A stretch of DNA of 64,000 nucleotides from Cyanobacteria bacterium FACHB-63. Lineage in GTDB: Bacteria > Cyanobacteriota > Cyanobacteriia > Leptolyngbyales > Leptolyngbyaceae. The number at the start of each line of letters is the position of its first letter. Positions within the stretch are counted from its first letter, which is position 1. The position numbers were made by a program, and so were the translations under genes. The stretch spans positions 1 through 64,000 of the forward strand of contig JACJNX010000034.1 in assembly GCA_014695255.1 (NCBI GenBank), read 5' to 3'. Shown piece by piece: positions 1-64,000 of this stretch. The notes beneath the pieces are model-generated. The model ran no database searches and was not told where the DNA came from. It saw nothing but the letters and a program-made list of their open reading frames with translations.

Positions 1-72
1 GGCTTCTAAACTATTCTGTTGTTTAGGTTCAGGCACTGGTGAAGTGCGTCGCTTTCGCTTGGCTTCCCTCAC
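1..72 (-). CDS. possible N-terminal fragment of an unknown gene
   Basis: An open frame runs off the left edge on the minus strand. It would start at a GTG at 72 and begin with a very basic stretch (MREAKRKRRTSP) followed by PVPEPKQQ. An in-frame TAA lies two codons upstream, so this GTG is the only start available. There is no clear ribosome binding site and only 24 codons are visible, so no family can be assigned. The opposite-strand frame over the same bases looks less like protein. Confidence 0.2.
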   Translation of the reverse strand, partial: MREAKRKRRTSPVPEPKQQNSLEA

Positions 73-251
73 CGCTTAATCAATATAGCCGGAAGATACA
101 GGGGGTGTCAATAGAATTTTGGAAAAAGTTTGGGTTTTGTTCTCGATCGCTATCAGTGACGGGTTCTCAGACATTAGAGCCCTCTCTACAAAGTGGTAGC
201 TTCAGCTTGAATCATGGGAATTCTTCAGTCAGGTGACGTGGAGATAGATTT

Positions 252-1034
252 GTGGGTGAGCGAAAATTAAGAGACGATCGACTAGCTGTTCTCATTGATG
301 CGGACAATGCAAGCGCAAATCTGATTGCGCCGCTTCTAGAAGAAGCGTCTAAGTATGGAACTGCAAATGTTAAACGAATTTATGGGGATCGGACGAATAA
401 TCAGTTGAGTGGCTGGAAAGGAAAGCCACATATGTATTGTATGCAATTCAGCCGATTCAACAATACAGCTATGTGTCTGGCAAGAATGCGACAGATAGTG
501 CGTTAATCATTGATGCAATGAACTTGCTGTATACGGGCAGCTTTGATGGATTTTGCTTGGTGTCAAGTGATAGCGATTTTACAAGGCTTGCTTGCAGGCT
601 TAGAGAAGCTGGATTATTTGTCTATGGGTTTTGGGCGTAAGCAGACACCGGAAGCATTTCAGAAGGCATGTGATAAGTTCACTTACACGGAGATTTTTGG
701 GTCTGAGGATATTACTGTTGTTTCTAAAGCTAAGCAGCCTGACGAACAAGATTTGATCTCAACAAAAAATGGGCAAGTGGCAGAAAAAGTCAATGAAGAA
801 TTAGTAGATTTGCTGAAGCGCGCTTATGAAGCAACAGCAGAAGAAGGTGGATTAGCGGAGTTAGGAGCACTTGGTTCACAGATTAACAAGATTTCGCCGT
901 CTTTCGATCCCAGAAATTATGGATACAAGAAGCTTAAATTGCTTGTCCGGGATATAGGATTTTTTGATGTTCAAGAGATTCCTAGCAAGCAGAATCCGCT
1001 GGTTAAAGTTGTCTACATTAAGTTGAAAGGGTAG
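252..1034 (+). pseudogene. NYN (PIN-like) nuclease with LOTUS/OST-HTH domain, disrupted by two frameshifts
   Basis: Read in three pieces, the sequence gives a LabA/DUF88-type NYN protein. From a GTG start at 252 (MGERKL) it shows AVLIDADNAS and KRIYGD, then YAIQPIQQYSYVSGKNATDS and CLVSSDSDFTRLA in a second frame, then MGFGRKQTPEAF and KFTYTEIF back in the first frame, ending in a LOTUS-like winged helix (about the last 80 residues). The acidic residues expected for the NYN metal site (LIDAD, NATDS, SSDSD) are all there. The first shift is explained by an extra 5 nt near 434-442 (TATG TATTG TATGC). The second is an extra T in the TTTT at about 629-632. Together they add 6 nt and restore frame. 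It is either a recently decayed gene or a pair of sequence errors. The role in this family is RNA binding or cleavage, and the exact substrate is unknown. Confidence 0.8.
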
Positions 1035-1078
1035 ATCAAGCAATGCTCAATCTACCCAGGCTTTGTTAGATGGTTCAT

Positions 1079-1112
1079 GTCTTCGATTCGACAAACACCG
1101 AAGACTTTTTTT
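1079..1112 (+). terminator. intrinsic terminator after the NYN gene
   Basis: A perfect 7-bp stem, GTCTTCG (1079-1085) and CGAAGAC (1099-1105), is followed by seven Ts. It lies 45 bp past the NYN stop codon and just before the end of the convergent dxs gene. Only the plus strand has the T run. Confidence 0.75.
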
Positions 1113-1119
1113 CACTCAT

Positions 1120-3015
1120 CTAGAGTACTGCGATCGCACTTCCTTCTTTCACAAACGTCTTCAGAATGCGATCCGCCATTTGTGGGGGAGTCAGTCCTAA
1201 TGCCGCCTTTGATTCATCAGGAGTTGCGTGATCGACCAGAATATCAGGAACACCGATGCGAGTGACTGGGACAACCACTCCGGCATCCATTAATGATTCG
1301 GCAATCGCGCTTCCAAATCCACCCGGTAGACAGCCTTCTTCAAGTGTGACCACTCGACCGATTTTCTGGGCTAAGGGAAGAATTAGCTCTTCATCAAGCG
1401 GTTTTGCGAATCGTGCGTTGATTACACTGGCTTCGATGCCATGTTCGCTGAGAATTTCAGCGGTTTGCATCGCGGGGTAAACCATTGAGCCATAGCCGAT
1501 CATTAAGAGGTCATCACCTTGACGGAGAATTTCGCCTTTGCCGATCGGTAGTTCTTCCCAACCTTCTTCCATCAAGGGCACACCGTAACCATTGCCGCGT
1601 GGGTAGCGCATGGAGATCGGGCTTGAAGTGTGATTGATACCAGTGACGAGCATTCGTTGAAGTTCGGCTTCGTCTTTGGGAGCCATTAACACCATGTTGG
1701 GAATCGATCGTAAGTACGCGATGTCGTACATTCCCTGGTGAGTGGGGCCGTCTGAGCCAACAATGCCAGCGCGATCCATGCAGAAGAATACAGGGAGATT
1801 TTGAATGCAGACATCGTGAACGATTTGATCGTAGGCGCGTTGGAGGAAGGTGGAGTAGATGGTTGCGACAGGACGCATTCCTTCACAAGCTAATCCTGCT
1901 GCCAGGGTCACTGCATGTTGTTCTGCAATGCCGACATCCATGTATTGTTGCGGAACTCGTTTTTGGAAAATATCAAGTCCGGTTCCCGTTGCCATCGCTG
2001 CGGTAATGCCGATGATGCGCGGGTTATTCTCTGCTAATTTGCTCAAGGTTTCTCCAAATACCTTGGAGTAGCTTGGAGGCTTGGGCTTCGAGGAGGGGAT
2101 AGCTTTTCCGGTGGCGAGATTAAATGGAGTCTGGGCATGATAGCCGACTTGATCTTGTTCGGCGATCGCATACCCTTTTCCTTTCACCGTTGCCACATGA
2201 ACGAGAACTGGACCTGGATGCTTGTGTGCTTCTTTGAAGGTTGCAATTAGCTCTTCTAAATTGTGTCCATCGACCGGACCCATGTAGGTAAAGCCTAGTT
2301 CTTCAAAGACGGCTCCAACTTTTGGCACAGCAAGACGCTTCATTCCTTCCTTGAGGCGGGACAGCTCTGGAGAGAATGGCATATTCTTCATTTGTTCTTC
2401 CAGATTGTCCGTCAGGAATTGAACAGGCGGACTGAGGCGCATCTTGTTGAGATAGCGAGGAATCGCGCCGACGTTGGGAGAAATCGACATCTCATTATCG
2501 TTGAGAACGACAATGAGATTGGTTTTCGGGAGATGTCCAGCGTGGTTGATTGCTTCGAGTGCCATACCGCCAGTGAGTGCGCCATCGCCAATCACAGCGG
2601 CAACTTTAAAGTCTTCACCTTTTGCATCTCGCGCTAGCGCCATGCCGAGTGCAGCAGAGATACTCGTTGAGGCGTGACCTGCACCGAAATGATCAAATTT
2701 GCTTTCGCAGCGTTTCAGGTAGCCCGCAACGCCATCTTTCTGCCGAAGCGTGTGGAAGTCCGCATAGCGCCCAGTGATCAGCTTGTGGGGGTACGCTTGG
2801 TGTCCGACATCCCAGATCACTTTGTCGCGATCGAGATCCAGGGTTTGATAGAGGGCGAGGGTTAATTCAACGACACCCAATCCAGGACCGAGGTGTCCCC
2901 CAATCGCTGCCACAGTTTGCAGATGCTTTTCGCGGATTTGACGTGCGATTTGCTGAAGCTGAAAAATCGATAATCCATGCAACTGGTTTGGGTGTGTTAA
3001 TTCACTCAAATGCAT
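1120..3015 (-). CDS. dxs: 1-deoxy-D-xylulose-5-phosphate synthase
   Basis: DXS condenses pyruvate with glyceraldehyde 3-phosphate, using thiamine diphosphate, in the first step of the MEP isoprenoid pathway that supplies carotenoids, phytol and quinones. The protein (631 aa, normal length) shows the N-terminal [14 protein letters not shown] motif, [10 protein letters not shown], and the thiamine-binding [15 protein letters not shown]. It also has the central transketolase part ([19 protein letters not shown], with the catalytic Glu) and the C-terminal domain ([12 protein letters not shown]). The start at 3015 ([11 protein letters not shown]) was chosen over an upstream in-frame start at 3072 because a GAAGGA box precedes it and homologues begin with this segment. 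It is a single gene, convergent with the NYN gene. Confidence 0.96.
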
Positions 3016-3279
3016 ACCGGGGTGTCCTTCGGATGATGTGATGTGAGCAGTAGACGGATCTACTCTTATCACTCTAGTTCATTGGGGGTAATGATTCGGA
3101 GTATTGGTACGCAAATCGCAATTTTTCTTGTGATAAAAGTTTAGGCACGATCGCGTTCATTAGAAACACTTTATGCTGCGGTGATGCGGGTTATGCGTCT
3201 TTAATCTTCGTGTCTGTTCTAGGGAAGGATGTGCCACAATCTTTCTGAAGTTTGCGCTCGTGGGGCGAGGATTTTATTG

Positions 3280-3969
3280 ATGTTGATGCGGAATTTAATG
3301 CGATCAAGAGAAATGCGAGGAATAACTGCATCCATCGTGGGGATGAGTTTAATTGCATTGGCAATGCCTTCTAGAGCCGGAGTGCTGGATGATTTGTTGA
3401 TTCGTCCGGGTGTGGATGAGGCAGATTACGATACCTGTGCACGGAATTTGACACGAGGCAAAATTTCAGCAGCAGCAGCGGCAGATGCTTGCGCGAAGGC
3501 AATTCGTCCGAGGGATTTGGGAATTTGTGTTGACCGCATCACCAGAAACAATATTGCTGGAGAGGATGCGCTTGCGGTGTGTCGGGAGGTGCGCCGTCCT
3601 GTGGAAGCTTCGACTTGCGTGGTGGATATTCGTCGGAGAGCGCCTCAAACTGCACTGGTGAATGTTTTAAGCGGTTGTCGTCGAAGTTTGCTGCCGGAGC
3701 GCTTTTCTAGATGCGTTGTAGATTTGAGTCGGGAGTTGAAGCTGGCGACGGATCAGTCGATCGCAACTTGTATCGATGCGACTGATCGATCTCGTGATGT
3801 GGCTCCAACGGTGCTACCTGGTTCGACAACGACCCCACCTGTCACCACGCCGCCTTCAGGTTCCACTTCTCCAACCCCGCCTGTTTCTCCGGGTCGAACA
3901 ACCCCCACACCCCCAACAACAGCACCAGGGTCATCCACGCCGGGAACTGTGACACCTCAACGATTCTAA
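3280..3969 (+). CDS. secreted protein with four tandem cysteine-pair repeats and a Pro/Thr-rich tail
   Basis: No family is recognised. The 229-residue product opens with basic residues and a hydrophobic stretch (GITASIVGMSLIALAMPSRAG), which reads as a signal peptide cleaved after SRA. The mature part holds four repeats of about 30 residues, each with one Cys pair: C53-C71, C83-C101, C113-C133 and C145-C164. The recurring pattern is C-V-x-D/R-I/L near the first Cys of each unit. The last 60 residues are almost only Pro, Thr, Ser and Gly, like a linker or cell-wall-spanning tail. Regular Cys spacing in an exported protein suggests disulfide-stabilised helical repeats. The start at 3280 has GGCGAGG at good spacing; an in-frame ATG at 3229 is the alternative. 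Confidence 0.75.
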   Translation: MLMRNLMRSREMRGITASIVGMSLIALAMPSRAGVLDDLLIRPGVDEADYDTCARNLTRGKISAAAAADACAKAIRPRDLGICVDRITRNNIAGEDALAVCREVRRPVEASTCVVDIRRRAPQTALVNVLSGCRRSLLPERFSRCVVDLSRELKLATDQSIATCIDATDRSRDVAPTVLPGSTTTPPVTTPPSGSTSPTPPVSPGRTTPTPPTTAPGSSTPGTVTPQRF

Positions 3970-3977
3970 GTTACACT

Positions 3978-4014
3978 CGGAACTCAGCAGAATTTTGGCG
4001 AATACTGAGTTCCG
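3978..4014 (+). terminator. hairpin after the cysteine-repeat gene
   Basis: Perfect 10-bp stem: CGGAACTCAG (3978-3987) and CTGAGTTCCG (4005-4014). It sits between the repeat-protein stop and tex. The following T tract is weak (GGTTATT), so termination may be partial. Confidence 0.5.
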
Positions 4015-4025
4015 GGTTATTCCTC

Positions 4026-6308
4026 ATGATCAACATTCCTCAACTTCTCGCGCAAGAGCTTTTATTACGATCGTCTCAAGTTGCAAATGCGCTGGAATTA
4101 TTTGCAGAAGGGGCAACGGTTCCATTCATTGCGCGGTATCGCAAAGAGCGGACAGGTGAGATGGATGAGGTGCAGTTACGGGATTTGTTCGACCGATTTA
4201 CGTATCTCACAGAATTAGAGGAGCGCAAGAAAAGTGTTTTGGAGTCGATCGAGGCTCAGGGCAAATTAACTGAGGAATTGAGAGACAAAATTGAAGCTTG
4301 TTTGCAGAAAAATGAGCTAGAAGATTTGTATTTGCCGTATCGTCCAAAGCGCCGAACAAGAGCGACGATCGCAAGAGAAAAAGGGTTAGATAAGTTAGCG
4401 GAATTTATTGCTAATCTGAATCAATCGAATATCCCCTCGGTTTCTTTAGAAGACGAAGCGAGAAAGTATTTATCTGAAGAAAAGGGCGTTAAAACAGTTG
4501 AAGAGGCGCTACAGGGAGCATCAGATATTCTGGCGGAAGAAGTTTCGGAAAAGGCAGAATTAAGAGCATATTTACGAGAATTCTTATTTGATACAGGTGT
4601 GTTTGTATCTCGGATTAAAGATGATTATCCAGAAGGTACAACTAAGTTTGAGATGTACCGAAGTTATCAAGCCAAAGTGAAAGCGATCGCGCCCCATAAT
4701 CTCCTTGCTTTATATCGGGGAGAATCAGAAGGGATTCTAAGTTTTGAGCTTACGTTTGATGAGGATGTGGTACAGCAATATTTAGAGACGCAAGTTGTTC
4801 GATCGAAGGTAAAAGCTGTACGAGAATTTTATCGATCAATGCTGAAAGATGCGTTTAATCGATTGATGCGAACGTCGATTATTTCAGAAGTACGATCACA
4901 GAAAAAACAAGAAGCAGATATTGAATCCATCAAAACGTTTGAAACGAATTTGAGAGAATTATTGCTTTCGGCTCCCGCAGGAATGAAGCCGACATTAGCG
5001 ATCGATCCAGGATTTCGGACAGGCTGTAAGGTTTCGGTGCTAGACCAAACTGGAAAATTTTTGAAGTATGAAGCAATCTTTCCACATACCGGAGCAGAGA
5101 AGCGAAAACAAGCCGCTGTCACACTAAAGCAATTAATTGAAAAATATAAAATCGAATTAATTGCGATCGGAAACGGAACTGCTAGTCGTGAAACTGATGA
5201 ATTTGTTGGAGAAGTTTTAGCAGAGATCGATCGTAAACCAATCAAGGTGATTGTCAACGAGTCAGGGGCTTCAATCTATTCAGCAAGTCCGGTTGCGATT
5301 GCAGAATTTCCAGACTTAGATATTACGGTGCGAGGAGCAATTAGTATCGGACGACGCTTACAAGACCCACTTGCAGAGTTGGTGAAAATTGATCCAAAAT
5401 CGATCGGTGTCGGGCAGTATCAGCACGATGTTGATCAGAAGCTTTTGAAGAAAAAGCTTGATGAAACTATTGAAAGCTGCGTTAATTATGTCGGAGTTGA
5501 CCTTAATACTGCATCGAAAGAATTGCTGATGTCTGTATCAGGCGTAAGTGCGACTGTGGCAAATAATATTGTTGCCTATCGCAATGAAAATGGAGCGTTT
5601 CCCGATCGTAAATCTCTGCTTAAAGTGCCAAAACTAGGCGCAAAAACATTTGAACAAGCAGCAGGTTTTTTAAGAATTCGGGGTGGGAAAAATCCGCTAG
5701 ATAATACAGCAGTGCATCCAGAGCGCTATGGAATTTTGGAGACGATCGCTAAAACCTCAAATATTCCACTCTCGGAAACCGCTCAAATTGCCGCGCAACT
5801 CAAAGCGAATCTGAAAAACTATGTGACAGAAGCGATCGGAGAGCCAACGCTACGAGACATCATCAGTGAATTGGAAAAGCCAGGACGTGATCCACGCGCT
5901 GAATTTAAATATGCAACCTTCAGGGAGGGGATCAAAGAGATTTCTGATCTGAAAGTAGGAATGGAGCTTGAAGGAATTATTACAAATGTGGCAAATTTTG
6001 GTGCATTTGTGGATATTGGAGTGCATCAAGATGGATTGATTCATGTTTCACAAATGAGCGATCGATTCGTGAGTGACCCAAATCAGATTGTAAAAGTGGG
6101 ACAAGTTGTAAAAGTTCACGTCCTAGAAGTGAATGAAGCGCTCAAGCGAATTAGTCTTTCGATGAAGTCCGGAGAGCGCAAGCCTGTTTCTACAAAGAAT
6201 CAGGACGTAAAGAATCAAGACACATCGAAGCGATCGCAGCAAAAGCAAACTTCTCAGAAATCACCCTCTCTTAATGATTTGAAGTCAAAGTTCGGCAAAA
6301 AAGCTTAA
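4026..6308 (+). CDS. tex: Tex-family RNA-binding transcription accessory protein
   Basis: Tex proteins are conserved nucleic-acid binding factors related to eukaryotic Spt6, acting in the cytoplasm with RNA polymerase or RNA. The 760-residue product has the full family layout. It starts with the helical Tex N-terminal domain (VPFIARYRKERTGEMDE), followed by a YqgF/RNase H-like fold near residues 320-450 (LAIDPGFRTGCK, IAIGNGTASRETDEF). Next comes a helix-hairpin-helix pair near 500-560 (ELLMSVSGVSATVANNIV, LLKVPKLGAKTFEQAAGFLR). A C-terminal S1 domain lies near 640-710 (GIITNVANFGAFVDIGVHQD). A lysine/glutamine-rich tail follows. Its stop codon overlaps the stop of the convergent ackA by 4 nt. 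Confidence 0.95.
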   Translation: MINIPQLLAQELLLRSSQVANALELFAEGATVPFIARYRKERTGEMDEVQLRDLFDRFTYLTELEERKKSVLESIEAQGKLTEELRDKIEACLQKNELEDLYLPYRPKRRTRATIAREKGLDKLAEFIANLNQSNIPSVSLEDEARKYLSEEKGVKTVEEALQGASDILAEEVSEKAELRAYLREFLFDTGVFVSRIKDDYPEGTTKFEMYRSYQAKVKAIAPHNLLALYRGESEGILSFELTFDEDVVQQYLETQVVRSKVKAVREFYRSMLKDAFNRLMRTSIISEVRSQKKQEADIESIKTFETNLRELLLSAPAGMKPTLAIDPGFRTGCKVSVLDQTGKFLKYEAIFPHTGAEKRKQAAVTLKQLIEKYKIELIAIGNGTASRETDEFVGEVLAEIDRKPIKVIVNESGASIYSASPVAIAEFPDLDITVRGAISIGRRLQDPLAELVKIDPKSIGVGQYQHDVDQKLLKKKLDETIESCVNYVGVDLNTASKELLMSVSGVSATVANNIVAYRNENGAFPDRKSLLKVPKLGAKTFEQAAGFLRIRGGKNPLDNTAVHPERYGILETIAKTSNIPLSETAQIAAQLKANLKNYVTEAIGEPTLRDIISELEKPGRDPRAEFKYATFREGIKEISDLKVGMELEGIITNVANFGAFVDIGVHQDGLIHVSQMSDRFVSDPNQIVKVGQVVKVHVLEVNEALKRISLSMKSGERKPVSTKNQDVKNQDTSKRSQQKQTSQKSPSLNDLKSKFGKKA

Positions 6309-7516
6309 CTTGATTGTGGATGACTTAGCCTCCAACATTCCTGCGCGATCGCCCAGTCCTCCTGAGTGTGAATAACCAAAATTCTCACTTTTGACGATCG
6401 CGCACTAATATCCTGATCGATCGGTGCGGACTGATTTTTTTCTGAATCAATCTCAACTCCTAACCAATCAAATGCTTCACAGGTACGAGATCGGATTAAT
6501 GCCGAATTTTCTCCAACTCCTGCGGTAAAAACGATCGCATCCAATCCACCTAAATTCGCAAGCATTGAACCAATTCCTGAGCGTAGTCTATGAATATAAG
6601 TATTGATCGCCCTCGTCGATCGTTCCGTTTGTGAACTCACGACTTGACGCAAATCACTCGAAATTCCTGAGATGCCAAGCAAGCCAGATTTCTTATTTAG
6701 AATTTGCTCAACCTCATCAACTGTATAGTTTCCTTCTCGCATGAGATAAAGCACCACGCCCGGATCAACTGACCCCGATCGACTGCCCATCATCAAGCCT
6801 TCGAGCGGCGTAAATCCCATTGTTGTATCAATGCTTTGACCATTTTGAACCGCGGCTAATGAACAACCATTTCCTAAATGACAAGTGATTAATTTCAAGT
6901 CACTTAATTCGCGTCCCAATAGCTGAGCCGCCCGATTTGCACAATATTGATGACTGATTCCGTGGAAACCATAGCGCTGTACACCCTTTTCATACCACTC
7001 GTAGGGAATTGGGTAGATACTGGCAGCAGGGGGCAAAGTTGCGTGAAATGCAGTATCGAATACCGCAACTTGAGGTACATCTCCCAAACTCTGCTCGATC
7101 GCTTCGATGCCTTGAAGATTTGCGGGATTGTGCAGCGGGGCAAATCGGGCAAGATCCGCGATCGCAGCCTTCACCGTCTGATCAATTTGGACACTTTGAC
7201 GGTAGTGCTGTCCGCCATGAACAATGCGATGCCCAACAATATCGATATCACCCGTTTGCTGAATGACTTTAGTTTCTCCCTCAGACAGCGTTTTCAGCAT
7301 TTGCAGGGTATCTGTTGCACGATCGGTAGATTCGATCGCAGATTCGAGTGTTGTTCCGTTCGCTTTAATTCTGAGAACTGCTTTTCCTGATTGCGCTGTC
7401 CAATCGATCTGAGCTTCCCAAATTGGATCAGGCGGGTCGATCGGTAAGGAGTTCTTGAGATCGTAGAGACAACTTTTCTGACTGCTTGATCCAGCGTTTA
7501 GAACAAGAACTTTCAT
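6305..7516 (-). CDS. ackA: acetate kinase
   Basis: Interconverts acetyl phosphate plus ADP with acetate plus ATP, the substrate-level phosphorylation step of fermentation. The 403-residue protein has the family signatures: MKVLVLNAGSSSQK at the N-terminus, RIVHGG, VFDTAFH, the nucleotide-binding LGNGCSLAAV and the MGFTPLEGLMMGSRSGSVDP segment, plus FTAGVGENS near the C-terminus. The ATG at 7516 gives the standard start; a TTG two codons upstream is possible but unlikely. No phosphotransacetylase gene is adjacent. The gene is convergent with tex and shares the bases TTAA for both stop codons. Confidence 0.95.
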   Translation of the reverse strand: MKVLVLNAGSSSQKSCLYDLKNSLPIDPPDPIWEAQIDWTAQSGKAVLRIKANGTTLESAIESTDRATDTLQMLKTLSEGETKVIQQTGDIDIVGHRIVHGGQHYRQSVQIDQTVKAAIADLARFAPLHNPANLQGIEAIEQSLGDVPQVAVFDTAFHATLPPAASIYPIPYEWYEKGVQRYGFHGISHQYCANRAAQLLGRELSDLKLITCHLGNGCSLAAVQNGQSIDTTMGFTPLEGLMMGSRSGSVDPGVVLYLMREGNYTVDEVEQILNKKSGLLGISGISSDLRQVVSSQTERSTRAINTYIHRLRSGIGSMLANLGGLDAIVFTAGVGENSALIRSRTCEAFDWLGVEIDSEKNQSAPIDQDISARSSKVRILVIHTQEDWAIAQECWRLSHPQSS

Positions 7517-7696
7517 AGGCAACTGAAGTCCTGAAATTCCTGAATGGACGGAACTCCATCATTCTAGTTGAATCCTGAATTGCAGCAAGAAAACGGAGCG
7601 ATGCGCTCAAAATGGGGATTGATACACAGCAGGGGTTCTGGAAGCCGGTGTAAACCGGAGAAAATTCTTGTGAATGCCATCGAAATCCTATAAGAA

Positions 7697-7722
7697 AGCC
7701 AGAGAGAAAATTCTCTCTGGCT
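7697..7722 (-). terminator. hairpin terminator after psaK
   Basis: Perfect 12-bp stem with a two-base centre: AGCCAGAGAGAA (7697-7708) and TTCTCTCTGGCT (7711-7722). Read on the minus strand it is followed by TTTCTTA. It lies 31 bp past the psaK stop. Confidence 0.65.
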
Positions 7723-7753
7723 ACATCTTTGAGCAACAATCAGGACTCTAGGT

Positions 7754-8014
7754 TTATAAAACGCCCATATTCGATAAGCCGAGGATGACACCTGCACCCA
7801 AAATATGACCAAAACAAGTGCTGCCAATCACCGCAGGCAACCCAAACCCGCCGAAAAAGTTTGAGGATGGCATCGCAGGCGGCGCACTTGGGTTTTTCAT
7901 CGTGAATTTCGCAATCGCGATCGCCAAAATATTACAAACGATCATGACTGCCGCAACATTCGGAGTCCATTCCAACGCTCTTGGCACAACAGTTAGCAGT
8001 GTAGAAGTAAACAA
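7754..8014 (-). CDS. psaK: photosystem I reaction centre subunit PsaK
   Basis: PsaK (subunit X) is a small two-helix thylakoid membrane protein at the edge of photosystem I that binds chlorophyll and carotenoid. The 86-residue sequence has two hydrophobic helices (VAAVMIVCNILAIAIAKFTM and VIGSTCFGHILGAGVILGL) joined by a loop ending GGFGLPA, as in the family. The TTG at 8014 (MFTSTLLTVV) is preferred because AGGAG lies 8 nt upstream and PsaK proteins begin this way. A GTG at 8041 would add nine charged residues unlike the family. It is transcribed alone, away from the large gene-free stretch at 8-9 kb. Confidence 0.92.
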   Translation of the reverse strand: MFTSTLLTVVPRALEWTPNVAAVMIVCNILAIAIAKFTMKNPSAPPAMPSSNFFGGFGLPAVIGSTCFGHILGAGVILGLSNMGVL

Positions 8015-8640
8015 TTGAGCTTCTCCTTCGCTTTGCAACACAATATTTTGAATAGTGAATTTCTACCAGAAACGCGAATCCCCAAGATCAGATTGCAGTA
8101 ATAGTTAATGTTTCTACGTAGTTTGATACAAAATCACGATCGTACTGAGTAGCTTTATATACAAACCTATGAATAGAGATAATGGGTGTTGAACTAATCC
8201 TGCTCAGTCTCTGCACTTGGTTTACATTGATATAAAACATTAAGTCGCAAATAATACATAAGTTTTGCAACCTTCTTCATCTATTCGCTCATCAGCCCTA
8301 TTTCAGCGTTTTAAAAGCTTGTATTTTGTTTTATAATTATCTCCAGGAAGCAAATACTTTGCTTAACTTCCTCGGTATGACTGTAACCCTTAATACCGCT
8401 TGGTGATTTAAGCTTCTTTGAGTACAACGAAAAACCCGAATATTAGTATCTCAATTTACATTCAGTACAATTTGGTCTTGAATGTTACTTGCCATTTCAT
8501 AAAGTTACCAGTACCCTATTGGTGACTCGGAATACCTAGAATCTTAATTTGTAACTCTAGGAATATTGCAAGTCATAGAACAAGAACTGAATTTGCCCAT
8601 AGGGTCAACAAATTAATTTGCTATCGCAATCAGGAGGTTA

Positions 8641-8664
8641 ATGTTTTCTGAAGCTTGTGCTTAA
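8641..8664 (+). other. seven-codon open frame behind a strong Shine-Dalgarno
   Basis: AGGAGG at 8632-8637 is followed after 3 nt by ATG and the frame MFSEACA, then TAA. The spacing is short and the frame tiny, so this may be chance. Its position about 80 bp before an orphan terminator is what a leader peptide or a small RNA with a decoy site would look like. Confidence 0.15.
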
Positions 8665-8741
8665 TCAAGTCAACAAGAGTAGTATTGAACGGACTTCGCT
8701 CATTCTTGCCGAAGAAAGGGCTTGAAATTCATATCAGATTG

Positions 8742-8773
8742 CCGACTATCTATCTGAGATAGTCCGGGTTTTT
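8742..8773 (+). terminator. orphan intrinsic terminator
   Basis: GACTATCT (8744-8751) pairs with AGATAGTC (8757-8764) around a 5-nt loop. Two further C-G pairs can form across a single-base bulge, and GTTTTT follows. No protein gene on the plus strand ends upstream for about 8 kb of gene order (psaK and ackA are on the other strand), so it most likely ends a small RNA or an attenuated leader. Confidence 0.65.
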
Positions 8774-8951
8774 GTGTTTAGAGACCGAATCTAAATATGA
8801 GGAAACTTCTGTCTTCTCATCAAGTTTCGGTTAAGATGGCACGACTATTCCTAGTGCTGATAGGCTTCCTAATAAGCAAGATACTATCAGCTTTTCCGCT
8901 GATTACGAGATAACTTTGTCGATGAAAATTGCGTTGCTTTCGGCACAGCAA

Positions 8952-9002
8952 AGCTGTTCACAATTAGCTGTCCACAATTTATGTAGAAGCTTATGTAGAA
9001 GC
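8952..9002 (+). repeat. two adjacent short tandem duplications
   Basis: AGCTGTTCACAATT (8952-8965) is repeated at 8966-8979 with one change (T to C). Immediately after, TTATGTAGAAGC (8979-8990) is repeated exactly at 8991-9002. Both lie within 95 bp of the start codon of the first chemosensory gene, so they fall in its promoter or leader. Confidence 0.85.
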
Positions 9003-9043
9003 GCACTTCATCTCTCGAAACCTTCGCCGAGTAATGATTAGTT

Positions 9044-10072
9044 ATGGTGAGTCACAAACCGTTTCAACGCCTTCAGCCGCTGTCGTTGTTGGCACAATTA
9101 ATCAGCCGTCGAGTCGATGGGTGCTTGCAAATCATGAGCGAATCAACCTCCTGGTTACTGTATCTCGATGAAGGCAGGCTTGCTTTTGCCACGAATTCGA
9201 TCCAGCCCTTCGATCGCCTCGATCGCATCCTCGTTCAGATGAGCGATCGCATTCCCGCACTGAAACTATTAGATCGGTCGCAATTACGACAGTTTGAGAG
9301 CGTGACCGGAAGCTACCCTGCCAATAGTGCTGATTATCAAGCGATTCAATGGCTGATCGATCAGCAACTCATGGAGCGATCGCAAGTGCGCGAATTGATT
9401 GAAACCATCGCGATCGAGGTGCTGAAACCCTTTCTCACCGTGACAGAAGGGATCTATGAGGTGATTGCAAAAGCTAGCTTTTTAGACTATCCGAATCTTT
9501 GTCAATTGGACTTACGCTCGATCGTAGAGCGCTGTCATTCTGAACTGCGGCAAGTTCCAACTTCCAGAGCAACGAGCGCTGATGTACCAACTCCAGTTCC
9601 GAGTGTCCCAACGACACCGCCGCGACCCCTAAGCTTTACATCTCCAACTGAGCCAGCTCCGACCAGAATTCCAGTCCCGCCGACCCCTATTGCAACCCCC
9701 CAAACCGCCCGTTACACGATCGCTTGTATTGATGACAGCCCCACGGTGCTACAAGCGATTAGTACCTTTCTGAATGACTCTAGCATGGCGGTGATTATGA
9801 TCAACGATCCGGTCAAAGCGCTGATGCAGGTGGTTCGCAGCAAGCCGGATATGATTTTGCTGGATGTCGGAATGCCGAATCTGGATGGATACGAACTCTG
9901 TTCGTTATTGCGTCGCCATCCGAGCTTTAAACAAACCCCCATCATTATGGTGACGGGTCACACAGGTTTCATCGATCGGGCTAAAGCCAAAATCGTGGGT
10001 GCATCGGGTTATTTGACAAAACCTTTTACGCAATCGGAACTCGTCAAAATGGTGTTTCGATATCTCAATTAG
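9044..10072 (+). CDS. PatA/PixG-type response regulator
   Basis: First gene of a chemosensory operon. The 342-residue protein has an N-terminal PatA-like (DUF4388-type) domain of about 165 residues (GCLQIMSESTSWLLYLDEGRLAFA). A proline/threonine-rich linker (about 170-220) follows, then a C-terminal receiver domain. The receiver has the acidic pair in CIDDSPT, the phospho-acceptor Asp in MILLDVGMPNLDGYE, and the conserved Lys in GYLTKPFT. Orthologous positions in Synechocystis are PixG (TaxP1) and PilG, which take phosphate from the CheA-like kinase and act on type IV pili. A CheY follows 34 nt downstream. Pix and Pil assignments cannot be separated by sequence reading alone. Confidence 0.9.
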   Translation: MVSHKPFQRLQPLSLLAQLISRRVDGCLQIMSESTSWLLYLDEGRLAFATNSIQPFDRLDRILVQMSDRIPALKLLDRSQLRQFESVTGSYPANSADYQAIQWLIDQQLMERSQVRELIETIAIEVLKPFLTVTEGIYEVIAKASFLDYPNLCQLDLRSIVERCHSELRQVPTSRATSADVPTPVPSVPTTPPRPLSFTSPTEPAPTRIPVPPTPIATPQTARYTIACIDDSPTVLQAISTFLNDSSMAVIMINDPVKALMQVVRSKPDMILLDVGMPNLDGYELCSLLRRHPSFKQTPIIMVTGHTGFIDRAKAKIVGASGYLTKPFTQSELVKMVFRYLN

Positions 10073-10106
10073 CGCATTTTTGCCCTTTTTACCGTAATGA
10101 AACGTT

Positions 10107-10484
10107 ATGAGCTTAACTTTAATGGGAACAGTTCTAGTCGTTGAAGATACACTCTCGGAAATGGAGCTACTCAGCCATTACCTCCGTGAAGGTGGGTACA
10201 GCGTTGTTGGAGTTGTTTCTGCCAAGGATGCTTTGAGCAAGGCGATCGAGATTAAGCCCGATGTGATTATTACCGATGTGGTCATGCCGGGAATGAGCGG
10301 TTTTGAGCTGTGCCGCAGCCTGAAGAAGAACCCCGAAACTCAAAAAGTTCCAATTATCATCTGTACATCCAAAGGACAGGAAATCGATCGTCTCTGGGGA
10401 ATGCGCCAAGGTGCAGATGTCTACATCACTAAACCTTTTACACGAGAGCAACTGATTCGCGCTGTGCGATCGGTCGGAGGATAA
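10107..10484 (+). CDS. CheY-like single-domain response regulator (PixH/PilH type)
   Basis: A 125-residue stand-alone receiver. It shows VVEDTLSEME (acidic pocket), the phospho-acceptor Asp in VIITDVVMPGMSGFEL, the Thr/Ser of IICTSKGQE and the Lys of YITKPFTREQL. It is the second regulator of the operon and, as in PixH and PilH, probably competes with or complements the PatA-type regulator for phosphate from the hybrid CheA. The next gene starts 3 nt after its stop, so translation is probably coupled. Confidence 0.92.
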   Translation: MSLTLMGTVLVVEDTLSEMELLSHYLREGGYSVVGVVSAKDALSKAIEIKPDVIITDVVMPGMSGFELCRSLKKNPETQKVPIIICTSKGQEIDRLWGMRQGADVYITKPFTREQLIRAVRSVGG

Positions 10485-10487
10485 CCC

Positions 10488-10997
10488 GTGGATAACTCAG
10501 TATTGACCTTAACAACGACTCGAAAGGGGGAAATTGCACCTCCTAATCTCGGAGAGAGTTACCTTAAGTTTGAAGTTGGGCAAGGCACGATCGTTGGACT
10601 GCCAATGAAGCAGGTTCAGGAAGTCGTAGTGCTACAGCCGCGCTATCTCACTCCGATTCCAAATATGGAGCCGGGAATTTTAGGACTGATGCACCGTCGA
10701 AGCCGCGTTTTGTGGGTGATTGATCTGGCGATGATGTTGGAAGTCGGCAGGCTCGATTACAGCCCGCAGCAGTACGATATTGTGATTTTGCGAACGGGTT
10801 CGATTTCCGTCGCGGCGGCAATCAAACGAGTAGACGGGATTGCTTGGACGCTTCCAGAAGCTTTACAACCTGTTCCGAGTCATGTGAGCAAGGGGCTCAT
10901 TCCTTACTCTCGCGGCTGCCTTTTAGAGTCTCAAGAAGTCGTATTCATGCTGGACGGCGAAGCAATTTTGCAAGCTCCGCTGCTTCAGCATTCTTAA
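10488..10997 (+). CDS. CheW-like adaptor (PixI/PilI type)
   Basis: CheW proteins bridge chemoreceptors and the CheA kinase. This 169-residue protein has a single CheW domain (about 25-160): YLKFEVGQGTIVGLPMKQV, IPNMEPGILGLMHRRSRVLWVIDL, and the closing region ending VVFMLDGEAIL. The start is a GTG right after the preceding CheY stop. The position between cheY and the MCP gene is the one taken by pixI and pilI in other cyanobacteria. Confidence 0.88.
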   Translation: MDNSVLTLTTTRKGEIAPPNLGESYLKFEVGQGTIVGLPMKQVQEVVVLQPRYLTPIPNMEPGILGLMHRRSRVLWVIDLAMMLEVGRLDYSPQQYDIVILRTGSISVAAAIKRVDGIAWTLPEALQPVPSHVSKGLIPYSRGCLLESQEVVFMLDGEAILQAPLLQHS

Positions 10998-11092
10998 TTT
11001 TTAAGGTTTGCTTTGTGTTCGATTTTGCGTTTGACTCATCAGGCGATTTGTGCATCTCATCTACTCTATTACCCGTTTGAGAACTCCTACCT

Positions 11093-13894
11093 ATGGTTGA
11101 TCAACTGAACGCCGCCCAACGGGATCAACCCGTCGATCGCGGACTTGATCCGAGTGTAATCGAGGTTTCCTCTAAGCCCGGTGTAGCATCCTCTATAACC
11201 TCCTCCAAACCGCCCGGACTCGCAGCCTTAAGACGATTAAGCTTGAGAACCAAAGCGACGACGATCGCCATCGCGATCGGCACCCTACCCGTTCTAGCCA
11301 TTGGCACGATCGCCTATTCGTTTGCCAATGCTTCGGTGACAAGGCAGGTGATTGCAACGGAAGAAACGCTGGCGACGACGCTCAGCCAGCGGGTGACAAG
11401 CTTTATGACAGAGCGAACCTCAGACTTACAAACGCTCTCCAGCCTGCCGCCTTTAACAGTGCCATCAGTCCGAGACGTGGTGTCTCAAGACGACAAGCGG
11501 CTTGTGCTTGAACGCTTTGTTCAGGAGAAGGGCGTGTATGAAGAAGTGGCGCTGTTTGATTTAAACGGAAATGCCGTACTGCAAAGCGATCGCACCGCGA
11601 TTCCCTGGCAGGGCGAGCAAGACTATTTCCGCGCAGCCTTGCAGTCGAATCGCGTCTTGATTAGTCGTCCGGTGCGGGCAGACAAGACGGGTGCTTATTT
11701 CGTGTATGTGACTGTTCCAGTACAGGAAAGCGGCACGGATAGACGCACGGGAATTATTCGTGCCGTCCTGCCGATTAGAAACCTGGCATCGGAACTGCAA
11801 AACTACAATCGAATCGGCGCTGACTTTAGCTTGTTAGATGCCAGCAATCAAATCTTTCTGTCCTCGAAAGAAGCGCAAATCGGTCAAAATGCTTCTTCGG
11901 TGTATTCGCAGCTTTCACAGATGCAGTCGCGCCGATCGATTAACTCCCGCGAGATCAGCGCAACGGTTGCCAATCAGACAAAGCCTGTTCTTGCTAGCTT
12001 TGTGCCTTGGACGGGGCGTGATCGCCTGCCCGATTTGGGCTGGGACGTGATTCTTTCTGTTCCAACCGATGTCGCATACCAACCCCAGCGCCAGCTCTTT
12101 TGGACATTTTTGCTAGGAACTGGAGCAGCAGTTGTCGCGACGGGATTGCTGGCGAAATGGCTCGCTGATCGCGCAACTCGCCCGATTTTGGCGGCTACAA
12201 GTGCAGTTAAAGCGCTAGGGGACGGCAAGCTCGATACACGAGTCACGGTCAGCAGTGAAGATGAAGTCGGCGTGTTGCAGCGCAACATCAATCTGATGGC
12301 GGGACAACTGCAAGGCTTTGTCGATCAGCAAACCGAAAGCGCTGAACGGGCGCGGTTGTTGAATCAGATTATTTTGCGAATTCGTCGATCGCTCTCGCCT
12401 GAAGATATTTTTGCTGCCAGCGTCGATGAAATTCGCGACTTTATCAAAGCCGATCGCGTGGTGATTTACCGCTTTGCACCGGACTATCTCAGCGGAACGA
12501 TTACGGCTGAATCGGTTGCGCCGGGTTGGACGAAGGCGCTCGGAAAAATTGTTAACGACCCGATGGAGGCAACGCTCGTCGATCGCTACCGGGATGGGCG
12601 GGTGTGGTCGATGGAAAATCTGCGCCAAGCAAACCTCACCCAGTGTCACTGCGAAATTTTGGAGCGGCTAGAAGTTCAGGCAAATATTGTTGCGCCAATT
12701 CTGCAAAACAAAGAGTTAATCGGACTGATCTGTGCCCATCAGTGCGCGAATCCGCGTCAGTGGAAAGCAGAAGAAATTGATTTCTTTGGGCAATTGGCAG
12801 CGCAAATCGGGTATGCGCTTGACCAAGCGTTCTTGCTTCAGCAAACTGAAGCCGCCAGAAAAGCCGCAGAGCAATTATCTGAAGAGCGCCAACAGCAGAA
12901 AGAAGAACTGCAAATGCAGTTGATCGATTTGCTGAGCGAAGTGGAAGGAGCCGTTGAGGGAGATTTAACCGTTCGAGCCGACGTGACCGCAGGTGAAATC
13001 GGCACCGTCGCGGATTTCTTTAACTCGATCGTTGAAAGTCTGCGCCAAATTGTGACGCAGGTGAAATCGGCAGCTGTTCAGGTGAACGATGCGCTGAACG
13101 CGGATGAGCAAGCGGTACGGCAACTGTCCGCAGAAGCGGTGCAGCAAGCTGAGGAAACGAACCGAACGTTAGCTTCCGTGGAAAACATGGTGCGATCGAT
13201 TCAAAAAGTATCGCATAGCGCTCAACAAGCGGCTAACGTGGCGCGGGAAGCCTCTTCGACCGCAGAAGCAGGTGGCATTGCGATGGAATTAACCGTGCAG
13301 AACATTCTGGGACTGCGCGACACGATCGGCGAAACCGCGAAAAAAGTGAAACGTCTGGGCGAATCGTCGCAGCAGATTTCCAAAGTGGTATCGCTGATTA
13401 ATCAAATCGCGATGCAAACGAATTTGCTGGCGATTAACGCCGGAATCGAAGCGGCAAGAGCCGATGAAGGATCGCAAGGATTTGCGGTCGTCGCAGAAGA
13501 AGTCGGAGAATTAGCTGCACGATCGGCAGCGGCAACGCGAGAAATCGAGCAGATTGTCGCCACGATTCAGCGCGAAACGTCTGAAGTCGTCGAAGCAATG
13601 GAGCAGGGAACCTCACAGGTTGTGGAGGGAACGCGACTCGTTGATAATGCTAAACAGAGCTTAGAACAAATTCTCTCGGTGTCGCGGCGGATTGATGACT
13701 TAGTGCAAGCGATTTCAGAATCGACGGTGACACAGGTAGAAACCTCAGATGCGGTGACGCAACTGATGCAGGAAATCGTAGAAGTCGCGGGTCGCACTTC
13801 TTCGGCTTCGCTGGAGGTTTCGCGATCGCTGCGGCAGACGGTTGGGGTGGCAAAAGAGCTACAGGAATCAGTGGGCGCGTTTAAGGTGAGCTAA
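11093..13894 (+). CDS. methyl-accepting chemotaxis protein with Cache-like sensor, HAMP and GAF with Cys-His motif
   Basis: A 933-residue chemoreceptor. A membrane helix near residues 55-75 ([20 protein letters not shown]) is followed by a periplasmic Cache-like domain of about 260 residues. A second helix lies near 335-355 ([19 protein letters not shown]). Then come HAMP ([21 protein letters not shown]), a GAF domain (about 420-590) and the cytoplasmic signalling coiled coil with the conserved tip ([20 protein letters not shown]). The GAF contains VAPGW and, at the site where cyanobacteriochromes attach bilin, LTQCHCEIL with Cys518-His519. A second-Cys DxCF motif is absent (NDPME instead). 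This is the layout of PixJ and PilJ. Bilin binding is possible but unproven. The CheA gene starts 3 nt after its stop. Confidence 0.9.
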
Positions 13895-13897
13895 ACG

Positions 13898-16789
13898 ATG
13901 AAGCAAGATAGAGAGCTTGAGATTCGCCGTCAGTTTCTCGATGAAGCGCAAGAGTATCTGGATACGCTTGATGCCACGATTTTGGGGTTAGCCAATCAGC
14001 CGGTTGATGCGACCCAAGCGAATGCAGCGTTAAGAGCGGCGCACTCGATTAAAGGAGGCGCAGGAATGATGGGATTTCAGGTTCTGAGTGAACTTGCTCA
14101 TCGGCTCGAAGACTCCTGGAAAGTGTTGAAGATTGATAAATCGATCACCGTAACTCCTCGACTCGAAAATCTGCTGCTATCGGCGGTAAGCTGTTTGCGG
14201 CAGGTTGTGGAGTTCGATCGCGACTCGATGCAGCGCCACCAGGCTTCTTGTGTGGACGCAAACTGGCTAGCAGTTGAGGCGTATCCCGTGTTTGATGCGC
14301 TGCATTCAGAATTAGGCGATCCCCAGGAGGAAAACGCTGCCTCGGTGCTGTCGCCGGAAGACGGTCAGGACATCGTGCCACTGTTGTTTGAAACGGAAGT
14401 GGAAGGCTGTTTGCAGCGATTGGAGTCAGTGCTAGCCGCGCCGGATCAGCCTTGTTTGTGCGAGGAAGTTGCGATTCTAGCGCAAGAGCTGGGCGGACTC
14501 GGTGAAATGCTGCAACTGACGAATTTCATTCGGCTTTGCCAATCGGTGTCTCAGCAGATTGAGCAAGAAGAGACCGTCGAAACCGCTCAATCTGCTCTAA
14601 AGGCTTGGCGAATCGCGCAAATGTTCGCGATCGCTGGACAATACGACCAGATTCCCACCTCGATCGCGGGTGCGGAAATCGTTGATTTTGCCGAGCCGCA
14701 GGCGGTGGTCGAGCCGACCGATTGGTTTACCGAAGCGCTTGCCGCCGATAGCTTTGATGATGCAGCCTATACCGACTTTCAACCGATCCCGGAGCCTGCA
14801 CGATCGCGTAGCGCGGCGCAAACGACTCCTGCCCAACCGCAGGTGACCGATTTCAAAGTGCTGGAAGCAGAACCCGAACCTGTAACGGTTGCTGAAGATC
14901 AAGACGCGACGGTGCGCGTTCCGGTGCGGCAACTGAATCAACTCAACGATTTGTTTGGTGAATTAACCATCGATCGCAACGGGTTAGATCTCTACTTAAA
15001 GCGATTACGATCGCTTGCGAGAACGCTGCACGAACGAGTGCAAACGCTCGATCAAGTGAATGCGAAATTGAGATTGGCTTACGATCGCGTAAATTTAGCG
15101 GGAGTCCGAACGCTGGGCGAAAATCGTCGCCCGGAATTTGATGCGTTAGAACTCGATCGCTATGGCGATTTGCATCTACTGTCGCAGCAGGTGATGGAAA
15201 CGATCGTGCAGCTTCAGGAAGTCAGCGAAGATATCGATCTGAGCTTAGACGACACGGAACAGTCCTCGCGGAACTTGAATAAAACCGCGAAACAAATGCA
15301 AAGCGGACTGTCTCAGCTCAGAATGCGTCCGATTTCAGATGTCTTGGATCGCTTTCCGAGAGCGTTACGCGAATGGTCGTTGCAGTACGGCAAGCCCGTT
15401 CGATTTGATATGGCGGGGGGCAGTACGCTGATCGATCGCAACATTCTCGAAACGCTGAACGACCCATTAATGCACCTGTTCCGCAATGCGTTTGATCATG
15501 GAATTGAGGCCTCCAGCGTTCGAGAATCGAAAGGTAAATCGCCGGAGGGCGTGATCGAAATTCGGGCATTCAACGAAGGCAATCGCACGATTATCACGGT
15601 TCGAGATGACGGTGAAGGCATTCCGATTCACAAAATTCGCGATCGGGCGGAACAGATGGGACTCGATCCGGTGCTGCTTGATGCGGCACGAGATGAGGAA
15701 TTGCTGTCGCTGATTTTCGAGCCGGGATTTAGTACAAGCAGCCAAGTCACCGCCCTTTCTGGCCGTGGGGTCGGGATGGATGTGGTTCGCAATAATCTCA
15801 AACAAATCCGGGGCGAAATCAGCGTCAATACCAAAGCGGGACTCGGTACAACGTTTACCTTATCGGTTCCTTTCACCCTTTCGACCGTTAAAGTGTTGCT
15901 GGTTGAAAGTGCGGGAATGTTACTCGCGTTTCCTACCGACGTGGTTTCGGAATTAGTGCTGCTGCAACCGGATCAAATTATTCAAGCTCCGGGTAGCGAA
16001 CTCCTAAACTGGCAAAATCGCATGGTACAACTGGTGCGCCTGCAAAAATGGATGCGCTTCAGTTGTCCGAAAGTTCCTCATGGCTTTGAGACTCCGCCCA
16101 CGATCGCCAATCCTAGTATCCTGATGCTCGACCAAAAGCCGCAATGGTTTGGCATTTATATCGATCGCTGCTGGGGTGAACAAGAAGCGACGATCCGTAA
16201 AGTCGAAGGCAATTTGCCGCTGCCGAGTGGATTTAGCGGCTGTACGATTCTGGGGGATGGTCGCGTTGTACCTTTGGTGAATGCGCCGGAACTGCTGCGC
16301 TGGATTACAAGCTGTGAGCGCTCCGAAACCGAACCAGAACTCGACCGCAATTTCCGCGCCCAACTCACAGCAAGCCTGACTCAGCGCCCCGAACTTCCTG
16401 GAACCTCCATTCCAACCGTGTTAGTCGTCGATGATTCGATTAACGTACGGCGATTCTTAGCGCTGACGCTGGAGCGATCGGGCTATCGAGTCGAGCAGGC
16501 AAAGGACGGACAGGACGCGATCGAGCGGCTTGAATCGGGTTTAGCGGTACAAGCCGTGATCTGTGATATCGAGATGCCAAGGCTAGATGGATATGGATTT
16601 TTGGCAAAGATGCGATCAGATACGCAATTTGCTCAGTTGCCTGTGATGATGTTGACTTCTCGGAGTGGCGAAAAACATCGGAAGCTGGCTGAAAGCTTAG
16701 GCGCATCTGCTTATTTCTCAAAACCTTATAACGAGCAGGTTCTACTCAAAACGCTCGAAAAAATGGTGAACTCGATCGCCGTCGTTTAA
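13898..16789 (+). CDS. hybrid CheA-type histidine kinase with C-terminal receiver (PixL/PilL type)
   Basis: The central kinase of the operon (963 aa). An N-terminal HPt domain carries the phosphorylatable His49 in RAAHSIKGGAGMMGF. A long acidic, poorly conserved linker (about 150-330) precedes the dimerisation and ATPase domains: LMHLFRNAFDHGIEASS (N box), VRDDGEGIP (G1) and ALSGRGVGMDVV (G2). A CheW-like regulatory domain follows (about 660-800). The receiver at the C-terminus has TVLVVDDSINVR, the acceptor Asp in VICDIEMPRLDGYGF and the Lys in YFSKPYNE. Only one HPt is evident, whereas some pilus CheA proteins have several. Confidence 0.92.
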   Translation: MKQDRELEIRRQFLDEAQEYLDTLDATILGLANQPVDATQANAALRAAHSIKGGAGMMGFQVLSELAHRLEDSWKVLKIDKSITVTPRLENLLLSAVSCLRQVVEFDRDSMQRHQASCVDANWLAVEAYPVFDALHSELGDPQEENAASVLSPEDGQDIVPLLFETEVEGCLQRLESVLAAPDQPCLCEEVAILAQELGGLGEMLQLTNFIRLCQSVSQQIEQEETVETAQSALKAWRIAQMFAIAGQYDQIPTSIAGAEIVDFAEPQAVVEPTDWFTEALAADSFDDAAYTDFQPIPEPARSRSAAQTTPAQPQVTDFKVLEAEPEPVTVAEDQDATVRVPVRQLNQLNDLFGELTIDRNGLDLYLKRLRSLARTLHERVQTLDQVNAKLRLAYDRVNLAGVRTLGENRRPEFDALELDRYGDLHLLSQQVMETIVQLQEVSEDIDLSLDDTEQSSRNLNKTAKQMQSGLSQLRMRPISDVLDRFPRALREWSLQYGKPVRFDMAGGSTLIDRNILETLNDPLMHLFRNAFDHGIEASSVRESKGKSPEGVIEIRAFNEGNRTIITVRDDGEGIPIHKIRDRAEQMGLDPVLLDAARDEELLSLIFEPGFSTSSQVTALSGRGVGMDVVRNNLKQIRGEISVNTKAGLGTTFTLSVPFTLSTVKVLLVESAGMLLAFPTDVVSELVLLQPDQIIQAPGSELLNWQNRMVQLVRLQKWMRFSCPKVPHGFETPPTIANPSILMLDQKPQWFGIYIDRCWGEQEATIRKVEGNLPLPSGFSGCTILGDGRVVPLVNAPELLRWITSCERSETEPELDRNFRAQLTASLTQRPELPGTSIPTVLVVDDSINVRRFLALTLERSGYRVEQAKDGQDAIERLESGLAVQAVICDIEMPRLDGYGFLAKMRSDTQFAQLPVMMLTSRSGEKHRKLAESLGASAYFSKPYNEQVLLKTLEKMVNSIAVV

Positions 16790-16860
16790 TGTAAGTTCGA
16801 TTTCAGTGTTGGGTGGTTAATCCAGCTTGAAGTCTTCCAGGACTGGGGGACGAAGGGCAA

Positions 16861-16892
16861 CAATCCAACCTGAACGTCAATCCAACCTGAAC
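16861..16892 (+). repeat. 17-bp-period tandem repeat
   Basis: CAATCCAACCTGAAC occurs at 16861-16875 and again at 16878-16892, with a third degenerate copy to about 16910. It lies in the 176-bp gap between the CheA gene and the second MCP gene, where an internal promoter or leader of the latter could be. Confidence 0.75.
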
Positions 16893-16965
16893 ATCAATCT
16901 AATCCCTAACTTCTCGCAATATTCCTTTCGCTCAAAGCAGCGATGTTTATTTTTGTGTAGCCCTT

Positions 16966-19830
16966 ATGTTAGACCGTTCTTCTCGCCCCACTCGCCCGTT
17001 TTGGTCAAATTGGTTTCATAACTTACCGATCGGGCGAAAACAACTGCTTGCGCTACTGGTCTGTGAACTGATTCCGATCGTCGGACTAGGAATTGGTTCC
17101 TCGATCGTGCTTGCAAATAGTTTACGCACCCAACTGCTTGCCCAAGCAAAATCCGAAGTTGCGGTGACGGAGACGAACTACAACATCAAAATCAATCAGA
17201 TGGGATTCGGATCGCGGGGACAATCGGATAACCCTGCGATCATTACCGCTACAAGAAATCATCAGCGCAGCGAAAATCTTTCAACCGATCTGCAAAATCA
17301 ACTCCAACAGATTTTGCAAAACGAAGTGAAAGCCCGCCGCATAGAATATGCAACCCTCATCGGCAAAGATTTACGCATCATTGCGAATGCAAACAACAAC
17401 CGAACCAAAGAAACGGTGACAACGCCTGAACTGGTGCCGCTGATTCAGCAAGTTCTCCGAGATGGGCAGCAAATCAAAGCCAGTAGCACCGTTAGCTGGG
17501 ACGAACTCAGCAAAGAAGCACCACCCCTTCCCGATCGCTTCAGCAACCAAGATGCGCTCATTCGCTATGTCGTCACGCCCATCCGCGAACCCGAAAATTC
17601 AAACACTATCATCGGCGTTCTCGTCTTTGGCGATATTGTCAACCACAAACTACCGATCGTCGAAAATACTCTAAAAGCCTTTGGTGGCGGCTATAGTGCC
17701 GTGTATTTTCGGCGCGAGAATGATGAATTTGGCTTAGCTAGTGGGCTAAATCAAGACAGCGCTAACCCGAATCAACCTCAAATTGATGCAGCTTTGTCTG
17801 ATTTAGCAATTCTCAAATCGGCGATCGCTGCTAAAGGTAAGACTGTCACCCAGCGAATTCCTGTCAACGGTCAGACTTACACCGTTGCTGCTAAAGCACT
17901 CCCAAACCGCACCGTCGAAACGCCAGATGGAGCCGTTGCAGAAATGGGAGACAATCCCAGCGCCATCTTGGTGCGTGGTACACCTGAAACGGCTCTGAAT
18001 CAATTGCTGCTGACCAGTATGCAGCAAGAAGCGATCGTGTTCGCTTTAGCAATTGGAGCGATCGTCGTCTGGACAATTGTTTTTCGTCGCATCGTTCTTA
18101 AACCAATTCAGGAGTTGCAGCAGGCGACCGAAGCATTTGCCAACGGCGATCGATCTGTCCGGGCTGGAGTGTTTGCTAAAGATGAAGTGGGACAATTGGC
18201 GATCGCGTTCAATCACATGGCAGACAGCATTAACGCTTCTGAAGTTTCTTTGGCAAATGAAGTGTCGCGCCAAGAACAGCAAATGCAAGAAGCTCGGATG
18301 CTGAGCGAAATTACGGTACGAATGCGCCGATCGCTTGAGCCGCTACAAATCCTCCAAACCGCGATCGACGAAGCCCGATCGTTTCTCAACCTCGATCGTA
18401 TCTTGGTCTACGAATTAAAATCCTGCATAGTTAGTGGAACCATAATTGCAGAATCGATCAGATCTGAAAACCTCAGCTTGATTCACAAAACGATCGCATC
18501 TCCATTAGGTTTAGAGCGATTTGAGCAATATAGTACCCAGTCGATTTGGGTGGTCAAAAACGCAGCGAAAGAGATGGACGATCGCTATCGTCAACAGCTT
18601 GCCCAACTGGATATCAAATCTGAAATTGCGGTTCCGCTCAAGCAAGAGAATCAAATTATTGGACTCATCTGTGCTCAAAGTTGTCAACAGGATCGGGATT
18701 GGCAAGTCTCCGAAATCAATTTCTTCGCGCAGCTTGCGACTCAGATTGGATTTGCCTTAGACCAAGTGAAACTGTTACAGGAACACCAATCCGCCATGCA
18801 AACTGCCGAAGATCGTAAGACTTCGCTTCAGCAGCAAATCATTCAGCTTTTGGGTGAAATTCAAACGGTGTCTGCCGGAGATCTCACCGTTCGCGCTAAT
18901 GTCACCGCGAATGATCTGGGAACCGTTGCCGATTTCTTCAATGCCGTGGTTGAAAATCTGCGCGATCTCGTTCTGAAGGTGAAACAAACCTCTGCTCAAG
19001 TCAACGATTTGCTCAACCAAAACGAGGAAGAAGTCCAGCACTTAGCAACTCAGGCGCGTCAACAAGCTCAGGAAACGACCCGTACGCTTAATTCAGTCGA
19101 GCAAATGACGTTAGCGCTGCAAGCCGTTGCCGATCGAGCACAACAAGCGGCGATCGTCGCCCAGAATGCCGCGAATGCCGCAAAATCTGGAGAAACGGTG
19201 ATGGATTCGACCGTGACCAGTATTGCCAATCTCAGAGCAACGGTGGAAGATGCAACCCGCAAAGTCAAGCACTTAGGGGATGCTTCTCAGCAGATTGGGC
19301 GGATCGTTTCACTGATTAGCGATCTCGCAACGCAAACTGATCTCCTTGCCATTAACGCCAGCATTGAAGCTACCCGCGCTGGAGAGCATGGACGTGGTTT
19401 TGGCATTGTCGCGACTGAAATTGGGGAACTTGCGTCTCGATCGACCGCAGCAACCCGCGAAATCGCCGCGCTGATTCAAACCATTCAGGAGCAAGTCACT
19501 GAGGTTGTTGAAGCGATGAATCAGGGTGCAACACAAGTTGTTGAAAGCGCCCACTCCGCCCGCAATGCCAAGCAAAGTCTGATTCATGTCGTGCAGGTTT
19601 CTGAGCAGATGGATGGCTTGGTAAACTCGATCGCGCAAGCAACGGTTTCTCAAACTCGATCGTTTCAGTCTTTAACCAATCTGATCAAAGACGTAGCGGA
19701 AGTCTCGACGCAAACTTCTGATTCATCGGTACGAGTGTCGAAAGCGCTGCGGCAAACAGTTGATGTGGCAGAGGAGCTACAGGCTTCGGTGGGTATGTTC
19801 AAGGTGCAAGGGGACGATCGAGAAATATAG
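16966..19830 (+). CDS. second methyl-accepting chemotaxis protein, GAF without the chromophore Cys
   Basis: A 954-residue receptor with the same layout as the first MCP of the operon. It has a membrane helix near residues 25-50, a large extracytoplasmic sensor region (to about 340), a second helix (IVFALAIGAIVVWTIVF), HAMP (LKPIQELQQATEAFANGDRSV), GAF, and the signalling domain with tip (VATEIGELASRSTAATREI). At the GAF position aligned with Cys-His in the first receptor it has Arg-Tyr (MDDRYRQQLAQL), so covalent bilin binding is not expected. The two proteins are clearly paralogous from HAMP to the end but differ in the sensor region, so they probably report different stimuli to one CheA. 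A 176-bp gap separates it from the CheA gene. Confidence 0.9.
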   Translation: MLDRSSRPTRPFWSNWFHNLPIGRKQLLALLVCELIPIVGLGIGSSIVLANSLRTQLLAQAKSEVAVTETNYNIKINQMGFGSRGQSDNPAIITATRNHQRSENLSTDLQNQLQQILQNEVKARRIEYATLIGKDLRIIANANNNRTKETVTTPELVPLIQQVLRDGQQIKASSTVSWDELSKEAPPLPDRFSNQDALIRYVVTPIREPENSNTIIGVLVFGDIVNHKLPIVENTLKAFGGGYSAVYFRRENDEFGLASGLNQDSANPNQPQIDAALSDLAILKSAIAAKGKTVTQRIPVNGQTYTVAAKALPNRTVETPDGAVAEMGDNPSAILVRGTPETALNQLLLTSMQQEAIVFALAIGAIVVWTIVFRRIVLKPIQELQQATEAFANGDRSVRAGVFAKDEVGQLAIAFNHMADSINASEVSLANEVSRQEQQMQEARMLSEITVRMRRSLEPLQILQTAIDEARSFLNLDRILVYELKSCIVSGTIIAESIRSENLSLIHKTIASPLGLERFEQYSTQSIWVVKNAAKEMDDRYRQQLAQLDIKSEIAVPLKQENQIIGLICAQSCQQDRDWQVSEINFFAQLATQIGFALDQVKLLQEHQSAMQTAEDRKTSLQQQIIQLLGEIQTVSAGDLTVRANVTANDLGTVADFFNAVVENLRDLVLKVKQTSAQVNDLLNQNEEEVQHLATQARQQAQETTRTLNSVEQMTLALQAVADRAQQAAIVAQNAANAAKSGETVMDSTVTSIANLRATVEDATRKVKHLGDASQQIGRIVSLISDLATQTDLLAINASIEATRAGEHGRGFGIVATEIGELASRSTAATREIAALIQTIQEQVTEVVEAMNQGATQVVESAHSARNAKQSLIHVVQVSEQMDGLVNSIAQATVSQTRSFQSLTNLIKDVAEVSTQTSDSSVRVSKALRQTVDVAEELQASVGMFKVQGDDREI

Positions 19831-19855
19831 CGTCTCTAAATCTTCGCCTCTCGCA

Positions 19856-20728
19856 TCAAATTGGCTCATAAACCATTTGCGGAACCAATACCCCATCCAC
19901 TCGAATCTCCCCAATCCCCAAAAATCGCAAGCTTCGCTCCACGGAGTGTTCGCCCTTGATCCTTACAATTCCCGATCGCTCAAGTTCCAGCGCAATCTTT
20001 TGTCCTTGACACCAACGCTTCGCGATCGCGCTCTCCAACACAACTTCTGGTAAATGGAGCAGCACTGCTTCTGGCTCAATCAGAGGAACAGGCAGATCCT
20101 CGATCGTAGCGCTCTCGTTCAACTCAAAGCCACTACTTTCGGTTCTCAGCAGTTTTGCTAACGTTGCCCCTGTTCCCAGTTGCTCTCCCAAATCACGAGC
20201 GATCGAGCGGATATAGGTTCCACTGCCGCAAGCGATCGCCAGATCAAGTTCAGGAAAATCACCCGCTCTGAAATCTAAAATCTTCAAATCATAAATCTCA
20301 ACGGTACGGGCGGGAACCTCGATCGCTTGCCCCAATCGCGCTAGATCATACAGTCGTTTCCCTTGAACTTGAATCGCACTATAGTTCGGCGGAATCTGCT
20401 GAATCACCCCCTGAAACAACGGCAATTTTTCCTGAATCTGCTCTAAGCTCAGGTGCGAAACCGCTTGCTCAGTCAGGATCTCACCTTCAAGATCATCTGT
20501 TGTCGTCGTGATACCAAATCGAATCGTCGCTTGATACGCCTTATCCTGGCGGAGGTATTGCAGCAGGCGAGTCGCACGACCCAGCGCGATCGGCAAAACT
20601 CCTGTCGCTGCGGGATCAAGCGTCCCCGCATGACCCACTTTTTTCAGCCCATAAATCCGGCGAACCTTCGCGACACAATCATGCGAAGTTAACCCAAACG
20701 GTTTATTCAGGTTTAGAAACCCATCCAC
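19856..20728 (-). CDS. truB: tRNA pseudouridine-55 synthase
   Basis: Makes pseudouridine 55 in the T loop of tRNAs. The 290-residue protein has the N-terminal GFLNLNKPFGLTSHDCVAKV, the catalytic-Asp motif GHAGTLDPAATGVLPI, the YQATIRFGITTTTDDLEGE segment and the CGSGTYIRSIARDLGE motif. The start is GTG at 20728 with GGAG about 9 nt upstream, and that box lies inside the end of the upstream hydrolase gene, 4 nt away, so the two are probably cotranscribed and translationally linked. It is convergent with the second MCP gene. Confidence 0.96.
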   Translation of the reverse strand: MDGFLNLNKPFGLTSHDCVAKVRRIYGLKKVGHAGTLDPAATGVLPIALGRATRLLQYLRQDKAYQATIRFGITTTTDDLEGEILTEQAVSHLSLEQIQEKLPLFQGVIQQIPPNYSAIQVQGKRLYDLARLGQAIEVPARTVEIYDLKILDFRAGDFPELDLAIACGSGTYIRSIARDLGEQLGTGATLAKLLRTESSGFELNESATIEDLPVPLIEPEAVLLHLPEVVLESAIAKRWCQGQKIALELERSGIVRIKGEHSVERSLRFLGIGEIRVDGVLVPQMVYEPI

Positions 20729-20732
20729 GCGA

Positions 20733-22385
20733 TTATTCTCCGTTTAACTGCGCCACAGTCAACGACTGCACCAAGCTTAACCGTAGCGGATCTTGGGACA
20801 AGGTACGGGCATAAGCCGCCGAAAGATAAGGGCGATAGTCCGATCGATTAGCAATATAAGTCTGAAAAAACGCCAAACTCAAAGCGTTCACATAACGACG
20901 GGCAACGTTTGGAGCCTCACCAATCACCTCTGGTGGCAAAGGAACCCCCTGAGCATCGCCTTCTTGTAGAGCAGAAAAATGCGTTCCGCGATCGATCAAG
21001 GCTAAATATCGCTCTGGTGCTTTCAACCAGGTAAACGGCTGGATCTGCTCCGGCAAAGCAGGCGCAACCGTATCGGCATTCCCCGTAATGACCATCGTTG
21101 GCGTTTCGATCTGCGCGATCGCCGCTTGTCCAAAGACGCTGCTCGTAATCGGGTTAATCGCAATAATCGCTTTCACCCGTGAATCGCTCAGATTATAAGA
21201 AATCGGCGGCAGTGCTCCAGCGCGGCATTGCAGCAACAGCGACAAATTCAGCGTTCGATCGATTTCGGCGGGCTGGCACGATCGCTGGAGTTGCTGGAAA
21301 TTAATCGGCGCACCCGCCAGCGCCATCACCGTGTAGCCCCCAAACGACTGCCCCAACAGACCGACTTGTTTGACATTTAAACTCCGATAGCGCGGATCGG
21401 TGTTGACTTTGCGCTCTAGCTCATCTAACAAATATTTGATGTCTAACGGTCGATCGATAAATTCACTCGGAGTCGTCACTTCATTTACCGTTCCACCGAC
21501 CAGCGCTTGAAGCTGTTTGGCATTACTTCCCGGATGTTCGGGCACTGCCACGGCAATCCCATGTGAAGCCAAATGCTCTGCAAGATAGCGGAACGTGCCT
21601 CGATCGGAACCCAGTCCGTGTGAAATTACAACAACCGGAACTGAGGCGCTTAACGGCTCCCGACGGGCAACGGGCAAGTAAACATCAACCGGAAACACCC
21701 GCTCTCGCCCTAAAGCCTGCACAAATCCTCGCGATCGATCGACTAATCTCAGCGCATCCTTTTGAAATCCATAAGCGCCCCGAACTGACAAATCGGGAAC
21801 GGCACCCCCCGGTAACGGCGTGGTGTCTGAACTGGAGAGTTGGGTGATCTTTTGCGTTGCCCGGTTTGTTTGATTGATCAAATCCCCCAACTCTCCAGCA
21901 ATGTCTAAACTGCGCTGTAAATCAACTCGCAGTCCACGAGTCGGGAATTTACGCAGCACATTCAGCGCGGTCAATCCTTCTGGATCTGCCGATGCCAGGA
22001 TCAAGGCAGCCCGAATTGCAAAAAAACCAGTATCGCGAGAGTCTGGCTGAATAATCTGCCCAAACCGCCGCAGTAGAATCTCCCCTTGCTGCGTGTAGAG
22101 AAACTGCGACACCGCGATCGGAGTTAAATCTGCCCGTGTCAGCAATGCTTTTCGTAGCGTTTGCAGTTGTTCAGGCGTGACATACTGCGAATAGACATAG
22201 AGATCGCTGTCCAATGTGCCAGTGCGGGCGTAAGCTTCAAGCGACGAAACTGAAATCGATCGCTCCAAAATCCCATACGTCAAGAAGACACGCTCAGCCC
22301 CCCAAACCGGACGACTCACACCGGCGATCGACATCCATCCCCCGATCGCACAAAGCGCAACCTTTAACCGCTTAAACTTTCGCAT
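20733..22385 (-). CDS. exported alpha/beta hydrolase with DUF1400 domain
   Basis: A 550-residue protein found mainly in cyanobacteria. A signal peptide (MRKFKRLKVALCAIGG to PVWGAE) leads into a DUF1400 region of about 150 residues (LTYGILERSISVSSLEAYARTG). The alpha/beta hydrolase domain follows: oxyanion motif VVISHGLGSDRG, nucleophile elbow LLGQSFGGYTV (Ser), acid region TPTMVITGNADTVAP and catalytic His in LIDRGTHFSAL. The hydrolase part resembles PAF-acetylhydrolase/dienelactone-type esterases; its substrate is unknown. The start at 22385 gives a clean signal peptide; in-frame starts at 22424 (ATG) and 22451 (TTG) would add an unlikely extension. Confidence 0.85.
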   Translation of the reverse strand: MRKFKRLKVALCAIGGWMSIAGVSRPVWGAERVFLTYGILERSISVSSLEAYARTGTLDSDLYVYSQYVTPEQLQTLRKALLTRADLTPIAVSQFLYTQQGEILLRRFGQIIQPDSRDTGFFAIRAALILASADPEGLTALNVLRKFPTRGLRVDLQRSLDIAGELGDLINQTNRATQKITQLSSSDTTPLPGGAVPDLSVRGAYGFQKDALRLVDRSRGFVQALGRERVFPVDVYLPVARREPLSASVPVVVISHGLGSDRGTFRYLAEHLASHGIAVAVPEHPGSNAKQLQALVGGTVNEVTTPSEFIDRPLDIKYLLDELERKVNTDPRYRSLNVKQVGLLGQSFGGYTVMALAGAPINFQQLQRSCQPAEIDRTLNLSLLLQCRAGALPPISYNLSDSRVKAIIAINPITSSVFGQAAIAQIETPTMVITGNADTVAPALPEQIQPFTWLKAPERYLALIDRGTHFSALQEGDAQGVPLPPEVIGEAPNVARRYVNALSLAFFQTYIANRSDYRPYLSAAYARTLSQDPLRLSLVQSLTVAQLNGE

Positions 22386-22661
22386 CTTGATCACGCGCTG
22401 GAATTCTAGTCTTGTCTGCCTCATTCTGGCGCACAGATAAACTGGCGACAAGACAAATCATCTCGTACTCCAGCAAAGATCTACCCTCTGATGAATGGTG
22501 AAATAAACACCCTCTGATTTAAGTTTAATGATTGCGCGTACGCTGCCTTCTAGAAAACCTTCTAAGATGAAGGAGCTTATTGAGTTGCGATCGGTAATTG
22601 CACTCTCAGATTTAACCGTCTCGATTGCGACGCTTCCTCATCTTCTTCTGTACGCAGCACC

Positions 22662-24407
22662 ATGACAGCATTTTGGGATCGTTTGCTTGATTCAAGCTCC
22701 TATATTCCGCACGGACACTGCTATCTTTGGCAAACTGGGCTGGTGTGGCTTCACATCACAGGCGATGCGCTGATTGCACTCTCCTACTACTCAATTCCGA
22801 TCACCCTGTTTTTCTTTGTGCGGAAGCGTCAAGATCTACCGTTTGAGTGGATTTTTCTGCTATTTGGAGCTTTTATTATTTCCTGCGGAACGGGTCATTT
22901 GCTCGACATTTGGACGTTGTGGCATCCGGACTACTGGATTTCAGGCGGCTTAAAAGCGGTGACTGCGATCGTGTCAGTCCTGACTGCTGTGGAACTTTAT
23001 CCGCTGATTCCCAAAGCGTTGGCACTGCCCAGCCCAACCCAACTTGCTCTCACCAATCAAGCGCTCCAAGTTCAAATCGGAGAACGCCGTCAGGCTGAAC
23101 TAGAACTAAAGCGCCATCAAGACCAACTTGAAGAATTAGTGGCACAACGTACTGCTGAACTGACGGCGATTAATAAGCAACTTCAGCAAGAAATTGTCGA
23201 GCGCCAGCGCATTCAGGAAGAACGAGAATTGTTGTTGCAGCGAGAGCAACGAGCGCGAGAACAAGCTGAGTCTGCCAATCGCGTCAAAGATGAATTTCTT
23301 GCCGTTCTGTCCCACGAACTTAGAACCCCGCTCAATCCGATTTTGGGTTGGACAAAACTTTTACAGCGACAGCAGCTAAACCCAGAGAAAGCAGCGATCG
23401 CCCTCGACACGATCGAGCGCAATGCCAAACTACAAGCGCAGCTAATCGAAGACCTGCTGGATATTTCTCGCATAATGGGCGGAAAGCTGACCCTCAATGC
23501 TGCTGCAACCGACCTAAAGACGGTAATGCTTGCGGCGATTAGTACCGTTTCCCTAGCGGCTGAAGCAAAACAGATTCGGATCGAAACCCACTTTGATGCG
23601 GGGGTCGGACAAGTTCTGGGAGATGCCGGACGATTGCAGCAGGTAGTGTGGAACTTGCTCTCCAATGCAGTGAAGTTTACACCCGAAGGCGGTCGAGTCG
23701 AAGTGAGCTTAGCTCATCGGACGAATGAGCGCTCAGACTCTGCTACCATTACCGTCCGAGATACGGGCAAGGGAATTGGGGCGGCTGCGCTTCCGCATGT
23801 GTTCGATCGCTTCTGGCAAGAAGACAGTACCAATACGCGCCAATTTGGTGGTTTAGGGTTAGGGCTGGCAATTAGTCGTCAAATTGTGGAGCTTCACGGT
23901 GGGATTATTACTGCCGAAAGCGCAGGTGAGGATCAGGGAGCGACCCTTACGGTGAGTTTGCCCCTTTGCGCTACGGCTGCGGTTGTGGCTCCAGAACGAT
24001 CGCGCCCTGAAGAAAATTCGACTTTAGCAGGGCTGCATATCTTAGTGATTGATGATAGTTGTGACTCTCGCGAGTTTGCTGCATTCGTTCTGAGTCAGGC
24101 AGGCTCAGAGGTGACAGTGGTTGATTCTGCCAAAGCTGCTCTGCATATGCTGTCTAACTCTTGCCCAGATGTGATTATCTGCGATATTGGGTTACCAGAA
24201 ATGAGTGGTTACGAATTCATTCAACAGCTCCGATCGCGTCCGGCAGAGCAAGGGGGTAGAGTGGTAGCCATTGCCCTAACTTCTTATGCAAGCGACGACG
24301 ATCAGAAGCTTGCGATCGAGTCTGGATTTCAGCAGCATTTATCTAAGCCGGTCGAACCGGAGCGCTTGATTCAGACGATCGCAGCAGTCTGCCAGCCCGT
24401 TGCGTAG
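22662..24407 (+). CDS. hybrid histidine kinase with ETR1-type ethylene-binding domain
   Basis: A 581-residue membrane kinase. The first 120 residues form three hydrophobic helices that match the ethylene-binding domain of plant ETR1 and of Synechocystis Slr1212 (SynEtr1): ALIALSYYSIPITLFFFV and FGAFIISCGTGHLLDIWTLW. Every residue known to matter for copper/ethylene binding in ETR1 (Asp25, Tyr32, Ile35, Pro36, Ile62, Cys65, His69) is present at a constant offset of ten: Asp35, Tyr42, Ile45, Pro46, Ile72, Cys75, His79. A coiled coil (about 125-205) leads directly into HisKA (phospho-His218 in LSHELRTPLNP). The ATPase domain follows (VWNLLSNAVKFTPEGG, DTGKGIG, GGLGLGLAI). A C-terminal receiver has its Asp in VIICDIGLPEMSGYE. 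No GAF domain lies between, unlike ETR1 and Slr1212. The ligand is inferred, not shown. Confidence 0.92.
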   Translation: MTAFWDRLLDSSSYIPHGHCYLWQTGLVWLHITGDALIALSYYSIPITLFFFVRKRQDLPFEWIFLLFGAFIISCGTGHLLDIWTLWHPDYWISGGLKAVTAIVSVLTAVELYPLIPKALALPSPTQLALTNQALQVQIGERRQAELELKRHQDQLEELVAQRTAELTAINKQLQQEIVERQRIQEERELLLQREQRAREQAESANRVKDEFLAVLSHELRTPLNPILGWTKLLQRQQLNPEKAAIALDTIERNAKLQAQLIEDLLDISRIMGGKLTLNAAATDLKTVMLAAISTVSLAAEAKQIRIETHFDAGVGQVLGDAGRLQQVVWNLLSNAVKFTPEGGRVEVSLAHRTNERSDSATITVRDTGKGIGAAALPHVFDRFWQEDSTNTRQFGGLGLGLAISRQIVELHGGIITAESAGEDQGATLTVSLPLCATAAVVAPERSRPEENSTLAGLHILVIDDSCDSREFAAFVLSQAGSEVTVVDSAKAALHMLSNSCPDVIICDIGLPEMSGYEFIQQLRSRPAEQGGRVVAIALTSYASDDDQKLAIESGFQQHLSKPVEPERLIQTIAAVCQPVA

Positions 24408-24613
24408 AGGCTCTATCGGAGCCAAGCAGAGCGATTCGCAGCATAGACAGAGAACAAATTGCGACTTTCGATCGACATCGATTTCGCAATTAAGTTCTAT
24501 AAAGATTTATACAACCAAGTTTTATTTTATTTTTTGTTCGGGAGTATTACTTCAGCTAATTTTTAGTGATAGGATTAACCCCCGAATCTTACATTTCATC
24601 AAAGGTTATCTAG

Positions 24614-24838
24614 ATGGCAGTTTTATCATCCGAAGTCAACGAACAGACACAGACGGAAGAGAGCGACTCACGCTTAGTCCGCTATCTCAAAGAAGAGTTA
24701 GCCGTTCCGGATGAGTCGATCGAGCTAGCGATGCGCCACTGTGAACAAGAACGCGGTACGTTGCCGATGGTGCTGTGGCGCTACGGATTCGTTTCAATCG
24801 ACCAACTGAACCAAATTTTTGACTGGATGGAGCGCTAG
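24614..24838 (+). CDS. DUF2949 small protein
   Basis: A 74-residue soluble protein of a cyanobacterial family of unknown function (DUF2949). It shows the typical pattern LVRYLKEELAVPDESIELAM, then LPMVLWRYGFVSIDQLNQIF and a closing DWMER. It has no signal peptide or membrane segment and is probably all helical. It follows the ethylene-receptor-like kinase by 206 bp in the same direction, and ends 1 nt from the end of the convergent DUF3611 gene. Coexpression with the kinase is possible but not shown. Confidence 0.8.
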   Translation: MAVLSSEVNEQTQTEESDSRLVRYLKEELAVPDESIELAMRHCEQERGTLPMVLWRYGFVSIDQLNQIFDWMER

Positions 24839-24839
24839 G

Positions 24840-25397
24840 TTACTGCTTGCTCATTTTATTCAGCAGCCAAAGTGAGGTCGAAATGGCGACAAACTGCGCC
24901 AAAATCACATTGATGCTTGCTTGCACCACAAGAATGTCAATGGGTTGAATGAATTTTGCCGGATCGACGTTGACAAAACCTGCAAACCCCTGATTGACCG
25001 CTTTGCCAAACAGCAAACCAACGATCGCCTCTGCCCCCAAGAGCGCTAAGAGGGTTCCCACTAAACTCGCAATTAATCCAGTCCGAATTGTTTGAATCGC
25101 CTCCGCTTTTTTCGGTCGAGCTGCTGCCGCTCCATTCAGCCGCCGTCCGATCACCACATACTTTGTCAATGACCAGAACATATTGAATCCCAAGACCGCA
25201 ATTCCACAGATGGTCAGCACGACTCCAACGCCGGTTCCTGGATTGTTGGCGGCTGGTGTGCGAGTGGAAACGGCAGCAAACAGCAAGATCGCACTCGAAA
25301 TCACGGTCAGCACCAACTGAAACCAAAAACTAAACCAACCCGCAAATCGGAATGTGCTTGCAATTTCTCGAAGCGTGGGGGAGTCAGATTTTGCCAT
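24840..25397 (-). CDS. DUF3611 membrane protein
   Basis: A 185-residue integral membrane protein resembling the cyanobacterial and plastid DUF3611 family. Four hydrophobic segments are visible: FWFQLVLTVISSAILLFAAV, VVLTICGIAVLGFNMFWSL, TGLIASLVGTLLALLGAEAI and VQASINVILAQFVAISTSLW. The opening LREIASTFRFAGWFSFWFQ is characteristic. The function is unknown. It is a single gene, convergent with DUF2949 and divergent from the hydrolase gene to its right. Confidence 0.82.
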   Translation of the reverse strand: MAKSDSPTLREIASTFRFAGWFSFWFQLVLTVISSAILLFAAVSTRTPAANNPGTGVGVVLTICGIAVLGFNMFWSLTKYVVIGRRLNGAAAARPKKAEAIQTIRTGLIASLVGTLLALLGAEAIVGLLFGKAVNQGFAGFVNVDPAKFIQPIDILVVQASINVILAQFVAISTSLWLLNKMSKQ

Positions 25398-25531
25398 AAC
25401 AGATCACACAGAAGCTAGATCCAGCTTATATCAATTTAGGACAGGCGATTCCAGCACTTCAATCTGGTTAAACCTGGATCGTGTTGCAGCAAACATTCAA
25501 CCGAATCAGCCTTTACGGTAGGATGAAACTT

Positions 25532-26443
25532 ATGCCTACTCTTCCTATTTCGGGAGTCCCGCACGCCTACGAGCTGACGGCTCCCACCTCAAACTCTGTC
25601 GTTCTGGTATTCATTCACGGCTGGATGCTGAGCCGCAATTATTGGCAACCTCTGATTGATCAGTTGTCCTCGGATTATCAGTGTTTGTCCTATGATTTGC
25701 GGGGTTTTGGTGAGTCCCAACCGCGAGCTGCGGCTTGCTTGCCTGCTGTGGATGATCGATCTAGTGGGTCAGTTGCCGTCGCGACGCAGAACGCGATCGC
25801 GCAGTACAGTCTGCTTGCTTATGCGAGGGATTTAGGAATGCTGTTGAAGCAGTTGCAGATTCCTGAAGTTTGGCTGATTGGGCATTCACTCGGCGGATGT
25901 GTGGCGCTGTGGGCAGCCGACCAAATGCCGGAACAGGTTCGGGGCGTGATTTGCTTGAATTCCGGTGGCGGTATCTATCTGAAAGAAGCGTTTGAGCGGT
26001 TTCGATCGGCAGGTCAGCAGATGGTGAAACTGCGCCCAAAATGGTTAGCGCAGGTGCCGTGTCTGGATTTGCTGTTTCAGCGGGCGAATGTGGCGAGCGT
26101 GATTGAGCGATCGTGGGGTCGGCAACGCGTGATTGATTTTGTTAATGCGGATCAAGAAGCCGCGATCGGGACGTTATTGGATTCGACCACGGAAGCCGAG
26201 GTGCATCGTTTACCGCAAGTCGTGGCGCGGTTATCACAGCCGCTTTATTTTATTACTGGGTCGAAAGATACGGTGATGGAACCGAAGTATGTGCGTCATT
26301 TAGCTAGTTTTCATCCGCTATTTGGCGATGGGGCGGACAATGTTCTGGAGCTTCCCGATTGCGGTCATTTATCAATGCTAGAGAAAACCGATTCTGTTGA
26401 ATCGCACATTCGCAGCGTTTTGGAACAGCTTTGTACTGATTAA
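25532..26443 (+). CDS. alpha/beta hydrolase
   Basis: A 303-residue cytoplasmic hydrolase. The catalytic elements are LVFIHGWMLSRNYW (oxyanion loop), VWLIGHSLGGCVALW (nucleophile Ser), FITGSKDTVMEPKYV (acid) and LPDCGHLSMLE (His). The family covers esterases, haloperoxidase-like proteins and C-C bond hydrolases, and the substrate cannot be read from sequence. The ATG at 25532 has AGGA 8 nt upstream; an ATG at 25523 overlaps that box, and a GTG at 25481 is less likely. The next gene, a glycosyltransferase, starts 111 bp downstream. Confidence 0.88.
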   Translation: MPTLPISGVPHAYELTAPTSNSVVLVFIHGWMLSRNYWQPLIDQLSSDYQCLSYDLRGFGESQPRAAACLPAVDDRSSGSVAVATQNAIAQYSLLAYARDLGMLLKQLQIPEVWLIGHSLGGCVALWAADQMPEQVRGVICLNSGGGIYLKEAFERFRSAGQQMVKLRPKWLAQVPCLDLLFQRANVASVIERSWGRQRVIDFVNADQEAAIGTLLDSTTEAEVHRLPQVVARLSQPLYFITGSKDTVMEPKYVRHLASFHPLFGDGADNVLELPDCGHLSMLEKTDSVESHIRSVLEQLCTD

Positions 26444-26554
26444 CGGCTTGTTCTATAGCGATCTTGTTTGAGAAGTTTGTGTCCTGATCGCCGCTTTTCA
26501 ATTGCCTCGTTCCATGTCACACTACCGCTTGGTTTGATCTTGGATGTAGAGTAC

Positions 26555-28258
26555 ATGAACGATCAGATAGATGCGCCAGGGAAAACACGATCGCTAATCT
26601 TGGAGCGATGTTTTGCGATCGTTTGGGTTCTTGCATTAGGCGGAATTGCATTTTTTAATCAGTTGGGCAGCATCGGATTGGTGGATGAGACAGAGCCGCT
26701 GTTTGTAGAGTCGGCGCGGCAAATGACTGTTACCGGAAATTGGATTACGCCGTATTTTAATCAGGTGACTCGGTTTGATAAGCCGCCCTTGATTTACTGG
26801 CTGATGGCGATCGCGTTTAAAACGGTTGGCGTAAATGAATGGGCAGCGCGATTGCCCTCTGCGATCGCGGGAACCGTTTTGGTCGGTTTTTGTTTCTATA
26901 CGATTCGGCAATTTGTTCCATTGAGAATTGCACCGTACTTGGGATCAGCGATCGTTGCGTTTAATTTGATCACGCTGTTCTTCGGGCGGTTGGGCTACTC
27001 AGATATGTTGCTGAGCGCCTGTTTTGGTGGATCGCTGCTGGCGTTTTTTTTCGGCTATGTGCGATCAGATCAGCGCTGGTATCGGGCGTTTTATGTGCTG
27101 ATGGGACTGGCAGTTTTAACGAAAGGGCCGGTTGGAGTCGTGTTGCCGAGTGTGATCGTTCTCGTCTTTCTATTTTGGGCAGGAAACTTGCGTGAAGTGC
27201 TGCGCGAGATGAAACCGATTCAGGGAACAGGAATTTTTCTGTTGGTGAGCGTGCCTTGGTATTTGCTAGCGTATCTTCAAAACGGCAATGCCTTTATTCA
27301 ATCGTTTTTCGGGCTGCATAATGTTGAACGCTTTACCAATGTGGTGAATCAGCATTCTGGCGCTTGGTACTATCATTTGGTGATTGTGCTAGTTGGGTTT
27401 TTCCCTTGGTCGCTCTGCTTGCCTGCGGCGATCGTTCATGCGGTAAGGCAACCCAAATGGCAGCAAGACCCAAGATCACAGCACCTTGGCAAGTTCGCGC
27501 TGGTGTGGTTTGCGGTTGTGCTGATCTTCTTCACGATCGCGGTTACAAAATATATTACCTATACTTTACCGCTATATCCCGCAGCAGCGATTCTTGTTAC
27601 GTTGTGGTTTGTGCATCATTCTTCACAACCAAGGCAGCCCATCTCGGTTAAGACTACCGTATACTTTAGCATTGCTATTTCTGTTGCTGTTGGTATTCTT
27701 ATTTTCTACAGTCCAAATTGGCTAAATCGTGATCCAGCCATGCCGAATTTGGGATTAAGAATGCAGCAGTCTGGATTGCAGCATATTGGTGCATCGATTT
27801 GGATTACAGCCGCGATCGTTGGATTAATTTTAGCGATTCAGTATCGATTGCGTTGGTATTGGGCTGTGAATCTTGTTGCTCTTGCAGCATTTATTCTATT
27901 TTTTATCACTCCTGCAGTCAGCATTATCGACTCAGTTCGACAATTACCCCTGCGTCAAATTGCTCAGGCGACGATCGAAGATCGACGACCGACCGAACCT
28001 ATCGTGATGGCAACCGATGCGTTTGAGAAACCGAGCTTAGTGTTTTATACGCGCCAGCCAATCACCTTTCTCAATCGCGCTCGAATGATTCAGCCACATT
28101 TACAAAAGCTGCGGAAAGAAGGAAAAACAACCTCGATCGTGATGATCACCACTCCAACCGCATTGCAAGAAGGAAAGGTGAAACCAAATCAGTACCAACT
28201 GCTTCAACAGTATCGTCAGTATCAACTTGTGCGCGTTCCAATTCGTTCTTCAAAATAA
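26555..28258 (+). CDS. GT39/ArnT-like membrane glycosyltransferase
   Basis: A 567-residue multi-pass protein of the PMT/ArnT superfamily, which moves a sugar from a lipid carrier onto a lipid or protein on the outer face of the membrane. The first periplasmic loop holds the catalytic acidic motif LVDETEPLFVESARQM and the family-typical RFDKPPLIYWLMA. About ten further hydrophobic helices follow, then a soluble C-terminal part. The start at 26555 (MNDQID) is preferred over an upstream frame extension at 26468 that has no family support. Another gene of the same superfamily starts 3 nt after its stop, so the pair is one operon. Confidence 0.88.
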   Translation: MNDQIDAPGKTRSLILERCFAIVWVLALGGIAFFNQLGSIGLVDETEPLFVESARQMTVTGNWITPYFNQVTRFDKPPLIYWLMAIAFKTVGVNEWAARLPSAIAGTVLVGFCFYTIRQFVPLRIAPYLGSAIVAFNLITLFFGRLGYSDMLLSACFGGSLLAFFFGYVRSDQRWYRAFYVLMGLAVLTKGPVGVVLPSVIVLVFLFWAGNLREVLREMKPIQGTGIFLLVSVPWYLLAYLQNGNAFIQSFFGLHNVERFTNVVNQHSGAWYYHLVIVLVGFFPWSLCLPAAIVHAVRQPKWQQDPRSQHLGKFALVWFAVVLIFFTIAVTKYITYTLPLYPAAAILVTLWFVHHSSQPRQPISVKTTVYFSIAISVAVGILIFYSPNWLNRDPAMPNLGLRMQQSGLQHIGASIWITAAIVGLILAIQYRLRWYWAVNLVALAAFILFFITPAVSIIDSVRQLPLRQIAQATIEDRRPTEPIVMATDAFEKPSLVFYTRQPITFLNRARMIQPHLQKLRKEGKTTSIVMITTPTALQEGKVKPNQYQLLQQYRQYQLVRVPIRSSK

Positions 28259-28261
28259 TTC

Positions 28262-29839
28262 ATGAAATCAGTACAAAAATGGTGGGCAGAGCAGACCAAT
28301 CGACAAGTTGCTGCAATTCTAATCGTGGGATTCCTGTTTCGCAGCTTTATCGCGTTTTGGCTGCCACCTGGATTTGATGAAGCGTATTACTATATCTACA
28401 CTCAAAACCCCGCCCTGAGTTATTTTGATCATCCACCACTTGTTTCGTTAGTGACTGCGATCGGCATTTGGCTAACCGGCGAAGTCTCTCAATTTACAAT
28501 TCGCATCGGTAGCTTATTGCTGTATCCGTTTACGTTGTACTTTCTATACCGTGCAGCAGTTCGCTTATTTTCAGTTCGAGTCGGATTGCTGACGTTAGCG
28601 ATCGCGTCGGTCATTCCAATTTTCCAACTCGGATTTGGAACCTTTACCCTACCCGATGCACCGCTCATGTTTTTCTGGACATTAACGCTTTGGGTGGGAG
28701 CAGTTGAATTTTTTCCTCGCGATCGTACAACTTACATTCCCTCGTATCGAGTTGCACTGATCGGGCTACTCGTTGGCTTGGCTTGCCTTGGAAAATATCA
28801 CGGATTTCTACTTGGGTTTGGCTTAATTGGATTTTGCTTGACCAGTCGGCGGCATTGGGCAGTGTTTCGATCGCCCTGGACGATATTAAGCTTTTTACTA
28901 TTTCTAGTTGCGTTCTCGCCTGTATTGTACTGGAATAGCCAACACGACTGGATTTCGTTTACGTTTCAGGGAAACCGTAGTGTTCCGAATCGTTCCTTCA
29001 AGTTCTCTAGAGTGATTGATGTTGCGTTTGCAGCCTCGTTGTACTTATTTCCTACGTTTGGACTACCACTCTGGTTTGTTAGCATTCGAGAAATTATCCT
29101 AACTGTGTCTCGCAGATTTTCAAACTCGATTCACTCTTTCGTGTTGTGGACATCTGCGCCTGTATTCATCATCTTTACGCTGATTGGTGGTTATCAGCAG
29201 ATTTTGCCGGGTTGGACGATGCCAGGATTTTTCGCAGTTACGCCGCTACTTGCTTGGTATGCGTCGAGATGGCGATCGTCTGTGCTAAAACGCTGGCTCG
29301 TGGGTTCAACGATTGCGATCGTCGCTCTGATGCTGTTTGCGTTGTCTCACGTCACGCTGGGAACGCTGCAAAAACCGGGACAATACGCCCTGTTTGGGGG
29401 AGTCGTTGCGCCGCAAGACGATCCTTCGGTTGATTTGATGGACATTCTGCAACTGCGGCGAGAATTTTCGCGATCGCCTCAATTGCTCACAGCGCTGAAA
29501 AATGCCGACTTCATGTTTAGTAATCGATTCCACATGGCAGGACATACGGCGATGGCACTTACGCCACTCTATTCGACTCCGATGACCTGCTTTGATCGTC
29601 GCGACTTGCGTGGATTCGCCTTCTGGTCAACCGCAGAACAATGGCTGGGTAAAACAGGACTCTACATCACTGCCGATAAATTTCAAACTCAGGAAGACTC
29701 TGCGGCGGAATATGTCTCGTATTTTGAAAAATTTACCAAGCTAGGGGAAGTGGAGTTGCGCCGGGGTGGAGTGGTGATCGATCGAATTCATGTGTTTCAG
29801 GGTACAAACTTGCTGAAACCATTCCCGCGTCCTTACTGA
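28262..29839 (+). CDS. second GT39 (PMT_2-type) membrane glycosyltransferase
   Basis: A 525-residue polytopic protein. Like its upstream neighbour it has the acidic loop motif PPGFDEAYYYIYTQNP and the lipid-sugar-binding YFDHPPLVSL, then several membrane helices (LLYPFTLYFLYRAAVRLF, LIGLLVGLACLGKYHGFLLG, ILSFLLFLVAFSPVLYW). A C-terminal soluble segment is also present. The two proteins differ well beyond recent duplication, so they likely act on different donors or acceptors in one surface-glycan or glycolipid pathway. No undecaprenyl-phosphate sugar synthase is adjacent. Confidence 0.88.
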   Translation: MKSVQKWWAEQTNRQVAAILIVGFLFRSFIAFWLPPGFDEAYYYIYTQNPALSYFDHPPLVSLVTAIGIWLTGEVSQFTIRIGSLLLYPFTLYFLYRAAVRLFSVRVGLLTLAIASVIPIFQLGFGTFTLPDAPLMFFWTLTLWVGAVEFFPRDRTTYIPSYRVALIGLLVGLACLGKYHGFLLGFGLIGFCLTSRRHWAVFRSPWTILSFLLFLVAFSPVLYWNSQHDWISFTFQGNRSVPNRSFKFSRVIDVAFAASLYLFPTFGLPLWFVSIREIILTVSRRFSNSIHSFVLWTSAPVFIIFTLIGGYQQILPGWTMPGFFAVTPLLAWYASRWRSSVLKRWLVGSTIAIVALMLFALSHVTLGTLQKPGQYALFGGVVAPQDDPSVDLMDILQLRREFSRSPQLLTALKNADFMFSNRFHMAGHTAMALTPLYSTPMTCFDRRDLRGFAFWSTAEQWLGKTGLYITADKFQTQEDSAAEYVSYFEKFTKLGEVELRRGGVVIDRIHVFQGTNLLKPFPRPY

Positions 29840-30173
29840 GTCACGATCATTACGACCCATCTTCATGTAGCAATATAGCCATCTAGTTCGTTTTCTTAAC
29901 TTAACTAGATGGCTTGATTACCTGTGAGTAAATAGCAGTTTAACCGCCCTAACTGGCAAAACCCTCTCAGTAAGGGTTAATTATATGGAATATCTTGCGA
30001 ATAAACAAAATTTAAATTGAAATTTTTTTGATCCAACTAAAACCTAAATGGGATGGGAGATATAAGGAATTCTACGTATCTGCTCCCAGAAATTCGTATC
30101 CAAAATAACTTGCAACAATTTAACAATCGCGTTAATCTCTTCATCGAGACTTAACACCTAGGAGAGAGACGTA
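29840..30173. other. gene-free stretch with a hairpin after the glycosyltransferase operon
   Basis: A perfect 11-bp inverted repeat, GCCATCTAGTT (29878-29888) and AACTAGATGGC (29903-29913), lies 40 bp past the glycosyltransferase stop and may end that transcript, though only a weak T tract follows. The remainder is AT-rich and should hold the promoter of the CAP-domain gene. No gene is seen. Confidence 0.55.
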
Positions 30174-30725
30174 ATGCTGAACACGACTTCCAGCAAAATC
30201 GTGCAAACCTTGGCAATGTCAGCAGGCATTGTGATCGCCGGAATCCTTGGCAACACGATTCAAAGCCAAGCTGAAACCGTGCCTTCGGGTGTGTCTACCT
30301 CTCAAACGCTCGCGTTTCAAATTGCTCAGGGAATTCCGATCGCAGAAATGGAACGCATGGTCTTTAACCAAATCAACCAGTACCGCGCCAGTAAAGGCTT
30401 ACCTGCAATGGTCTGGAACGATAGCGTTGCTAAGCAGGCGCGTGAACACAGTCGCAATATGGCGAAAAAAGCAGTGCCATTTGGTCATCAAGGGTTTGAA
30501 AAGCGCGCAAAAGCAATTACCAGCAGCATTCCAGCACGGGCGACAAGTGAAAATGTAGCTTGGATTATGAGCCGCCGCGATCCGATCGGACAGGTTGTAG
30601 AAGCTTGGATCAAAAGCCAAAAGCATCGGGAAAACATCGAAGGAAATTTCACCGTCACCGGCATCGGCATCGGCATCAGCGCAAAGGGAGAATACTACTT
30701 TACGCAAGACTTTGTGCGAAATTAA
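30174..30725 (+). CDS. secreted CAP-domain (SCP/YkwD-like) protein
   Basis: A 183-residue protein with an N-terminal signal peptide (IVQTLAMSAGIVIAGILGNT, cleavage near SQA-ET) and a CAP domain from about residue 60. The domain shows MVFNQINQYRASKGLPAMVW, QAREHSRNMA, SENVAWI, VVEAWIKSQKHRENI and YYFTQDFV, matching the conserved CAP motifs including the cavity His and Glu residues. Bacterial CAP proteins are extracellular; some bind lipids or cell-wall material and most have no known activity. GGAGAG lies 10 nt upstream of the ATG. It appears monocistronic. Confidence 0.9.
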   Translation: MLNTTSSKIVQTLAMSAGIVIAGILGNTIQSQAETVPSGVSTSQTLAFQIAQGIPIAEMERMVFNQINQYRASKGLPAMVWNDSVAKQAREHSRNMAKKAVPFGHQGFEKRAKAITSSIPARATSENVAWIMSRRDPIGQVVEAWIKSQKHRENIEGNFTVTGIGIGISAKGEYYFTQDFVRN

Positions 30726-30783
30726 GGCGCAAATCTGCATCAGGTGTAAGATACGTGAGTTGTAAAATCACTTGCCTCACCTT

Positions 30784-31413
30784 ATGCAACCGCGTGAATT
30801 CCATATTTGCGATCGTGATCTCACTTCCGAACTATTAGAACAGTATCAGTCAGCCACCGCGATCGCAGTTGATACCGAAACGATGGGGCTTCTACCACAC
30901 CGCGATCGCTTGTGTTTAGTACAGTTGTGCGATGAGAGCGATCAAGTAGCGGTTGTCAGAATTGAGCGGGGGCAAACCGAAGCACCAAACTTGAAGCAAC
31001 TGCTTGAAGCATCGGACATTACGAAAATCTTCCACTTTGCGCGATTTGATATTACGACCTTGCGCTATCACCTGGGAATTCAGGTCGCCCCGATTTTTTG
31101 CACAAAATTGGCAAGTAAGCTAATTCGCACCTATTCTCCCCGTCACGGCTTAAAAGATTTGGTTCAAGAACTAACCGGGGTGGAACTCGATAAGAGCGCT
31201 CAAAGCTCCGATTGGGGCAATGCAATGAATCTTTCTGAGGCACAGTTGCAGTATGCGGCGAATGATGTGCGCTATTTAATTGAGGCGCGATCGAAATTAA
31301 CTGAAATGCTAGAGCGCGAGGAACGCTTGGAACTTGCAGAACAGTGTTTTCAAGCATTGCCTGTGTTTGCTCAGCTTGATATTCTGCAATATCAAAATGT
31401 GTTTGAGCATTAA
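30784..31413 (+). CDS. RNase D-like 3'-5' exonuclease
   Basis: A 209-residue protein consisting of a DEDDy exonuclease domain only. The four metal-binding acids are visible: Asp and Glu in AVDTETMGL, Asp in FHFARFDITTL, and Asp with the preceding Tyr in YAANDVRYLIEA. The HRDC domains of full-length RNase D are missing, as is usual for the short cyanobacterial form. It probably trims 3' ends of tRNA or other structured RNA. The ATG at 30784 is used; a TTG four codons upstream is also open. It is convergent with ftsI. Confidence 0.9.
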   Translation: MQPREFHICDRDLTSELLEQYQSATAIAVDTETMGLLPHRDRLCLVQLCDESDQVAVVRIERGQTEAPNLKQLLEASDITKIFHFARFDITTLRYHLGIQVAPIFCTKLASKLIRTYSPRHGLKDLVQELTGVELDKSAQSSDWGNAMNLSEAQLQYAANDVRYLIEARSKLTEMLEREERLELAEQCFQALPVFAQLDILQYQNVFEH

Positions 31414-31436
31414 AGGAACTCACGTTAAAGGAGTTT

Positions 31437-31483
31437 GCTTCCTGCGGACTCCGAGAGCTTCCTGCGGACTCCGAGAGCTTCCT
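31437..31483 (+). repeat. 20-nt tandem repeat between convergent genes
   Basis: GCTTCCTGCGGACTCCGAGA occurs at 31437-31456 and 31457-31476, with the first 7 nt repeated again at 31477-31483. The array is flanked by TTAAAGGAA (just left) and TTCCTTTAA (at its right end), which are inverted copies, so the whole block can fold into a hairpin between the ends of the exonuclease gene and ftsI. It may act as a two-way terminator. Confidence 0.85.
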
Positions 31484-31494
31484 TTAATTCCCCG

Positions 31495-33408
31495 CTAAGG
31501 TGTTGGACTAGGATTCGGAGATGCAGCCGGATTCGGTGTATCAGGCACACTGGGCGGAATCTTATCGGCAACGATCAACGCTTCCATTACCGCTTTGACG
31601 ATCGGCGCTGCTACCGTCGAACCAAACGCATCTTCACCCTTCGGTTCATCAATCACTGCTGCTACAACATACCGGGGCGCATCGATCGGAAAAATACTCA
31701 CAAAACTGGTAATCTTTGCACCCTCGATATATCCGCCCGCTTCTCCAGCCTTCTGCGCGGTTCCCGTCTTACCGCCAATACGATAGTTGGGAATTTGCGC
31801 GACTTTTCCGGTTCCGTTTTGCACCACTGATTCCATCATTTTCAGCACGGTTTGCGTGGTTTGCGGCGAAAAAATTGGCTTGGGCTGAGGAACATTCGCG
31901 TTCCAGTAAGGCTGTCCCTTCTCATCAAATAAACCTTGAACCACATGAGGCGTGAGCAGCCTACCGCCGCTTGCTAAAATCCCGTGCAGTTGCACCAGTT
32001 GCAGCGCTGTGATCGAAAAGCCTTGACCAAACGAACTGGTCGCCGCATTGATCGCAGACTCGGTAAAATCCTTTTTGTCTCTGATCTGCCCTGCTCCTTC
32101 AAACGGCAAATCGCTTCCGGTCGGTTGCCCTAAACCAATTTTTTGTAGCCAAGAGTAGTAGGTGGGTCGAGACATCTGCTGCACAATCCGCACCATACCG
32201 ACGTTGCTGGAATGCTCCATAATTTGAGTGATTGTACTAGGCCCTCTTGCACCAGCGCTAGAGAAATCAAAGTTTTGAATCGGCCATCCGTCTACCTGAA
32301 TTGCCCCTTCATCGTTAATCACTTGGTCAGGTTTGATTGCTCCTGCCTCAAGCGCGATCGCCACGTTCAACGGCTTAAACGTTGATCCCGGCTCATACAA
32401 ATCGGTTAACGCCCAGTTCTTGAATTGCTCAATGTTTGCTTTATAAAATTCGTTCGGATCATAAGATGGAGCAGATGCGAGCGTTCGGATTTCGCCTGTT
32501 TTGGCATCCATCGCAATCACCACACCGCGCTTGGCATTGAATTTTTTTAGCTGTGGTTGAAGGGCTGCGAGCGCTGCTCTCTGGACTCGACTATCGATCG
32601 CCAACTGCAAATGCAAGTTATCCATTTGCAAAAATCCACCGGGAAGACGATCGGGCATCATGACCCCTGATCCAGTACGGCTCAGTCGAACCGATTTCAC
32701 CGATCGTTCAAGCAGATTCTTGTGGCTGTATTCGACCCCTGCTTGCCCGATGCGATCTAAATCCAAATACCCAACTACATCGGCTGCAAGGGTTTGCTGC
32801 GGGTAGAGTCGCTGCTGCTGTTGTGCCAGTTCCAAGCCGTTAATTTGCAAAGATTGAATGCGATCGGCTGCCGATTCAGGCACAGCGTACTCAACGCGGA
32901 TACCGCTCTCACCTGCATTCAATCTTTGCAGCAAGTCCCCCGCAGGGATGCCCAAGATTGCAGAGAGTTTCGTTGCAATCTCGGTTTTCGACTCTTGGAA
33001 CGCGATCGGGTGCGCGTACAGCGTGTAGACCGGACGATCGATCGCTAAAACGTTGCCGTTGCGATCGGTAATCGGGCGACGCGGGACAAAGGGACGCAAA
33101 AAAGTAGTTTGTTGAGCGCGTGCCTCTTTAAGCAATTTTGGCGACTGAAAGACTTGCAGCCGCACCAGATTGAGTGATAGAAGTCCTGTTGCTCCGATCA
33201 AGATTGCCCAAACGAGAAATAAGCGACGAACGCTCGGTTTTGCTTGCGCTGTGCGAAACCGTTCGATTAGCTGAGTCTGACTTACAGCCTGTAGCACTCG
33301 ATCGCGCAGCTTCTCGACGATCGACGGCAGGCTCGCTCCACTCGTGAAACGGGTGGCAGTGTTTGAGGGGCGGCGGGGTGAGGAGGTGGGCTTTCCTCGG
33401 TTTGGCAT
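31495..33408 (-). CDS. ftsI: peptidoglycan D,D-transpeptidase FtsI (PBP3 type)
   Basis: Class B penicillin-binding protein that cross-links septal peptidoglycan. The 637-residue protein has a basic cytoplasmic N-terminus, one membrane helix (LFLVWAILIGATGLLSLNLV), the dimerisation domain (RRPITDRNGNVLAI, LYPQQTLAADVVGYL) and the transpeptidase domain. The active-site motifs are STFK (nucleophile Ser342), SSN in MEHSSNVGM and KTG in YRIGGKTGTAQKAG. The C-terminus is proline/serine-rich. The small membrane gene upstream ends 2 nt before its start, an ftsL-ftsI arrangement. Confidence 0.95.
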   Translation of the reverse strand: MPNRGKPTSSPRRPSNTATRFTSGASLPSIVEKLRDRVLQAVSQTQLIERFRTAQAKPSVRRLFLVWAILIGATGLLSLNLVRLQVFQSPKLLKEARAQQTTFLRPFVPRRPITDRNGNVLAIDRPVYTLYAHPIAFQESKTEIATKLSAILGIPAGDLLQRLNAGESGIRVEYAVPESAADRIQSLQINGLELAQQQQRLYPQQTLAADVVGYLDLDRIGQAGVEYSHKNLLERSVKSVRLSRTGSGVMMPDRLPGGFLQMDNLHLQLAIDSRVQRAALAALQPQLKKFNAKRGVVIAMDAKTGEIRTLASAPSYDPNEFYKANIEQFKNWALTDLYEPGSTFKPLNVAIALEAGAIKPDQVINDEGAIQVDGWPIQNFDFSSAGARGPSTITQIMEHSSNVGMVRIVQQMSRPTYYSWLQKIGLGQPTGSDLPFEGAGQIRDKKDFTESAINAATSSFGQGFSITALQLVQLHGILASGGRLLTPHVVQGLFDEKGQPYWNANVPQPKPIFSPQTTQTVLKMMESVVQNGTGKVAQIPNYRIGGKTGTAQKAGEAGGYIEGAKITSFVSIFPIDAPRYVVAAVIDEPKGEDAFGSTVAAPIVKAVMEALIVADKIPPSVPDTPNPAASPNPSPTP

Positions 33409-33410
33409 GA

Positions 33411-33830
33411 CTAATATCCTAGAGGGGCAACAGGCGAGGATTGCGAAGAAGAAGCAACGGGTTTTTCAGGACGGGGCGGAGCCGCTTTAATAAAAATGAG
33501 GCTATCGGGATTTTGCGGAACCAAACTTGCATCCGGGCGATTCGATTGAGTCGCGATTTGATTTTTCAGGACTTCTCCATTGGCTGTGATCTGGCGTTCG
33601 TTGCGCCGCAATTGTTCCAGCTTGCTGTATTCCTTGCCCCAAAGCTGCTGAGTGTACACCGTCCATCCGTAAACGGCAAGTACCATACCTGCTAAACCAA
33701 ACGTCACTAGGATCGAAACTCGTTGAGTCAGGAGCAGTGATCGCAACCATCGGGGAGGCTTGCCTGACTGGGGTAGCCGCCGCACCGATGCCACTGATTT
33801 TTTTTTCTTAGACTTGAGTGCTGCTGCCAT
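33411..33830 (-). CDS. FtsL-like small bitopic membrane protein
   Basis: A 139-residue protein with a very basic N-terminus (ALKSKKKKS), one membrane helix (VSILVTFGLAGMVLAVYGW), a short coiled coil (GKEYSKLEQLRRNERQITANGEVLKNQIA) and a Pro/Ser-rich tail. Length, topology and position immediately before ftsI match FtsL of division clusters in other bacteria, a protein too divergent to recognise by sequence alone. The assignment therefore rests on context. The ATG at 33830 has AGGG 6 nt upstream; the in-frame start at 33842 is weaker. Confidence 0.75.
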   Translation of the reverse strand: MAAALKSKKKKSVASVRRLPQSGKPPRWLRSLLLTQRVSILVTFGLAGMVLAVYGWTVYTQQLWGKEYSKLEQLRRNERQITANGEVLKNQIATQSNRPDASLVPQNPDSLIFIKAAPPRPEKPVASSSQSSPVAPLGY

Positions 33831-33940
33831 AACCGCCCTCACACCTTAATAGTTTGCTGGAGAACGATACATTGTCCTCAAGCGAACATTGTATCGGTAG
33901 TTTTAGATTATGCAGACGAAAGACTCTAAATTTTGTTGGG

Positions 33941-36670
33941 TCATGCGATCGGGAGTACCACTCGGCTCATAATTCGCCCATCATCTAGCTTGTAAAGATT
34001 GAATTCCGCTCCCATTTGCTGCATGAGCGACTGACAAATTGCGAGGTGGAGTCCGGGCGGTTTGTCGATCGTTGAGGGAGCAAGTAAATCTACGGCTCGT
34101 CCGGCTTCGAGGTCTTCACAGAGTCGCGGCTCGATCGCGCCATCATCGGTAATGGCAATTTCCATCCATTGAGCGCTGATTTGCCGACACCAAATATCGA
34201 TGCGTCCGCCCAGATTTGCCCGCTGACAAGCAATGAGCAGCAGTTCGTACAGGACTAATTCAAGCTTGGTAATGTCTCCGTAAATCATCGGATTGATTTC
34301 GTGATGCACCTGCGACCAGAGTTGGCGCTGTTTGAGCAAGTGATCGACGCGATCGAGCGCTCGTCTAACCAGTCCAATCATTTGCACCGTTTCATTTCTC
34401 ACCGTTAATTGCCACTGCTCATCGCGAATCACATGACGCACCGGATCGATCGTGGTATCGATTTGCCGCAGTAGTTGAGCTTGTCGCGCATCACCAAGCG
34501 GCAGTTCAGCTAAACGAGAAACGCTGAACTTGACCGATCGATACATATCTTCGAGCCGACGATGTTTGTACCAACTGAGGCGCTCTAACCGTTCGCGATC
34601 GCGCTTCAACGCTTCGGACACCATTAAATGTCGGCGTGACCAGCCAAGCTGAGCGACCAAGGTATTCAAAACGGTGAGGTGACGATCGAGCCATTGCCGC
34701 TCTAAGCGATCTGCTACTAGGACAACCGCAGTTGGTTCATGTTCGGGTGCAGTTCTAAGTGTGATTGCTAAGATTTGACCGATTTCAGGAGCGTTCAACC
34801 ATTGCCGAGTTTCGATCGGGATCTCATCGATAGAAACGGAGAGAATTCCGTCGTAAGCTAGAACGCGCTGGAGAAAGGTATCCGTCTCGATCGAGACTTT
34901 CAGAATGGGGTCGATATGAAATCGACGATCGCTGTTAGATTGCATCACTCGTCCGATTCCCCGACTTGCTGCCCAGCCGACTAAAACTGTCAGGGGGGCT
35001 TCTAAAATTTGCGCGATGTACTGTAACGCCGATTTTTCTAGCAAATCTAAATGCTGCGTCTGTTGAATCGTATTCAAACCCCATTGAATCGTCTGATAGA
35101 TTTTGCGCTGTTGGTCGTTTTGTTGCTGCAAGCTCCATTGTCTGAGCACAATTCCCACTTGCTGAGCCGCAATCTTGGTAAACTCGCCTTCGCGCTGTGT
35201 CCACGATCGCGCCTGCTGATTCGCCAAAATGAGCACTCCTTCTACAGAGTGTCCGAGAGCTGTGCTGCACACTAATAGCGACCGCACGCCCAGTTCCAAG
35301 AGCGGAGTTCGCCAAGCTGCAAAGCGGAGATCGTCTTCTAAATTCTCGATCGCGATCGGGTTCGGTTGTTTCTCTAGCATTTGCCAATCGATCGAGCTGA
35401 GAGAGGCAAACCAAGGGGGCAGCGATCGCTTATATTTTGGCTGAGTTTGATAGCGCACTTCAAACGCATCGCGATCGGAATCATAGAGCAAAACAATCAC
35501 GCGATCGATGTCCAACCGCTGATTTAACAAGGTCGCAGCATTTTGCAGGGCAGAAACTCCATCGCCTGTACTGTAAATTGCTTTGGCAATTTCGGCAGTG
35601 AGAGCCTGATCGAGTTTGACTTGGGCGATCGTGTTTTCCATGCCTTCGAGCGGCGATACTAACCCCAGTAGCTGCGCGGCTGCTCGCATAAAATGTTTAT
35701 CTTCGTTTTGCCAACTTCGAGGCTGGTCGCTTTCTGCGGTGAGGAATCCTAATAGCTCGTTCTGGCATAAGATTGGAGCCGCAATCAGCGATCGCGCCCG
35801 AATGAATTCCATCACTCGCACGGTGATCTCTGCTTTGGTTAGGCTAATGGATTCGCCGATCGCGATGACTTGATCAGCTTGCAGCGCTTGATAAAAGCTG
35901 CTCATTTCCTGCACGGTTAGCCCGGATGCAGGATCGATCAAGCGAGTTCCTTTTTGATTTGTGGCTTTTCGCCAAAAATAGCGGCGCGTCGGTTCAAACC
36001 AATAAAGGCTGGTTCGGGCAGGCTGAACAAACTGCTGGACTTGCTCGATGACGTGATCGATCCGCTGTTCAAAATTCGGCAGCGATCGCAGTTCCGAGAG
36101 CATCGCTAACATCGGACGATCGAGGTGCTTAATCTGTTGGCGCTTCTGTTCTTGTTCTGTTCTCTCCAGTATTACTGCAAATTCTTCTAGAACTATTGAA
36201 ATTAGTGATTGTTCTTCGAGTCTCGGAAAGTCTCCCCATATTTTTGAGCCGACGATCGTGACTCCGTAGCACTGATTTTTGACTGCGATCGGGAAAATCA
36301 TCGCGCCTTGAATGCTCGCTTTTTCGGCAAATCTACGCCACTCGTTTGCTCGTTGTTCTTCACGCAGATCGGGGAAGGTGAGCGGCAGTTGCTGAATGAC
36401 GACTTGTTCGAGAATGTCGCCTGGGGTGAGAATGAATCGTTGTTTGAGAAAGGGTGCATCTCGAAGCGGGCTTTTACCTCCTTTACCAGACAAACGATGT
36501 TCAGCTCGATCGTACAACCCGATCCAAACGAGATCGAAGGCAAAGCAGGTATTGAGATAGGCGTAAACGGTTTCGATCGCAAGGGTATCTCCCTCGCGCA
36601 GATGTTTGAGAACGCGACTGAGGGCGATCAAGTGTTGTTCAGATTGCGTTGTCTCTTTCGAGTAACCCAT
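33941..36670 (-). CDS. multi-GAF sensor protein with degenerate histidine kinase end
   Basis: A 909-residue soluble protein. Three to four GAF-like domains are visible: about 10-170 (FDLVWIGLYDRAEHRL, IQGAMIFPIAVKNQCYGV), 195-340 (ARSLIAAPILCQNELLGFLT), 355-510 (DIDRVIVLLYDSDRDAF, GVRSLLVCSTALGHSVEGVL) and 530-680. The C-terminal third looks like a kinase dimerisation helix (WYKHRRLEDMYRSVKFSVSRL) plus an ATPase fold (KLELVLYELLLIACQRA, AITDDGA, PPGLHLAICQSLMQQMGAEF). The G1 and G2 glycine motifs are eroded and the usual H-E-x-x-N/T-P box is absent. It is probably a sensor scaffold or pseudokinase. No partner regulator is adjacent. Confidence 0.72.
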   Translation of the reverse strand: MGYSKETTQSEQHLIALSRVLKHLREGDTLAIETVYAYLNTCFAFDLVWIGLYDRAEHRLSGKGGKSPLRDAPFLKQRFILTPGDILEQVVIQQLPLTFPDLREEQRANEWRRFAEKASIQGAMIFPIAVKNQCYGVTIVGSKIWGDFPRLEEQSLISIVLEEFAVILERTEQEQKRQQIKHLDRPMLAMLSELRSLPNFEQRIDHVIEQVQQFVQPARTSLYWFEPTRRYFWRKATNQKGTRLIDPASGLTVQEMSSFYQALQADQVIAIGESISLTKAEITVRVMEFIRARSLIAAPILCQNELLGFLTAESDQPRSWQNEDKHFMRAAAQLLGLVSPLEGMENTIAQVKLDQALTAEIAKAIYSTGDGVSALQNAATLLNQRLDIDRVIVLLYDSDRDAFEVRYQTQPKYKRSLPPWFASLSSIDWQMLEKQPNPIAIENLEDDLRFAAWRTPLLELGVRSLLVCSTALGHSVEGVLILANQQARSWTQREGEFTKIAAQQVGIVLRQWSLQQQNDQQRKIYQTIQWGLNTIQQTQHLDLLEKSALQYIAQILEAPLTVLVGWAASRGIGRVMQSNSDRRFHIDPILKVSIETDTFLQRVLAYDGILSVSIDEIPIETRQWLNAPEIGQILAITLRTAPEHEPTAVVLVADRLERQWLDRHLTVLNTLVAQLGWSRRHLMVSEALKRDRERLERLSWYKHRRLEDMYRSVKFSVSRLAELPLGDARQAQLLRQIDTTIDPVRHVIRDEQWQLTVRNETVQMIGLVRRALDRVDHLLKQRQLWSQVHHEINPMIYGDITKLELVLYELLLIACQRANLGGRIDIWCRQISAQWMEIAITDDGAIEPRLCEDLEAGRAVDLLAPSTIDKPPGLHLAICQSLMQQMGAEFNLYKLDDGRIMSRVVLPIA

Positions 36671-36844
36671 GTATCAGCCGGGGGATAGCGCACAGGAGCG
36701 GCGGGATTTGCCTGCTCGTTTGATAGAGTGCCCGGAGATTGTAGGTTTTGCACGAGTCCGATTGGATGGATACAGTCGTGCGGCGAACCTGACCAAAAAT
36801 GCGCTACTGTATCGGTGCTCTCTTGTTTTAATTAAATTCTTCCT

Positions 36845-37966
36845 GTGTCAGATTTCTATCGATCGATTCTTCGTCCTGTTCTGTTTTCTGGTTTGAAGGC
36901 TGATCCAGAGTGGCTGCACGTTCAGACTTTACGATCGCTGGGTTGGATCAACTCATCGGACTGGGTGCGATCGCGCTTAAATCATCTGTATGGATTTGAC
37001 TCGCCTCGATTGTCGCAGACCCTCTGGGGTTTGACCTTTGCGAATCCGATCGGTTTAGCAGCAGGCTTTGACAAAGATGGCGTGGCGGCGAATGTTTGGT
37101 CGAGTTTTGGGTTTGGGTTCGCGGAATTGGGAACGGTGACGTTTCATGCTCAGCCCGGAAATCCACAGCCGCGATTGTTTCGCTTGGTTGAAGACCTTGC
37201 AGCACTCAATCGCATGGGATTTAACAATCAAGGAGCCGCCTCGCTACGATCGCGCCTTGAACAGCGAAGCAAAGGAATTCCGATCGGGATTAATTTAGGC
37301 AAGTCGAAAATTACGCCGCTTGAGTCTGCTGCGGACGACTATTTAGGCAGTTTTCGATTGTTAAAATCGCTGGGTGATTACTTTGTCGTGAATGTCAGTT
37401 CTCCAAATACGCCCGGACTGCGATCGCTACAAGCCACTGATCAGCTAGAACCGATTTTGGCGGCGCTACAAACTGAGAATCAATCCGAAAAGCCTTTGCT
37501 GGTAAAGATTGCGCCTGATTTGGAATTCGAGGATGTTGCTGCGATCGTAGAGTTAGCTCAGCGCTTTCAACTGTCTGGGATCATTGCAACGAACACAACC
37601 ATCCGACGTGATGGACTGAAAACGCAAACGATCGCTGCGACTGGAAACCCGATTACAGAAGAAGCGGGCGGAATTAGTGGCGCTCCGGTGAGGGCACGAT
37701 CGACCGAAGTGATTCGAGCCATCTGGAAACAAACCGGGGGAAGCTTGCCGATCATTGGCGTGGGTGGTGTGTTTTCGGCGGAGGATGCTTGGGAAAAGAT
37801 TACGGCTGGAGCGAGTTTGGTTCAGGTGTATACGGGCTGGATTTACGAAGGCCCAACAATGATCAGGCGGATTTTGCAGGGATTAGAAGAACGATTGGAG
37901 CAATCCGGCTTTGAAAGTTTGCAAGCGGCGATCGGTTCCTCGCACAATCTTGCGATCAAAGAGTAA
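36845..37966 (+). CDS. pyrD: quinone-dependent dihydroorotate dehydrogenase
   Basis: Class 2 enzyme that oxidises dihydroorotate to orotate in pyrimidine synthesis and passes electrons to membrane quinone. The 373-residue protein has the N-terminal helical extension ([21 protein letters not shown]), [15 protein letters not shown], the [19 protein letters not shown] segment, the catalytic-Ser loop [17 protein letters not shown], and the FMN phosphate-binding [17 protein letters not shown]. The start is GTG at 36845 in the frame expected for the family. A sulfotransferase gene follows 70 bp downstream on the same strand. Confidence 0.95.
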
Positions 37967-38035
37967 TCCTAAAGAGTGATGCGGGGATCAATCGCTTTCC
38001 GAATAGTAAAAAGAAAGTTTTGCGATCGCTCCTGT

Positions 38036-38821
38036 ATGAAAACCGCGTTTCTGATTTTTGGCGCACAACGCAGTGGAACATCGGTCACGAGCCACATTTT
38101 GTCGAAATTTGGAGTTAATTTTGGATCGGATCAACACTTTATCCAGGGTGAACATAATCCGATTTTTTTTGAATTGAAGTGGATCAATGATGCGAACAAT
38201 CAATTGATTCAAACGTTGGGCTATCGCTATATCGATTTTTTCTTACCAATTGAGCAAGATTTCGAGAACGATGGCTGGCTTGAACACGAAGAAAATCTAC
38301 AGACCAAAATTGCTCAAGAATGGGGCGATACTGCGACGATCGGACTTAAAGATCCGCGCTTTTCGCTGACGTTTCCCGTGTGGCAGCGAGTGCTATCGAA
38401 CGCAGGCTATCAGTTGAATATCCTTCTTGCGTTTCGCTCTCCGTCTAGTTTTCTTAAATCCAATCAAGCATTGTTCTACAACTGGGAAGGTTGGAGCGTT
38501 GATAGACATCTACGCTTCTGGCTGCAATTAAACTTAGCAGCAACATACTTTACTCGCAATCTACCTGTTTATTTTCTTTGCTATGAGGATCTAATGAACA
38601 ATCCAGGCAAAGAAACTGAACAATTAGCACAACAGTTTGGGCTGGATTCTGGTTTGGTCGATCGTGCAGCAGCAGTGGTCGATCAATCTCACTATCATCA
38701 TCAAACAACGACTGAAACGGGTGTTGCTCTGATTGATGAACATTACCAACGGCTGCGATCGCGCACTATTTCAGCTGACGATTATCTGAACTATCGCAAC
38801 ACTACGTTATCTCTCGCTTGA
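38036..38821 (+). CDS. sulfotransferase family protein
   Basis: A 261-residue PAPS-dependent sulfotransferase-type protein. The 5'-phosphosulfate-binding loop is FLIFGAQRSGTSVTS (residues 4-18), and the 3'-phosphate-binding region is probably LAFRSPSSFLKSNQAL. The central KDPRFSLTFPVW is typical of bacterial members acting on glycans or lipids. The APS kinase gene cysC begins 6 nt after its stop, and that enzyme makes its cofactor, so the two are very likely one functional unit. The acceptor is unknown. The ATG at 38036 is preferred because the family starts just before FLIFGAQR; the frame is open back to 37976. Confidence 0.85.
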   Translation: MKTAFLIFGAQRSGTSVTSHILSKFGVNFGSDQHFIQGEHNPIFFELKWINDANNQLIQTLGYRYIDFFLPIEQDFENDGWLEHEENLQTKIAQEWGDTATIGLKDPRFSLTFPVWQRVLSNAGYQLNILLAFRSPSSFLKSNQALFYNWEGWSVDRHLRFWLQLNLAATYFTRNLPVYFLCYEDLMNNPGKETEQLAQQFGLDSGLVDRAAAVVDQSHYHHQTTTETGVALIDEHYQRLRSRTISADDYLNYRNTTLSLA

Positions 38822-38827
38822 TTCAAT

Positions 38828-39418
38828 ATGCTGCAAAACATTGATGCCTTAGATTTAGTTAAATCCTATAGCAAGCAGGGTTTAACCATTTGGTTTACAG
38901 GATTAAGCGGTGCAGGTAAAACAACCATTTGCCAAGCTGTTTACAAACAACTGATTGAGCAGGGCTTAAAAGTCGAACATCTAGATGGTGATTTAGTGCG
39001 CCAAACTTTGACCAAAGGATTGGGATTTAGTCAAGCCGATCGCGAAGAGAACATTCGTCGGATCGGGTTTGTGGCGCACTTACTAACCCGAAACGGTGTG
39101 ATTGTTTTAGTTTCTGCCATTTCGCCTTATCGATCGATTCGGCAAGAAGTTCGAGAGCAAATTGGTGCATTTATTGAAGTGTTTGTTGATGCGCCTTTGA
39201 CGGTTTGTGAGCAAAGAGATGTGAAAGGACTGTATCAACGGGCGCGAAATGGAGAGATCCTACAATTCACTGGAATTGATGCACCGTATGAAGCGCCATT
39301 GGATCCAGAGGTCACTTGCTCGACTGCTGAGGAAACGATCGACCAGAGTGTTACTAAAGTGATGCAGGCGATTTCTAGATATCAGGTGAGTTCGATGAGT
39401 TTTGGTGCTTCGGTTTAG
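38828..39418 (+). CDS. cysC: adenylylsulfate (APS) kinase
   Basis: Phosphorylates adenosine 5'-phosphosulfate to PAPS, the sulfate donor for sulfotransferases and an intermediate of sulfate assimilation. The 196-residue protein has the Walker A loop FTGLSGAGKTT (25-33), the substrate-binding LDGDLVRQTLTKGLGFSQADREENIRR region, AISPYRSIRQ, FVDAPLTVCEQRDVKGLY and the closing YEAPLDPEV. The gene is directly downstream of a sulfotransferase gene, which suggests it is a dedicated supplier of PAPS rather than only a general assimilation enzyme. Confidence 0.95.
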   Translation: MLQNIDALDLVKSYSKQGLTIWFTGLSGAGKTTICQAVYKQLIEQGLKVEHLDGDLVRQTLTKGLGFSQADREENIRRIGFVAHLLTRNGVIVLVSAISPYRSIRQEVREQIGAFIEVFVDAPLTVCEQRDVKGLYQRARNGEILQFTGIDAPYEAPLDPEVTCSTAEETIDQSVTKVMQAISRYQVSSMSFGASV

Positions 39419-39451
39419 GTGATGGATTGCTTCCTAAGTTCTCCACAAATG

Positions 39452-39629
39452 GGTAGGGCTGATTCATTCTCCCGAAAGTCTTTTCCGCCCTCACCCTAAC
39501 CCTCTCCCCTAGGGAGAGGGAGCAAGAGTTCTAGCCCCCTTCTCCCTAGGGGAGAAGGGTTGGGGATGAGGGCAAACCGCTTCAAACGAAGATGAAGAAA
39601 TCATTCTACGAGAATGAATCAGCCCTACC
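39452..39629. mobile_element. 178-bp MITE-like element with 20-bp terminal inverted repeats
   Basis: The ends are perfect 20-bp inverted copies: 39452-39471 (starting GGTAGGGCTG) and 39610-39629. Inside is an imperfect palindrome at 39487-39573 built from CCCTCACCC / CCCTCTCCCCTAGGGAGAGGG and CCTTCTCCCTAGGGGAGAAGG / GGGGATGAGGG, a type common between cyanobacterial genes. There is no coding capacity. No clear target-site duplication is seen beside the ends. It lies between cysC and the sugar-binding protein gene, so it may also end transcription from both sides. Confidence 0.75.
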
Positions 39630-39698
39630 TCAGAATGGGGGATTTAGGGGGCAAGAAGCCGACAAAAACGCAGCAAGAAATCCACTGATTCAGCAACT

Positions 39699-40988
39699 CT
39701 AAGCCTGACTATTCCAGGTCTGCGCTGCATCGTTAATCGCTTGATCTACAGTCTTCTTACTCAACATTGCTGCCTGAAGATTCTCGTAAATCGTCTGCTG
39801 CAACGTCTTGATATTCTTAATCACCGGAATCAACACTTCCGCTTCCTTAAGCTGTCCCGCACTGACGATTCTGGCTTTATCGATCGCACTCGCATTTGCA
39901 GGCGTAGCGGTGAAATAACTATCCTGTGCCGCCTGAATCGTTGACGGCAACACATTCGCCGCTTTAGCAAATTCAAGCTGATTCGCATTATTCGTCAAAA
40001 ACAGCGCAAACTTCACAGCAGCATCCGGTTGATCGGTATCTTTCGGAATTGCAACATTCATCACGGCTACGTTTTTCTTGCGCGTGTCGCCCGTAATTTG
40101 AGGCGCAGACTGTGAGGCTTGAGCGATCGTCGGTGCATTTTTCGCGATCGACTTTAAGAACTCCGCACCCGATGCCAGAATTGCCGTATTGCCTTGCTGA
40201 TAAAGATCGATCGCGTGTCGGTGTCCTTCGGTTAATACTTCCTTGGGCATCAAACCATTCTTGTACATATCCACCCAATACTGAAATGCCGCTTTCCCTT
40301 GAGGCGTATTAAATGCTGCTTTGCCTTGAGCATCGACTAGCTGAACGCCCATCTGCACAAACGATTCCATTACTTCCCCGGAATCATTTGGAACCACTGT
40401 GGCAAAGAACGCATATTTTCCAGTTTTATCCTTGATTTGCTTTGCGGCTTGAGCTAGTTCTGCATAGGTTGCAGGAGGCTTGGCAATGCCTGCTTTCTTC
40501 ATTAAGTCCGTGTTGTAAATGGCAACCCGCGTGGTCAAATACCAAGGCACACCGAAGGTTTTACCGTTCAGCGTACTCGCTTGCCAAATCCCCGGAAAAT
40601 ATTGTTGTTTTGCATCCGCCGGAATTTTCTCATCTAGGTCCATCCACGCGCCCCGCTCGGCTAACTGAGACGCAAATCCAGGATTGAGATTCACCACATC
40701 TGGAGCCGTTTTCGCCGCTACGGAGGTCAAAATTTTGCGCTCCATCTCTGCCCAAGGCACATCCGTCCAGCGAACTTTTACGCCCGGATTTTCTTGCTCA
40801 AACTTTGCAAACAGCGCTTTGAAATAGTTATCAAACTGTGGACTCAGTTGCATCGTCCAAAAATCAAGCTGACCGTCAGCCGCTCTTTGTCCGTTGGGAG
40901 TCCCACTGCCGCAACTGACCAGCCAACTCAGTACAACTCCTAAAATCGTAAATATCGTAAACGTTTTCCAAGTTCTAATCTGACGCAT
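39699..40988 (-). CDS. sugar ABC transporter substrate-binding lipoprotein
   Basis: A 429-residue family 1 extracellular solute-binding protein (UgpB/maltose-binding type). The N-terminus is a lipoprotein signal (FTIFTILGVVLSWLVSCGSG) with the modified Cys in LVSC. The mature part shows FEQENPGVKVRWTDVPWAEME, PDVVNLNPGFASQLAERGA, GKTFGVPWYLTTRVAIYNTDLMKKAGI and the closing interdomain region. It should bind a sugar or sugar derivative in the periplasm. No permease genes are adjacent, but an MsmX/UgpC-type ATPase lies 2.3 kb further on the same strand. The ATG at 40988 is used; a TTG four codons upstream is less likely. Confidence 0.9.
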   Translation of the reverse strand: MRQIRTWKTFTIFTILGVVLSWLVSCGSGTPNGQRAADGQLDFWTMQLSPQFDNYFKALFAKFEQENPGVKVRWTDVPWAEMERKILTSVAAKTAPDVVNLNPGFASQLAERGAWMDLDEKIPADAKQQYFPGIWQASTLNGKTFGVPWYLTTRVAIYNTDLMKKAGIAKPPATYAELAQAAKQIKDKTGKYAFFATVVPNDSGEVMESFVQMGVQLVDAQGKAAFNTPQGKAAFQYWVDMYKNGLMPKEVLTEGHRHAIDLYQQGNTAILASGAEFLKSIAKNAPTIAQASQSAPQITGDTRKKNVAVMNVAIPKDTDQPDAAVKFALFLTNNANQLEFAKAANVLPSTIQAAQDSYFTATPANASAIDKARIVSAGQLKEAEVLIPVIKNIKTLQQTIYENLQAAMLSKKTVDQAINDAAQTWNSQA

Positions 40989-41037
40989 GAATCTACACAA
41001 GGTATCGCAGTGTAGCTCAGTTTACCGGATCAATTGC

Positions 41038-43185
41038 TCAACTCCACATTAACTGCCGCACCGGAATTTCAATTACAAAGGTTGCACCCCGCTTTGAGGG
41101 ACGATCGCAGCTTAATCGCCCTCCATGCTGCTCAGTCACAATCTGATAGCTCACAGATAGTCCCAATCCTGATCCCTGACCCACAGGCTTTGTCGTAAAA
41201 AACGGATCAAACAAACAGCGCTGGGTTGTCGCAGTCATGCCGATTCCGTTGTCTGTGATTGAAATCCGCGCCCACTCGGTTGAATCTAACTGTTGAAACA
41301 GCGAAGTTTTGACTTTAATTTCTGGAGTAAAGTCAATTTCTTCTGCCAGCCAGCGCTCGTTGATCGCATCGATCGCATTCGAGAACACATTAATAAAGAC
41401 CTGATTCAGCAAGCCTGCGTAACATTGGACTTTTGGTAGAGCGCCGTAGTCTTTGACAATCTGAATGGTTGGACGCAGTAACGGACTACCGCAAGCTCGA
41501 TTTGACTTTAATAGATGCTGTAATAGCATTAACGCGCTCTCAATGCCTTCATGTAGATCAACTGCTTTTAGATCCGCTTCATCATGGCGTGAGAAATGTC
41601 TGAGCGATCGTACAATATCACGAATGCGTTCTGCTCCAGTTCCCATTGAGTCCAGCAGCTTCATTAAGTCGTGGCGCACAAATTCTAAATCAAGGTCTTC
41701 GAGTTCCTCGGTAATCTGTTCACTAGGAACCGGATGATCGGTTTGATAAAGCTGAATGATCCGCAGCAAATCTTCGATATATTCTTTTGCGTGTTCAACG
41801 TTGCCGTAGATAAAACTGACCGGATTGTTAATTTCGTGAGCAATGCCCGCAACTAATTGCCCCAAGCTCGACATTTTTTCATTTTGAATTAGTTGTGCTT
41901 GAGTTTTTTGCAGTTGTTTGAACGCCGATTCGAGCTTCTGGGCTTGTTGGCGTAATTGTGCTTCGGATTGTTTGAGTGCAAGCTCAGCTTGTTCGCGATC
42001 GGCTTCGAGTCGGATGCGATCGCTGATGTCTCGAACCATCGAAACGACACCGATAATGTTGCCCTCTGTATCTAAAATCTGATTGTTGTACCACTCGCAA
42101 ACAATAGTTTCTCCATCTCCCCTGAGATTCTGGTTGATGCTGTGGATTTCGCCTTGGCACTCAAATAACGTTTTAACAATTTCATTCACTTTTGCTTGAT
42201 CTTGCTCTGGAACCCAATGGTTTCCATGCTCTCCGATCGCACGATCGCGGGCGATCTTAAAAATCTTTTCGGCTGCTGGATTCCATTCTTTTGCTGTAAA
42301 TTCTGGTGTCCACTCAATAATCCCCATCGGTGCGTGTTGCACCAGCATCGATAATCGTTGTTCTGACTCTACGAGTGCAACTTCTGCTTGTTGTCGCTCG
42401 GTTTCGCTTCTGATCCGATCGGTCATATCTATCCCCATCGAAACAATGCTCACAATGTTACCGTTGGGTGCTAACAATGGGTAGTGATACCAATCGCAGA
42501 TGATCTTTGTCTGAGTTCCGTGGGCTTGAATCTGCTGAATTGCTCCTAATTGCGTCACAAAGGGCTGAACCTGATCGAGGATTTCACCGACTGCAAGTTC
42601 GGGTAAGACTTCTCTGATCGATCGTCCAACGACTTTTGATCGAGGATAGCCAAAAACGTTTTCAGCCATAGCATTCCAGGTTTGGATCGTATAGTCGATG
42701 TTCCATTCCACAAACATGAACGGCGATTGCTGAACTAGCAGCGTGAGACGGCGCCGCGATCGCAGTAAGGCTGCTTCTGCTGCTTTTCGCTCCTGAATTT
42801 CCTGTTGAATCTCAGTAGGTTTAACGTCTGACTGTCTGATCGGATCCTCGATCGTTGCCACAATAAAAGGAGTTCCGTTTGCATCGCGCACGATCGACTT
42901 GACCACTGAAACGGCTTGCGCCTTTCCGTCAGCATCGTAGAGATAGCCTGCTTGAGTGATATCAGTTTCGCGAGTGAAAACGTCTTCAACTTCTCTTAAT
43001 TCTGCGGAGAAGATGCGGGCATTTTCGAGCAGTTGTGAAGCGGTGTAGCGCGATCGTGCGACAAGGGCGCGATTAACGAACACAACGCGAGCGTGACGAT
43101 CTTGAATAAAAATTGGAGCCGCAACTCGATCGAGAACCTGATAAAGACTCAGTGCTGCGGTTGTCTCAATCTCCTTACCAATCAT
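41038..43185 (-). CDS. PAS-domain sensor histidine kinase
   Basis: A soluble 715-residue kinase. Three PAS domains are visible: about 10-130 (APIFIQDRHARVVFVNRALV), 155-275 (SPFMFVEWNIDYTIQTWN) and 290-405 (APMGIIEWTPEFTAKEWNPAAEKIF), each of the last two followed by a PAC-like segment. A coiled coil leads to HisKA with GIAHEINNPVSFIYGNVEH and the ATPase domain (NQVFINVFSNAIDAI, ITDNGIGM, GQGSGLGLSVSY). This is the NtrB/HK4-like class. The start at 43185 (MIGKEIE) has AGGGA 8 nt upstream; the ATG at 43206 is alternative. It sits between genes for a sugar-binding protein and an ABC ATPase and could sense the transported solute. No regulator is adjacent. Confidence 0.88.
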   Translation of the reverse strand: MIGKEIETTAALSLYQVLDRVAAPIFIQDRHARVVFVNRALVARSRYTASQLLENARIFSAELREVEDVFTRETDITQAGYLYDADGKAQAVSVVKSIVRDANGTPFIVATIEDPIRQSDVKPTEIQQEIQERKAAEAALLRSRRRLTLLVQQSPFMFVEWNIDYTIQTWNAMAENVFGYPRSKVVGRSIREVLPELAVGEILDQVQPFVTQLGAIQQIQAHGTQTKIICDWYHYPLLAPNGNIVSIVSMGIDMTDRIRSETERQQAEVALVESEQRLSMLVQHAPMGIIEWTPEFTAKEWNPAAEKIFKIARDRAIGEHGNHWVPEQDQAKVNEIVKTLFECQGEIHSINQNLRGDGETIVCEWYNNQILDTEGNIIGVVSMVRDISDRIRLEADREQAELALKQSEAQLRQQAQKLESAFKQLQKTQAQLIQNEKMSSLGQLVAGIAHEINNPVSFIYGNVEHAKEYIEDLLRIIQLYQTDHPVPSEQITEELEDLDLEFVRHDLMKLLDSMGTGAERIRDIVRSLRHFSRHDEADLKAVDLHEGIESALMLLQHLLKSNRACGSPLLRPTIQIVKDYGALPKVQCYAGLLNQVFINVFSNAIDAINERWLAEEIDFTPEIKVKTSLFQQLDSTEWARISITDNGIGMTATTQRCLFDPFFTTKPVGQGSGLGLSVSYQIVTEQHGGRLSCDRPSKRGATFVIEIPVRQLMWS

Positions 43186-43327
43186 CGTGGAATCCCTGAT
43201 ACACATTCTTTCTAGGATTCCCAGAAAGGGATTTTTATTACGTCAGGAATCTATATGCTCTAACGCAAAATAGCGCCGAATCCTGTTATCCAGAACAGAG
43301 TTTCGGGCGACGAATTCTTAGTCTCAG

Positions 43328-44515
43328 TTAGGGAACAATGACTGCCTCAGTTTTTGTGTCGAACAAGTAAATCTTGTCGATCGGTACAAACAATCTCAAA
43401 GCTTCACCAAGTCTAACCATACGATCGGGAGTCATACGCACCTGCATCGTATCTGACTTATCAGCAAGTCTTACAGAGAGAACTGTTTCATGTCCCAAAG
43501 CTTCGACTAAATCGACTGCAACTAAAATCGTTTGCTCATGAGAATCGCTCACGCTTAGATGCTCAGGACGAATGCCTAACGTAATCATTTGACCATCGTA
43601 GCGACTGAGCGCTGATGCCCAATGACTTGGGAGTGTGAGTTGAAATAGAGCGTGATGCAAGGTCAATGGAGCGCGGACTTGCATTGGAATAAAGTTCATC
43701 GGTGGCGATCCAATAAATTCAGCCACAAAGCGATTTGCAGGGTGATTGTAGAGTTCTAGCGGTGTGGCAAGCTGTTGAATCTGTCCCCCGTTCATGACGG
43801 CAATACGATCGCCCATTGTCATCGCTTCAGTTTGATCATGCGTGACGTAGATCGTGGTGGTTCCTAGTTGACGCTGAAGTTTGACAATCTGCGCTCTTGT
43901 TTCGGCTCTGAGCTTTGCATCTAAGTTTGAGAGCGGTTCATCCATCAAAAAGACTTGTGGATTTCGTGCCATTGCTCGACCGAGTGCAACCCGTTGTTTC
44001 TGTCCACCCGAAAGCTGTTTTGGTAGGCGATGTAATAACGGCTCAATCTGTAGCATTTGTGCGACCAGCTTGACTCGTTCTTTAACGGCGCGTTCTCGAT
44101 CGCTGACATACCGCATTCCACTTGGTAAGTTTCGCGTCACGCCAACGGCTAAATTCTCTGTCCAACTCGCATTTTGTCCGTCTAACTTAGTGCGCCGCAG
44201 TCCAAACGCCAAATTGTCATAGACGCTCATGTGGGGGTAAAGCGCGTAGTTCTGAAACACCATTGCGATATCGCGCTCTTTCGGTGGCAAGTCGTTAACG
44301 ATGCGATCGCCGACTCGAATGTTTCCGGCAGTGAGTTCTTCGAGTCCTGCAATCAGTCTTAACAGGGTGCTTTTGCCGCATCCTGAAGGACCCACCAGCA
44401 CCATAAATTCACCGTCATCGATCAAGAGATTAATCGATCTCAACACGGCGGTATTTTCGCTTTGATCGCCCTTTTGATAAGATTTGTAGACGTTTTCGAG
44501 AACAACTTGAGCCAC
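43328..44515 (-). CDS. sugar ABC transporter ATPase (UgpC/MsmX type)
   Basis: A 395-residue CUT1-family ATPase. The nucleotide-binding domain has Walker A GPSGCGKST, the Q loop MVFQNYALYPHMSVYDNLAFGL, signature LSGGQKQRVALGRAMARNP, Walker B VFLMDEPLSNLDA and the switch His in VTHDQTEAM. A C-terminal TOBE/OB region follows (ITLGIRPEHLSV). An insertion of about 30 residues after the Q loop (GQNASWTENLAVGVTRN) lengthens the helical domain. Such ATPases often serve several permeases, fitting the lack of local permease genes. The related binding protein is encoded at 39.7-41.0 kb. Confidence 0.92.
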   Translation of the reverse strand: MAQVVLENVYKSYQKGDQSENTAVLRSINLLIDDGEFMVLVGPSGCGKSTLLRLIAGLEELTAGNIRVGDRIVNDLPPKERDIAMVFQNYALYPHMSVYDNLAFGLRRTKLDGQNASWTENLAVGVTRNLPSGMRYVSDRERAVKERVKLVAQMLQIEPLLHRLPKQLSGGQKQRVALGRAMARNPQVFLMDEPLSNLDAKLRAETRAQIVKLQRQLGTTTIYVTHDQTEAMTMGDRIAVMNGGQIQQLATPLELYNHPANRFVAEFIGSPPMNFIPMQVRAPLTLHHALFQLTLPSHWASALSRYDGQMITLGIRPEHLSVSDSHEQTILVAVDLVEALGHETVLSVRLADKSDTMQVRMTPDRMVRLGEALRLFVPIDKIYLFDTKTEAVIVP

Positions 44516-44542
44516 GATATTGCCCTAATGCGTAGAAGCAGT

Positions 44543-45355
44543 TTATCGCATTTGCGGCAATGCAGAAATTCCCCAAATTCGCACCGTTTTATCTTCACTC
44601 CCGCTCACAATTAAAGACTGATCTTCATTCACTGCAACGGCTGTCACAAGGCTTGTATGTCCCTGCAATTGGCAGACTTCCTGCCCTGCCGCTAAATCCC
44701 AGATTTTAACTGTGTTCTGACTGCCGCTAATGAGATAACGATCGTCATTTCTCGCCACGGATGCAATTTGCCTTAATTTAATTTCAGTCGGCTCAATTTC
44801 TTGACCATTTTTCAGGCTCCACGATCGCACCCGACGCTTTGCTCCCTGAATCATAAAAATATCCGCTTCAGTATCAATCGAAATCGTGTAGACAAAGGTA
44901 TAAGCCTGAATGCTAAACATGACCTCTTCAGCCGCGATATCCCACACTTGAATCAATCCCTCTCGACTCGCACTAATTGCAATCGAGCGATCGCTATATC
45001 GTAAATGCTGCGTTGCGACTGCGATCGCTGTGATTCCGGTAGAGTGTCCTCTCAGCGCTGCTAAACATTCAAACAATCGATAGTGCGGATACGGTTGCAA
45101 TAATTCCGGATAAGGTTGCAACACGGTATAAGCAACTTTCTGAACTGCGATCGCCGGATCATCTAACGCTTGAACTAACAGATTTAAACCTGCGGATGTG
45201 TGTTTAACTTCGTGTAGGGCTGCAATTCGTTGATCGATGCGATCGCTCTTGAGTCGCTGCCGAATGCGATCAATTCCTCCCAATACAGCGCTACCCATCA
45301 TTGGACGGGCAGAATTTCCCAGCACTGCATCAAACTGATTGGGGGAATGAGTCAC
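44543..45355 (-). CDS. WD40-repeat protein with N-terminal HEAT-like segment
   Basis: A 270-residue protein. Residues about 30-85 look like HEAT or Armadillo helices (DQRIAALHEVKHTSAGLNLLVQALDDPAIAVQKVAY). After LRGHSTGITAIAVAT come about four WD40 blades (SREGLIQVWDIAAEE, SQNTVKIWDLAAGQEV, LQGHTSLVTAVAV, SEDKTVRIWGIS). Fewer than the seven blades needed for a closed propeller are present, so it may dimerise or be a shortened form. The function is unknown; such proteins are scaffolds. It is divergent from ycf46, with 89 bp between. Confidence 0.8.
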   Translation of the reverse strand: MTHSPNQFDAVLGNSARPMMGSAVLGGIDRIRQRLKSDRIDQRIAALHEVKHTSAGLNLLVQALDDPAIAVQKVAYTVLQPYPELLQPYPHYRLFECLAALRGHSTGITAIAVATQHLRYSDRSIAISASREGLIQVWDIAAEEVMFSIQAYTFVYTISIDTEADIFMIQGAKRRVRSWSLKNGQEIEPTEIKLRQIASVARNDDRYLISGSQNTVKIWDLAAGQEVCQLQGHTSLVTAVAVNEDQSLIVSGSEDKTVRIWGISALPQMR

Positions 45356-45444
45356 ACTGAGGCAATGACATACTTTTTCTAGTGTGCCGGAAAAGCTATC
45401 TTCTGATTGTGGTATCTTTGAACTAATTTCGCTACGTCGTCCAC

Positions 45445-47028
45445 ATGGTTGCTACTCGCTCTCAGCAAGAAATCATCGAGCAACTCGATTTGATGTTGCG
45501 CGCTCGATATCCACTGATTTACTTGGTCGGAGTCGAGGAGGAACCGATCGAAGATGTCCTCCTGCAAGTGTGCCAACAATCCGAGCGAGAATTACGATGC
45601 TGGGACATTGTGCGCGGCTGGGACGATACTGGAGCAGACAAAGGATCAGCGATCGCAGCCCTCGGACGCATTGCTAAAGCTCCAAGTAATCCCGCAGTCT
45701 ATGTTCTGCGCGATCTGCATCCGATTCTTAAGTTTCCGCTACAAGCGACAAATGCTCCGATCGTGCGTGAGATCAAAAACCTAGCGCGTGACCTCAAGCG
45801 CAGTCGTAAAACCTTGGTACTCATCAGCCATTCTCTTGATGTTCCGCAAGAAATCATCGAAGAAATGACGGTGATCGACTTCCCACTCCCTGATATTGAA
45901 GAAATTGATGCGCTGATTGCTCAAATCGTTCTGCCTGAAAAGCTCAAGTTATCTCAGCTTGGTCGCGAACAATTGGTAAAAGCTTGTCAGGGATTGAGCC
46001 GCGCTCGAATTCGGCGAGTGATAGCTAAAGCGATCGCAGCTAAACAACAAATCAGCGAACAAGATATCGACAGTGTTCTCGAAGCGAAACGCCAAGCGAT
46101 TCGTCAAACCGGAATTCTAGAATTCTTCACCACGCAAGAATCACTCAAAAGCGTGGGAGGTTTAGATAATCTGAAAAAATGGGTGCAAATGCGCCAAGAC
46201 AGCTTTACCGAAGAAGCAAGGCGCTACGGCATTCCGAATCCTAAAGGCGTGTTATTGGCAGGCATTCAGGGCACAGGCAAATCATTGTCCGCAAAGACGA
46301 TCGCGCATGAATGGCGCTTACCTCTATTGCGGCTCGATGCAGGTCGATTGTTTGGCGGACTGGTCGGAGAAAGTGAAAGCCGAGTGCGGCAGATGATCCG
46401 AATTGTGGAAGCGATCGCACCCTGTGTATTGTGGATGGACGAAATCGATAAAGCATTCGGCAACATTAATGCAGGCATGGACGGAGACTCTGGAACCAGC
46501 CGCCGTGTGTTTGGAAGCCTGATTACTTGGATGCAGGAAAAAACAAGTCCCGTCTTTATTGTTGCGACTGCAAACAATGTGCAGATCCTTCCGGCTGAAC
46601 TCTTACGTAAAGGTCGCTTTGATGAGATTTTCTTTCTCAATTTGCCAACCGAACCAGAGCGACGGGAGATCTTTCGAGTGCATCTCCAGAGATTACGATC
46701 GAGCCGACTCCGCGAGTTTGATTTAGCCTTACTCGCTCGTCAGACTCAGCAGTTTAGCGGCGTAGAAATTGAGCAGACGATCGTCGATGGAATGCAACGG
46801 GCTTTTAGTCAGGGCAGTCCCGGCAATCGTCGCGACTTTACGACGGAGGACATTGTGCAGGCGATCGAAGAAACCGTTCCCCTCGCTGCGATCGCTCGTG
46901 ATCAGATCGATGCTCTTAAACAATGGGCTGCCAATTCAGGAGCGCGTCCAGCTTCACAGGATATACAGTTGATCGAAGAGTTACGCACCATTACTCGCCA
47001 GCGTGGAATTGATTTGGAGCTAGATTAA
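45445..47028 (+). CDS. ycf46: Ycf46-type AAA ATPase
   Basis: A 527-residue AAA-family ATPase found in cyanobacteria and algal plastids. The N-terminal domain (LDLMLRARYPLIYLVGVEEEP) is typical of the family. The AAA module has Walker A GVLLAGIQGTGKSLSAKTI, Walker B CVLWMDEIDKAF, sensor 1 FIVATANN, and the arginine-finger region LRKGRFDEIFF. The role is not settled; in Synechocystis the homologue (Slr0374) responds to inorganic carbon. The ycf35 gene follows with no intervening base, and the pairing suggests the products work together. Confidence 0.92.
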   Translation: MVATRSQQEIIEQLDLMLRARYPLIYLVGVEEEPIEDVLLQVCQQSERELRCWDIVRGWDDTGADKGSAIAALGRIAKAPSNPAVYVLRDLHPILKFPLQATNAPIVREIKNLARDLKRSRKTLVLISHSLDVPQEIIEEMTVIDFPLPDIEEIDALIAQIVLPEKLKLSQLGREQLVKACQGLSRARIRRVIAKAIAAKQQISEQDIDSVLEAKRQAIRQTGILEFFTTQESLKSVGGLDNLKKWVQMRQDSFTEEARRYGIPNPKGVLLAGIQGTGKSLSAKTIAHEWRLPLLRLDAGRLFGGLVGESESRVRQMIRIVEAIAPCVLWMDEIDKAFGNINAGMDGDSGTSRRVFGSLITWMQEKTSPVFIVATANNVQILPAELLRKGRFDEIFFLNLPTEPERREIFRVHLQRLRSSRLREFDLALLARQTQQFSGVEIEQTIVDGMQRAFSQGSPGNRRDFTTEDIVQAIEETVPLAAIARDQIDALKQWAANSGARPASQDIQLIEELRTITRQRGIDLELD

Positions 47029-47403
47029 GTGTCACACTTTACAACGATCAAAGTTGAAATCAAAGACGGCGAAGTGCTGCATCAAGCCTTACGCGGACTC
47101 GGACATAAAGTTGAGCAAAATGCGCTAGTGCGGGGCTATCAAGGGAATAAAACTGAGGCAGATTATGTGGTTCGTCGATCGAACGGCTACGACCTCGGTT
47201 TTCGACGTGAAGACGATCATTACGTCCTGATTGCAGATTTTTGGGGAGCGCGAATCAATCAAACTCAATTTATTAATGAAGTTCAGCAAAAGTATGCCCA
47301 CAAGCAACTGCAAAAAACTGCCGCAGAACAGGGGTATACGATCGAAGCTGAAGAAGTTCTAGAAGATGGAACGGTGCGCGTTGTTGTTGGGCGATGGATT
47401 TAA
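47029..47403 (+). CDS. ycf35: Ycf35/DUF1257 protein
   Basis: A 124-residue soluble protein of the DUF1257/Ycf35 family, shared by cyanobacteria and red-algal plastids. Typical segments are SHFTTIKVEIKDGEVLHQAL, a central YDLGFRREDDHYVLIADFWG and the C-terminal TIEAEEVLEDGTVRVVVGRWI. No catalytic motif is evident and the function is unknown. The GTG start abuts the ycf46 stop codon (TAAGTG), so it is almost certainly cotranslated with ycf46. A bidirectional hairpin follows at once. Confidence 0.9.
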   Translation: MSHFTTIKVEIKDGEVLHQALRGLGHKVEQNALVRGYQGNKTEADYVVRRSNGYDLGFRREDDHYVLIADFWGARINQTQFINEVQQKYAHKQLQKTAAEQGYTIEAEEVLEDGTVRVVVGRWI

Positions 47404-47410
47404 ATCGCTT

Positions 47411-47442
47411 GAGTGCCGTTGAAATGAATCTCAACGGCACTC
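47411..47442. terminator. bidirectional hairpin between ycf35 and the ChaB-like gene
   Basis: A perfect 12-bp stem, GAGTGCCGTTGA (47411-47422) and TCAACGGCACTC (47431-47442) around an 8-nt loop, fills the 45-bp gap between two convergent genes. T tracts on either side are weak. Confidence 0.65.
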
Positions 47443-47448
47443 ACAGAT

Positions 47449-47646
47449 TTACAAAACTTCAACAATCGCGCTATTCAGACTCACCGCTTGATTTCTCACC
47501 GCACTCCAAGCAATTTGGTGCGCTTTTGACTCCTCGCCATACCACTGAAGCGCGGAGTTAAACGCTACCCTATAGAAGTGCTGGGCAGTTTCCGACAGTC
47601 GATCGCGAACCTCTTCGGGCAAGTCGCGATTACTTTGGTACGCCAT
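47449..47646 (-). CDS. ChaB-like small protein
   Basis: A 65-residue protein whose pattern matches ChaB: NRDLPEEVRDRLSETAQHFYRVAFNSAL, then YGEESKAHQIAWSAVRNQAV. In Escherichia coli chaB lies beside the cation antiporter gene chaA and was proposed as its regulator, but here no antiporter is nearby and the gene stands alone between ycf35 and hemL. The role is unknown. The ATG at 47646 is the only sensible start. Confidence 0.8.
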   Translation of the reverse strand: MAYQSNRDLPEEVRDRLSETAQHFYRVAFNSALQWYGEESKAHQIAWSAVRNQAVSLNSAIVEVL

Positions 47647-47751
47647 TCAAGCCGCCTCCAGTAGTGGGATAATTTTTAAGTATCCCGGCTGTGTGGACAA
47701 AACTCACCTGCCCTACGGAATATCTTCAGGATTCGATTTAAGGAGACTACT

Positions 47752-49050
47752 TTGATCACAGGTACTTTGAAAACCACCAAATCAGATGAAATCTTTGCAG
47801 CGGCTCAAAAATTGATGCCCGGTGGCGTAAGTTCCCCCGTCCGGGCGTTCAAGTCAGTGGGCGGACAGCCGATCGTGTTCGATCGCGTCAAAGGCGCTTA
47901 CGCTTGGGATGTCGATGGCAATCAATATATCGACTATGTTGGCACTTGGGGACCTGCGATTTGCGGTCATGCTCATCCAGAGGTGATTCGGGCTATCCAA
48001 GCGGCGGCGGAAAAAGGAACGAGTTTTGGCGCACCGTCTTATCTCGAAAACGTCCTCGCGGAAATGGTAATCGATGCGGTTCCTAGTATCGAAATGGTGC
48101 GATTTGTGAATTCGGGGACGGAAGCCTGTATGTCGGTGCTGCGCTTGATGCGGGCATTTACTGGACGCGAGAAGATTATCAAGTTTGAAGGCTGCTACCA
48201 CGGACACGCAGATATGTTCTTGGTGAAGGCTGGATCAGGGGTGGCAACGCTTGGTTTACCGGATTCTCCCGGTGTGCCTAAATCTACGACCAGCAATACG
48301 CTGAATGCACCGTATAACGATTTAGAAGCGGTCAAACGGCTACTTGAAGAAAATCCGGGTGAAGTGGCAGGCGTAATGCTGGAGCCGATCGTCGGAAACG
48401 CTGGATTTATTCCCCCAGATCCCGGCTTCCTCGCAGGCTTGCGCGAACTTACGACAGAACACGGAGCGCTGCTAGTGTTCGATGAAGTGATGACCGGATT
48501 CCGCATCGCTTACGGTGGAGTGCAGGAAAAATTCGGCATTACTCCGGACTTAACCACATTGGGTAAAGTGATCGGCGGTGGCTTACCTGTCGGTGCTTAT
48601 GGCGGTCGGCGCGAAATCATGGAGATGGTTGCTCCCGCAGGCCCGATGTACCAAGCAGGAACGCTCTCTGGCAATCCGTTGGCAATGACGGCGGGGATTA
48701 AAACACTCGAATTGCTGCGTCAGCCGGGAACCTATGACTATCTCGATCGCATCACTTCGCGCTTAATTGCAGGTCTACTTGATGTTGCAAAACAAACCGG
48801 ACACGCCGCTTGCGGAGGTTCGATTAGCGGAATGTTTGGCTTCTTCTTTGCCGAAGGACCTGTGCACAACTACGAAGATGCGAAAAAATCAGATTTGTCG
48901 AAGTTTAGCAAGTTCCATCGTGGGATGTTAGAGCAGGGGGTTTACCTCGCTCCATCGCAGTTTGAAGCAGGCTTTACTTCGCTGGCGCACACCGATGAAG
49001 ATATCGATCGCACAATTGAAGCAGCACGATCGGTAATGTCAGGTTTGTAA
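47752..49050 (+). CDS. hemL: glutamate-1-semialdehyde 2,1-aminomutase
   Basis: PLP enzyme that converts glutamate-1-semialdehyde to 5-aminolevulinate, the committed precursor of haem, chlorophyll and bilins. The 432-residue protein shows [18 protein letters not shown], the [20 protein letters not shown] segment, [28 protein letters not shown], the PLP-lysine motif [18 protein letters not shown] and [14 protein letters not shown]. The start is a TTG at 47752 with AAGGAG 7 nt upstream, giving [11 protein letters not shown] as in relatives. A strong intrinsic terminator follows. Confidence 0.96.
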
Positions 49051-49069
49051 ACTTTCCCCTGAAATGCAA

Positions 49070-49102
49070 AAGCCGGAGGATTTACTTCTTCCGGCTTTTT
49101 TT
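49070..49102. terminator. bidirectional intrinsic terminator between hemL and smtA
   Basis: AAGCCGGAGGA (49070-49080) pairs with TCTTCCGGCTT (49087-49097), one G-U pair included, around a 6-nt loop. Seven Ts follow on the plus strand and four on the minus strand, so it can serve both convergent genes. Confidence 0.85.
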
Positions 49103-49108
49103 AGTTTT

Positions 49109-49273
49109 TTAGCAGTTGCAGCCTTTGTGTCCACAGTCACCATGTCCGTCTGGATGTCCATTTGCACAGGCTTCGCTGCAATAGAATTTATCGTCTTTCT
49201 GAACAGCGCTATCGGTCGAAACAATACACAGGCAAGGTTCACAAGCACATTTCATTTGGGTTACGGTCGTCAT
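49109..49273 (-). CDS. smtA: SmtA-type bacterial metallothionein
   Basis: A 54-residue zinc/cadmium-binding metallothionein. Reading from the ATG at 49273 gives KCACEPCLCIV near the N-terminus, then FYCSEACANGH and CGHKGCNC at the end. All nine cysteines (9, 11, 14, 16, 32, 36, 47, 52, 54) and both histidines (40, 49) that ligate the four zinc ions in Synechococcus PCC 7942 SmtA occur at identical positions. The C-terminal His-Gly of that protein is absent. It sequesters excess zinc and buffers cytosolic metal. A 12-2-12 inverted repeat lies 33 bp upstream. No smtB-type repressor gene is next to it; the divergent neighbour is an asparagine synthetase gene. Confidence 0.96.
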   Translation of the reverse strand: MTTVTQMKCACEPCLCIVSTDSAVQKDDKFYCSEACANGHPDGHGDCGHKGCNC

Positions 49274-49305
49274 TGTATTTGCTCCGAATCAGTTGGCTTG
49301 ATTCT

Positions 49306-49331
49306 AACATCTGAATGGTTGTTCAGATGTT
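49306..49331 (-). promoter_or_regulatory. SmtB/ArsR-type operator upstream of smtA
   Basis: AACATCTGAATG (49306-49317), two spacer bases, then TGTTCAGATGTT (49320-49331): a 12-2-12 inverted repeat matching at 10 of 12 positions. This is the arrangement and core (TGAA..TTCA) recognised by SmtB and ZiaR, zinc-released repressors. It lies 33-58 bp upstream of the smtA start codon, where it would cover the promoter. The repressor gene must be elsewhere in the genome. Confidence 0.8.
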
Positions 49332-49477
49332 ACAAACTCCTACAGAAAGCAGAGGGTTTAAGATATTTTTCAAACAACAGAAAACCTTAAATTATTCCAA
49401 ACAATAGATTCTTTGAAATGTGATCCTGCATACAGTAAGCAAAGCGAATTAATTTCCTAGTTGTAGGAGAAAGGTGT

Positions 49478-51517
49478 ATGTGTGGCATTGGTGGCATTTT
49501 CCAGCACGACCCAGCAAGACCGATCGATCCTGCGGTTTTAATCGCAATGGCTGCCATTCAATCGCATCGAGGTCCTGATGGTTGTGGCTGGAAAACGATC
49601 GACGATCGCGGTGTCGGTTTCACTCATGCCCGCTTAGCCATTATTGATTTGAACGCCGATCGTGCGCGTCAGCCCTTTGTGTCAGAAAATCAGCAAATCC
49701 TGATCGCTCACAATGGCGAATTCTACGACTACAAACGCATCCGAGCAGACCTGACTTCACGCGGCTATCATTTCAAATCCAAAAGCGATACAGAACTATT
49801 GATGCACCTGACTCACCGCTTCGGATTAGAAGGTGCACTCCCTCATCTGCGTGGAGAATTCGGCTTTGCAATCTATGAGAAGCAATACGATCGATTGACA
49901 TTAGTGCGCGATCGCTTTGGGATTAAACCCTTGTTCTGGACAATGACTCCAGAAGGGTTGGTGTTTGGTTCTGAAATCAAGGTCTTGTTTGCTCATCCCG
50001 CAGTCAAGCGCAAGATTTCATCACATGGACTGTATCACCAGTTAATGCAACTCATGGTTCCGGGAACGACTGCATTTGAAGGAGTTCACGCAGTTCAACC
50101 AGGACAGATGGTGATTGTTGAACGACAAGGCGGAGAATTAGTAGTTCGCACTAAAACTTACTGGGATTTGAACTTTCCCTTGCTCAGCGATCGTACCCAA
50201 CAATACGACGACGAGTATTACATTGAAACACTAAGAGAACGCTTTATCGAAGCGATTCAACTTAAATTAGAAGCGGATGTTCCGGTCGCTTGTTATCTAT
50301 CGGGTGGAATTGATTCTTGCACAATCTTAGGGGTTGCCGCTGCCTGCCAGCAATCTTCGGTGAAAGCGTTTACAGTTGGGTTTGACAATCAGGACTACGA
50401 CGAAACTGAGATCTCAAAACAAATGTCGCAAGCGGTCGGAGCCGACCAAGATATTGTAATGACACGAGGGGGTGAACTGTATGATCACTTTGCTCGCGCA
50501 ATTTGGCATACCGAACGTAGCATCTACAATACGTTTACGATCGCAAAAATGCTCCTAAGTGAGCACGTCCATAAAGCAGGATATCGCGTCGTTCTCACGG
50601 GTGAAGGCTCAGATGAACTGTTCGCCGGATATCCTCAACTGCGACTGGATATGATTCGTCACGGCATGAATGATGCTACTCCAGAGGAACGCGCCGATCT
50701 CGAAGCTTGGCTACAAGAAAGTAATCGATTGTTCCAGGGCAATCTACTCGCTCAAAAAACATTAGATGATCCAGCATTAAATCAGCTAGTTGGCTTTACA
50801 CCGAGCTGCTTACAGTCTTGGCTATCAGTGGGGGCACAAGTTCCCGGATTGTTGCATCCAGATCATCGTGCTGCAACAGCGAACTATTCACCCGGAGCCG
50901 CGATCGCTGCTGCCCTCGATCCTGCTCAAATCTCCGATCGACACCCGCTCGATAAAGTGCAATACATCTGGATCAAAACCCAGTTTGAATCACAAGTTCT
51001 GGGATGGGCAGGCGATCGTGTAGACATGGCAAACTCAATGGAAGCGCGTCCTCCATTCTTAGATCATCATTTAGTCGAATTTGCGGTCACACTACCGCCA
51101 TTGATGCGGTTTCGCGGCAAGCGAGATAAGTATGTGCTGCGGGAAGCCATGAAGGGACTATTACCGCAAGCATTGTACGATCGCCAGAAATTTGCGTTTA
51201 TGGCTCCTCCTTCGCATACGGATGTGGAAAAGCAAAAAGCATTGCAATCTCTGTGTGATCTGTATCTTTCAAAACGGGCGATCGCAGATGCAGGATTGCT
51301 CGATGCAGAAGCAGTGAATCAAGTGCTGCAACGTCATGCTGATCCGAACACACCGCTTTCTGCACGGACTCAATTAGATGGCATGATCAATCATCTATTA
51401 AGTGTTCAGATGTTGCATCAGCAGTTTGTTGCGGCCGATATTCCGGGATTGGCAAGGGAGCGATCGCAGCACTTAAATTGGCGTACCCAAACTCCCGTTT
51501 TATCTGGTGTAGGTTAA
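49478..51517 (+). CDS. asnB: glutamine-hydrolysing asparagine synthetase
   Basis: Makes asparagine from aspartate, ATP and glutamine-derived ammonia, or is a related amidotransferase. The 679-residue protein begins with the Ntn amidotransferase domain: nucleophile Cys2 in MCGIGGIF, then SHRGPDG, RLAIIDL and HNGEFYDY. The synthetase domain has the PP-loop CYLSGGIDSCTILG, FTVGFDNQDYDETE, VVLTGEGSDELFAGYPQLR and MANSMEARPPFLDHHLVEF. AGGAGA lies 8 nt upstream of the ATG. At 679 residues it is longer than E. coli AsnB and belongs to the bacterial group that also includes amidotransferases of secondary pathways, so the symbol is by similarity. Confidence 0.88.
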   Translation: MCGIGGIFQHDPARPIDPAVLIAMAAIQSHRGPDGCGWKTIDDRGVGFTHARLAIIDLNADRARQPFVSENQQILIAHNGEFYDYKRIRADLTSRGYHFKSKSDTELLMHLTHRFGLEGALPHLRGEFGFAIYEKQYDRLTLVRDRFGIKPLFWTMTPEGLVFGSEIKVLFAHPAVKRKISSHGLYHQLMQLMVPGTTAFEGVHAVQPGQMVIVERQGGELVVRTKTYWDLNFPLLSDRTQQYDDEYYIETLRERFIEAIQLKLEADVPVACYLSGGIDSCTILGVAAACQQSSVKAFTVGFDNQDYDETEISKQMSQAVGADQDIVMTRGGELYDHFARAIWHTERSIYNTFTIAKMLLSEHVHKAGYRVVLTGEGSDELFAGYPQLRLDMIRHGMNDATPEERADLEAWLQESNRLFQGNLLAQKTLDDPALNQLVGFTPSCLQSWLSVGAQVPGLLHPDHRAATANYSPGAAIAAALDPAQISDRHPLDKVQYIWIKTQFESQVLGWAGDRVDMANSMEARPPFLDHHLVEFAVTLPPLMRFRGKRDKYVLREAMKGLLPQALYDRQKFAFMAPPSHTDVEKQKALQSLCDLYLSKRAIADAGLLDAEAVNQVLQRHADPNTPLSARTQLDGMINHLLSVQMLHQQFVAADIPGLARERSQHLNWRTQTPVLSGVG

Positions 51518-51525
51518 TTAGTTGG

Positions 51526-51550
51526 TGTCGGGTAATTAGTTTACCCGACA
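51526..51550. terminator. hairpin after asparagine synthetase
   Basis: A perfect 10-bp stem, TGTCGGGTAA (51526-51535) and TTACCCGACA (51541-51550), with a 5-nt loop, 8 bp after the synthetase stop. No T tract follows, so termination strength is uncertain. Confidence 0.5.
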
Positions 51551-51552
51551 AC

Positions 51553-51581
51553 GTAGAGACGTTTCGCCGAAATGTCTCTAC
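51553..51581. repeat. GTAGAGAC...GTCTCTAC palindrome
   Basis: GTAGAGAC (51553-51560) and GTCTCTAC (51574-51581) enclose TTTCGCCGAAA, giving a near-perfect 29-bp palindrome with one G/T mismatch. Palindromes beginning GTAGAGACG are dispersed intergenic repeats in many filamentous cyanobacteria, so this is probably one copy of such a family. Confidence 0.65.
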
Positions 51582-52037
51582 AAAGTTCTACGACCATTAA
51601 ACGATCGACCAATGATCAAATACAAACGTCAAAGGGTCTGGCAAAACGCCAAACCCTGAAAACTGTAGTCACTTAGTTGTACGTGTAGCTGGAACAAGAA
51701 GTAACAAGTAAGGTGGACAAAATCGCAAACATTCTAATCAACATTCACCACGTATCCAGCCAAATCAGGCTGTAGTTTTCACTGAACTTTAGCTTGCCTC
51801 AAATGGAACTATAAACTGAAGTGAAAGAGACAAATCAAAAGTAATTGAAGTTCGATCGTAGTTTCGCTTTTTAGACTTTGCGAGCGATTAAAGCAGGAGA
51901 CACAGGCTTTAATCCGGCTTGGAAGAAGGGTTTCAACTTCTCTTGTGTCTTGAATTTAATTTAGCACCCTGATCTCAGTTCGACTCTACAATTTACTAAT
52001 GTTTACAGCACTTTATCGACTGCAACGATCGCCCAAC

Positions 52038-52628
52038 TTAGCGTAAGATTGCTGCCCAAGTTGCACCCCCAACCACCCCGTCGGTGGCTAACCCAAACTT
52101 CGCTTGCGCCGCTTTGACTGCTGCTTCAGTGCCAGCACCAAACACCCCATCAACTTCTCCGTCATAAACGCCGATCGCTCTTAAGCGACTTTGCAATCCT
52201 TGTACCGCTTCACCCTTCGCGCCCCGACGCAAAATCGGAAACGTTCCAGCCGGTGCGGGCTGAGGACGAACCGGACGGGCTTCAGGAGTTTGAGGGGTTG
52301 AAGTCGGAGTCTCAGGCTCAGAAGCGGGAAATAAGCGATTCCAAGTTTCATTCCCAACCACACCATCGGCTGTAATTCCTGCCGCCTGTTGAAAGCGTTT
52401 TACGGCTTGATCGGTGCTTTCTTCAAATGCACCATTGACTGAACCTGAAAAATATCCTAAAAGTTTCAAAGTGCTTTGTAGCTCAGTCACCGTTGCGCCT
52501 TGACTTCCGACTCGGAGAATCGGTCGAGTCTGTGTCCATCCAGGCACGATCGCACCTAATACCAGCGCAATCGAAATGATCAGAGATCGAACAGTCCGCA
52601 TAGACAAGCGAGAATAAGGACGAATCAT
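52038..52628 (-). CDS. exported protein with two peptidoglycan-binding domains
   Basis: A 196-residue protein with a signal peptide (VRSLIISIALVLGAIVPGWTQ) and two PG_binding_1 repeats. The first is LRVGSQGATVTELQSTLKLLGYF to GVVGNETWNRLF, the second LRRGAKGEAVQGLQSRLRAIGVY to GVVGGATWAAIL. A Pro/Thr-rich linker joins them. There is no catalytic domain, so it probably anchors to or senses the cell wall. Start choice is uncertain: ATGs at 52628 and 52601 and a TTG at 52679 are all in frame without a strong ribosome site; 52628 leaves a usable signal peptide. Confidence 0.82.
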   Translation of the reverse strand: MIRPYSRLSMRTVRSLIISIALVLGAIVPGWTQTRPILRVGSQGATVTELQSTLKLLGYFSGSVNGAFEESTDQAVKRFQQAAGITADGVVGNETWNRLFPASEPETPTSTPQTPEARPVRPQPAPAGTFPILRRGAKGEAVQGLQSRLRAIGVYDGEVDGVFGAGTEAAVKAAQAKFGLATDGVVGGATWAAILR

Positions 52629-52729
52629 GAGACGCGATATCAGGGGGTAAGGTTGCATCAGACGGATTGAATCTGCCAAAAAACCAATCGAGTCAGCGAA
52701 AATTTTACACTAGGTTTCGAGAAATAATC

Positions 52730-53566
52730 ATGCAATCTGCCCTTCTCTATCGATTTCAAGCCGCAATGATGGGGGCGCTCATTGGTGAGACGATCGCACT
52801 GCAATCGACCAACCGGGTTCCTGCTCGTCGATATTCGCTCGATCAGCTTATGCAGTTTTACGCAGAGTCTTTGATTACTCCGGATCGAATCGAAACAGAA
52901 AGCAATCCGATTTTCCGAGAGTCACTGACCACGGCGGAATCTGCGATCGCGCTTCTGCCTGTATTTCTGTACTTTCACGAAGACTTTCTGAAGCTGAGGC
53001 AGAATGTTCAGACTGTTCTGAGGCTGTGGCAGAATCCTGCGGTGTCGGAGTTGGATCTTCTTGCGATCGGATATACGTTCTCTCAAGCTTTGCTCGAATC
53101 GCTCAATCCTCGTCGCTTTGTCACTTTGATGTTTGAGGTCTTATTACCACCGCCTGAAGGAGTTCCCAAGCTCCAGCGGCTTCAGCAAGTCGAAACGATC
53201 GTACAGCAGGGGATCGGACTCGAAGAGGCGACGCAGCTTATTCTGACGCTGAGTGAGGCTACCTTGGGCGATGCTGCTGTTGCGTTAGCCCTGTATTGTT
53301 TTCTCAGCACTCCTGGAGACTTTCGCTTGTCGATTTTGCGATCGCTACAGATCGGCTATCAAACTCCAACGGTTGCCGCGCTCATCGGGGCACTTTCTGG
53401 AGCGTATAACAGTACGATCGGGCTTCCGTCCGAATGGCGAATGAATGTTCCACAACAAGCTGAAATTCAGCAATTGTCTCAGCAATTGTTGGCTAGTTGG
53501 TCAGGAATGTATGTGGTGAAACCGGGGAATTTTGCAGTTGCGGCTCCTCAAGTGATACGGCGTTAA
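52730..53566 (+). CDS. degenerate ADP-ribosylglycohydrolase-like protein
   Basis: A 278-residue, mostly helical protein. It resembles the DraG/ARH fold: an opening RFQAAMMGALIGETIALQS in place of the usual G-A-x-x-G-x-x-x-G-D, a middle with DAAVALALYCFLSTPGDFRLSILRS, and GYQTPTVAALIGALSGAYNS followed by LPSEW, where active enzymes have G-D-T-D-T-x-A-x-x-x-G-x-x-x-G. The magnesium-binding Asp residues are replaced (GYQTPT), so hydrolase activity is unlikely. Fold assignment is by eye. The ATG at 52730 is preferred over 52667. Its stop overlaps the convergent NYN gene by 4 nt. Confidence 0.7.
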   Translation: MQSALLYRFQAAMMGALIGETIALQSTNRVPARRYSLDQLMQFYAESLITPDRIETESNPIFRESLTTAESAIALLPVFLYFHEDFLKLRQNVQTVLRLWQNPAVSELDLLAIGYTFSQALLESLNPRRFVTLMFEVLLPPPEGVPKLQRLQQVETIVQQGIGLEEATQLILTLSEATLGDAAVALALYCFLSTPGDFRLSILRSLQIGYQTPTVAALIGALSGAYNSTIGLPSEWRMNVPQQAEIQQLSQQLLASWSGMYVVKPGNFAVAAPQVIRR

Positions 53567-54306
53567 CTTGCTTTTTTCTTAGATTTTTTGCTATTTGCGG
53601 TGAGGCTAACAATATTCACATTCTCGGCTATGGGATGAACTAGCCATTTATTTTTGATTAGCTCTAGTTTGACAACAGAATTTGCATTTTCAACAAACTT
53701 AAGAAACTTGCTATACCCTAACTTGCTGTGATCAAAAGTTGGATCTTGTTTCAGCATTTCCGCTTTGAGTAGAGAGAGCGTTGTTGGCGTTTGAAGACCG
53801 GAAAGCGCTTGCTTCAATAGTTTGAGTGCTTGGACTTGAGGATCAACTGCTGTTTCCGGAGTTTTATCTGCGTCAATGTAGATAAAGCGATCGCAACAAT
53901 TTTGCACTGTTCGGCTCAGAACCGATTCTTGACCAATTCCGATCGCTCTCTTACCGAGTGATTTCAATCGCCGAAACAAGGGCGAAAAGTCAGCATCGCT
54001 GGTTGCCAGCACAAACCAAACAATATCCGGCGATCGTGCAGTCATCTCCATGACATCTACAACCATCTGAATATCAGCAGCATTTTTGCCTTTGACGGGA
54101 TGGTAAACGTGAACAAGTTCAAAGCCCAAGTTAATCAGATCCTCTTGGCGACCACTGATCGCTGCATTACTAAAGTCACCATAGGCACGTTGAATCATCA
54201 CCTGTCCGAGTGCATTTGCTTGTTGCAGCAAGATGTTTCCACCTTCTGACTTCAACCACCCGGACAGATTCTCAACATCTAGGAAAATTGCGACTTTGCT
54301 TGACAT
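53563..54306 (-). CDS. NYN (PIN-like) nuclease-type protein with LOTUS/OST-HTH domain
   Basis: A 247-residue intact relative of the disrupted gene at 252-1034. The NYN domain covers about 1-150 with metal-site acids in AIFLDVENLSG, VKGKNAADIQMVVDVME and FVLATSDADFSPLFRRL, then RAIGIGQES and DRFIYIDAD. A LOTUS-type winged helix follows (LSLLKAEMLKQDPTFDHSKLGYSKFLKFV), then a Lys-rich tail. The group (LabA/DUF88) is thought to act on RNA; LabA in Synechococcus affects circadian output. It shares the TTAA at its end with the convergent gene on the left. Confidence 0.88.
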   Translation of the reverse strand: MSSKVAIFLDVENLSGWLKSEGGNILLQQANALGQVMIQRAYGDFSNAAISGRQEDLINLGFELVHVYHPVKGKNAADIQMVVDVMEMTARSPDIVWFVLATSDADFSPLFRRLKSLGKRAIGIGQESVLSRTVQNCCDRFIYIDADKTPETAVDPQVQALKLLKQALSGLQTPTTLSLLKAEMLKQDPTFDHSKLGYSKFLKFVENANSVVKLELIKNKWLVHPIAENVNIVSLTANSKKSKKKAS

Positions 54307-54435
54307 TATTAGGGAGGTTTCGCTTTAAATGCCTTTATCATTCCCATCCGAAGCGTAAAATTGTACGGTTGTCTCTCCGCCGACTTTTACAAATTTGATC
54401 GAGAATAGAAATCGATGCCGTTGGTCTAGATTGCC

Positions 54436-55845
54436 TTGAGTCAAGCCCCTTCTAATCGCCCGAATCCCCAGGACACTCACCTCAATCGAGCGCGGGCAAG
54501 TTTGCGCCAAGCGTTCACCAATTACTCTCAGTTTTTGCGATCGACCAAAAATCCCTCTCTCGAATCTGCCCTGAAAACGGAACTCGAAACGATCTCAAGC
54601 AATTTGAAGAAGCTTGATCAGTATGTGCTGAGAATCGCGGTGTTTGGCTTGGTGAGTCGCGGGAAATCGGCGATTTTGAATGCGCTGATTGGGGAAAAGG
54701 TGTTTGAAACGGGACCTCTAAACGGCGTGACGCAGGCTCCTAGCTTAGTGTCCTGGTCGCCGAGCGGGGGCTTTGTGTCTGAAGGACGATCGATCGTTCC
54801 AGAGGCTTCGAGCAAGATTCGCATTGAACTGATTGATACACCGGGACTTGATGAGATTGACGGACAAGCGCGGGCAGAAATGGCGCAAGAAGTTGCCCGA
54901 CAAGCGGATTTAATTCTGTTTGTGATTTCTGGAGATATGACGCGGACGGAATACAAAGCGCTCTGTGATCTTAGACAAGCACAAAAGCCATTGATCTTGG
55001 TGTTTAACAAAGTCGATCTTTACCCGGATCAATCGCGGCAAGATATCTATCTCAATCTGCAAAGCTTGGGGGCTAGAACGGGGAATAGCGATCGCTTAGA
55101 GCAGCTTCTAACCTCAGATGAGATTGTGATGGTTGCGGCGGAACCTGCACCGCTCCAAATGCGCGTGGAATACCCAGATGGACGGGTGAGCTATGAGTGG
55201 GAAAGCCCACCCCCGCAGATCGAAGAATTGAAAGCGAAGATTCTGACGATTCTGAATCGGGAAGGTCGATCGCTCTTAGCGCTGAATGCGTTGACTCAAG
55301 CCAGAGCTGCAGAAGAAGAAATCGCGGCGAAGGTGATGGAACTGCGAAACACCGAAGCCGAAGCCTTGATTTGGAAGTTTACCCGCTATAAAGCGATCGC
55401 CATTGCACTGAACCCGATCGCGTTTCTCGATTTGATTGGGGGTGCGGTTTCAGATTTAGCGATGATCCAAGCTTTAGCGAATCTCTATGGCTTACCGATG
55501 ACGCGCTACGAGGCAGGAAAGCTATTAAATACAATCCTGCTCAGTTCAGGAACGTTGCTGCTGGGTGAGATTGGTAGCGGAATTTTGCTGGGAATGGGCA
55601 AGAGTGCGGCAGCTTTGGCGACCGGAGTAGATGGCAGTGCAGGATTCTCGGCATTAGCGGGAACGGCTGCTGTTCAAGCAGGCATTGCGGGATATGGATC
55701 GTACTCGGTTGGACGAGCAGCGCAAGTTTATCTTGAGAACGGCTGCACCTGGGGCGCACAGGGAGCAAATACGGTGATTCGTGAAATCTTGAGCCAGGTC
55801 GATGCCAAAACGATTATTTATCGATTGCGGCAAGAACTTTTGTAA
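54436..55845 (+). CDS. membrane-associated GTPase with DUF697-like C-terminus
   Basis: A 469-residue Era/dynamin-like GTPase. G motifs: G1 AVFGLVSRGKSAILNALIG (the glycine-rich loop is GLVSRGKS), G3 LIDTPGLDEIDG and G4 LVFNKVDLYP. The C-terminal region (about 310-460) is hydrophobic with helices around IAIALNPIAFLDLIGGAVSDLAM and LLSSGTLLLGEIGSGILLG, matching the DUF697-type membrane part of cyanobacterial and plastid homologues. It probably acts at a membrane, but the process is unknown. The start is a TTG at 54436 without a clear ribosome site; the next in-frame possibilities lie inside the conserved helix, so the exact start is uncertain. Confidence 0.8.
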   Translation: MSQAPSNRPNPQDTHLNRARASLRQAFTNYSQFLRSTKNPSLESALKTELETISSNLKKLDQYVLRIAVFGLVSRGKSAILNALIGEKVFETGPLNGVTQAPSLVSWSPSGGFVSEGRSIVPEASSKIRIELIDTPGLDEIDGQARAEMAQEVARQADLILFVISGDMTRTEYKALCDLRQAQKPLILVFNKVDLYPDQSRQDIYLNLQSLGARTGNSDRLEQLLTSDEIVMVAAEPAPLQMRVEYPDGRVSYEWESPPPQIEELKAKILTILNREGRSLLALNALTQARAAEEEIAAKVMELRNTEAEALIWKFTRYKAIAIALNPIAFLDLIGGAVSDLAMIQALANLYGLPMTRYEAGKLLNTILLSSGTLLLGEIGSGILLGMGKSAAALATGVDGSAGFSALAGTAAVQAGIAGYGSYSVGRAAQVYLENGCTWGAQGANTVIREILSQVDAKTIIYRLRQELL

Positions 55846-55979
55846 TATCTGTAATACTTGTAGTATTATAAAAATCCTGAAGAAGTTGAGCAGTGTCCTG
55901 TCTCAATTTCCGTTGGCGCTTGGAATTTTGTTTTGAATGTTGTCGGGGTGATCGACCCTCAGCCACACTGGGAGGATGT

Positions 55980-57797
55980 ATGGCTAAATTTTTAGACATT
56001 CTCAAATACTTTCGCAACTACTGGAAGATCTCAATTTTCAGTATTGTGATGATGAGTTTGTTCGAGATCATTGACTTATTTGTGCCTTATACGATCGGGC
56101 AGATTTTGAATGTCCTGTCAGGGCAACCGCTCGATCGTGTCCTGCAAAGCGTGATCAATTCAACTGCACAAATCAGCCGAGCTGAGATAAATCAATCCTT
56201 TACGCTATCGGTGTTACTGGTGTTAATCGCGATCGTTTCTGTAGTACGTGCGCCGATTCAACCCTGGTTAGGTGCTTGGTTTGCTTGGGATACCGCATTT
56301 CGGGCGCGTCGTGATAACGCTGAGGAATCGTTAAAAAAGGTATTGACTTTACCATTAGAGTTTTACGACGAGAACAATGCTGGACGGATTGCAGCGCGTG
56401 TTGCAAAAGGATTGTCAAATCATACTTGGATCTATCCTGATATGATTTCGCAACTGTTCCCGAAGCTTTTACGAGTGATTGGGATTGTTGTGGTGATTTG
56501 GTTTATCGAATGGCGCATCGCGATTTTGCTGCTTGTTTCGTTTATTGGCATTCTTGCGTTTAACTTAATCGGACTGAAGGAGCTTTCTGACCAAGAAGAA
56601 CGCCTAGATAAATACATGGAGGATACTGAAAGCCGTACTTCTGAGATTATTACTAATATCAAGACGGTGAAAGCCTTTGCAACTGAAACTTCAGAACTAA
56701 AGCGCCAGCAGCAAAGACTGAATCGAGAGTTCAAGGTGCTGGATTATCGCATTCACAAAGGCTACGTGATGCTAATGATGTATGAGCGCACGATCGTTCA
56801 GACTTGTGTGTTCATCTTGTTTGCTTTAGCAGTCTATGCCACGGCGCAGGGCAAGATCTCGATCGGCCACTTCACAACGACTTTCACAATATCAAGCATG
56901 GCGTACGCGGAAGTACAACCGATTAGTCAGTTTGCTGAGTTCTTTGCGCGGCGCTACGGTTCAATGGTGCGCTTTCACGAGTTTATGAAGCTTCCGGTTG
57001 GCATGGATGCTAGTAGCCTTGCACCGCATCCTGATGCTGCCCCCAGATATCAATTCACTGGAAAAGTTGAATTCTCTAATCTGCGGTTTGGCTACAACGT
57101 CGATCGACCTGTGCTTAAAAACATCAACTTACTCATCGAACCGTATCAAACGGTGGCGTTAGTCGGTCGATCGGGGTCAGGAAAATCAACATTGGTTAAA
57201 CTCCTGTTCCGCTACTTCGAGCCAAATCAGGGCAAGATCTTGATCGATGGTCAAGACATTCGACGGCTCGATATTAGTGGCTATCGGAAGCGGTTGGCAA
57301 TTGTTCACCAAGAGGTTGATATCTTCAATGGCACATTGCTCGATAACCTAACCTACGGCAATCCCAACGCCACAATGGAGCAAGTTCGTGAAGCCTGTCG
57401 TATTGCTCAGGCAGAAGACTTTATCCAACAAATGTCAGCAGGATACGCGACGATCGTTGGTGAACGAGGCGTGCGGCTCTCCGGCGGACAAAGACAGCGA
57501 ATCGGGATTGCAAGAGCCTTGATTGTTGATCCGGATGTGTTGATCTTTGATGAAGCAACTTCAAGCTTGGACTATGAATCAGAGCGATCGATTCAGTTAG
57601 CGATGCGATCGATTCTGGGAACGAGAACGTTGATCATCATTGCTCACCGATTGAGTACGGTGCGGGAAGCAGACAAAATTGTGGTGTTAGACCAAGGCAA
57701 CATTGTTGAGGTTGGCAATCACGAAGAACTGCTACAACAAGGCGGACTCTATCAACGCTTGCACTCGCTTCAGGAAACTGGCGAATTGTTAGCTTAA
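55980..57797 (+). CDS. ABC exporter (fused membrane and ATPase domains)
   Basis: A 605-residue half-transporter of the type IV (MsbA/ATM-like) class. Six membrane helices occupy about 1-310, and the ATPase domain follows with Walker A VALVGRSGSGKSTLVKL, Q loop LAIVHQEVDIFNGTLLDNLTYGN, signature VRLSGGQRQRIGIARALI, Walker B VLIFDEATSSLD and His switch IAHRLSTV. It should homodimerise and export a lipid, peptide or drug-like substrate. The ATG at 55980 has GGAGG 4 nt upstream; an extension to 55893 would be cysteine-rich and unlike the family. Confidence 0.92.
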   Translation: MAKFLDILKYFRNYWKISIFSIVMMSLFEIIDLFVPYTIGQILNVLSGQPLDRVLQSVINSTAQISRAEINQSFTLSVLLVLIAIVSVVRAPIQPWLGAWFAWDTAFRARRDNAEESLKKVLTLPLEFYDENNAGRIAARVAKGLSNHTWIYPDMISQLFPKLLRVIGIVVVIWFIEWRIAILLLVSFIGILAFNLIGLKELSDQEERLDKYMEDTESRTSEIITNIKTVKAFATETSELKRQQQRLNREFKVLDYRIHKGYVMLMMYERTIVQTCVFILFALAVYATAQGKISIGHFTTTFTISSMAYAEVQPISQFAEFFARRYGSMVRFHEFMKLPVGMDASSLAPHPDAAPRYQFTGKVEFSNLRFGYNVDRPVLKNINLLIEPYQTVALVGRSGSGKSTLVKLLFRYFEPNQGKILIDGQDIRRLDISGYRKRLAIVHQEVDIFNGTLLDNLTYGNPNATMEQVREACRIAQAEDFIQQMSAGYATIVGERGVRLSGGQRQRIGIARALIVDPDVLIFDEATSSLDYESERSIQLAMRSILGTRTLIIIAHRLSTVREADKIVVLDQGNIVEVGNHEELLQQGGLYQRLHSLQETGELLA

Positions 57798-57803
57798 TTG
57801 CAA

Positions 57804-57834
57804 AAGCATGGGAGGTAAACGCTTTCCCATGCTT
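57804..57834. terminator. bidirectional hairpin after the ABC exporter
   Basis: AAGCATGGGA (57804-57813) and TCCCATGCTT (57825-57834) form a perfect 10-bp stem in the 39-bp gap between the convergent exporter and DUF2442 genes. AAAA precedes it, which gives a T tract on the minus strand. Confidence 0.65.
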
Positions 57835-57836
57835 GC

Positions 57837-58187
57837 TTAGGCTACAGTTCGTTTCTGCCTTAATTGCTGCATCCATGCTTTTGTGCCATAGATCCCTTGC
57901 AGAAGGGCAGGGACGGTTAGATCCACATCTAACGCCTCCCAATGCAAACCAATACCAGAAGGAGTAATTTCAATGTTTGCTAAGTCGTCTTCAGAAGCAT
58001 CAGCCAGTCCTTGTGCGAGTTCATGAGGAAACATAAAAGTTGAGCCATCCTTTAACTGAATAACAACTTGACCAGAAGCACGATCGTAATAAGCAGAAGT
58101 TGCACGCGGCTCTATGGCATCTGCAACAATGGCACGATCGCGGGCGCGATCAAGTTGTGCTTCTAGCGCTGCATCAAGGTTCTCCAT
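57837..58187 (-). CDS. DUF2442 protein
   Basis: A 116-residue protein. The N-terminal helix is charged (ALEAQLDRARDRAIV), and the DUF2442 core follows: ATSAYYDRASGQVVIQLKDGSTFMFP, LAQGLADASEDDLANIEITPSGIGLHW and ALDVDLTVPALLQGIYGT. The domain is small and often encoded next to DUF4160, as here, where the two genes overlap by 14 nt. By analogy with toxin-antitoxin modules it would be the second gene of the pair, but no activity is established. Confidence 0.85.
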   Translation of the reverse strand: MENLDAALEAQLDRARDRAIVADAIEPRATSAYYDRASGQVVIQLKDGSTFMFPHELAQGLADASEDDLANIEITPSGIGLHWEALDVDLTVPALLQGIYGTKAWMQQLRQKRTVA

Positions 58188-58419
58188 GAATGTCTCTCCA
58201 CGCTTCTAACAATTCGCTCCGATAGGAAATGACGAGCTTTAGCGCTTTGATCGCAACACTCCGCTTCCCGCGATACTCGATCACGGTCGGAAGCTCTGTG
58301 TCATTTCCTAAGTTAATCTTAACTTCGCTTTCCGCGTTAATCACATGAACGTGCGAGGGTAAGTGGTCATCGAGATAAATAACTACTCTAAATCCATCCT
58401 CTCTGATAATTGTTGGCAT
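58174..58419 (-). CDS. DUF4160 protein
   Basis: An 81-residue protein with the full DUF4160 pattern: MPTIIREDGFRVVIYLDDHLPSHVHV (the conserved His-x-His), then EVKINLGNDTEL and a C-terminal helical part ALKLVISYRSELLEAW. It is the first gene of a two-gene unit with DUF2442, whose start codon lies inside its 3' end. The function is unknown. The pair resembles mobile two-gene modules found scattered in cyanobacterial genomes. Confidence 0.87.
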   Translation of the reverse strand: MPTIIREDGFRVVIYLDDHLPSHVHVINAESEVKINLGNDTELPTVIEYRGKRSVAIKALKLVISYRSELLEAWRDIHGEP

Positions 58420-58437
58420 TCATCATTCTCACGGTAG

Positions 58438-59526
58438 TCATGATCCGGATCGCAAATACTCCACGACCGATCGCGCAATGGTTAAATTTCCATCTCTGTT
58501 AAGCTTCTCAAGTTTACGCGGTGCATTCATCGGTTGAGTGATACCTTTCCAATCACCGTTAAAAAACTCATCGATTGACCAGATTTGATGCGCTGCATAG
58601 TTCTGAATGCCTTCGAGCAACACTGAAGATTCCGCAAAGCCTTCACGGGTGACAGTTGTAACGGGGATTTCGTAGCGGCAAGCCTCAGAAAAAGTGCTAT
58701 ATCCCGGCTTTGTGAGTAGACGACCACAAACAGGCATCAGATCAATCGGGCGATAAAAGCGATCGTCTACTTTGATCAAATTCGGAAAGTCTGGAGCACC
58801 CGGATCGAAACAGAGAAATTTGTAATCGGGATAGCGGGTCACGTTCTCGTAAGGAACTCGATCGAGTCCCAATCCGCCAAACGTAACCAAAATAATCTTT
58901 TCTTTCGGAATTTCAGTTAAATCAAATTTCTCTAAAATCTCTACGGCATCAAATCGGGGATCAACGCCGGTTAAGCCAACATCTGTAATGTGGGGAAATG
59001 CGCTCATGGATTCATGGAACGGCATTCTGAACAATCGATCGCACTGGGCAAAACATTCCCCAATCCAATCCGCAATCTCAATAAACTCGCCGCCCCAATC
59101 GCGATAGATAAAGTCCCAACCAAAGTTACTCATCATCCAGCCCGGAACGCCTGCTGTTTTGGCAATTGGAGCCGCTAACGGTGGAATATCTCCCAACACT
59201 AAGCCAACTCGATTTTGGCGAATAAAATTGGCCTCGCTGGCCATAATCGATCGCTGTTGCTTCTGAATCTGACGGAGTTTCTCTAACGTTGCAGATTTAT
59301 CCATTGTGAGACTATCCCCTTGAATCACTCCGACATCAAAGGCGCGGGGACGATGGATAAAATCTCCCGGAATATAAGCTTCAAGCAGCGATCGAGGAGC
59401 CGTAGTGACAAGAATTAACACAATCTCAGGATCGAGCCGTTGAATTTCAGCTGCGATCGAAGCTGCGCGAGTGGCATGACCAAAGCCATGATTGGTAATT
59501 GCAAGATAGAGAATCGGTTGAGGCAT
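58438..59526 (-). CDS. MurG/UGT-like glycosyltransferase
   Basis: A 362-residue GT-B fold protein. The N-terminal domain starts ILYLAITNHGFGHATRAASIA, the glycine-rich motif of UDP-sugar transferases such as MurG and diglucosyl-diacylglycerol synthases. The C-terminal domain has ILVTFGGLGLDRVP and the donor-site region PVCGRLLTKPGYSTFSEACRYEIPV. It has no signal peptide or strong membrane helix, so it is cytoplasmic or peripheral. Donor and acceptor are unknown. It lies upstream of the DUF4160-DUF2442 pair on the same strand (18 bp apart). Confidence 0.85.
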   Translation of the reverse strand: MPQPILYLAITNHGFGHATRAASIAAEIQRLDPEIVLILVTTAPRSLLEAYIPGDFIHRPRAFDVGVIQGDSLTMDKSATLEKLRQIQKQQRSIMASEANFIRQNRVGLVLGDIPPLAAPIAKTAGVPGWMMSNFGWDFIYRDWGGEFIEIADWIGECFAQCDRLFRMPFHESMSAFPHITDVGLTGVDPRFDAVEILEKFDLTEIPKEKIILVTFGGLGLDRVPYENVTRYPDYKFLCFDPGAPDFPNLIKVDDRFYRPIDLMPVCGRLLTKPGYSTFSEACRYEIPVTTVTREGFAESSVLLEGIQNYAAHQIWSIDEFFNGDWKGITQPMNAPRKLEKLNRDGNLTIARSVVEYLRSGS

Positions 59527-59613
59527 AGCGTCTCGAAGAAACCATCAGAAGACAAGCTTAAGCGATTGAGGCAAAAATGGTACGGCTTATCTTCTGATGA
59601 GCAGGACTCTTGT

Positions 59614-59667
59614 GAAGTGGGGAGTAGGGAGTGGGGTGTCCTTTTTCAGTTCCCTACTTCCCACTTC
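59614..59667. repeat. inverted repeat between glycosyltransferase and protease genes
   Basis: A 17-bp arm at 59614-59630 (GAAGTGGGGAGTAGGGA) and its inverse at 59651-59667 match at 16 of 17 positions across a 20-nt loop, with TTTTAG after the right arm. The GGGAGTAGGGAGTGGGG-type sequence is a dispersed intergenic repeat in cyanobacteria. It may also end transcription between genes. Confidence 0.7.
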
Positions 59668-59693
59668 TTTTAGTCGCAGCTCAAACCGCTACA

Positions 59694-60470
59694 TCAAGGC
59701 GCTGTCAAATTTGCGATCGGAGCCGAGACAATCCCTTGAGCAATCTGCTGGGCGCGATTGATCGGAATTGCAAATCCAATGCCTTGAGTCCCCCGAATAA
59801 TCGCTGTATTAATGCCAATAACTTGCCCGTTCTGGTTAAGCAATGGGCCGCCAGAATTGCCCGGATTGATTGCAGCATCGGTTTGAATATACCCTTGACC
59901 ATTCGGTGCTCCAAACGATCGCCCCGATCTCTCAGTGCCACTAATAATGCCAACCGTGACAGTATTATCTAATCCGAGTGGATTACCAATCGCGATCGCC
60001 CATTCTCCGGGGCGCAGTTGATTAGAATTTCCCAAAGGAACTGTGGGCAAATTGTTGGCTTGGATTTTCACCACCGCAACATCAGCCTGACGATCTTCTC
60101 CGACAACGCGCCCTTCAAATTGTCGTCCATCTTTCAGCGTGACGGTGACTCGATTCGCTCGATCGACCACATGAGCATTGGTCAAAATTAATCCATCCGA
60201 TCGCGTAATAAATCCTGAACCCACTCCGCGTACCACCCGCTCATTAGAGAAATTACCTCCCGCCGTGCGTGATGAATTGATCCGAACGACTGCTGCACCT
60301 GTACGATCGACTGCGTTTGAGACGAAGTTGGCATCAGGAGATGCAGATTGAGCTACTGCGGGCTGTAGATCCACAATTCGAGTGGGTGCAAAGTGAGTCG
60401 TTGCGATCGCTGCGATCGCGCCGAATGAAACTAACGAAACTGAAGTGATTGATTTTTTCAAAGCCATCAT
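59694..60470 (-). CDS. HtrA-like serine protease without PDZ domain
   Basis: A 258-residue periplasmic trypsin-fold protease. A signal peptide or anchor ([19 protein letters not shown]) precedes the protease domain. The catalytic triad is His100 in LTNAHVVD, Asp130 in [10 protein letters not shown] and Ser206 in NPGNSGGPL, with oxyanion context IQTDAAIN. The usual HhoA/HhoB/HtrA proteins are about 400 residues with a C-terminal PDZ; here the frame stops after [21 protein letters not shown], where the PDZ linker would begin, and no PDZ remnant follows. It should degrade or process misfolded exported proteins with less regulation. Confidence 0.9.
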
Positions 60471-60501
60471 AACGATTAGAACTTCCTTGATTGAAATTGA
60501 A

Positions 60502-61734
60502 TTACTTCGACTGCAACACTTGATTAATCGATGCCAATGCTGTCTGTAGCGTGTCGTTCAAACTGCTTGCATTGGTACTGCGATCGGTCGGTGAATGATA
60601 GTTCGGATCAGAGCCGCGATAGAAAAACAATACAGGGACTCCCTTCGCAGCAAACGACGCATGATCACTACTGCTATTTGTCCAAGTTGGAACATTGGAA
60701 TTGAGTTGCTTGAGCTGCGATCGTAACTCAGCAGACCCGCCGATCAGGAGCCGATCATTAATCCCCACCATATCGAAATTAAACATGGCGGATAACCCAG
60801 ACAAAAATTGAGGCTGCACAGAATTTACGAAGGCTCTTGATCCTTGCAAGCCATCTTCTTCACCATCAAACGCCATGAACCACACTTCGCGAGCCAGTGG
60901 CGTGTTCGCCAGCCGCCGCGCCGTTTCCAAGACCACTGCTGTTCCAGATGCGTTGTCGTTGGCTCCAGGAGAACCGGAAACAGAGTCATAATGTCCACCT
61001 AACAATAAACGAGGTTGAGTTACCCCAGGAAGACGAGCAATCACGTTGCGCCCAGTAATCGTTCGCCGCTCTGTATTGACAGAAACTTGTGCAGCTGGCG
61101 CGTTGAGTAATTTCGCACCGTTACTTTGAGTGATGCCGATCGCCGGAATTGCTGCCGGACTGCTCAGCGTTCCTCGCAGGGGTTTATCTTCTGAATTGAT
61201 CACAATGACTGCGATCGCACCCGCCTTTGCTGCATTGTCTACTTTCTGTGAGAACGGAATTTCACCCCGCCGCACAACTGCGATCGCACCCTTCACATCA
61301 ATCGATGCAAAGTCATTCGGTCGCCCCACATTTGGAACGACGACCAACCGCGCATTGGCTTGACCTGCGATCGAGTTGTTGAGGGCTTGTCCTGAGATTG
61401 TTTGTCCATTCACGCTCACGTTTGAACCTAGATCTCGAAACTTCGGATAAGTGAAGGTCTGCACCTCAGTTTGATAGCCTGCTTTGCGATATTCCTCGAT
61501 CAGAAATTGACTTGCTTGTTGTGCAGCAGGTGTCCCCGCAACTCTGGCTCCAATCTGAGTTAACTTTTGAACGGTTTCTTGAACCCGACTATCAGTCGGT
61601 GATGCCGCTTCGGTTGTACTTGCTACAGCGGTATCTGCGGAACGGGTTGCTTGAATTGTACAAGCCGGAAGCGTTGCCAAAATGACAGCAAAAGCTGCAT
61701 AGATGGATTTAACGGTTTTGTTCATTCGAGTCAT
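60502..61734 (-). CDS. M28-family zinc aminopeptidase with PA domain, lipoprotein
   Basis: A 410-residue exported peptidase. The N-terminus is a lipoprotein-type signal ([17 protein letters not shown]). Residues about 110-225 form a PA insert ([21 protein letters not shown]). The M28 domain carries the metal and catalytic residues in [12 protein letters not shown] (His), [14 protein letters not shown] (bridging Asp), [12 protein letters not shown] (Glu pair), MFNFDMVG (Asp) and DPNYHSPTD (His). It removes N-terminal amino acids from peptides. It lies 31 bp upstream of the protease gene, so the two may form a periplasmic protein-degradation operon. Confidence 0.9.
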
Positions 61735-61827
61735 AACGGCAAAAAGGTTCAGAAAGCATCCTCACACCTACCTTTGCAAAGCGTTTCTTAAGCTATTTCC
61801 TGAGCTATTTCCTATTGTGCAGAGCGA

Positions 61828-63072
61828 TTATGACAAGGAAATGTCAGAGGTAAATCGGCTGGACGGCTTGAGCGGAAGTTCAATGCGGAAGGTTGAGCCA
61901 CGATCGACCTCACTAATGACGCGAATCTGTCCTTGATGCGCTTCGATAATTTGCTGAGCGATCGCAAGTCCGAGTCCAAATCCACCAGTTTGCCGAGTGC
62001 GAGCAGTATCCACGCGATAAAACCGATCAAACACATGAAAGAGATCTGCAGCAGGAATACCGATTCCAGTGTCTTGAATCTCTAAAACAGCGTGATTCGA
62101 CTGAACGAATAAACGCAGTTCAATCGTTCCGCCTGCGGGTGTGTATTTGAGTGCATTCGTGATCAGATTGACGATCGCTTGCTTCAGTAAATTGGGATCA
62201 GCTTTGAGCCAAAGTGCTGCTTCCCGAATGTGGCTCGTTAGCTGAAGATGTTTCTCGATCGCTTGAGGCGTATATTCCTCTACCAATGACTGAACTAATG
62301 CAGCAAAATCAATAGCATTCAGTGTTGCTAGATCTAACTTTCCATCTTGGCGTGACAGAAATAACAATTGATCAATCAGTGAACCCATTGATTGGGCAAT
62401 CATCACAACTTGAGTTAAGCGCGATCGCATTTCTTGAATGTCTTCCGGTGGCATCAATGCAACCTGAGCTTGGCTCAAAATTCCAGCGACTGGAGTTCTG
62501 AGTTCATGAGAGGCATCGGCTGTGAAGCGCTGAAGACGATCGTAAGCATGGCGCGTCGGTTGCAGGGCGATTCCCGCCAAAGTCCAACCAATGACTCCAA
62601 TCACTCCAAGCGTCACCGGAAGACCGATGCTAAGGAATAATCGCGCTTGATCTAAGCTTCTTTGCAGCGAATCGAGTGGCACTGCAACTTGTAGATACCC
62701 AACAATCCTCGCACCGTTTTTCAGGGGAATCGTCAACTGCCTCAAAGCACTGGCTGCAGATGCGATCGTTCTCCAGCCGATCGTATCTTCTAACCTGAGT
62801 GGAGAGCTTTGATCAGAAGCTTGAAGTCGCCTTTTTCGAGCATCATACAATCGAACATAAGCGAATTGAGGATTCGGAGTCATTGATGGCGATTGATTGC
62901 TGCGGCTCAATTGACCTGTGAGAATCTGTGTTTGCTTCAGCAGGGATTGATCAAATCGATCGAGTTGTTCATTCACAGTTAGTCCATAGCCGATCGTCGC
63001 AAACAGCGTTAGAACCCCGCCCATTGAGAGCGTGTACCAGTAGGCTAAATTCCGGCGGCTGCGGTGAAACAT
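61828..63072 (-). CDS. two-component sensor histidine kinase
   Basis: A 414-residue membrane kinase. Two helices (YTLSMGGVLTLFATIGYGL near 12-32 and LSIGLPVTLGVIGVIGWTLAGIAL near 145-170) bracket a periplasmic sensor of about 110 residues. HisKA has FTADASHELRTPVAGILSQ, and the ATPase domain shows LKQAIVNLITNALKYTPAGG, DTGIGIP and GGFGLGLAIAQQ. It has no clear HAMP or PAS domain. The cognate regulator gene lies 9 nt upstream in the same transcript. The stimulus is unknown. Confidence 0.92.
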   Translation of the reverse strand: MFHRSRRNLAYWYTLSMGGVLTLFATIGYGLTVNEQLDRFDQSLLKQTQILTGQLSRSNQSPSMTPNPQFAYVRLYDARKRRLQASDQSSPLRLEDTIGWRTIASAASALRQLTIPLKNGARIVGYLQVAVPLDSLQRSLDQARLFLSIGLPVTLGVIGVIGWTLAGIALQPTRHAYDRLQRFTADASHELRTPVAGILSQAQVALMPPEDIQEMRSRLTQVVMIAQSMGSLIDQLLFLSRQDGKLDLATLNAIDFAALVQSLVEEYTPQAIEKHLQLTSHIREAALWLKADPNLLKQAIVNLITNALKYTPAGGTIELRLFVQSNHAVLEIQDTGIGIPAADLFHVFDRFYRVDTARTRQTGGFGLGLAIAQQIIEAHQGQIRVISEVDRGSTFRIELPLKPSSRFTSDISLS

Positions 63073-63081
63073 GAGACGCGG

Positions 63082-63768
63082 CTATCTCGCTTCAGAGTCA
63101 ATAGAAATCAATCGATACCCCACACCATACACGGTTTCAAGCCAGTTCTTTGCTCCAACTGCATCAAGCCGTTGTCGCAGTCGTCGAACTAAGGTGGTGA
63201 CTGCATTGCTTTCGGGTTGACTGCCCCAGCCCCACAAGGCTTGCTCTACCTGATCGTGTGTCACCACCTGACGTGGATGCCGCATAAAATATTCCATCAA
63301 CTGAAATTCTCGTCCCGATAGTTGCACCGTCGTTTGTTGGCGCTCTAGAGTCAAGGTGTCGAGGTGCAACTGCAAGTTTCCCAAACTCAGCGTATCGCCT
63401 TGCCACAACGGAGAGCGTCGCCGTAATGCTCGCACTCGCGCCAATAATTCCATTACATCCACAGGTTTAACAAGATAATCATCGGCTCCAGCATCCAGTC
63501 CTGTCACTTTATCGATCGTCGTATCTTTCGCGGTTAGCATTAACACTGGAGCCGTTTTGCCCGCCTGCCGAAACCGCCGACACAGCTCAATTCCGCTGGT
63601 TTGAGGTAGCATCCAATCGAGAATTAGCAGATCATAAGGACGATCGAGCATCAGCGATCGAGCTGTCATGGCTTCAGCGATCGCGTCCACAATATGTCCC
63701 GCTTTTTCTAGTGCGGCTTGCAAGGGTTCTAGTTGAAGAGGATCATCCTCAACCAGTAGAATCAGCAT
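63082..63768 (-). CDS. OmpR/PhoB-family response regulator
   Basis: A 228-residue transcription factor. The receiver has LILLVEDDPLQLE, the acceptor Asp in LLILDWMLPQTSGIEL, APVLMLTAKD and the Lys in DDYLVKPVDVMEL. The C-terminal winged helix has LSGREFQLMEYFMRHP and the recognition region VTTLVRRLRQRLDAVGAKNWLETVYGVGYRL. Together with the downstream kinase it resembles the RppA-RppB (NrsR-NrsS) type pairs of cyanobacteria, though that identity is not certain. A small membrane protein gene is divergent, 71 bp away, and is a natural target. Confidence 0.92.
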   Translation of the reverse strand: MLILLVEDDPLQLEPLQAALEKAGHIVDAIAEAMTARSLMLDRPYDLLILDWMLPQTSGIELCRRFRQAGKTAPVLMLTAKDTTIDKVTGLDAGADDYLVKPVDVMELLARVRALRRRSPLWQGDTLSLGNLQLHLDTLTLERQQTTVQLSGREFQLMEYFMRHPRQVVTHDQVEQALWGWGSQPESNAVTTLVRRLRQRLDAVGAKNWLETVYGVGYRLISIDSEAR

Positions 63769-63839
63769 ATTCGCTCCTCAAACTGACTTTCCTATTCTAG
63801 AGAATGCTTGAAGATTCACCTCAATAAAGGAATGTTCCC

Positions 63840-63998
63840 TTGAAAAGCTTACCCAATCTAGGAATTTGGTTTTGGTTGTCGTTACCACTGCTCGGCATTT
63901 TGTTTTGGACAAGCAGTGGTTGGATTGTTGATCGACAATTGAAACAGGATAATCAAAGCATAGAAAGCATTCAAATTAAAACAGTCGAAATTCGATAG
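63840..63998 (+). CDS. small single-helix membrane protein divergent from a two-component system
   Basis: A 52-codon frame from a TTG at 63840 with AAGGA 8 nt upstream. It encodes MKSLPNLGIWFWLSLPLLGI followed by LFWTSSGWIVDRQLKQDNQS and a polar tail ending TVEIR. One membrane helix (about 8-23) and a charged cytoplasmic or lumenal tail are predicted by eye. No family is recognised. Supporting evidence is the ribosome site, the coherent amphipathic layout, and the position 71 bp from the divergent regulator gene. Small membrane proteins controlled by and feeding back on sensor kinases are known elsewhere. Confidence 0.55.
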   Translation: MKSLPNLGIWFWLSLPLLGILFWTSSGWIVDRQLKQDNQSIESIQIKTVEIR

Positions 63999-64000
63999 TT

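Follow-up and report, generated by a model that had tools for sequence, protein, structure and literature searches.

We identified a gene that probably encodes a membrane-bound, copper-dependent ethylene sensor kinase – one in which the third membrane helix would drive the kinase through a single continuous coil, with a PAS domain as an optional addition to the intervening linker. The gene lies within the 64-kb stretch of DNA analysed here (the window), and our reading of it combines sequence, a structure model, and analogy with characterized receptors. The gene itself is an ordinary find. PAS-less receptors are simple test objects that consist of one sensor, one helix, and one kinase. We know of no account, in structural detail, of signal transfer from an ethylene sensor to its kinase, and a Protein Data Bank sequence search with the window's ethylene-binding domain (EBD) returned a best E of 0.6.

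Domain layout and putative ethylene-binding residues

Table 1. Receptor gene, its encoded domains, and the nearby taxis cluster (positions in the window).
Feature	Position	Strand	Basis or remark
Ethylene-receptor-type hybrid histidine kinase, 581 aa, ATG start	22662..24407	+	Intact ORF; start region conserved in 4 congeners
Ethylene-binding domain ETR1_N (PF25487), aa 27-122	22740..23027	+	Pfam
Predicted membrane helices, aa 25-55, 62-87, 91-120	EBD region	+	AlphaFold2 model
Segment with Asp35, Tyr42, Ile45, Pro46, Ile72, Cys75, His79	22764..22898	+	BLASTP against ETR1
Helical linker, aa 123-208	23028..23285	+	Site occupied by PAS in longer relatives
HisKA, aa 209-272, phospho-acceptor His218	23286..23477	+	Pfam
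HATPase_c, aa 320-435; N335, D367/G369/G371, G397/G399/G401 intact	23619..23966	+	Pfam and residue check
Receiver (Response_reg), aa 460-573; Asp508 as expected phospho-acceptor, Lys562 present	24039..24380	+	Pfam and residue check
Pix/Pil-like taxis cluster: DUF4388-receiver protein, CheY-like single receiver, CheW, Cache-HAMP-GAF chemoreceptor, CheA with Hpt and receiver, second HAMP-GAF chemoreceptor	9044-19830	+	

The match to ETR1_N reflects homology rather than chance, since it scores 147.7 bits (E 1.2e-43) against a curated Pfam cut-off of 27 bits. With HisKA, HATPase_c, and receiver domains and both His218 and Asp508, the protein is a hybrid histidine kinase. No PAS or GAF domain was detected in it by Pfam at E<=0.001, and a UPF0242 match (30.5 bits) fell under its cut-off of 33.5. 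Judged by its sequence, the linker – 86 residues between the EBD and HisKA – is too short for either domain. Consistent with the initial annotation, which had described a GAF-less sensor joined through a coil to a kinase with a C-terminal receiver, both the Pfam domain order and the helical linker support this arrangement. Comparison with four congeners gave whole-gene dN/dS values of 0.167, 0.099, 0.062, and 0.050 (dS being near saturation in the last three), which indicates that the receptor gene is under purifying selection; its sole fast-evolving part is the hinge at residues 436-459, where dN/dS reaches up to 1.2. Promoter and terminator scans around the gene returned matches no more numerous than in shuffles. 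Across the window, neither Rfam at its gathering threshold nor a tRNA scan produced a match.

All seven residues implicated in ethylene binding are present. We aligned the protein by BLASTP with ETR1 residues 1-134 and found that query residues 34-93 aligned at a constant offset of ten. Because there is no gap up to residue 93, all seven pairs fit the ETR1 positions (Asp25, Tyr32, Ile35, Pro36, Ile62, Cys65, and His69), as the initial annotation had proposed. That seven residues are needed in AtETR1 is stated, without numbering, in a published study (PMC6682694). A complete set is the rule: it occurs in 212 of the 227 distinct ETR1_N domains that we fetched (104/110 in a smaller, earlier set). 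Together with the 34 sequences of the same domain order described below, this argues against the suggestion that the architecture and residue set are special.

We observed differences in constraint among the seven positions. All 227 distinct domains have the Tyr, Cys, and His, and 221 have Asp at the Asp35 position, while the Ile45, Pro46, and Ile72 positions vary in 4, 8, and 3, respectively. This pattern is what would be expected if the domain bound copper but sensed another cue – Cu(I), redox state, or another small gas or alkene – with ethylene not being the physiological ligand. Three hybrid kinases that lack PAS and have a variant sensor (L117:2828-4669 (-), L230:1684-3405 (+), and L231:1020-2741 (-)), spread over three cyanobacterial families, point the same way: they keep Asp, Tyr, Cys, and His, carry Val, Ala, and Phe at the Ile45, Pro46, and Ile72 positions, and have a two-residue insertion preceding the Cys. 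With three of the seven residues changed on the same scaffold, another ligand is allowed for part of the group, and a ligand change in these three proteins is possible on sequence grounds. For the window protein we consider a different ligand unlikely: it has all seven residues, and ethylene binding, with responses at 1-8 nL/L, is reported for Synechocystis, Geitlerinema, and Azospirillum (PMC6682694, PMC11819568). Six further proteins (L026, L243, L245, L250, L251, and L252) have Asn at the position of Asp35 (ETR1 Asp25) and retain the other six residues; they constitute a natural test of the Asp requirement.

We favor ethylene as the ligand of the window protein, inferring binding by analogy with SynEtr1, Geitlerinema cells, and AzoEtr1, for which it is reported (PMC6682694, PMC11819568). 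Cu(I) held by Cys75 and His79 of a dimer would bind ethylene, the third membrane helix would then alter its tilt or twist, and a parallel coiled coil would relay this change to the kinase. By analogy with what has been proposed for Synechocystis Etr1 and plant receptors, ethylene would probably lower autophosphorylation of His218; inhibition by ethylene is described as the favored model for Etr1 (PMC6508509). Phosphate would pass from His218 to Asp508 and on to a putative Hpt protein and response regulator. The host genome contains 13 Hpt places. The receptor gene has no response regulator gene as an immediate neighbour, unlike the slr1212-slr1213 arrangement.

An apparently optional PAS slot and the length of the predicted coil

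Longer relatives of the window protein differ from it by a PAS domain. Setting aside one GAF-bearing protein (L098), we detected PAS in 13/13 Pfam-scanned HisKA-type relatives with longer linkers (L121, L123, L128, L144, L168, L177, L148, L194, L145, L137, L147, L247, and L248). The nearest of these on the tree – L168 and L177, with linkers of 204 versus 77 residues in the window protein, and L148, with 348 – all carry PAS, and the Nostoc and Calothrix forms L121, L123, L128, and L144 (linkers of 204-206) have PAS and lack GAF. Since the longer relatives scanned have PAS rather than GAF, the absence of GAF that the initial annotation emphasized is real but GAF is the wrong yardstick, and we rejected loss of a GAF domain as the origin of the window gene. 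The excluded L098 (3022-6183 (+)) is the sole ETR1_N match of congener G402, and combines an EBD with Ser at the Pro46 position, a GAF domain, a kinase, and three receivers.

Between relatives, PAS is present or absent as a unit, at a single linker site. Comparing L122 (Calothrix NIES-4101) with L121 and L123 (C. elsteri and Calothrix CSU_2_0), the window clade with L168 and L177, and L172 with L194, we found near-colinear flanks that differ by a single linker block, at a site adjoining the helix motif LQQEI-ER. The best PAS model is PAS_9 in L168 and L177 and PAS_3 in the Nostoc forms; these different models suggest turnover in the slot rather than a single loss. On a kinase-core tree restricted to the kinase family of the window protein (55 rows, labelled by linker length under or over 100 rather than by scanned domains), six short/long linker changes are required, and well-supported branches force four of these. 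A wider tree of 79 rows labelled in the same way, for which the tool warned of long branches, requires nine, all nine forced by such branches, but there the joining of an EBD to a new kinase may count too. We conclude from these sequence comparisons that the slot is optional and appears to have changed state repeatedly – in the kinase family of the window protein, no fewer than four to six times.

In place of a PAS domain, the window protein is predicted to have an uninterrupted helix. An AlphaFold2 model (a monomer built from a 22-sequence alignment; mean pLDDT 78.2, pTM 0.47) places a single helix at residues 125-235, containing His218, after the three membrane helices. Block means of pLDDT are 86-93 for residues 141-200, lower in the membrane part (54-78 in blocks covering residues 21-120), and drop to 74 and 69 near His218. 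The linker reads QRT-AEL...LQQEI; its Gln-Arg-Thr at 162-164 is similar to ERT, the signature of the signalling helix (S-helix), described as an ~40-residue parallel coil (PMC1592074), and in the monomer model the helix is continuous.

We measured the distance from the sensor end (Pro123-Ser-Pro) to the phospho-histidine in HisKA-type receptors. Among 45 distinct sequences under 170 residues – a cut-off chosen after inspecting the data – the distances are 49, 60, 74, 81, 88, 95, and 102, and six of these seven lengths (all except 49) equal 4 modulo 7. In 20,000 random draws, six of seven lengths never fell in one phase, though the draws ignore descent and treat as independent lengths that are not. 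The out-of-phase class of 49 comprises 14 sequences and is a Nostoc class. Four HELR-type sequences just above the cut-off (174-188, in other phases) all carry PAS according to Pfam, and receptors with HExNNP kinases span several phases: 44, 65, and 72 (phase 2), 83 and 111 (phase 6), and 129 (phase 3).

We read the single phase as support for a rigid coil that connects the kinase with the third membrane helix. We tentatively propose, while holding it improbable as a whole, that HisKA-type receptors without a cytosolic sensor obey a seven-residue length rule (60/74/81/88/95/102), that the Nostoc-type 49 class, being in another phase, may respond to ethylene with the opposite sign, and that the linker serves as a plug-in slot for PAS domains, which are gained and lost there. 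There is precedent in the photoreceptor kinase YF1, where linker length has a heptad-dependent effect and one residue inverts the sign, and heptad periodicities are reported for several LOV and phytochrome families (PMC6798134). The series could instead be a by-product of shared descent – few lineages and repeat slippage – that is silent on signalling, an explanation to which we give appreciable weight though less than an even chance. Several of the lengths occur inside one kinase family, coiled coils accumulate heptad-sized indels, and the 49 class is out of phase. Against descent, length 95 is seen again in another kinase (L220, HDIRTP), HELRTP and HDLKAP kinases both include lengths 88 and 60, none of the other moduli between 3 and 12 shows the pattern, and heptad slippage would itself imply selection against other lengths. 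If the length rule is true, a linker-length series could reveal the direction of membrane-helix motion upon ethylene binding, and the design of ethylene-controlled kinases would be possible. A literature search combining ethylene receptor with heptad, coiled coil, and transmembrane returned only work on plant GAGA factors, and we regard the heptad pattern in PAS- and GAF-less HisKA-type receptors as modestly new.

Distribution and genomic context

ETR1_N is widespread in cyanobacteria. We found it in 90 of 386 genomes drawn evenly across the phylum (62/143 genera) and in 36 of 42 genomes of the host's family. A search for the GAF-less architecture elsewhere, as the initial annotation had proposed, collected 34 distinct ETR1_N-HisKA-HATPase-REC sequences with a short linker, including the window protein; this set is defined by linker length and receiver, and none of the 22 that were Pfam-scanned has PAS or GAF. 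Thirteen sequences match the window protein in both kinase type and exact spacing, among them those of Phormidium tanganyikae FI6-MK23 (L119), Phormidesmis priestleyi ULC007 (L124), Calothrix NIES-4101 (L122), and Nostoc FACHB-973 (L172). The design being common to many cyanobacteria, the gene is a good but ordinary example, and a unique architecture is ruled out by this survey of relatives.

Nor is the protein a minimal ethylene-sensing kinase, as had been supposed, because non-hybrid forms of 410-426 residues exist (L151, 410 aa; L162, 426 aa; L237, a 414-aa frame). Of 35 HELR/HDIR kinase-type sequences at short distance, the window protein among them, 34 have a receiver; the remaining one, L089, is a frame of 247 aa with an early end. 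Among the 80 best loci of a named-genome scan – a set biased by its query alignment (A2), which was built from PAS-less proteins – 12 have an EBD, HisKA within 100 residues, and a receiver, 44 have a longer linker, and 24 have no HisKA match above 40 bits. The 273 EBD frames gathered overall are a non-random set, in that best-ranked loci were fetched and short frames then deliberately chosen; ratios within it are therefore not prevalences. They include 134 distinct sequences with both anchors and 49 frames without a recognised H-box.

The same domain order occurs outside cyanobacteria on a plasmid (NZ_CP106953.1) of Eleftheria terrae, a soil betaproteobacterium. This receptor-type hybrid kinase (L199:3932-5692 (+)) is encoded on a plasmid typed as mobilizable, and its distance from the Cu-binding His to the phospho-His, 93, is that of the Nostoc class; it was among the frames lacking a PSP-like motif that the distance survey skipped. 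Phage records searched contained no EBD match. A text search of the literature, of limited coverage, did not find a GAF-lacking ethylene receptor hybrid kinase; we do not claim that the PAS- and GAF-less form is undescribed, and a review already covers EBD proteins of bacteria, whose outputs range 'from simple to complex' (PMC7700396).

Within the host genome (7.23 Mb, 179 contigs) the window protein is the sole ETR1_N match found. Four of the seven congeners searched have the whole gene (77-91% identity), G406 has a receptor fragment located where a contig ends, the only receptor of G402 is a different one, and no ETR1_N match was found in G407. A truB-DUF1400-receptor-DUF3611-hydrolase block is conserved in all four congeners with the whole gene. 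The presence of a response-regulator/CheY/CheW/MCP/CheA/MCP cluster nearby (Table 1), along with reports of altered phototaxis under ethylene in Synechocystis and Geitlerinema (PMC6682694), raised the idea that the receptor belongs with this cluster and tunes phototaxis. We consider this quite improbable. Two minus-strand genes separate the cluster from the receptor, and in the four congeners, judged with about 14.7 kb of upstream sequence, the cluster adjoins truB and the receptor only in the closest (L100) – a weak link at 1/4, compared with 4/4 for truB-DUF1400-receptor-DUF3611.

Elsewhere in the window, the listed start of a PAS-containing kinase ORF (41038-43206 (-)) reads MCIRDS, which resembles the translation of a sequencing adapter. 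Adapter read-through was rejected, with no adapter match in the window at <=2 mismatches and no exact match in the genome. Translation may instead begin at the Met of codon eight.

Comparison with known receptors

The receptor of Synechocystis PCC 6803, SynEtr1 (Slr1212, also called UirS), resembles the window protein in being a cyanobacterial EBD that feeds a histidine kinase. SynEtr1 binds ethylene and has PAS, PAC, and a light-sensing GAF, with signalling modelled to the neighbouring slr1213 (PMC6682694, PMC6508509), whereas the window protein has no cytosolic sensor, its own receiver, and no adjacent response regulator. GeiEtr1 and GeiEtr2 of Geitlerinema PCC 7105 are likewise cyanobacterial EBD kinases with all seven residues (PMC6682694); GeiEtr1 is an EBD-GAF-kinase without a receiver and GeiEtr2 has PAS, PAC, and GAF plus a receiver, while the window protein has a receiver and neither PAS nor GAF. 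AzoEtr1 of Azospirillum brasilense, an EBD kinase for which ethylene binding is reported as demonstrated (PMC11819568), has an EBD-PAS-kinase order and a response regulator encoded by a separate gene, in contrast to the PAS-less window protein with its own receiver.

Arabidopsis ETR1 shares the EBD, histidine kinase, receiver, and seven residues. It differs in having a GAF domain and two N-terminal cysteines, compared with one in the cyanobacterial proteins (PMC6682694) and Cys20 in the window protein. With a single N-terminal Cys and no GAF, the window protein departs from the architecture of the plant ETR1 subfamily, and plant signalling is described as running via CTR1/EIN2 (PMC7700396). 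Close counterparts also include PAS-bearing cyanobacterial relatives – such as L128 from a Nostoc cyanobiont, L121 and L123 from Calothrix, and L168 and L177 – which have the same EBD, kinase family, receiver, and linker flanks but contain ~127-129 extra residues, with PAS, that are absent from the window protein.
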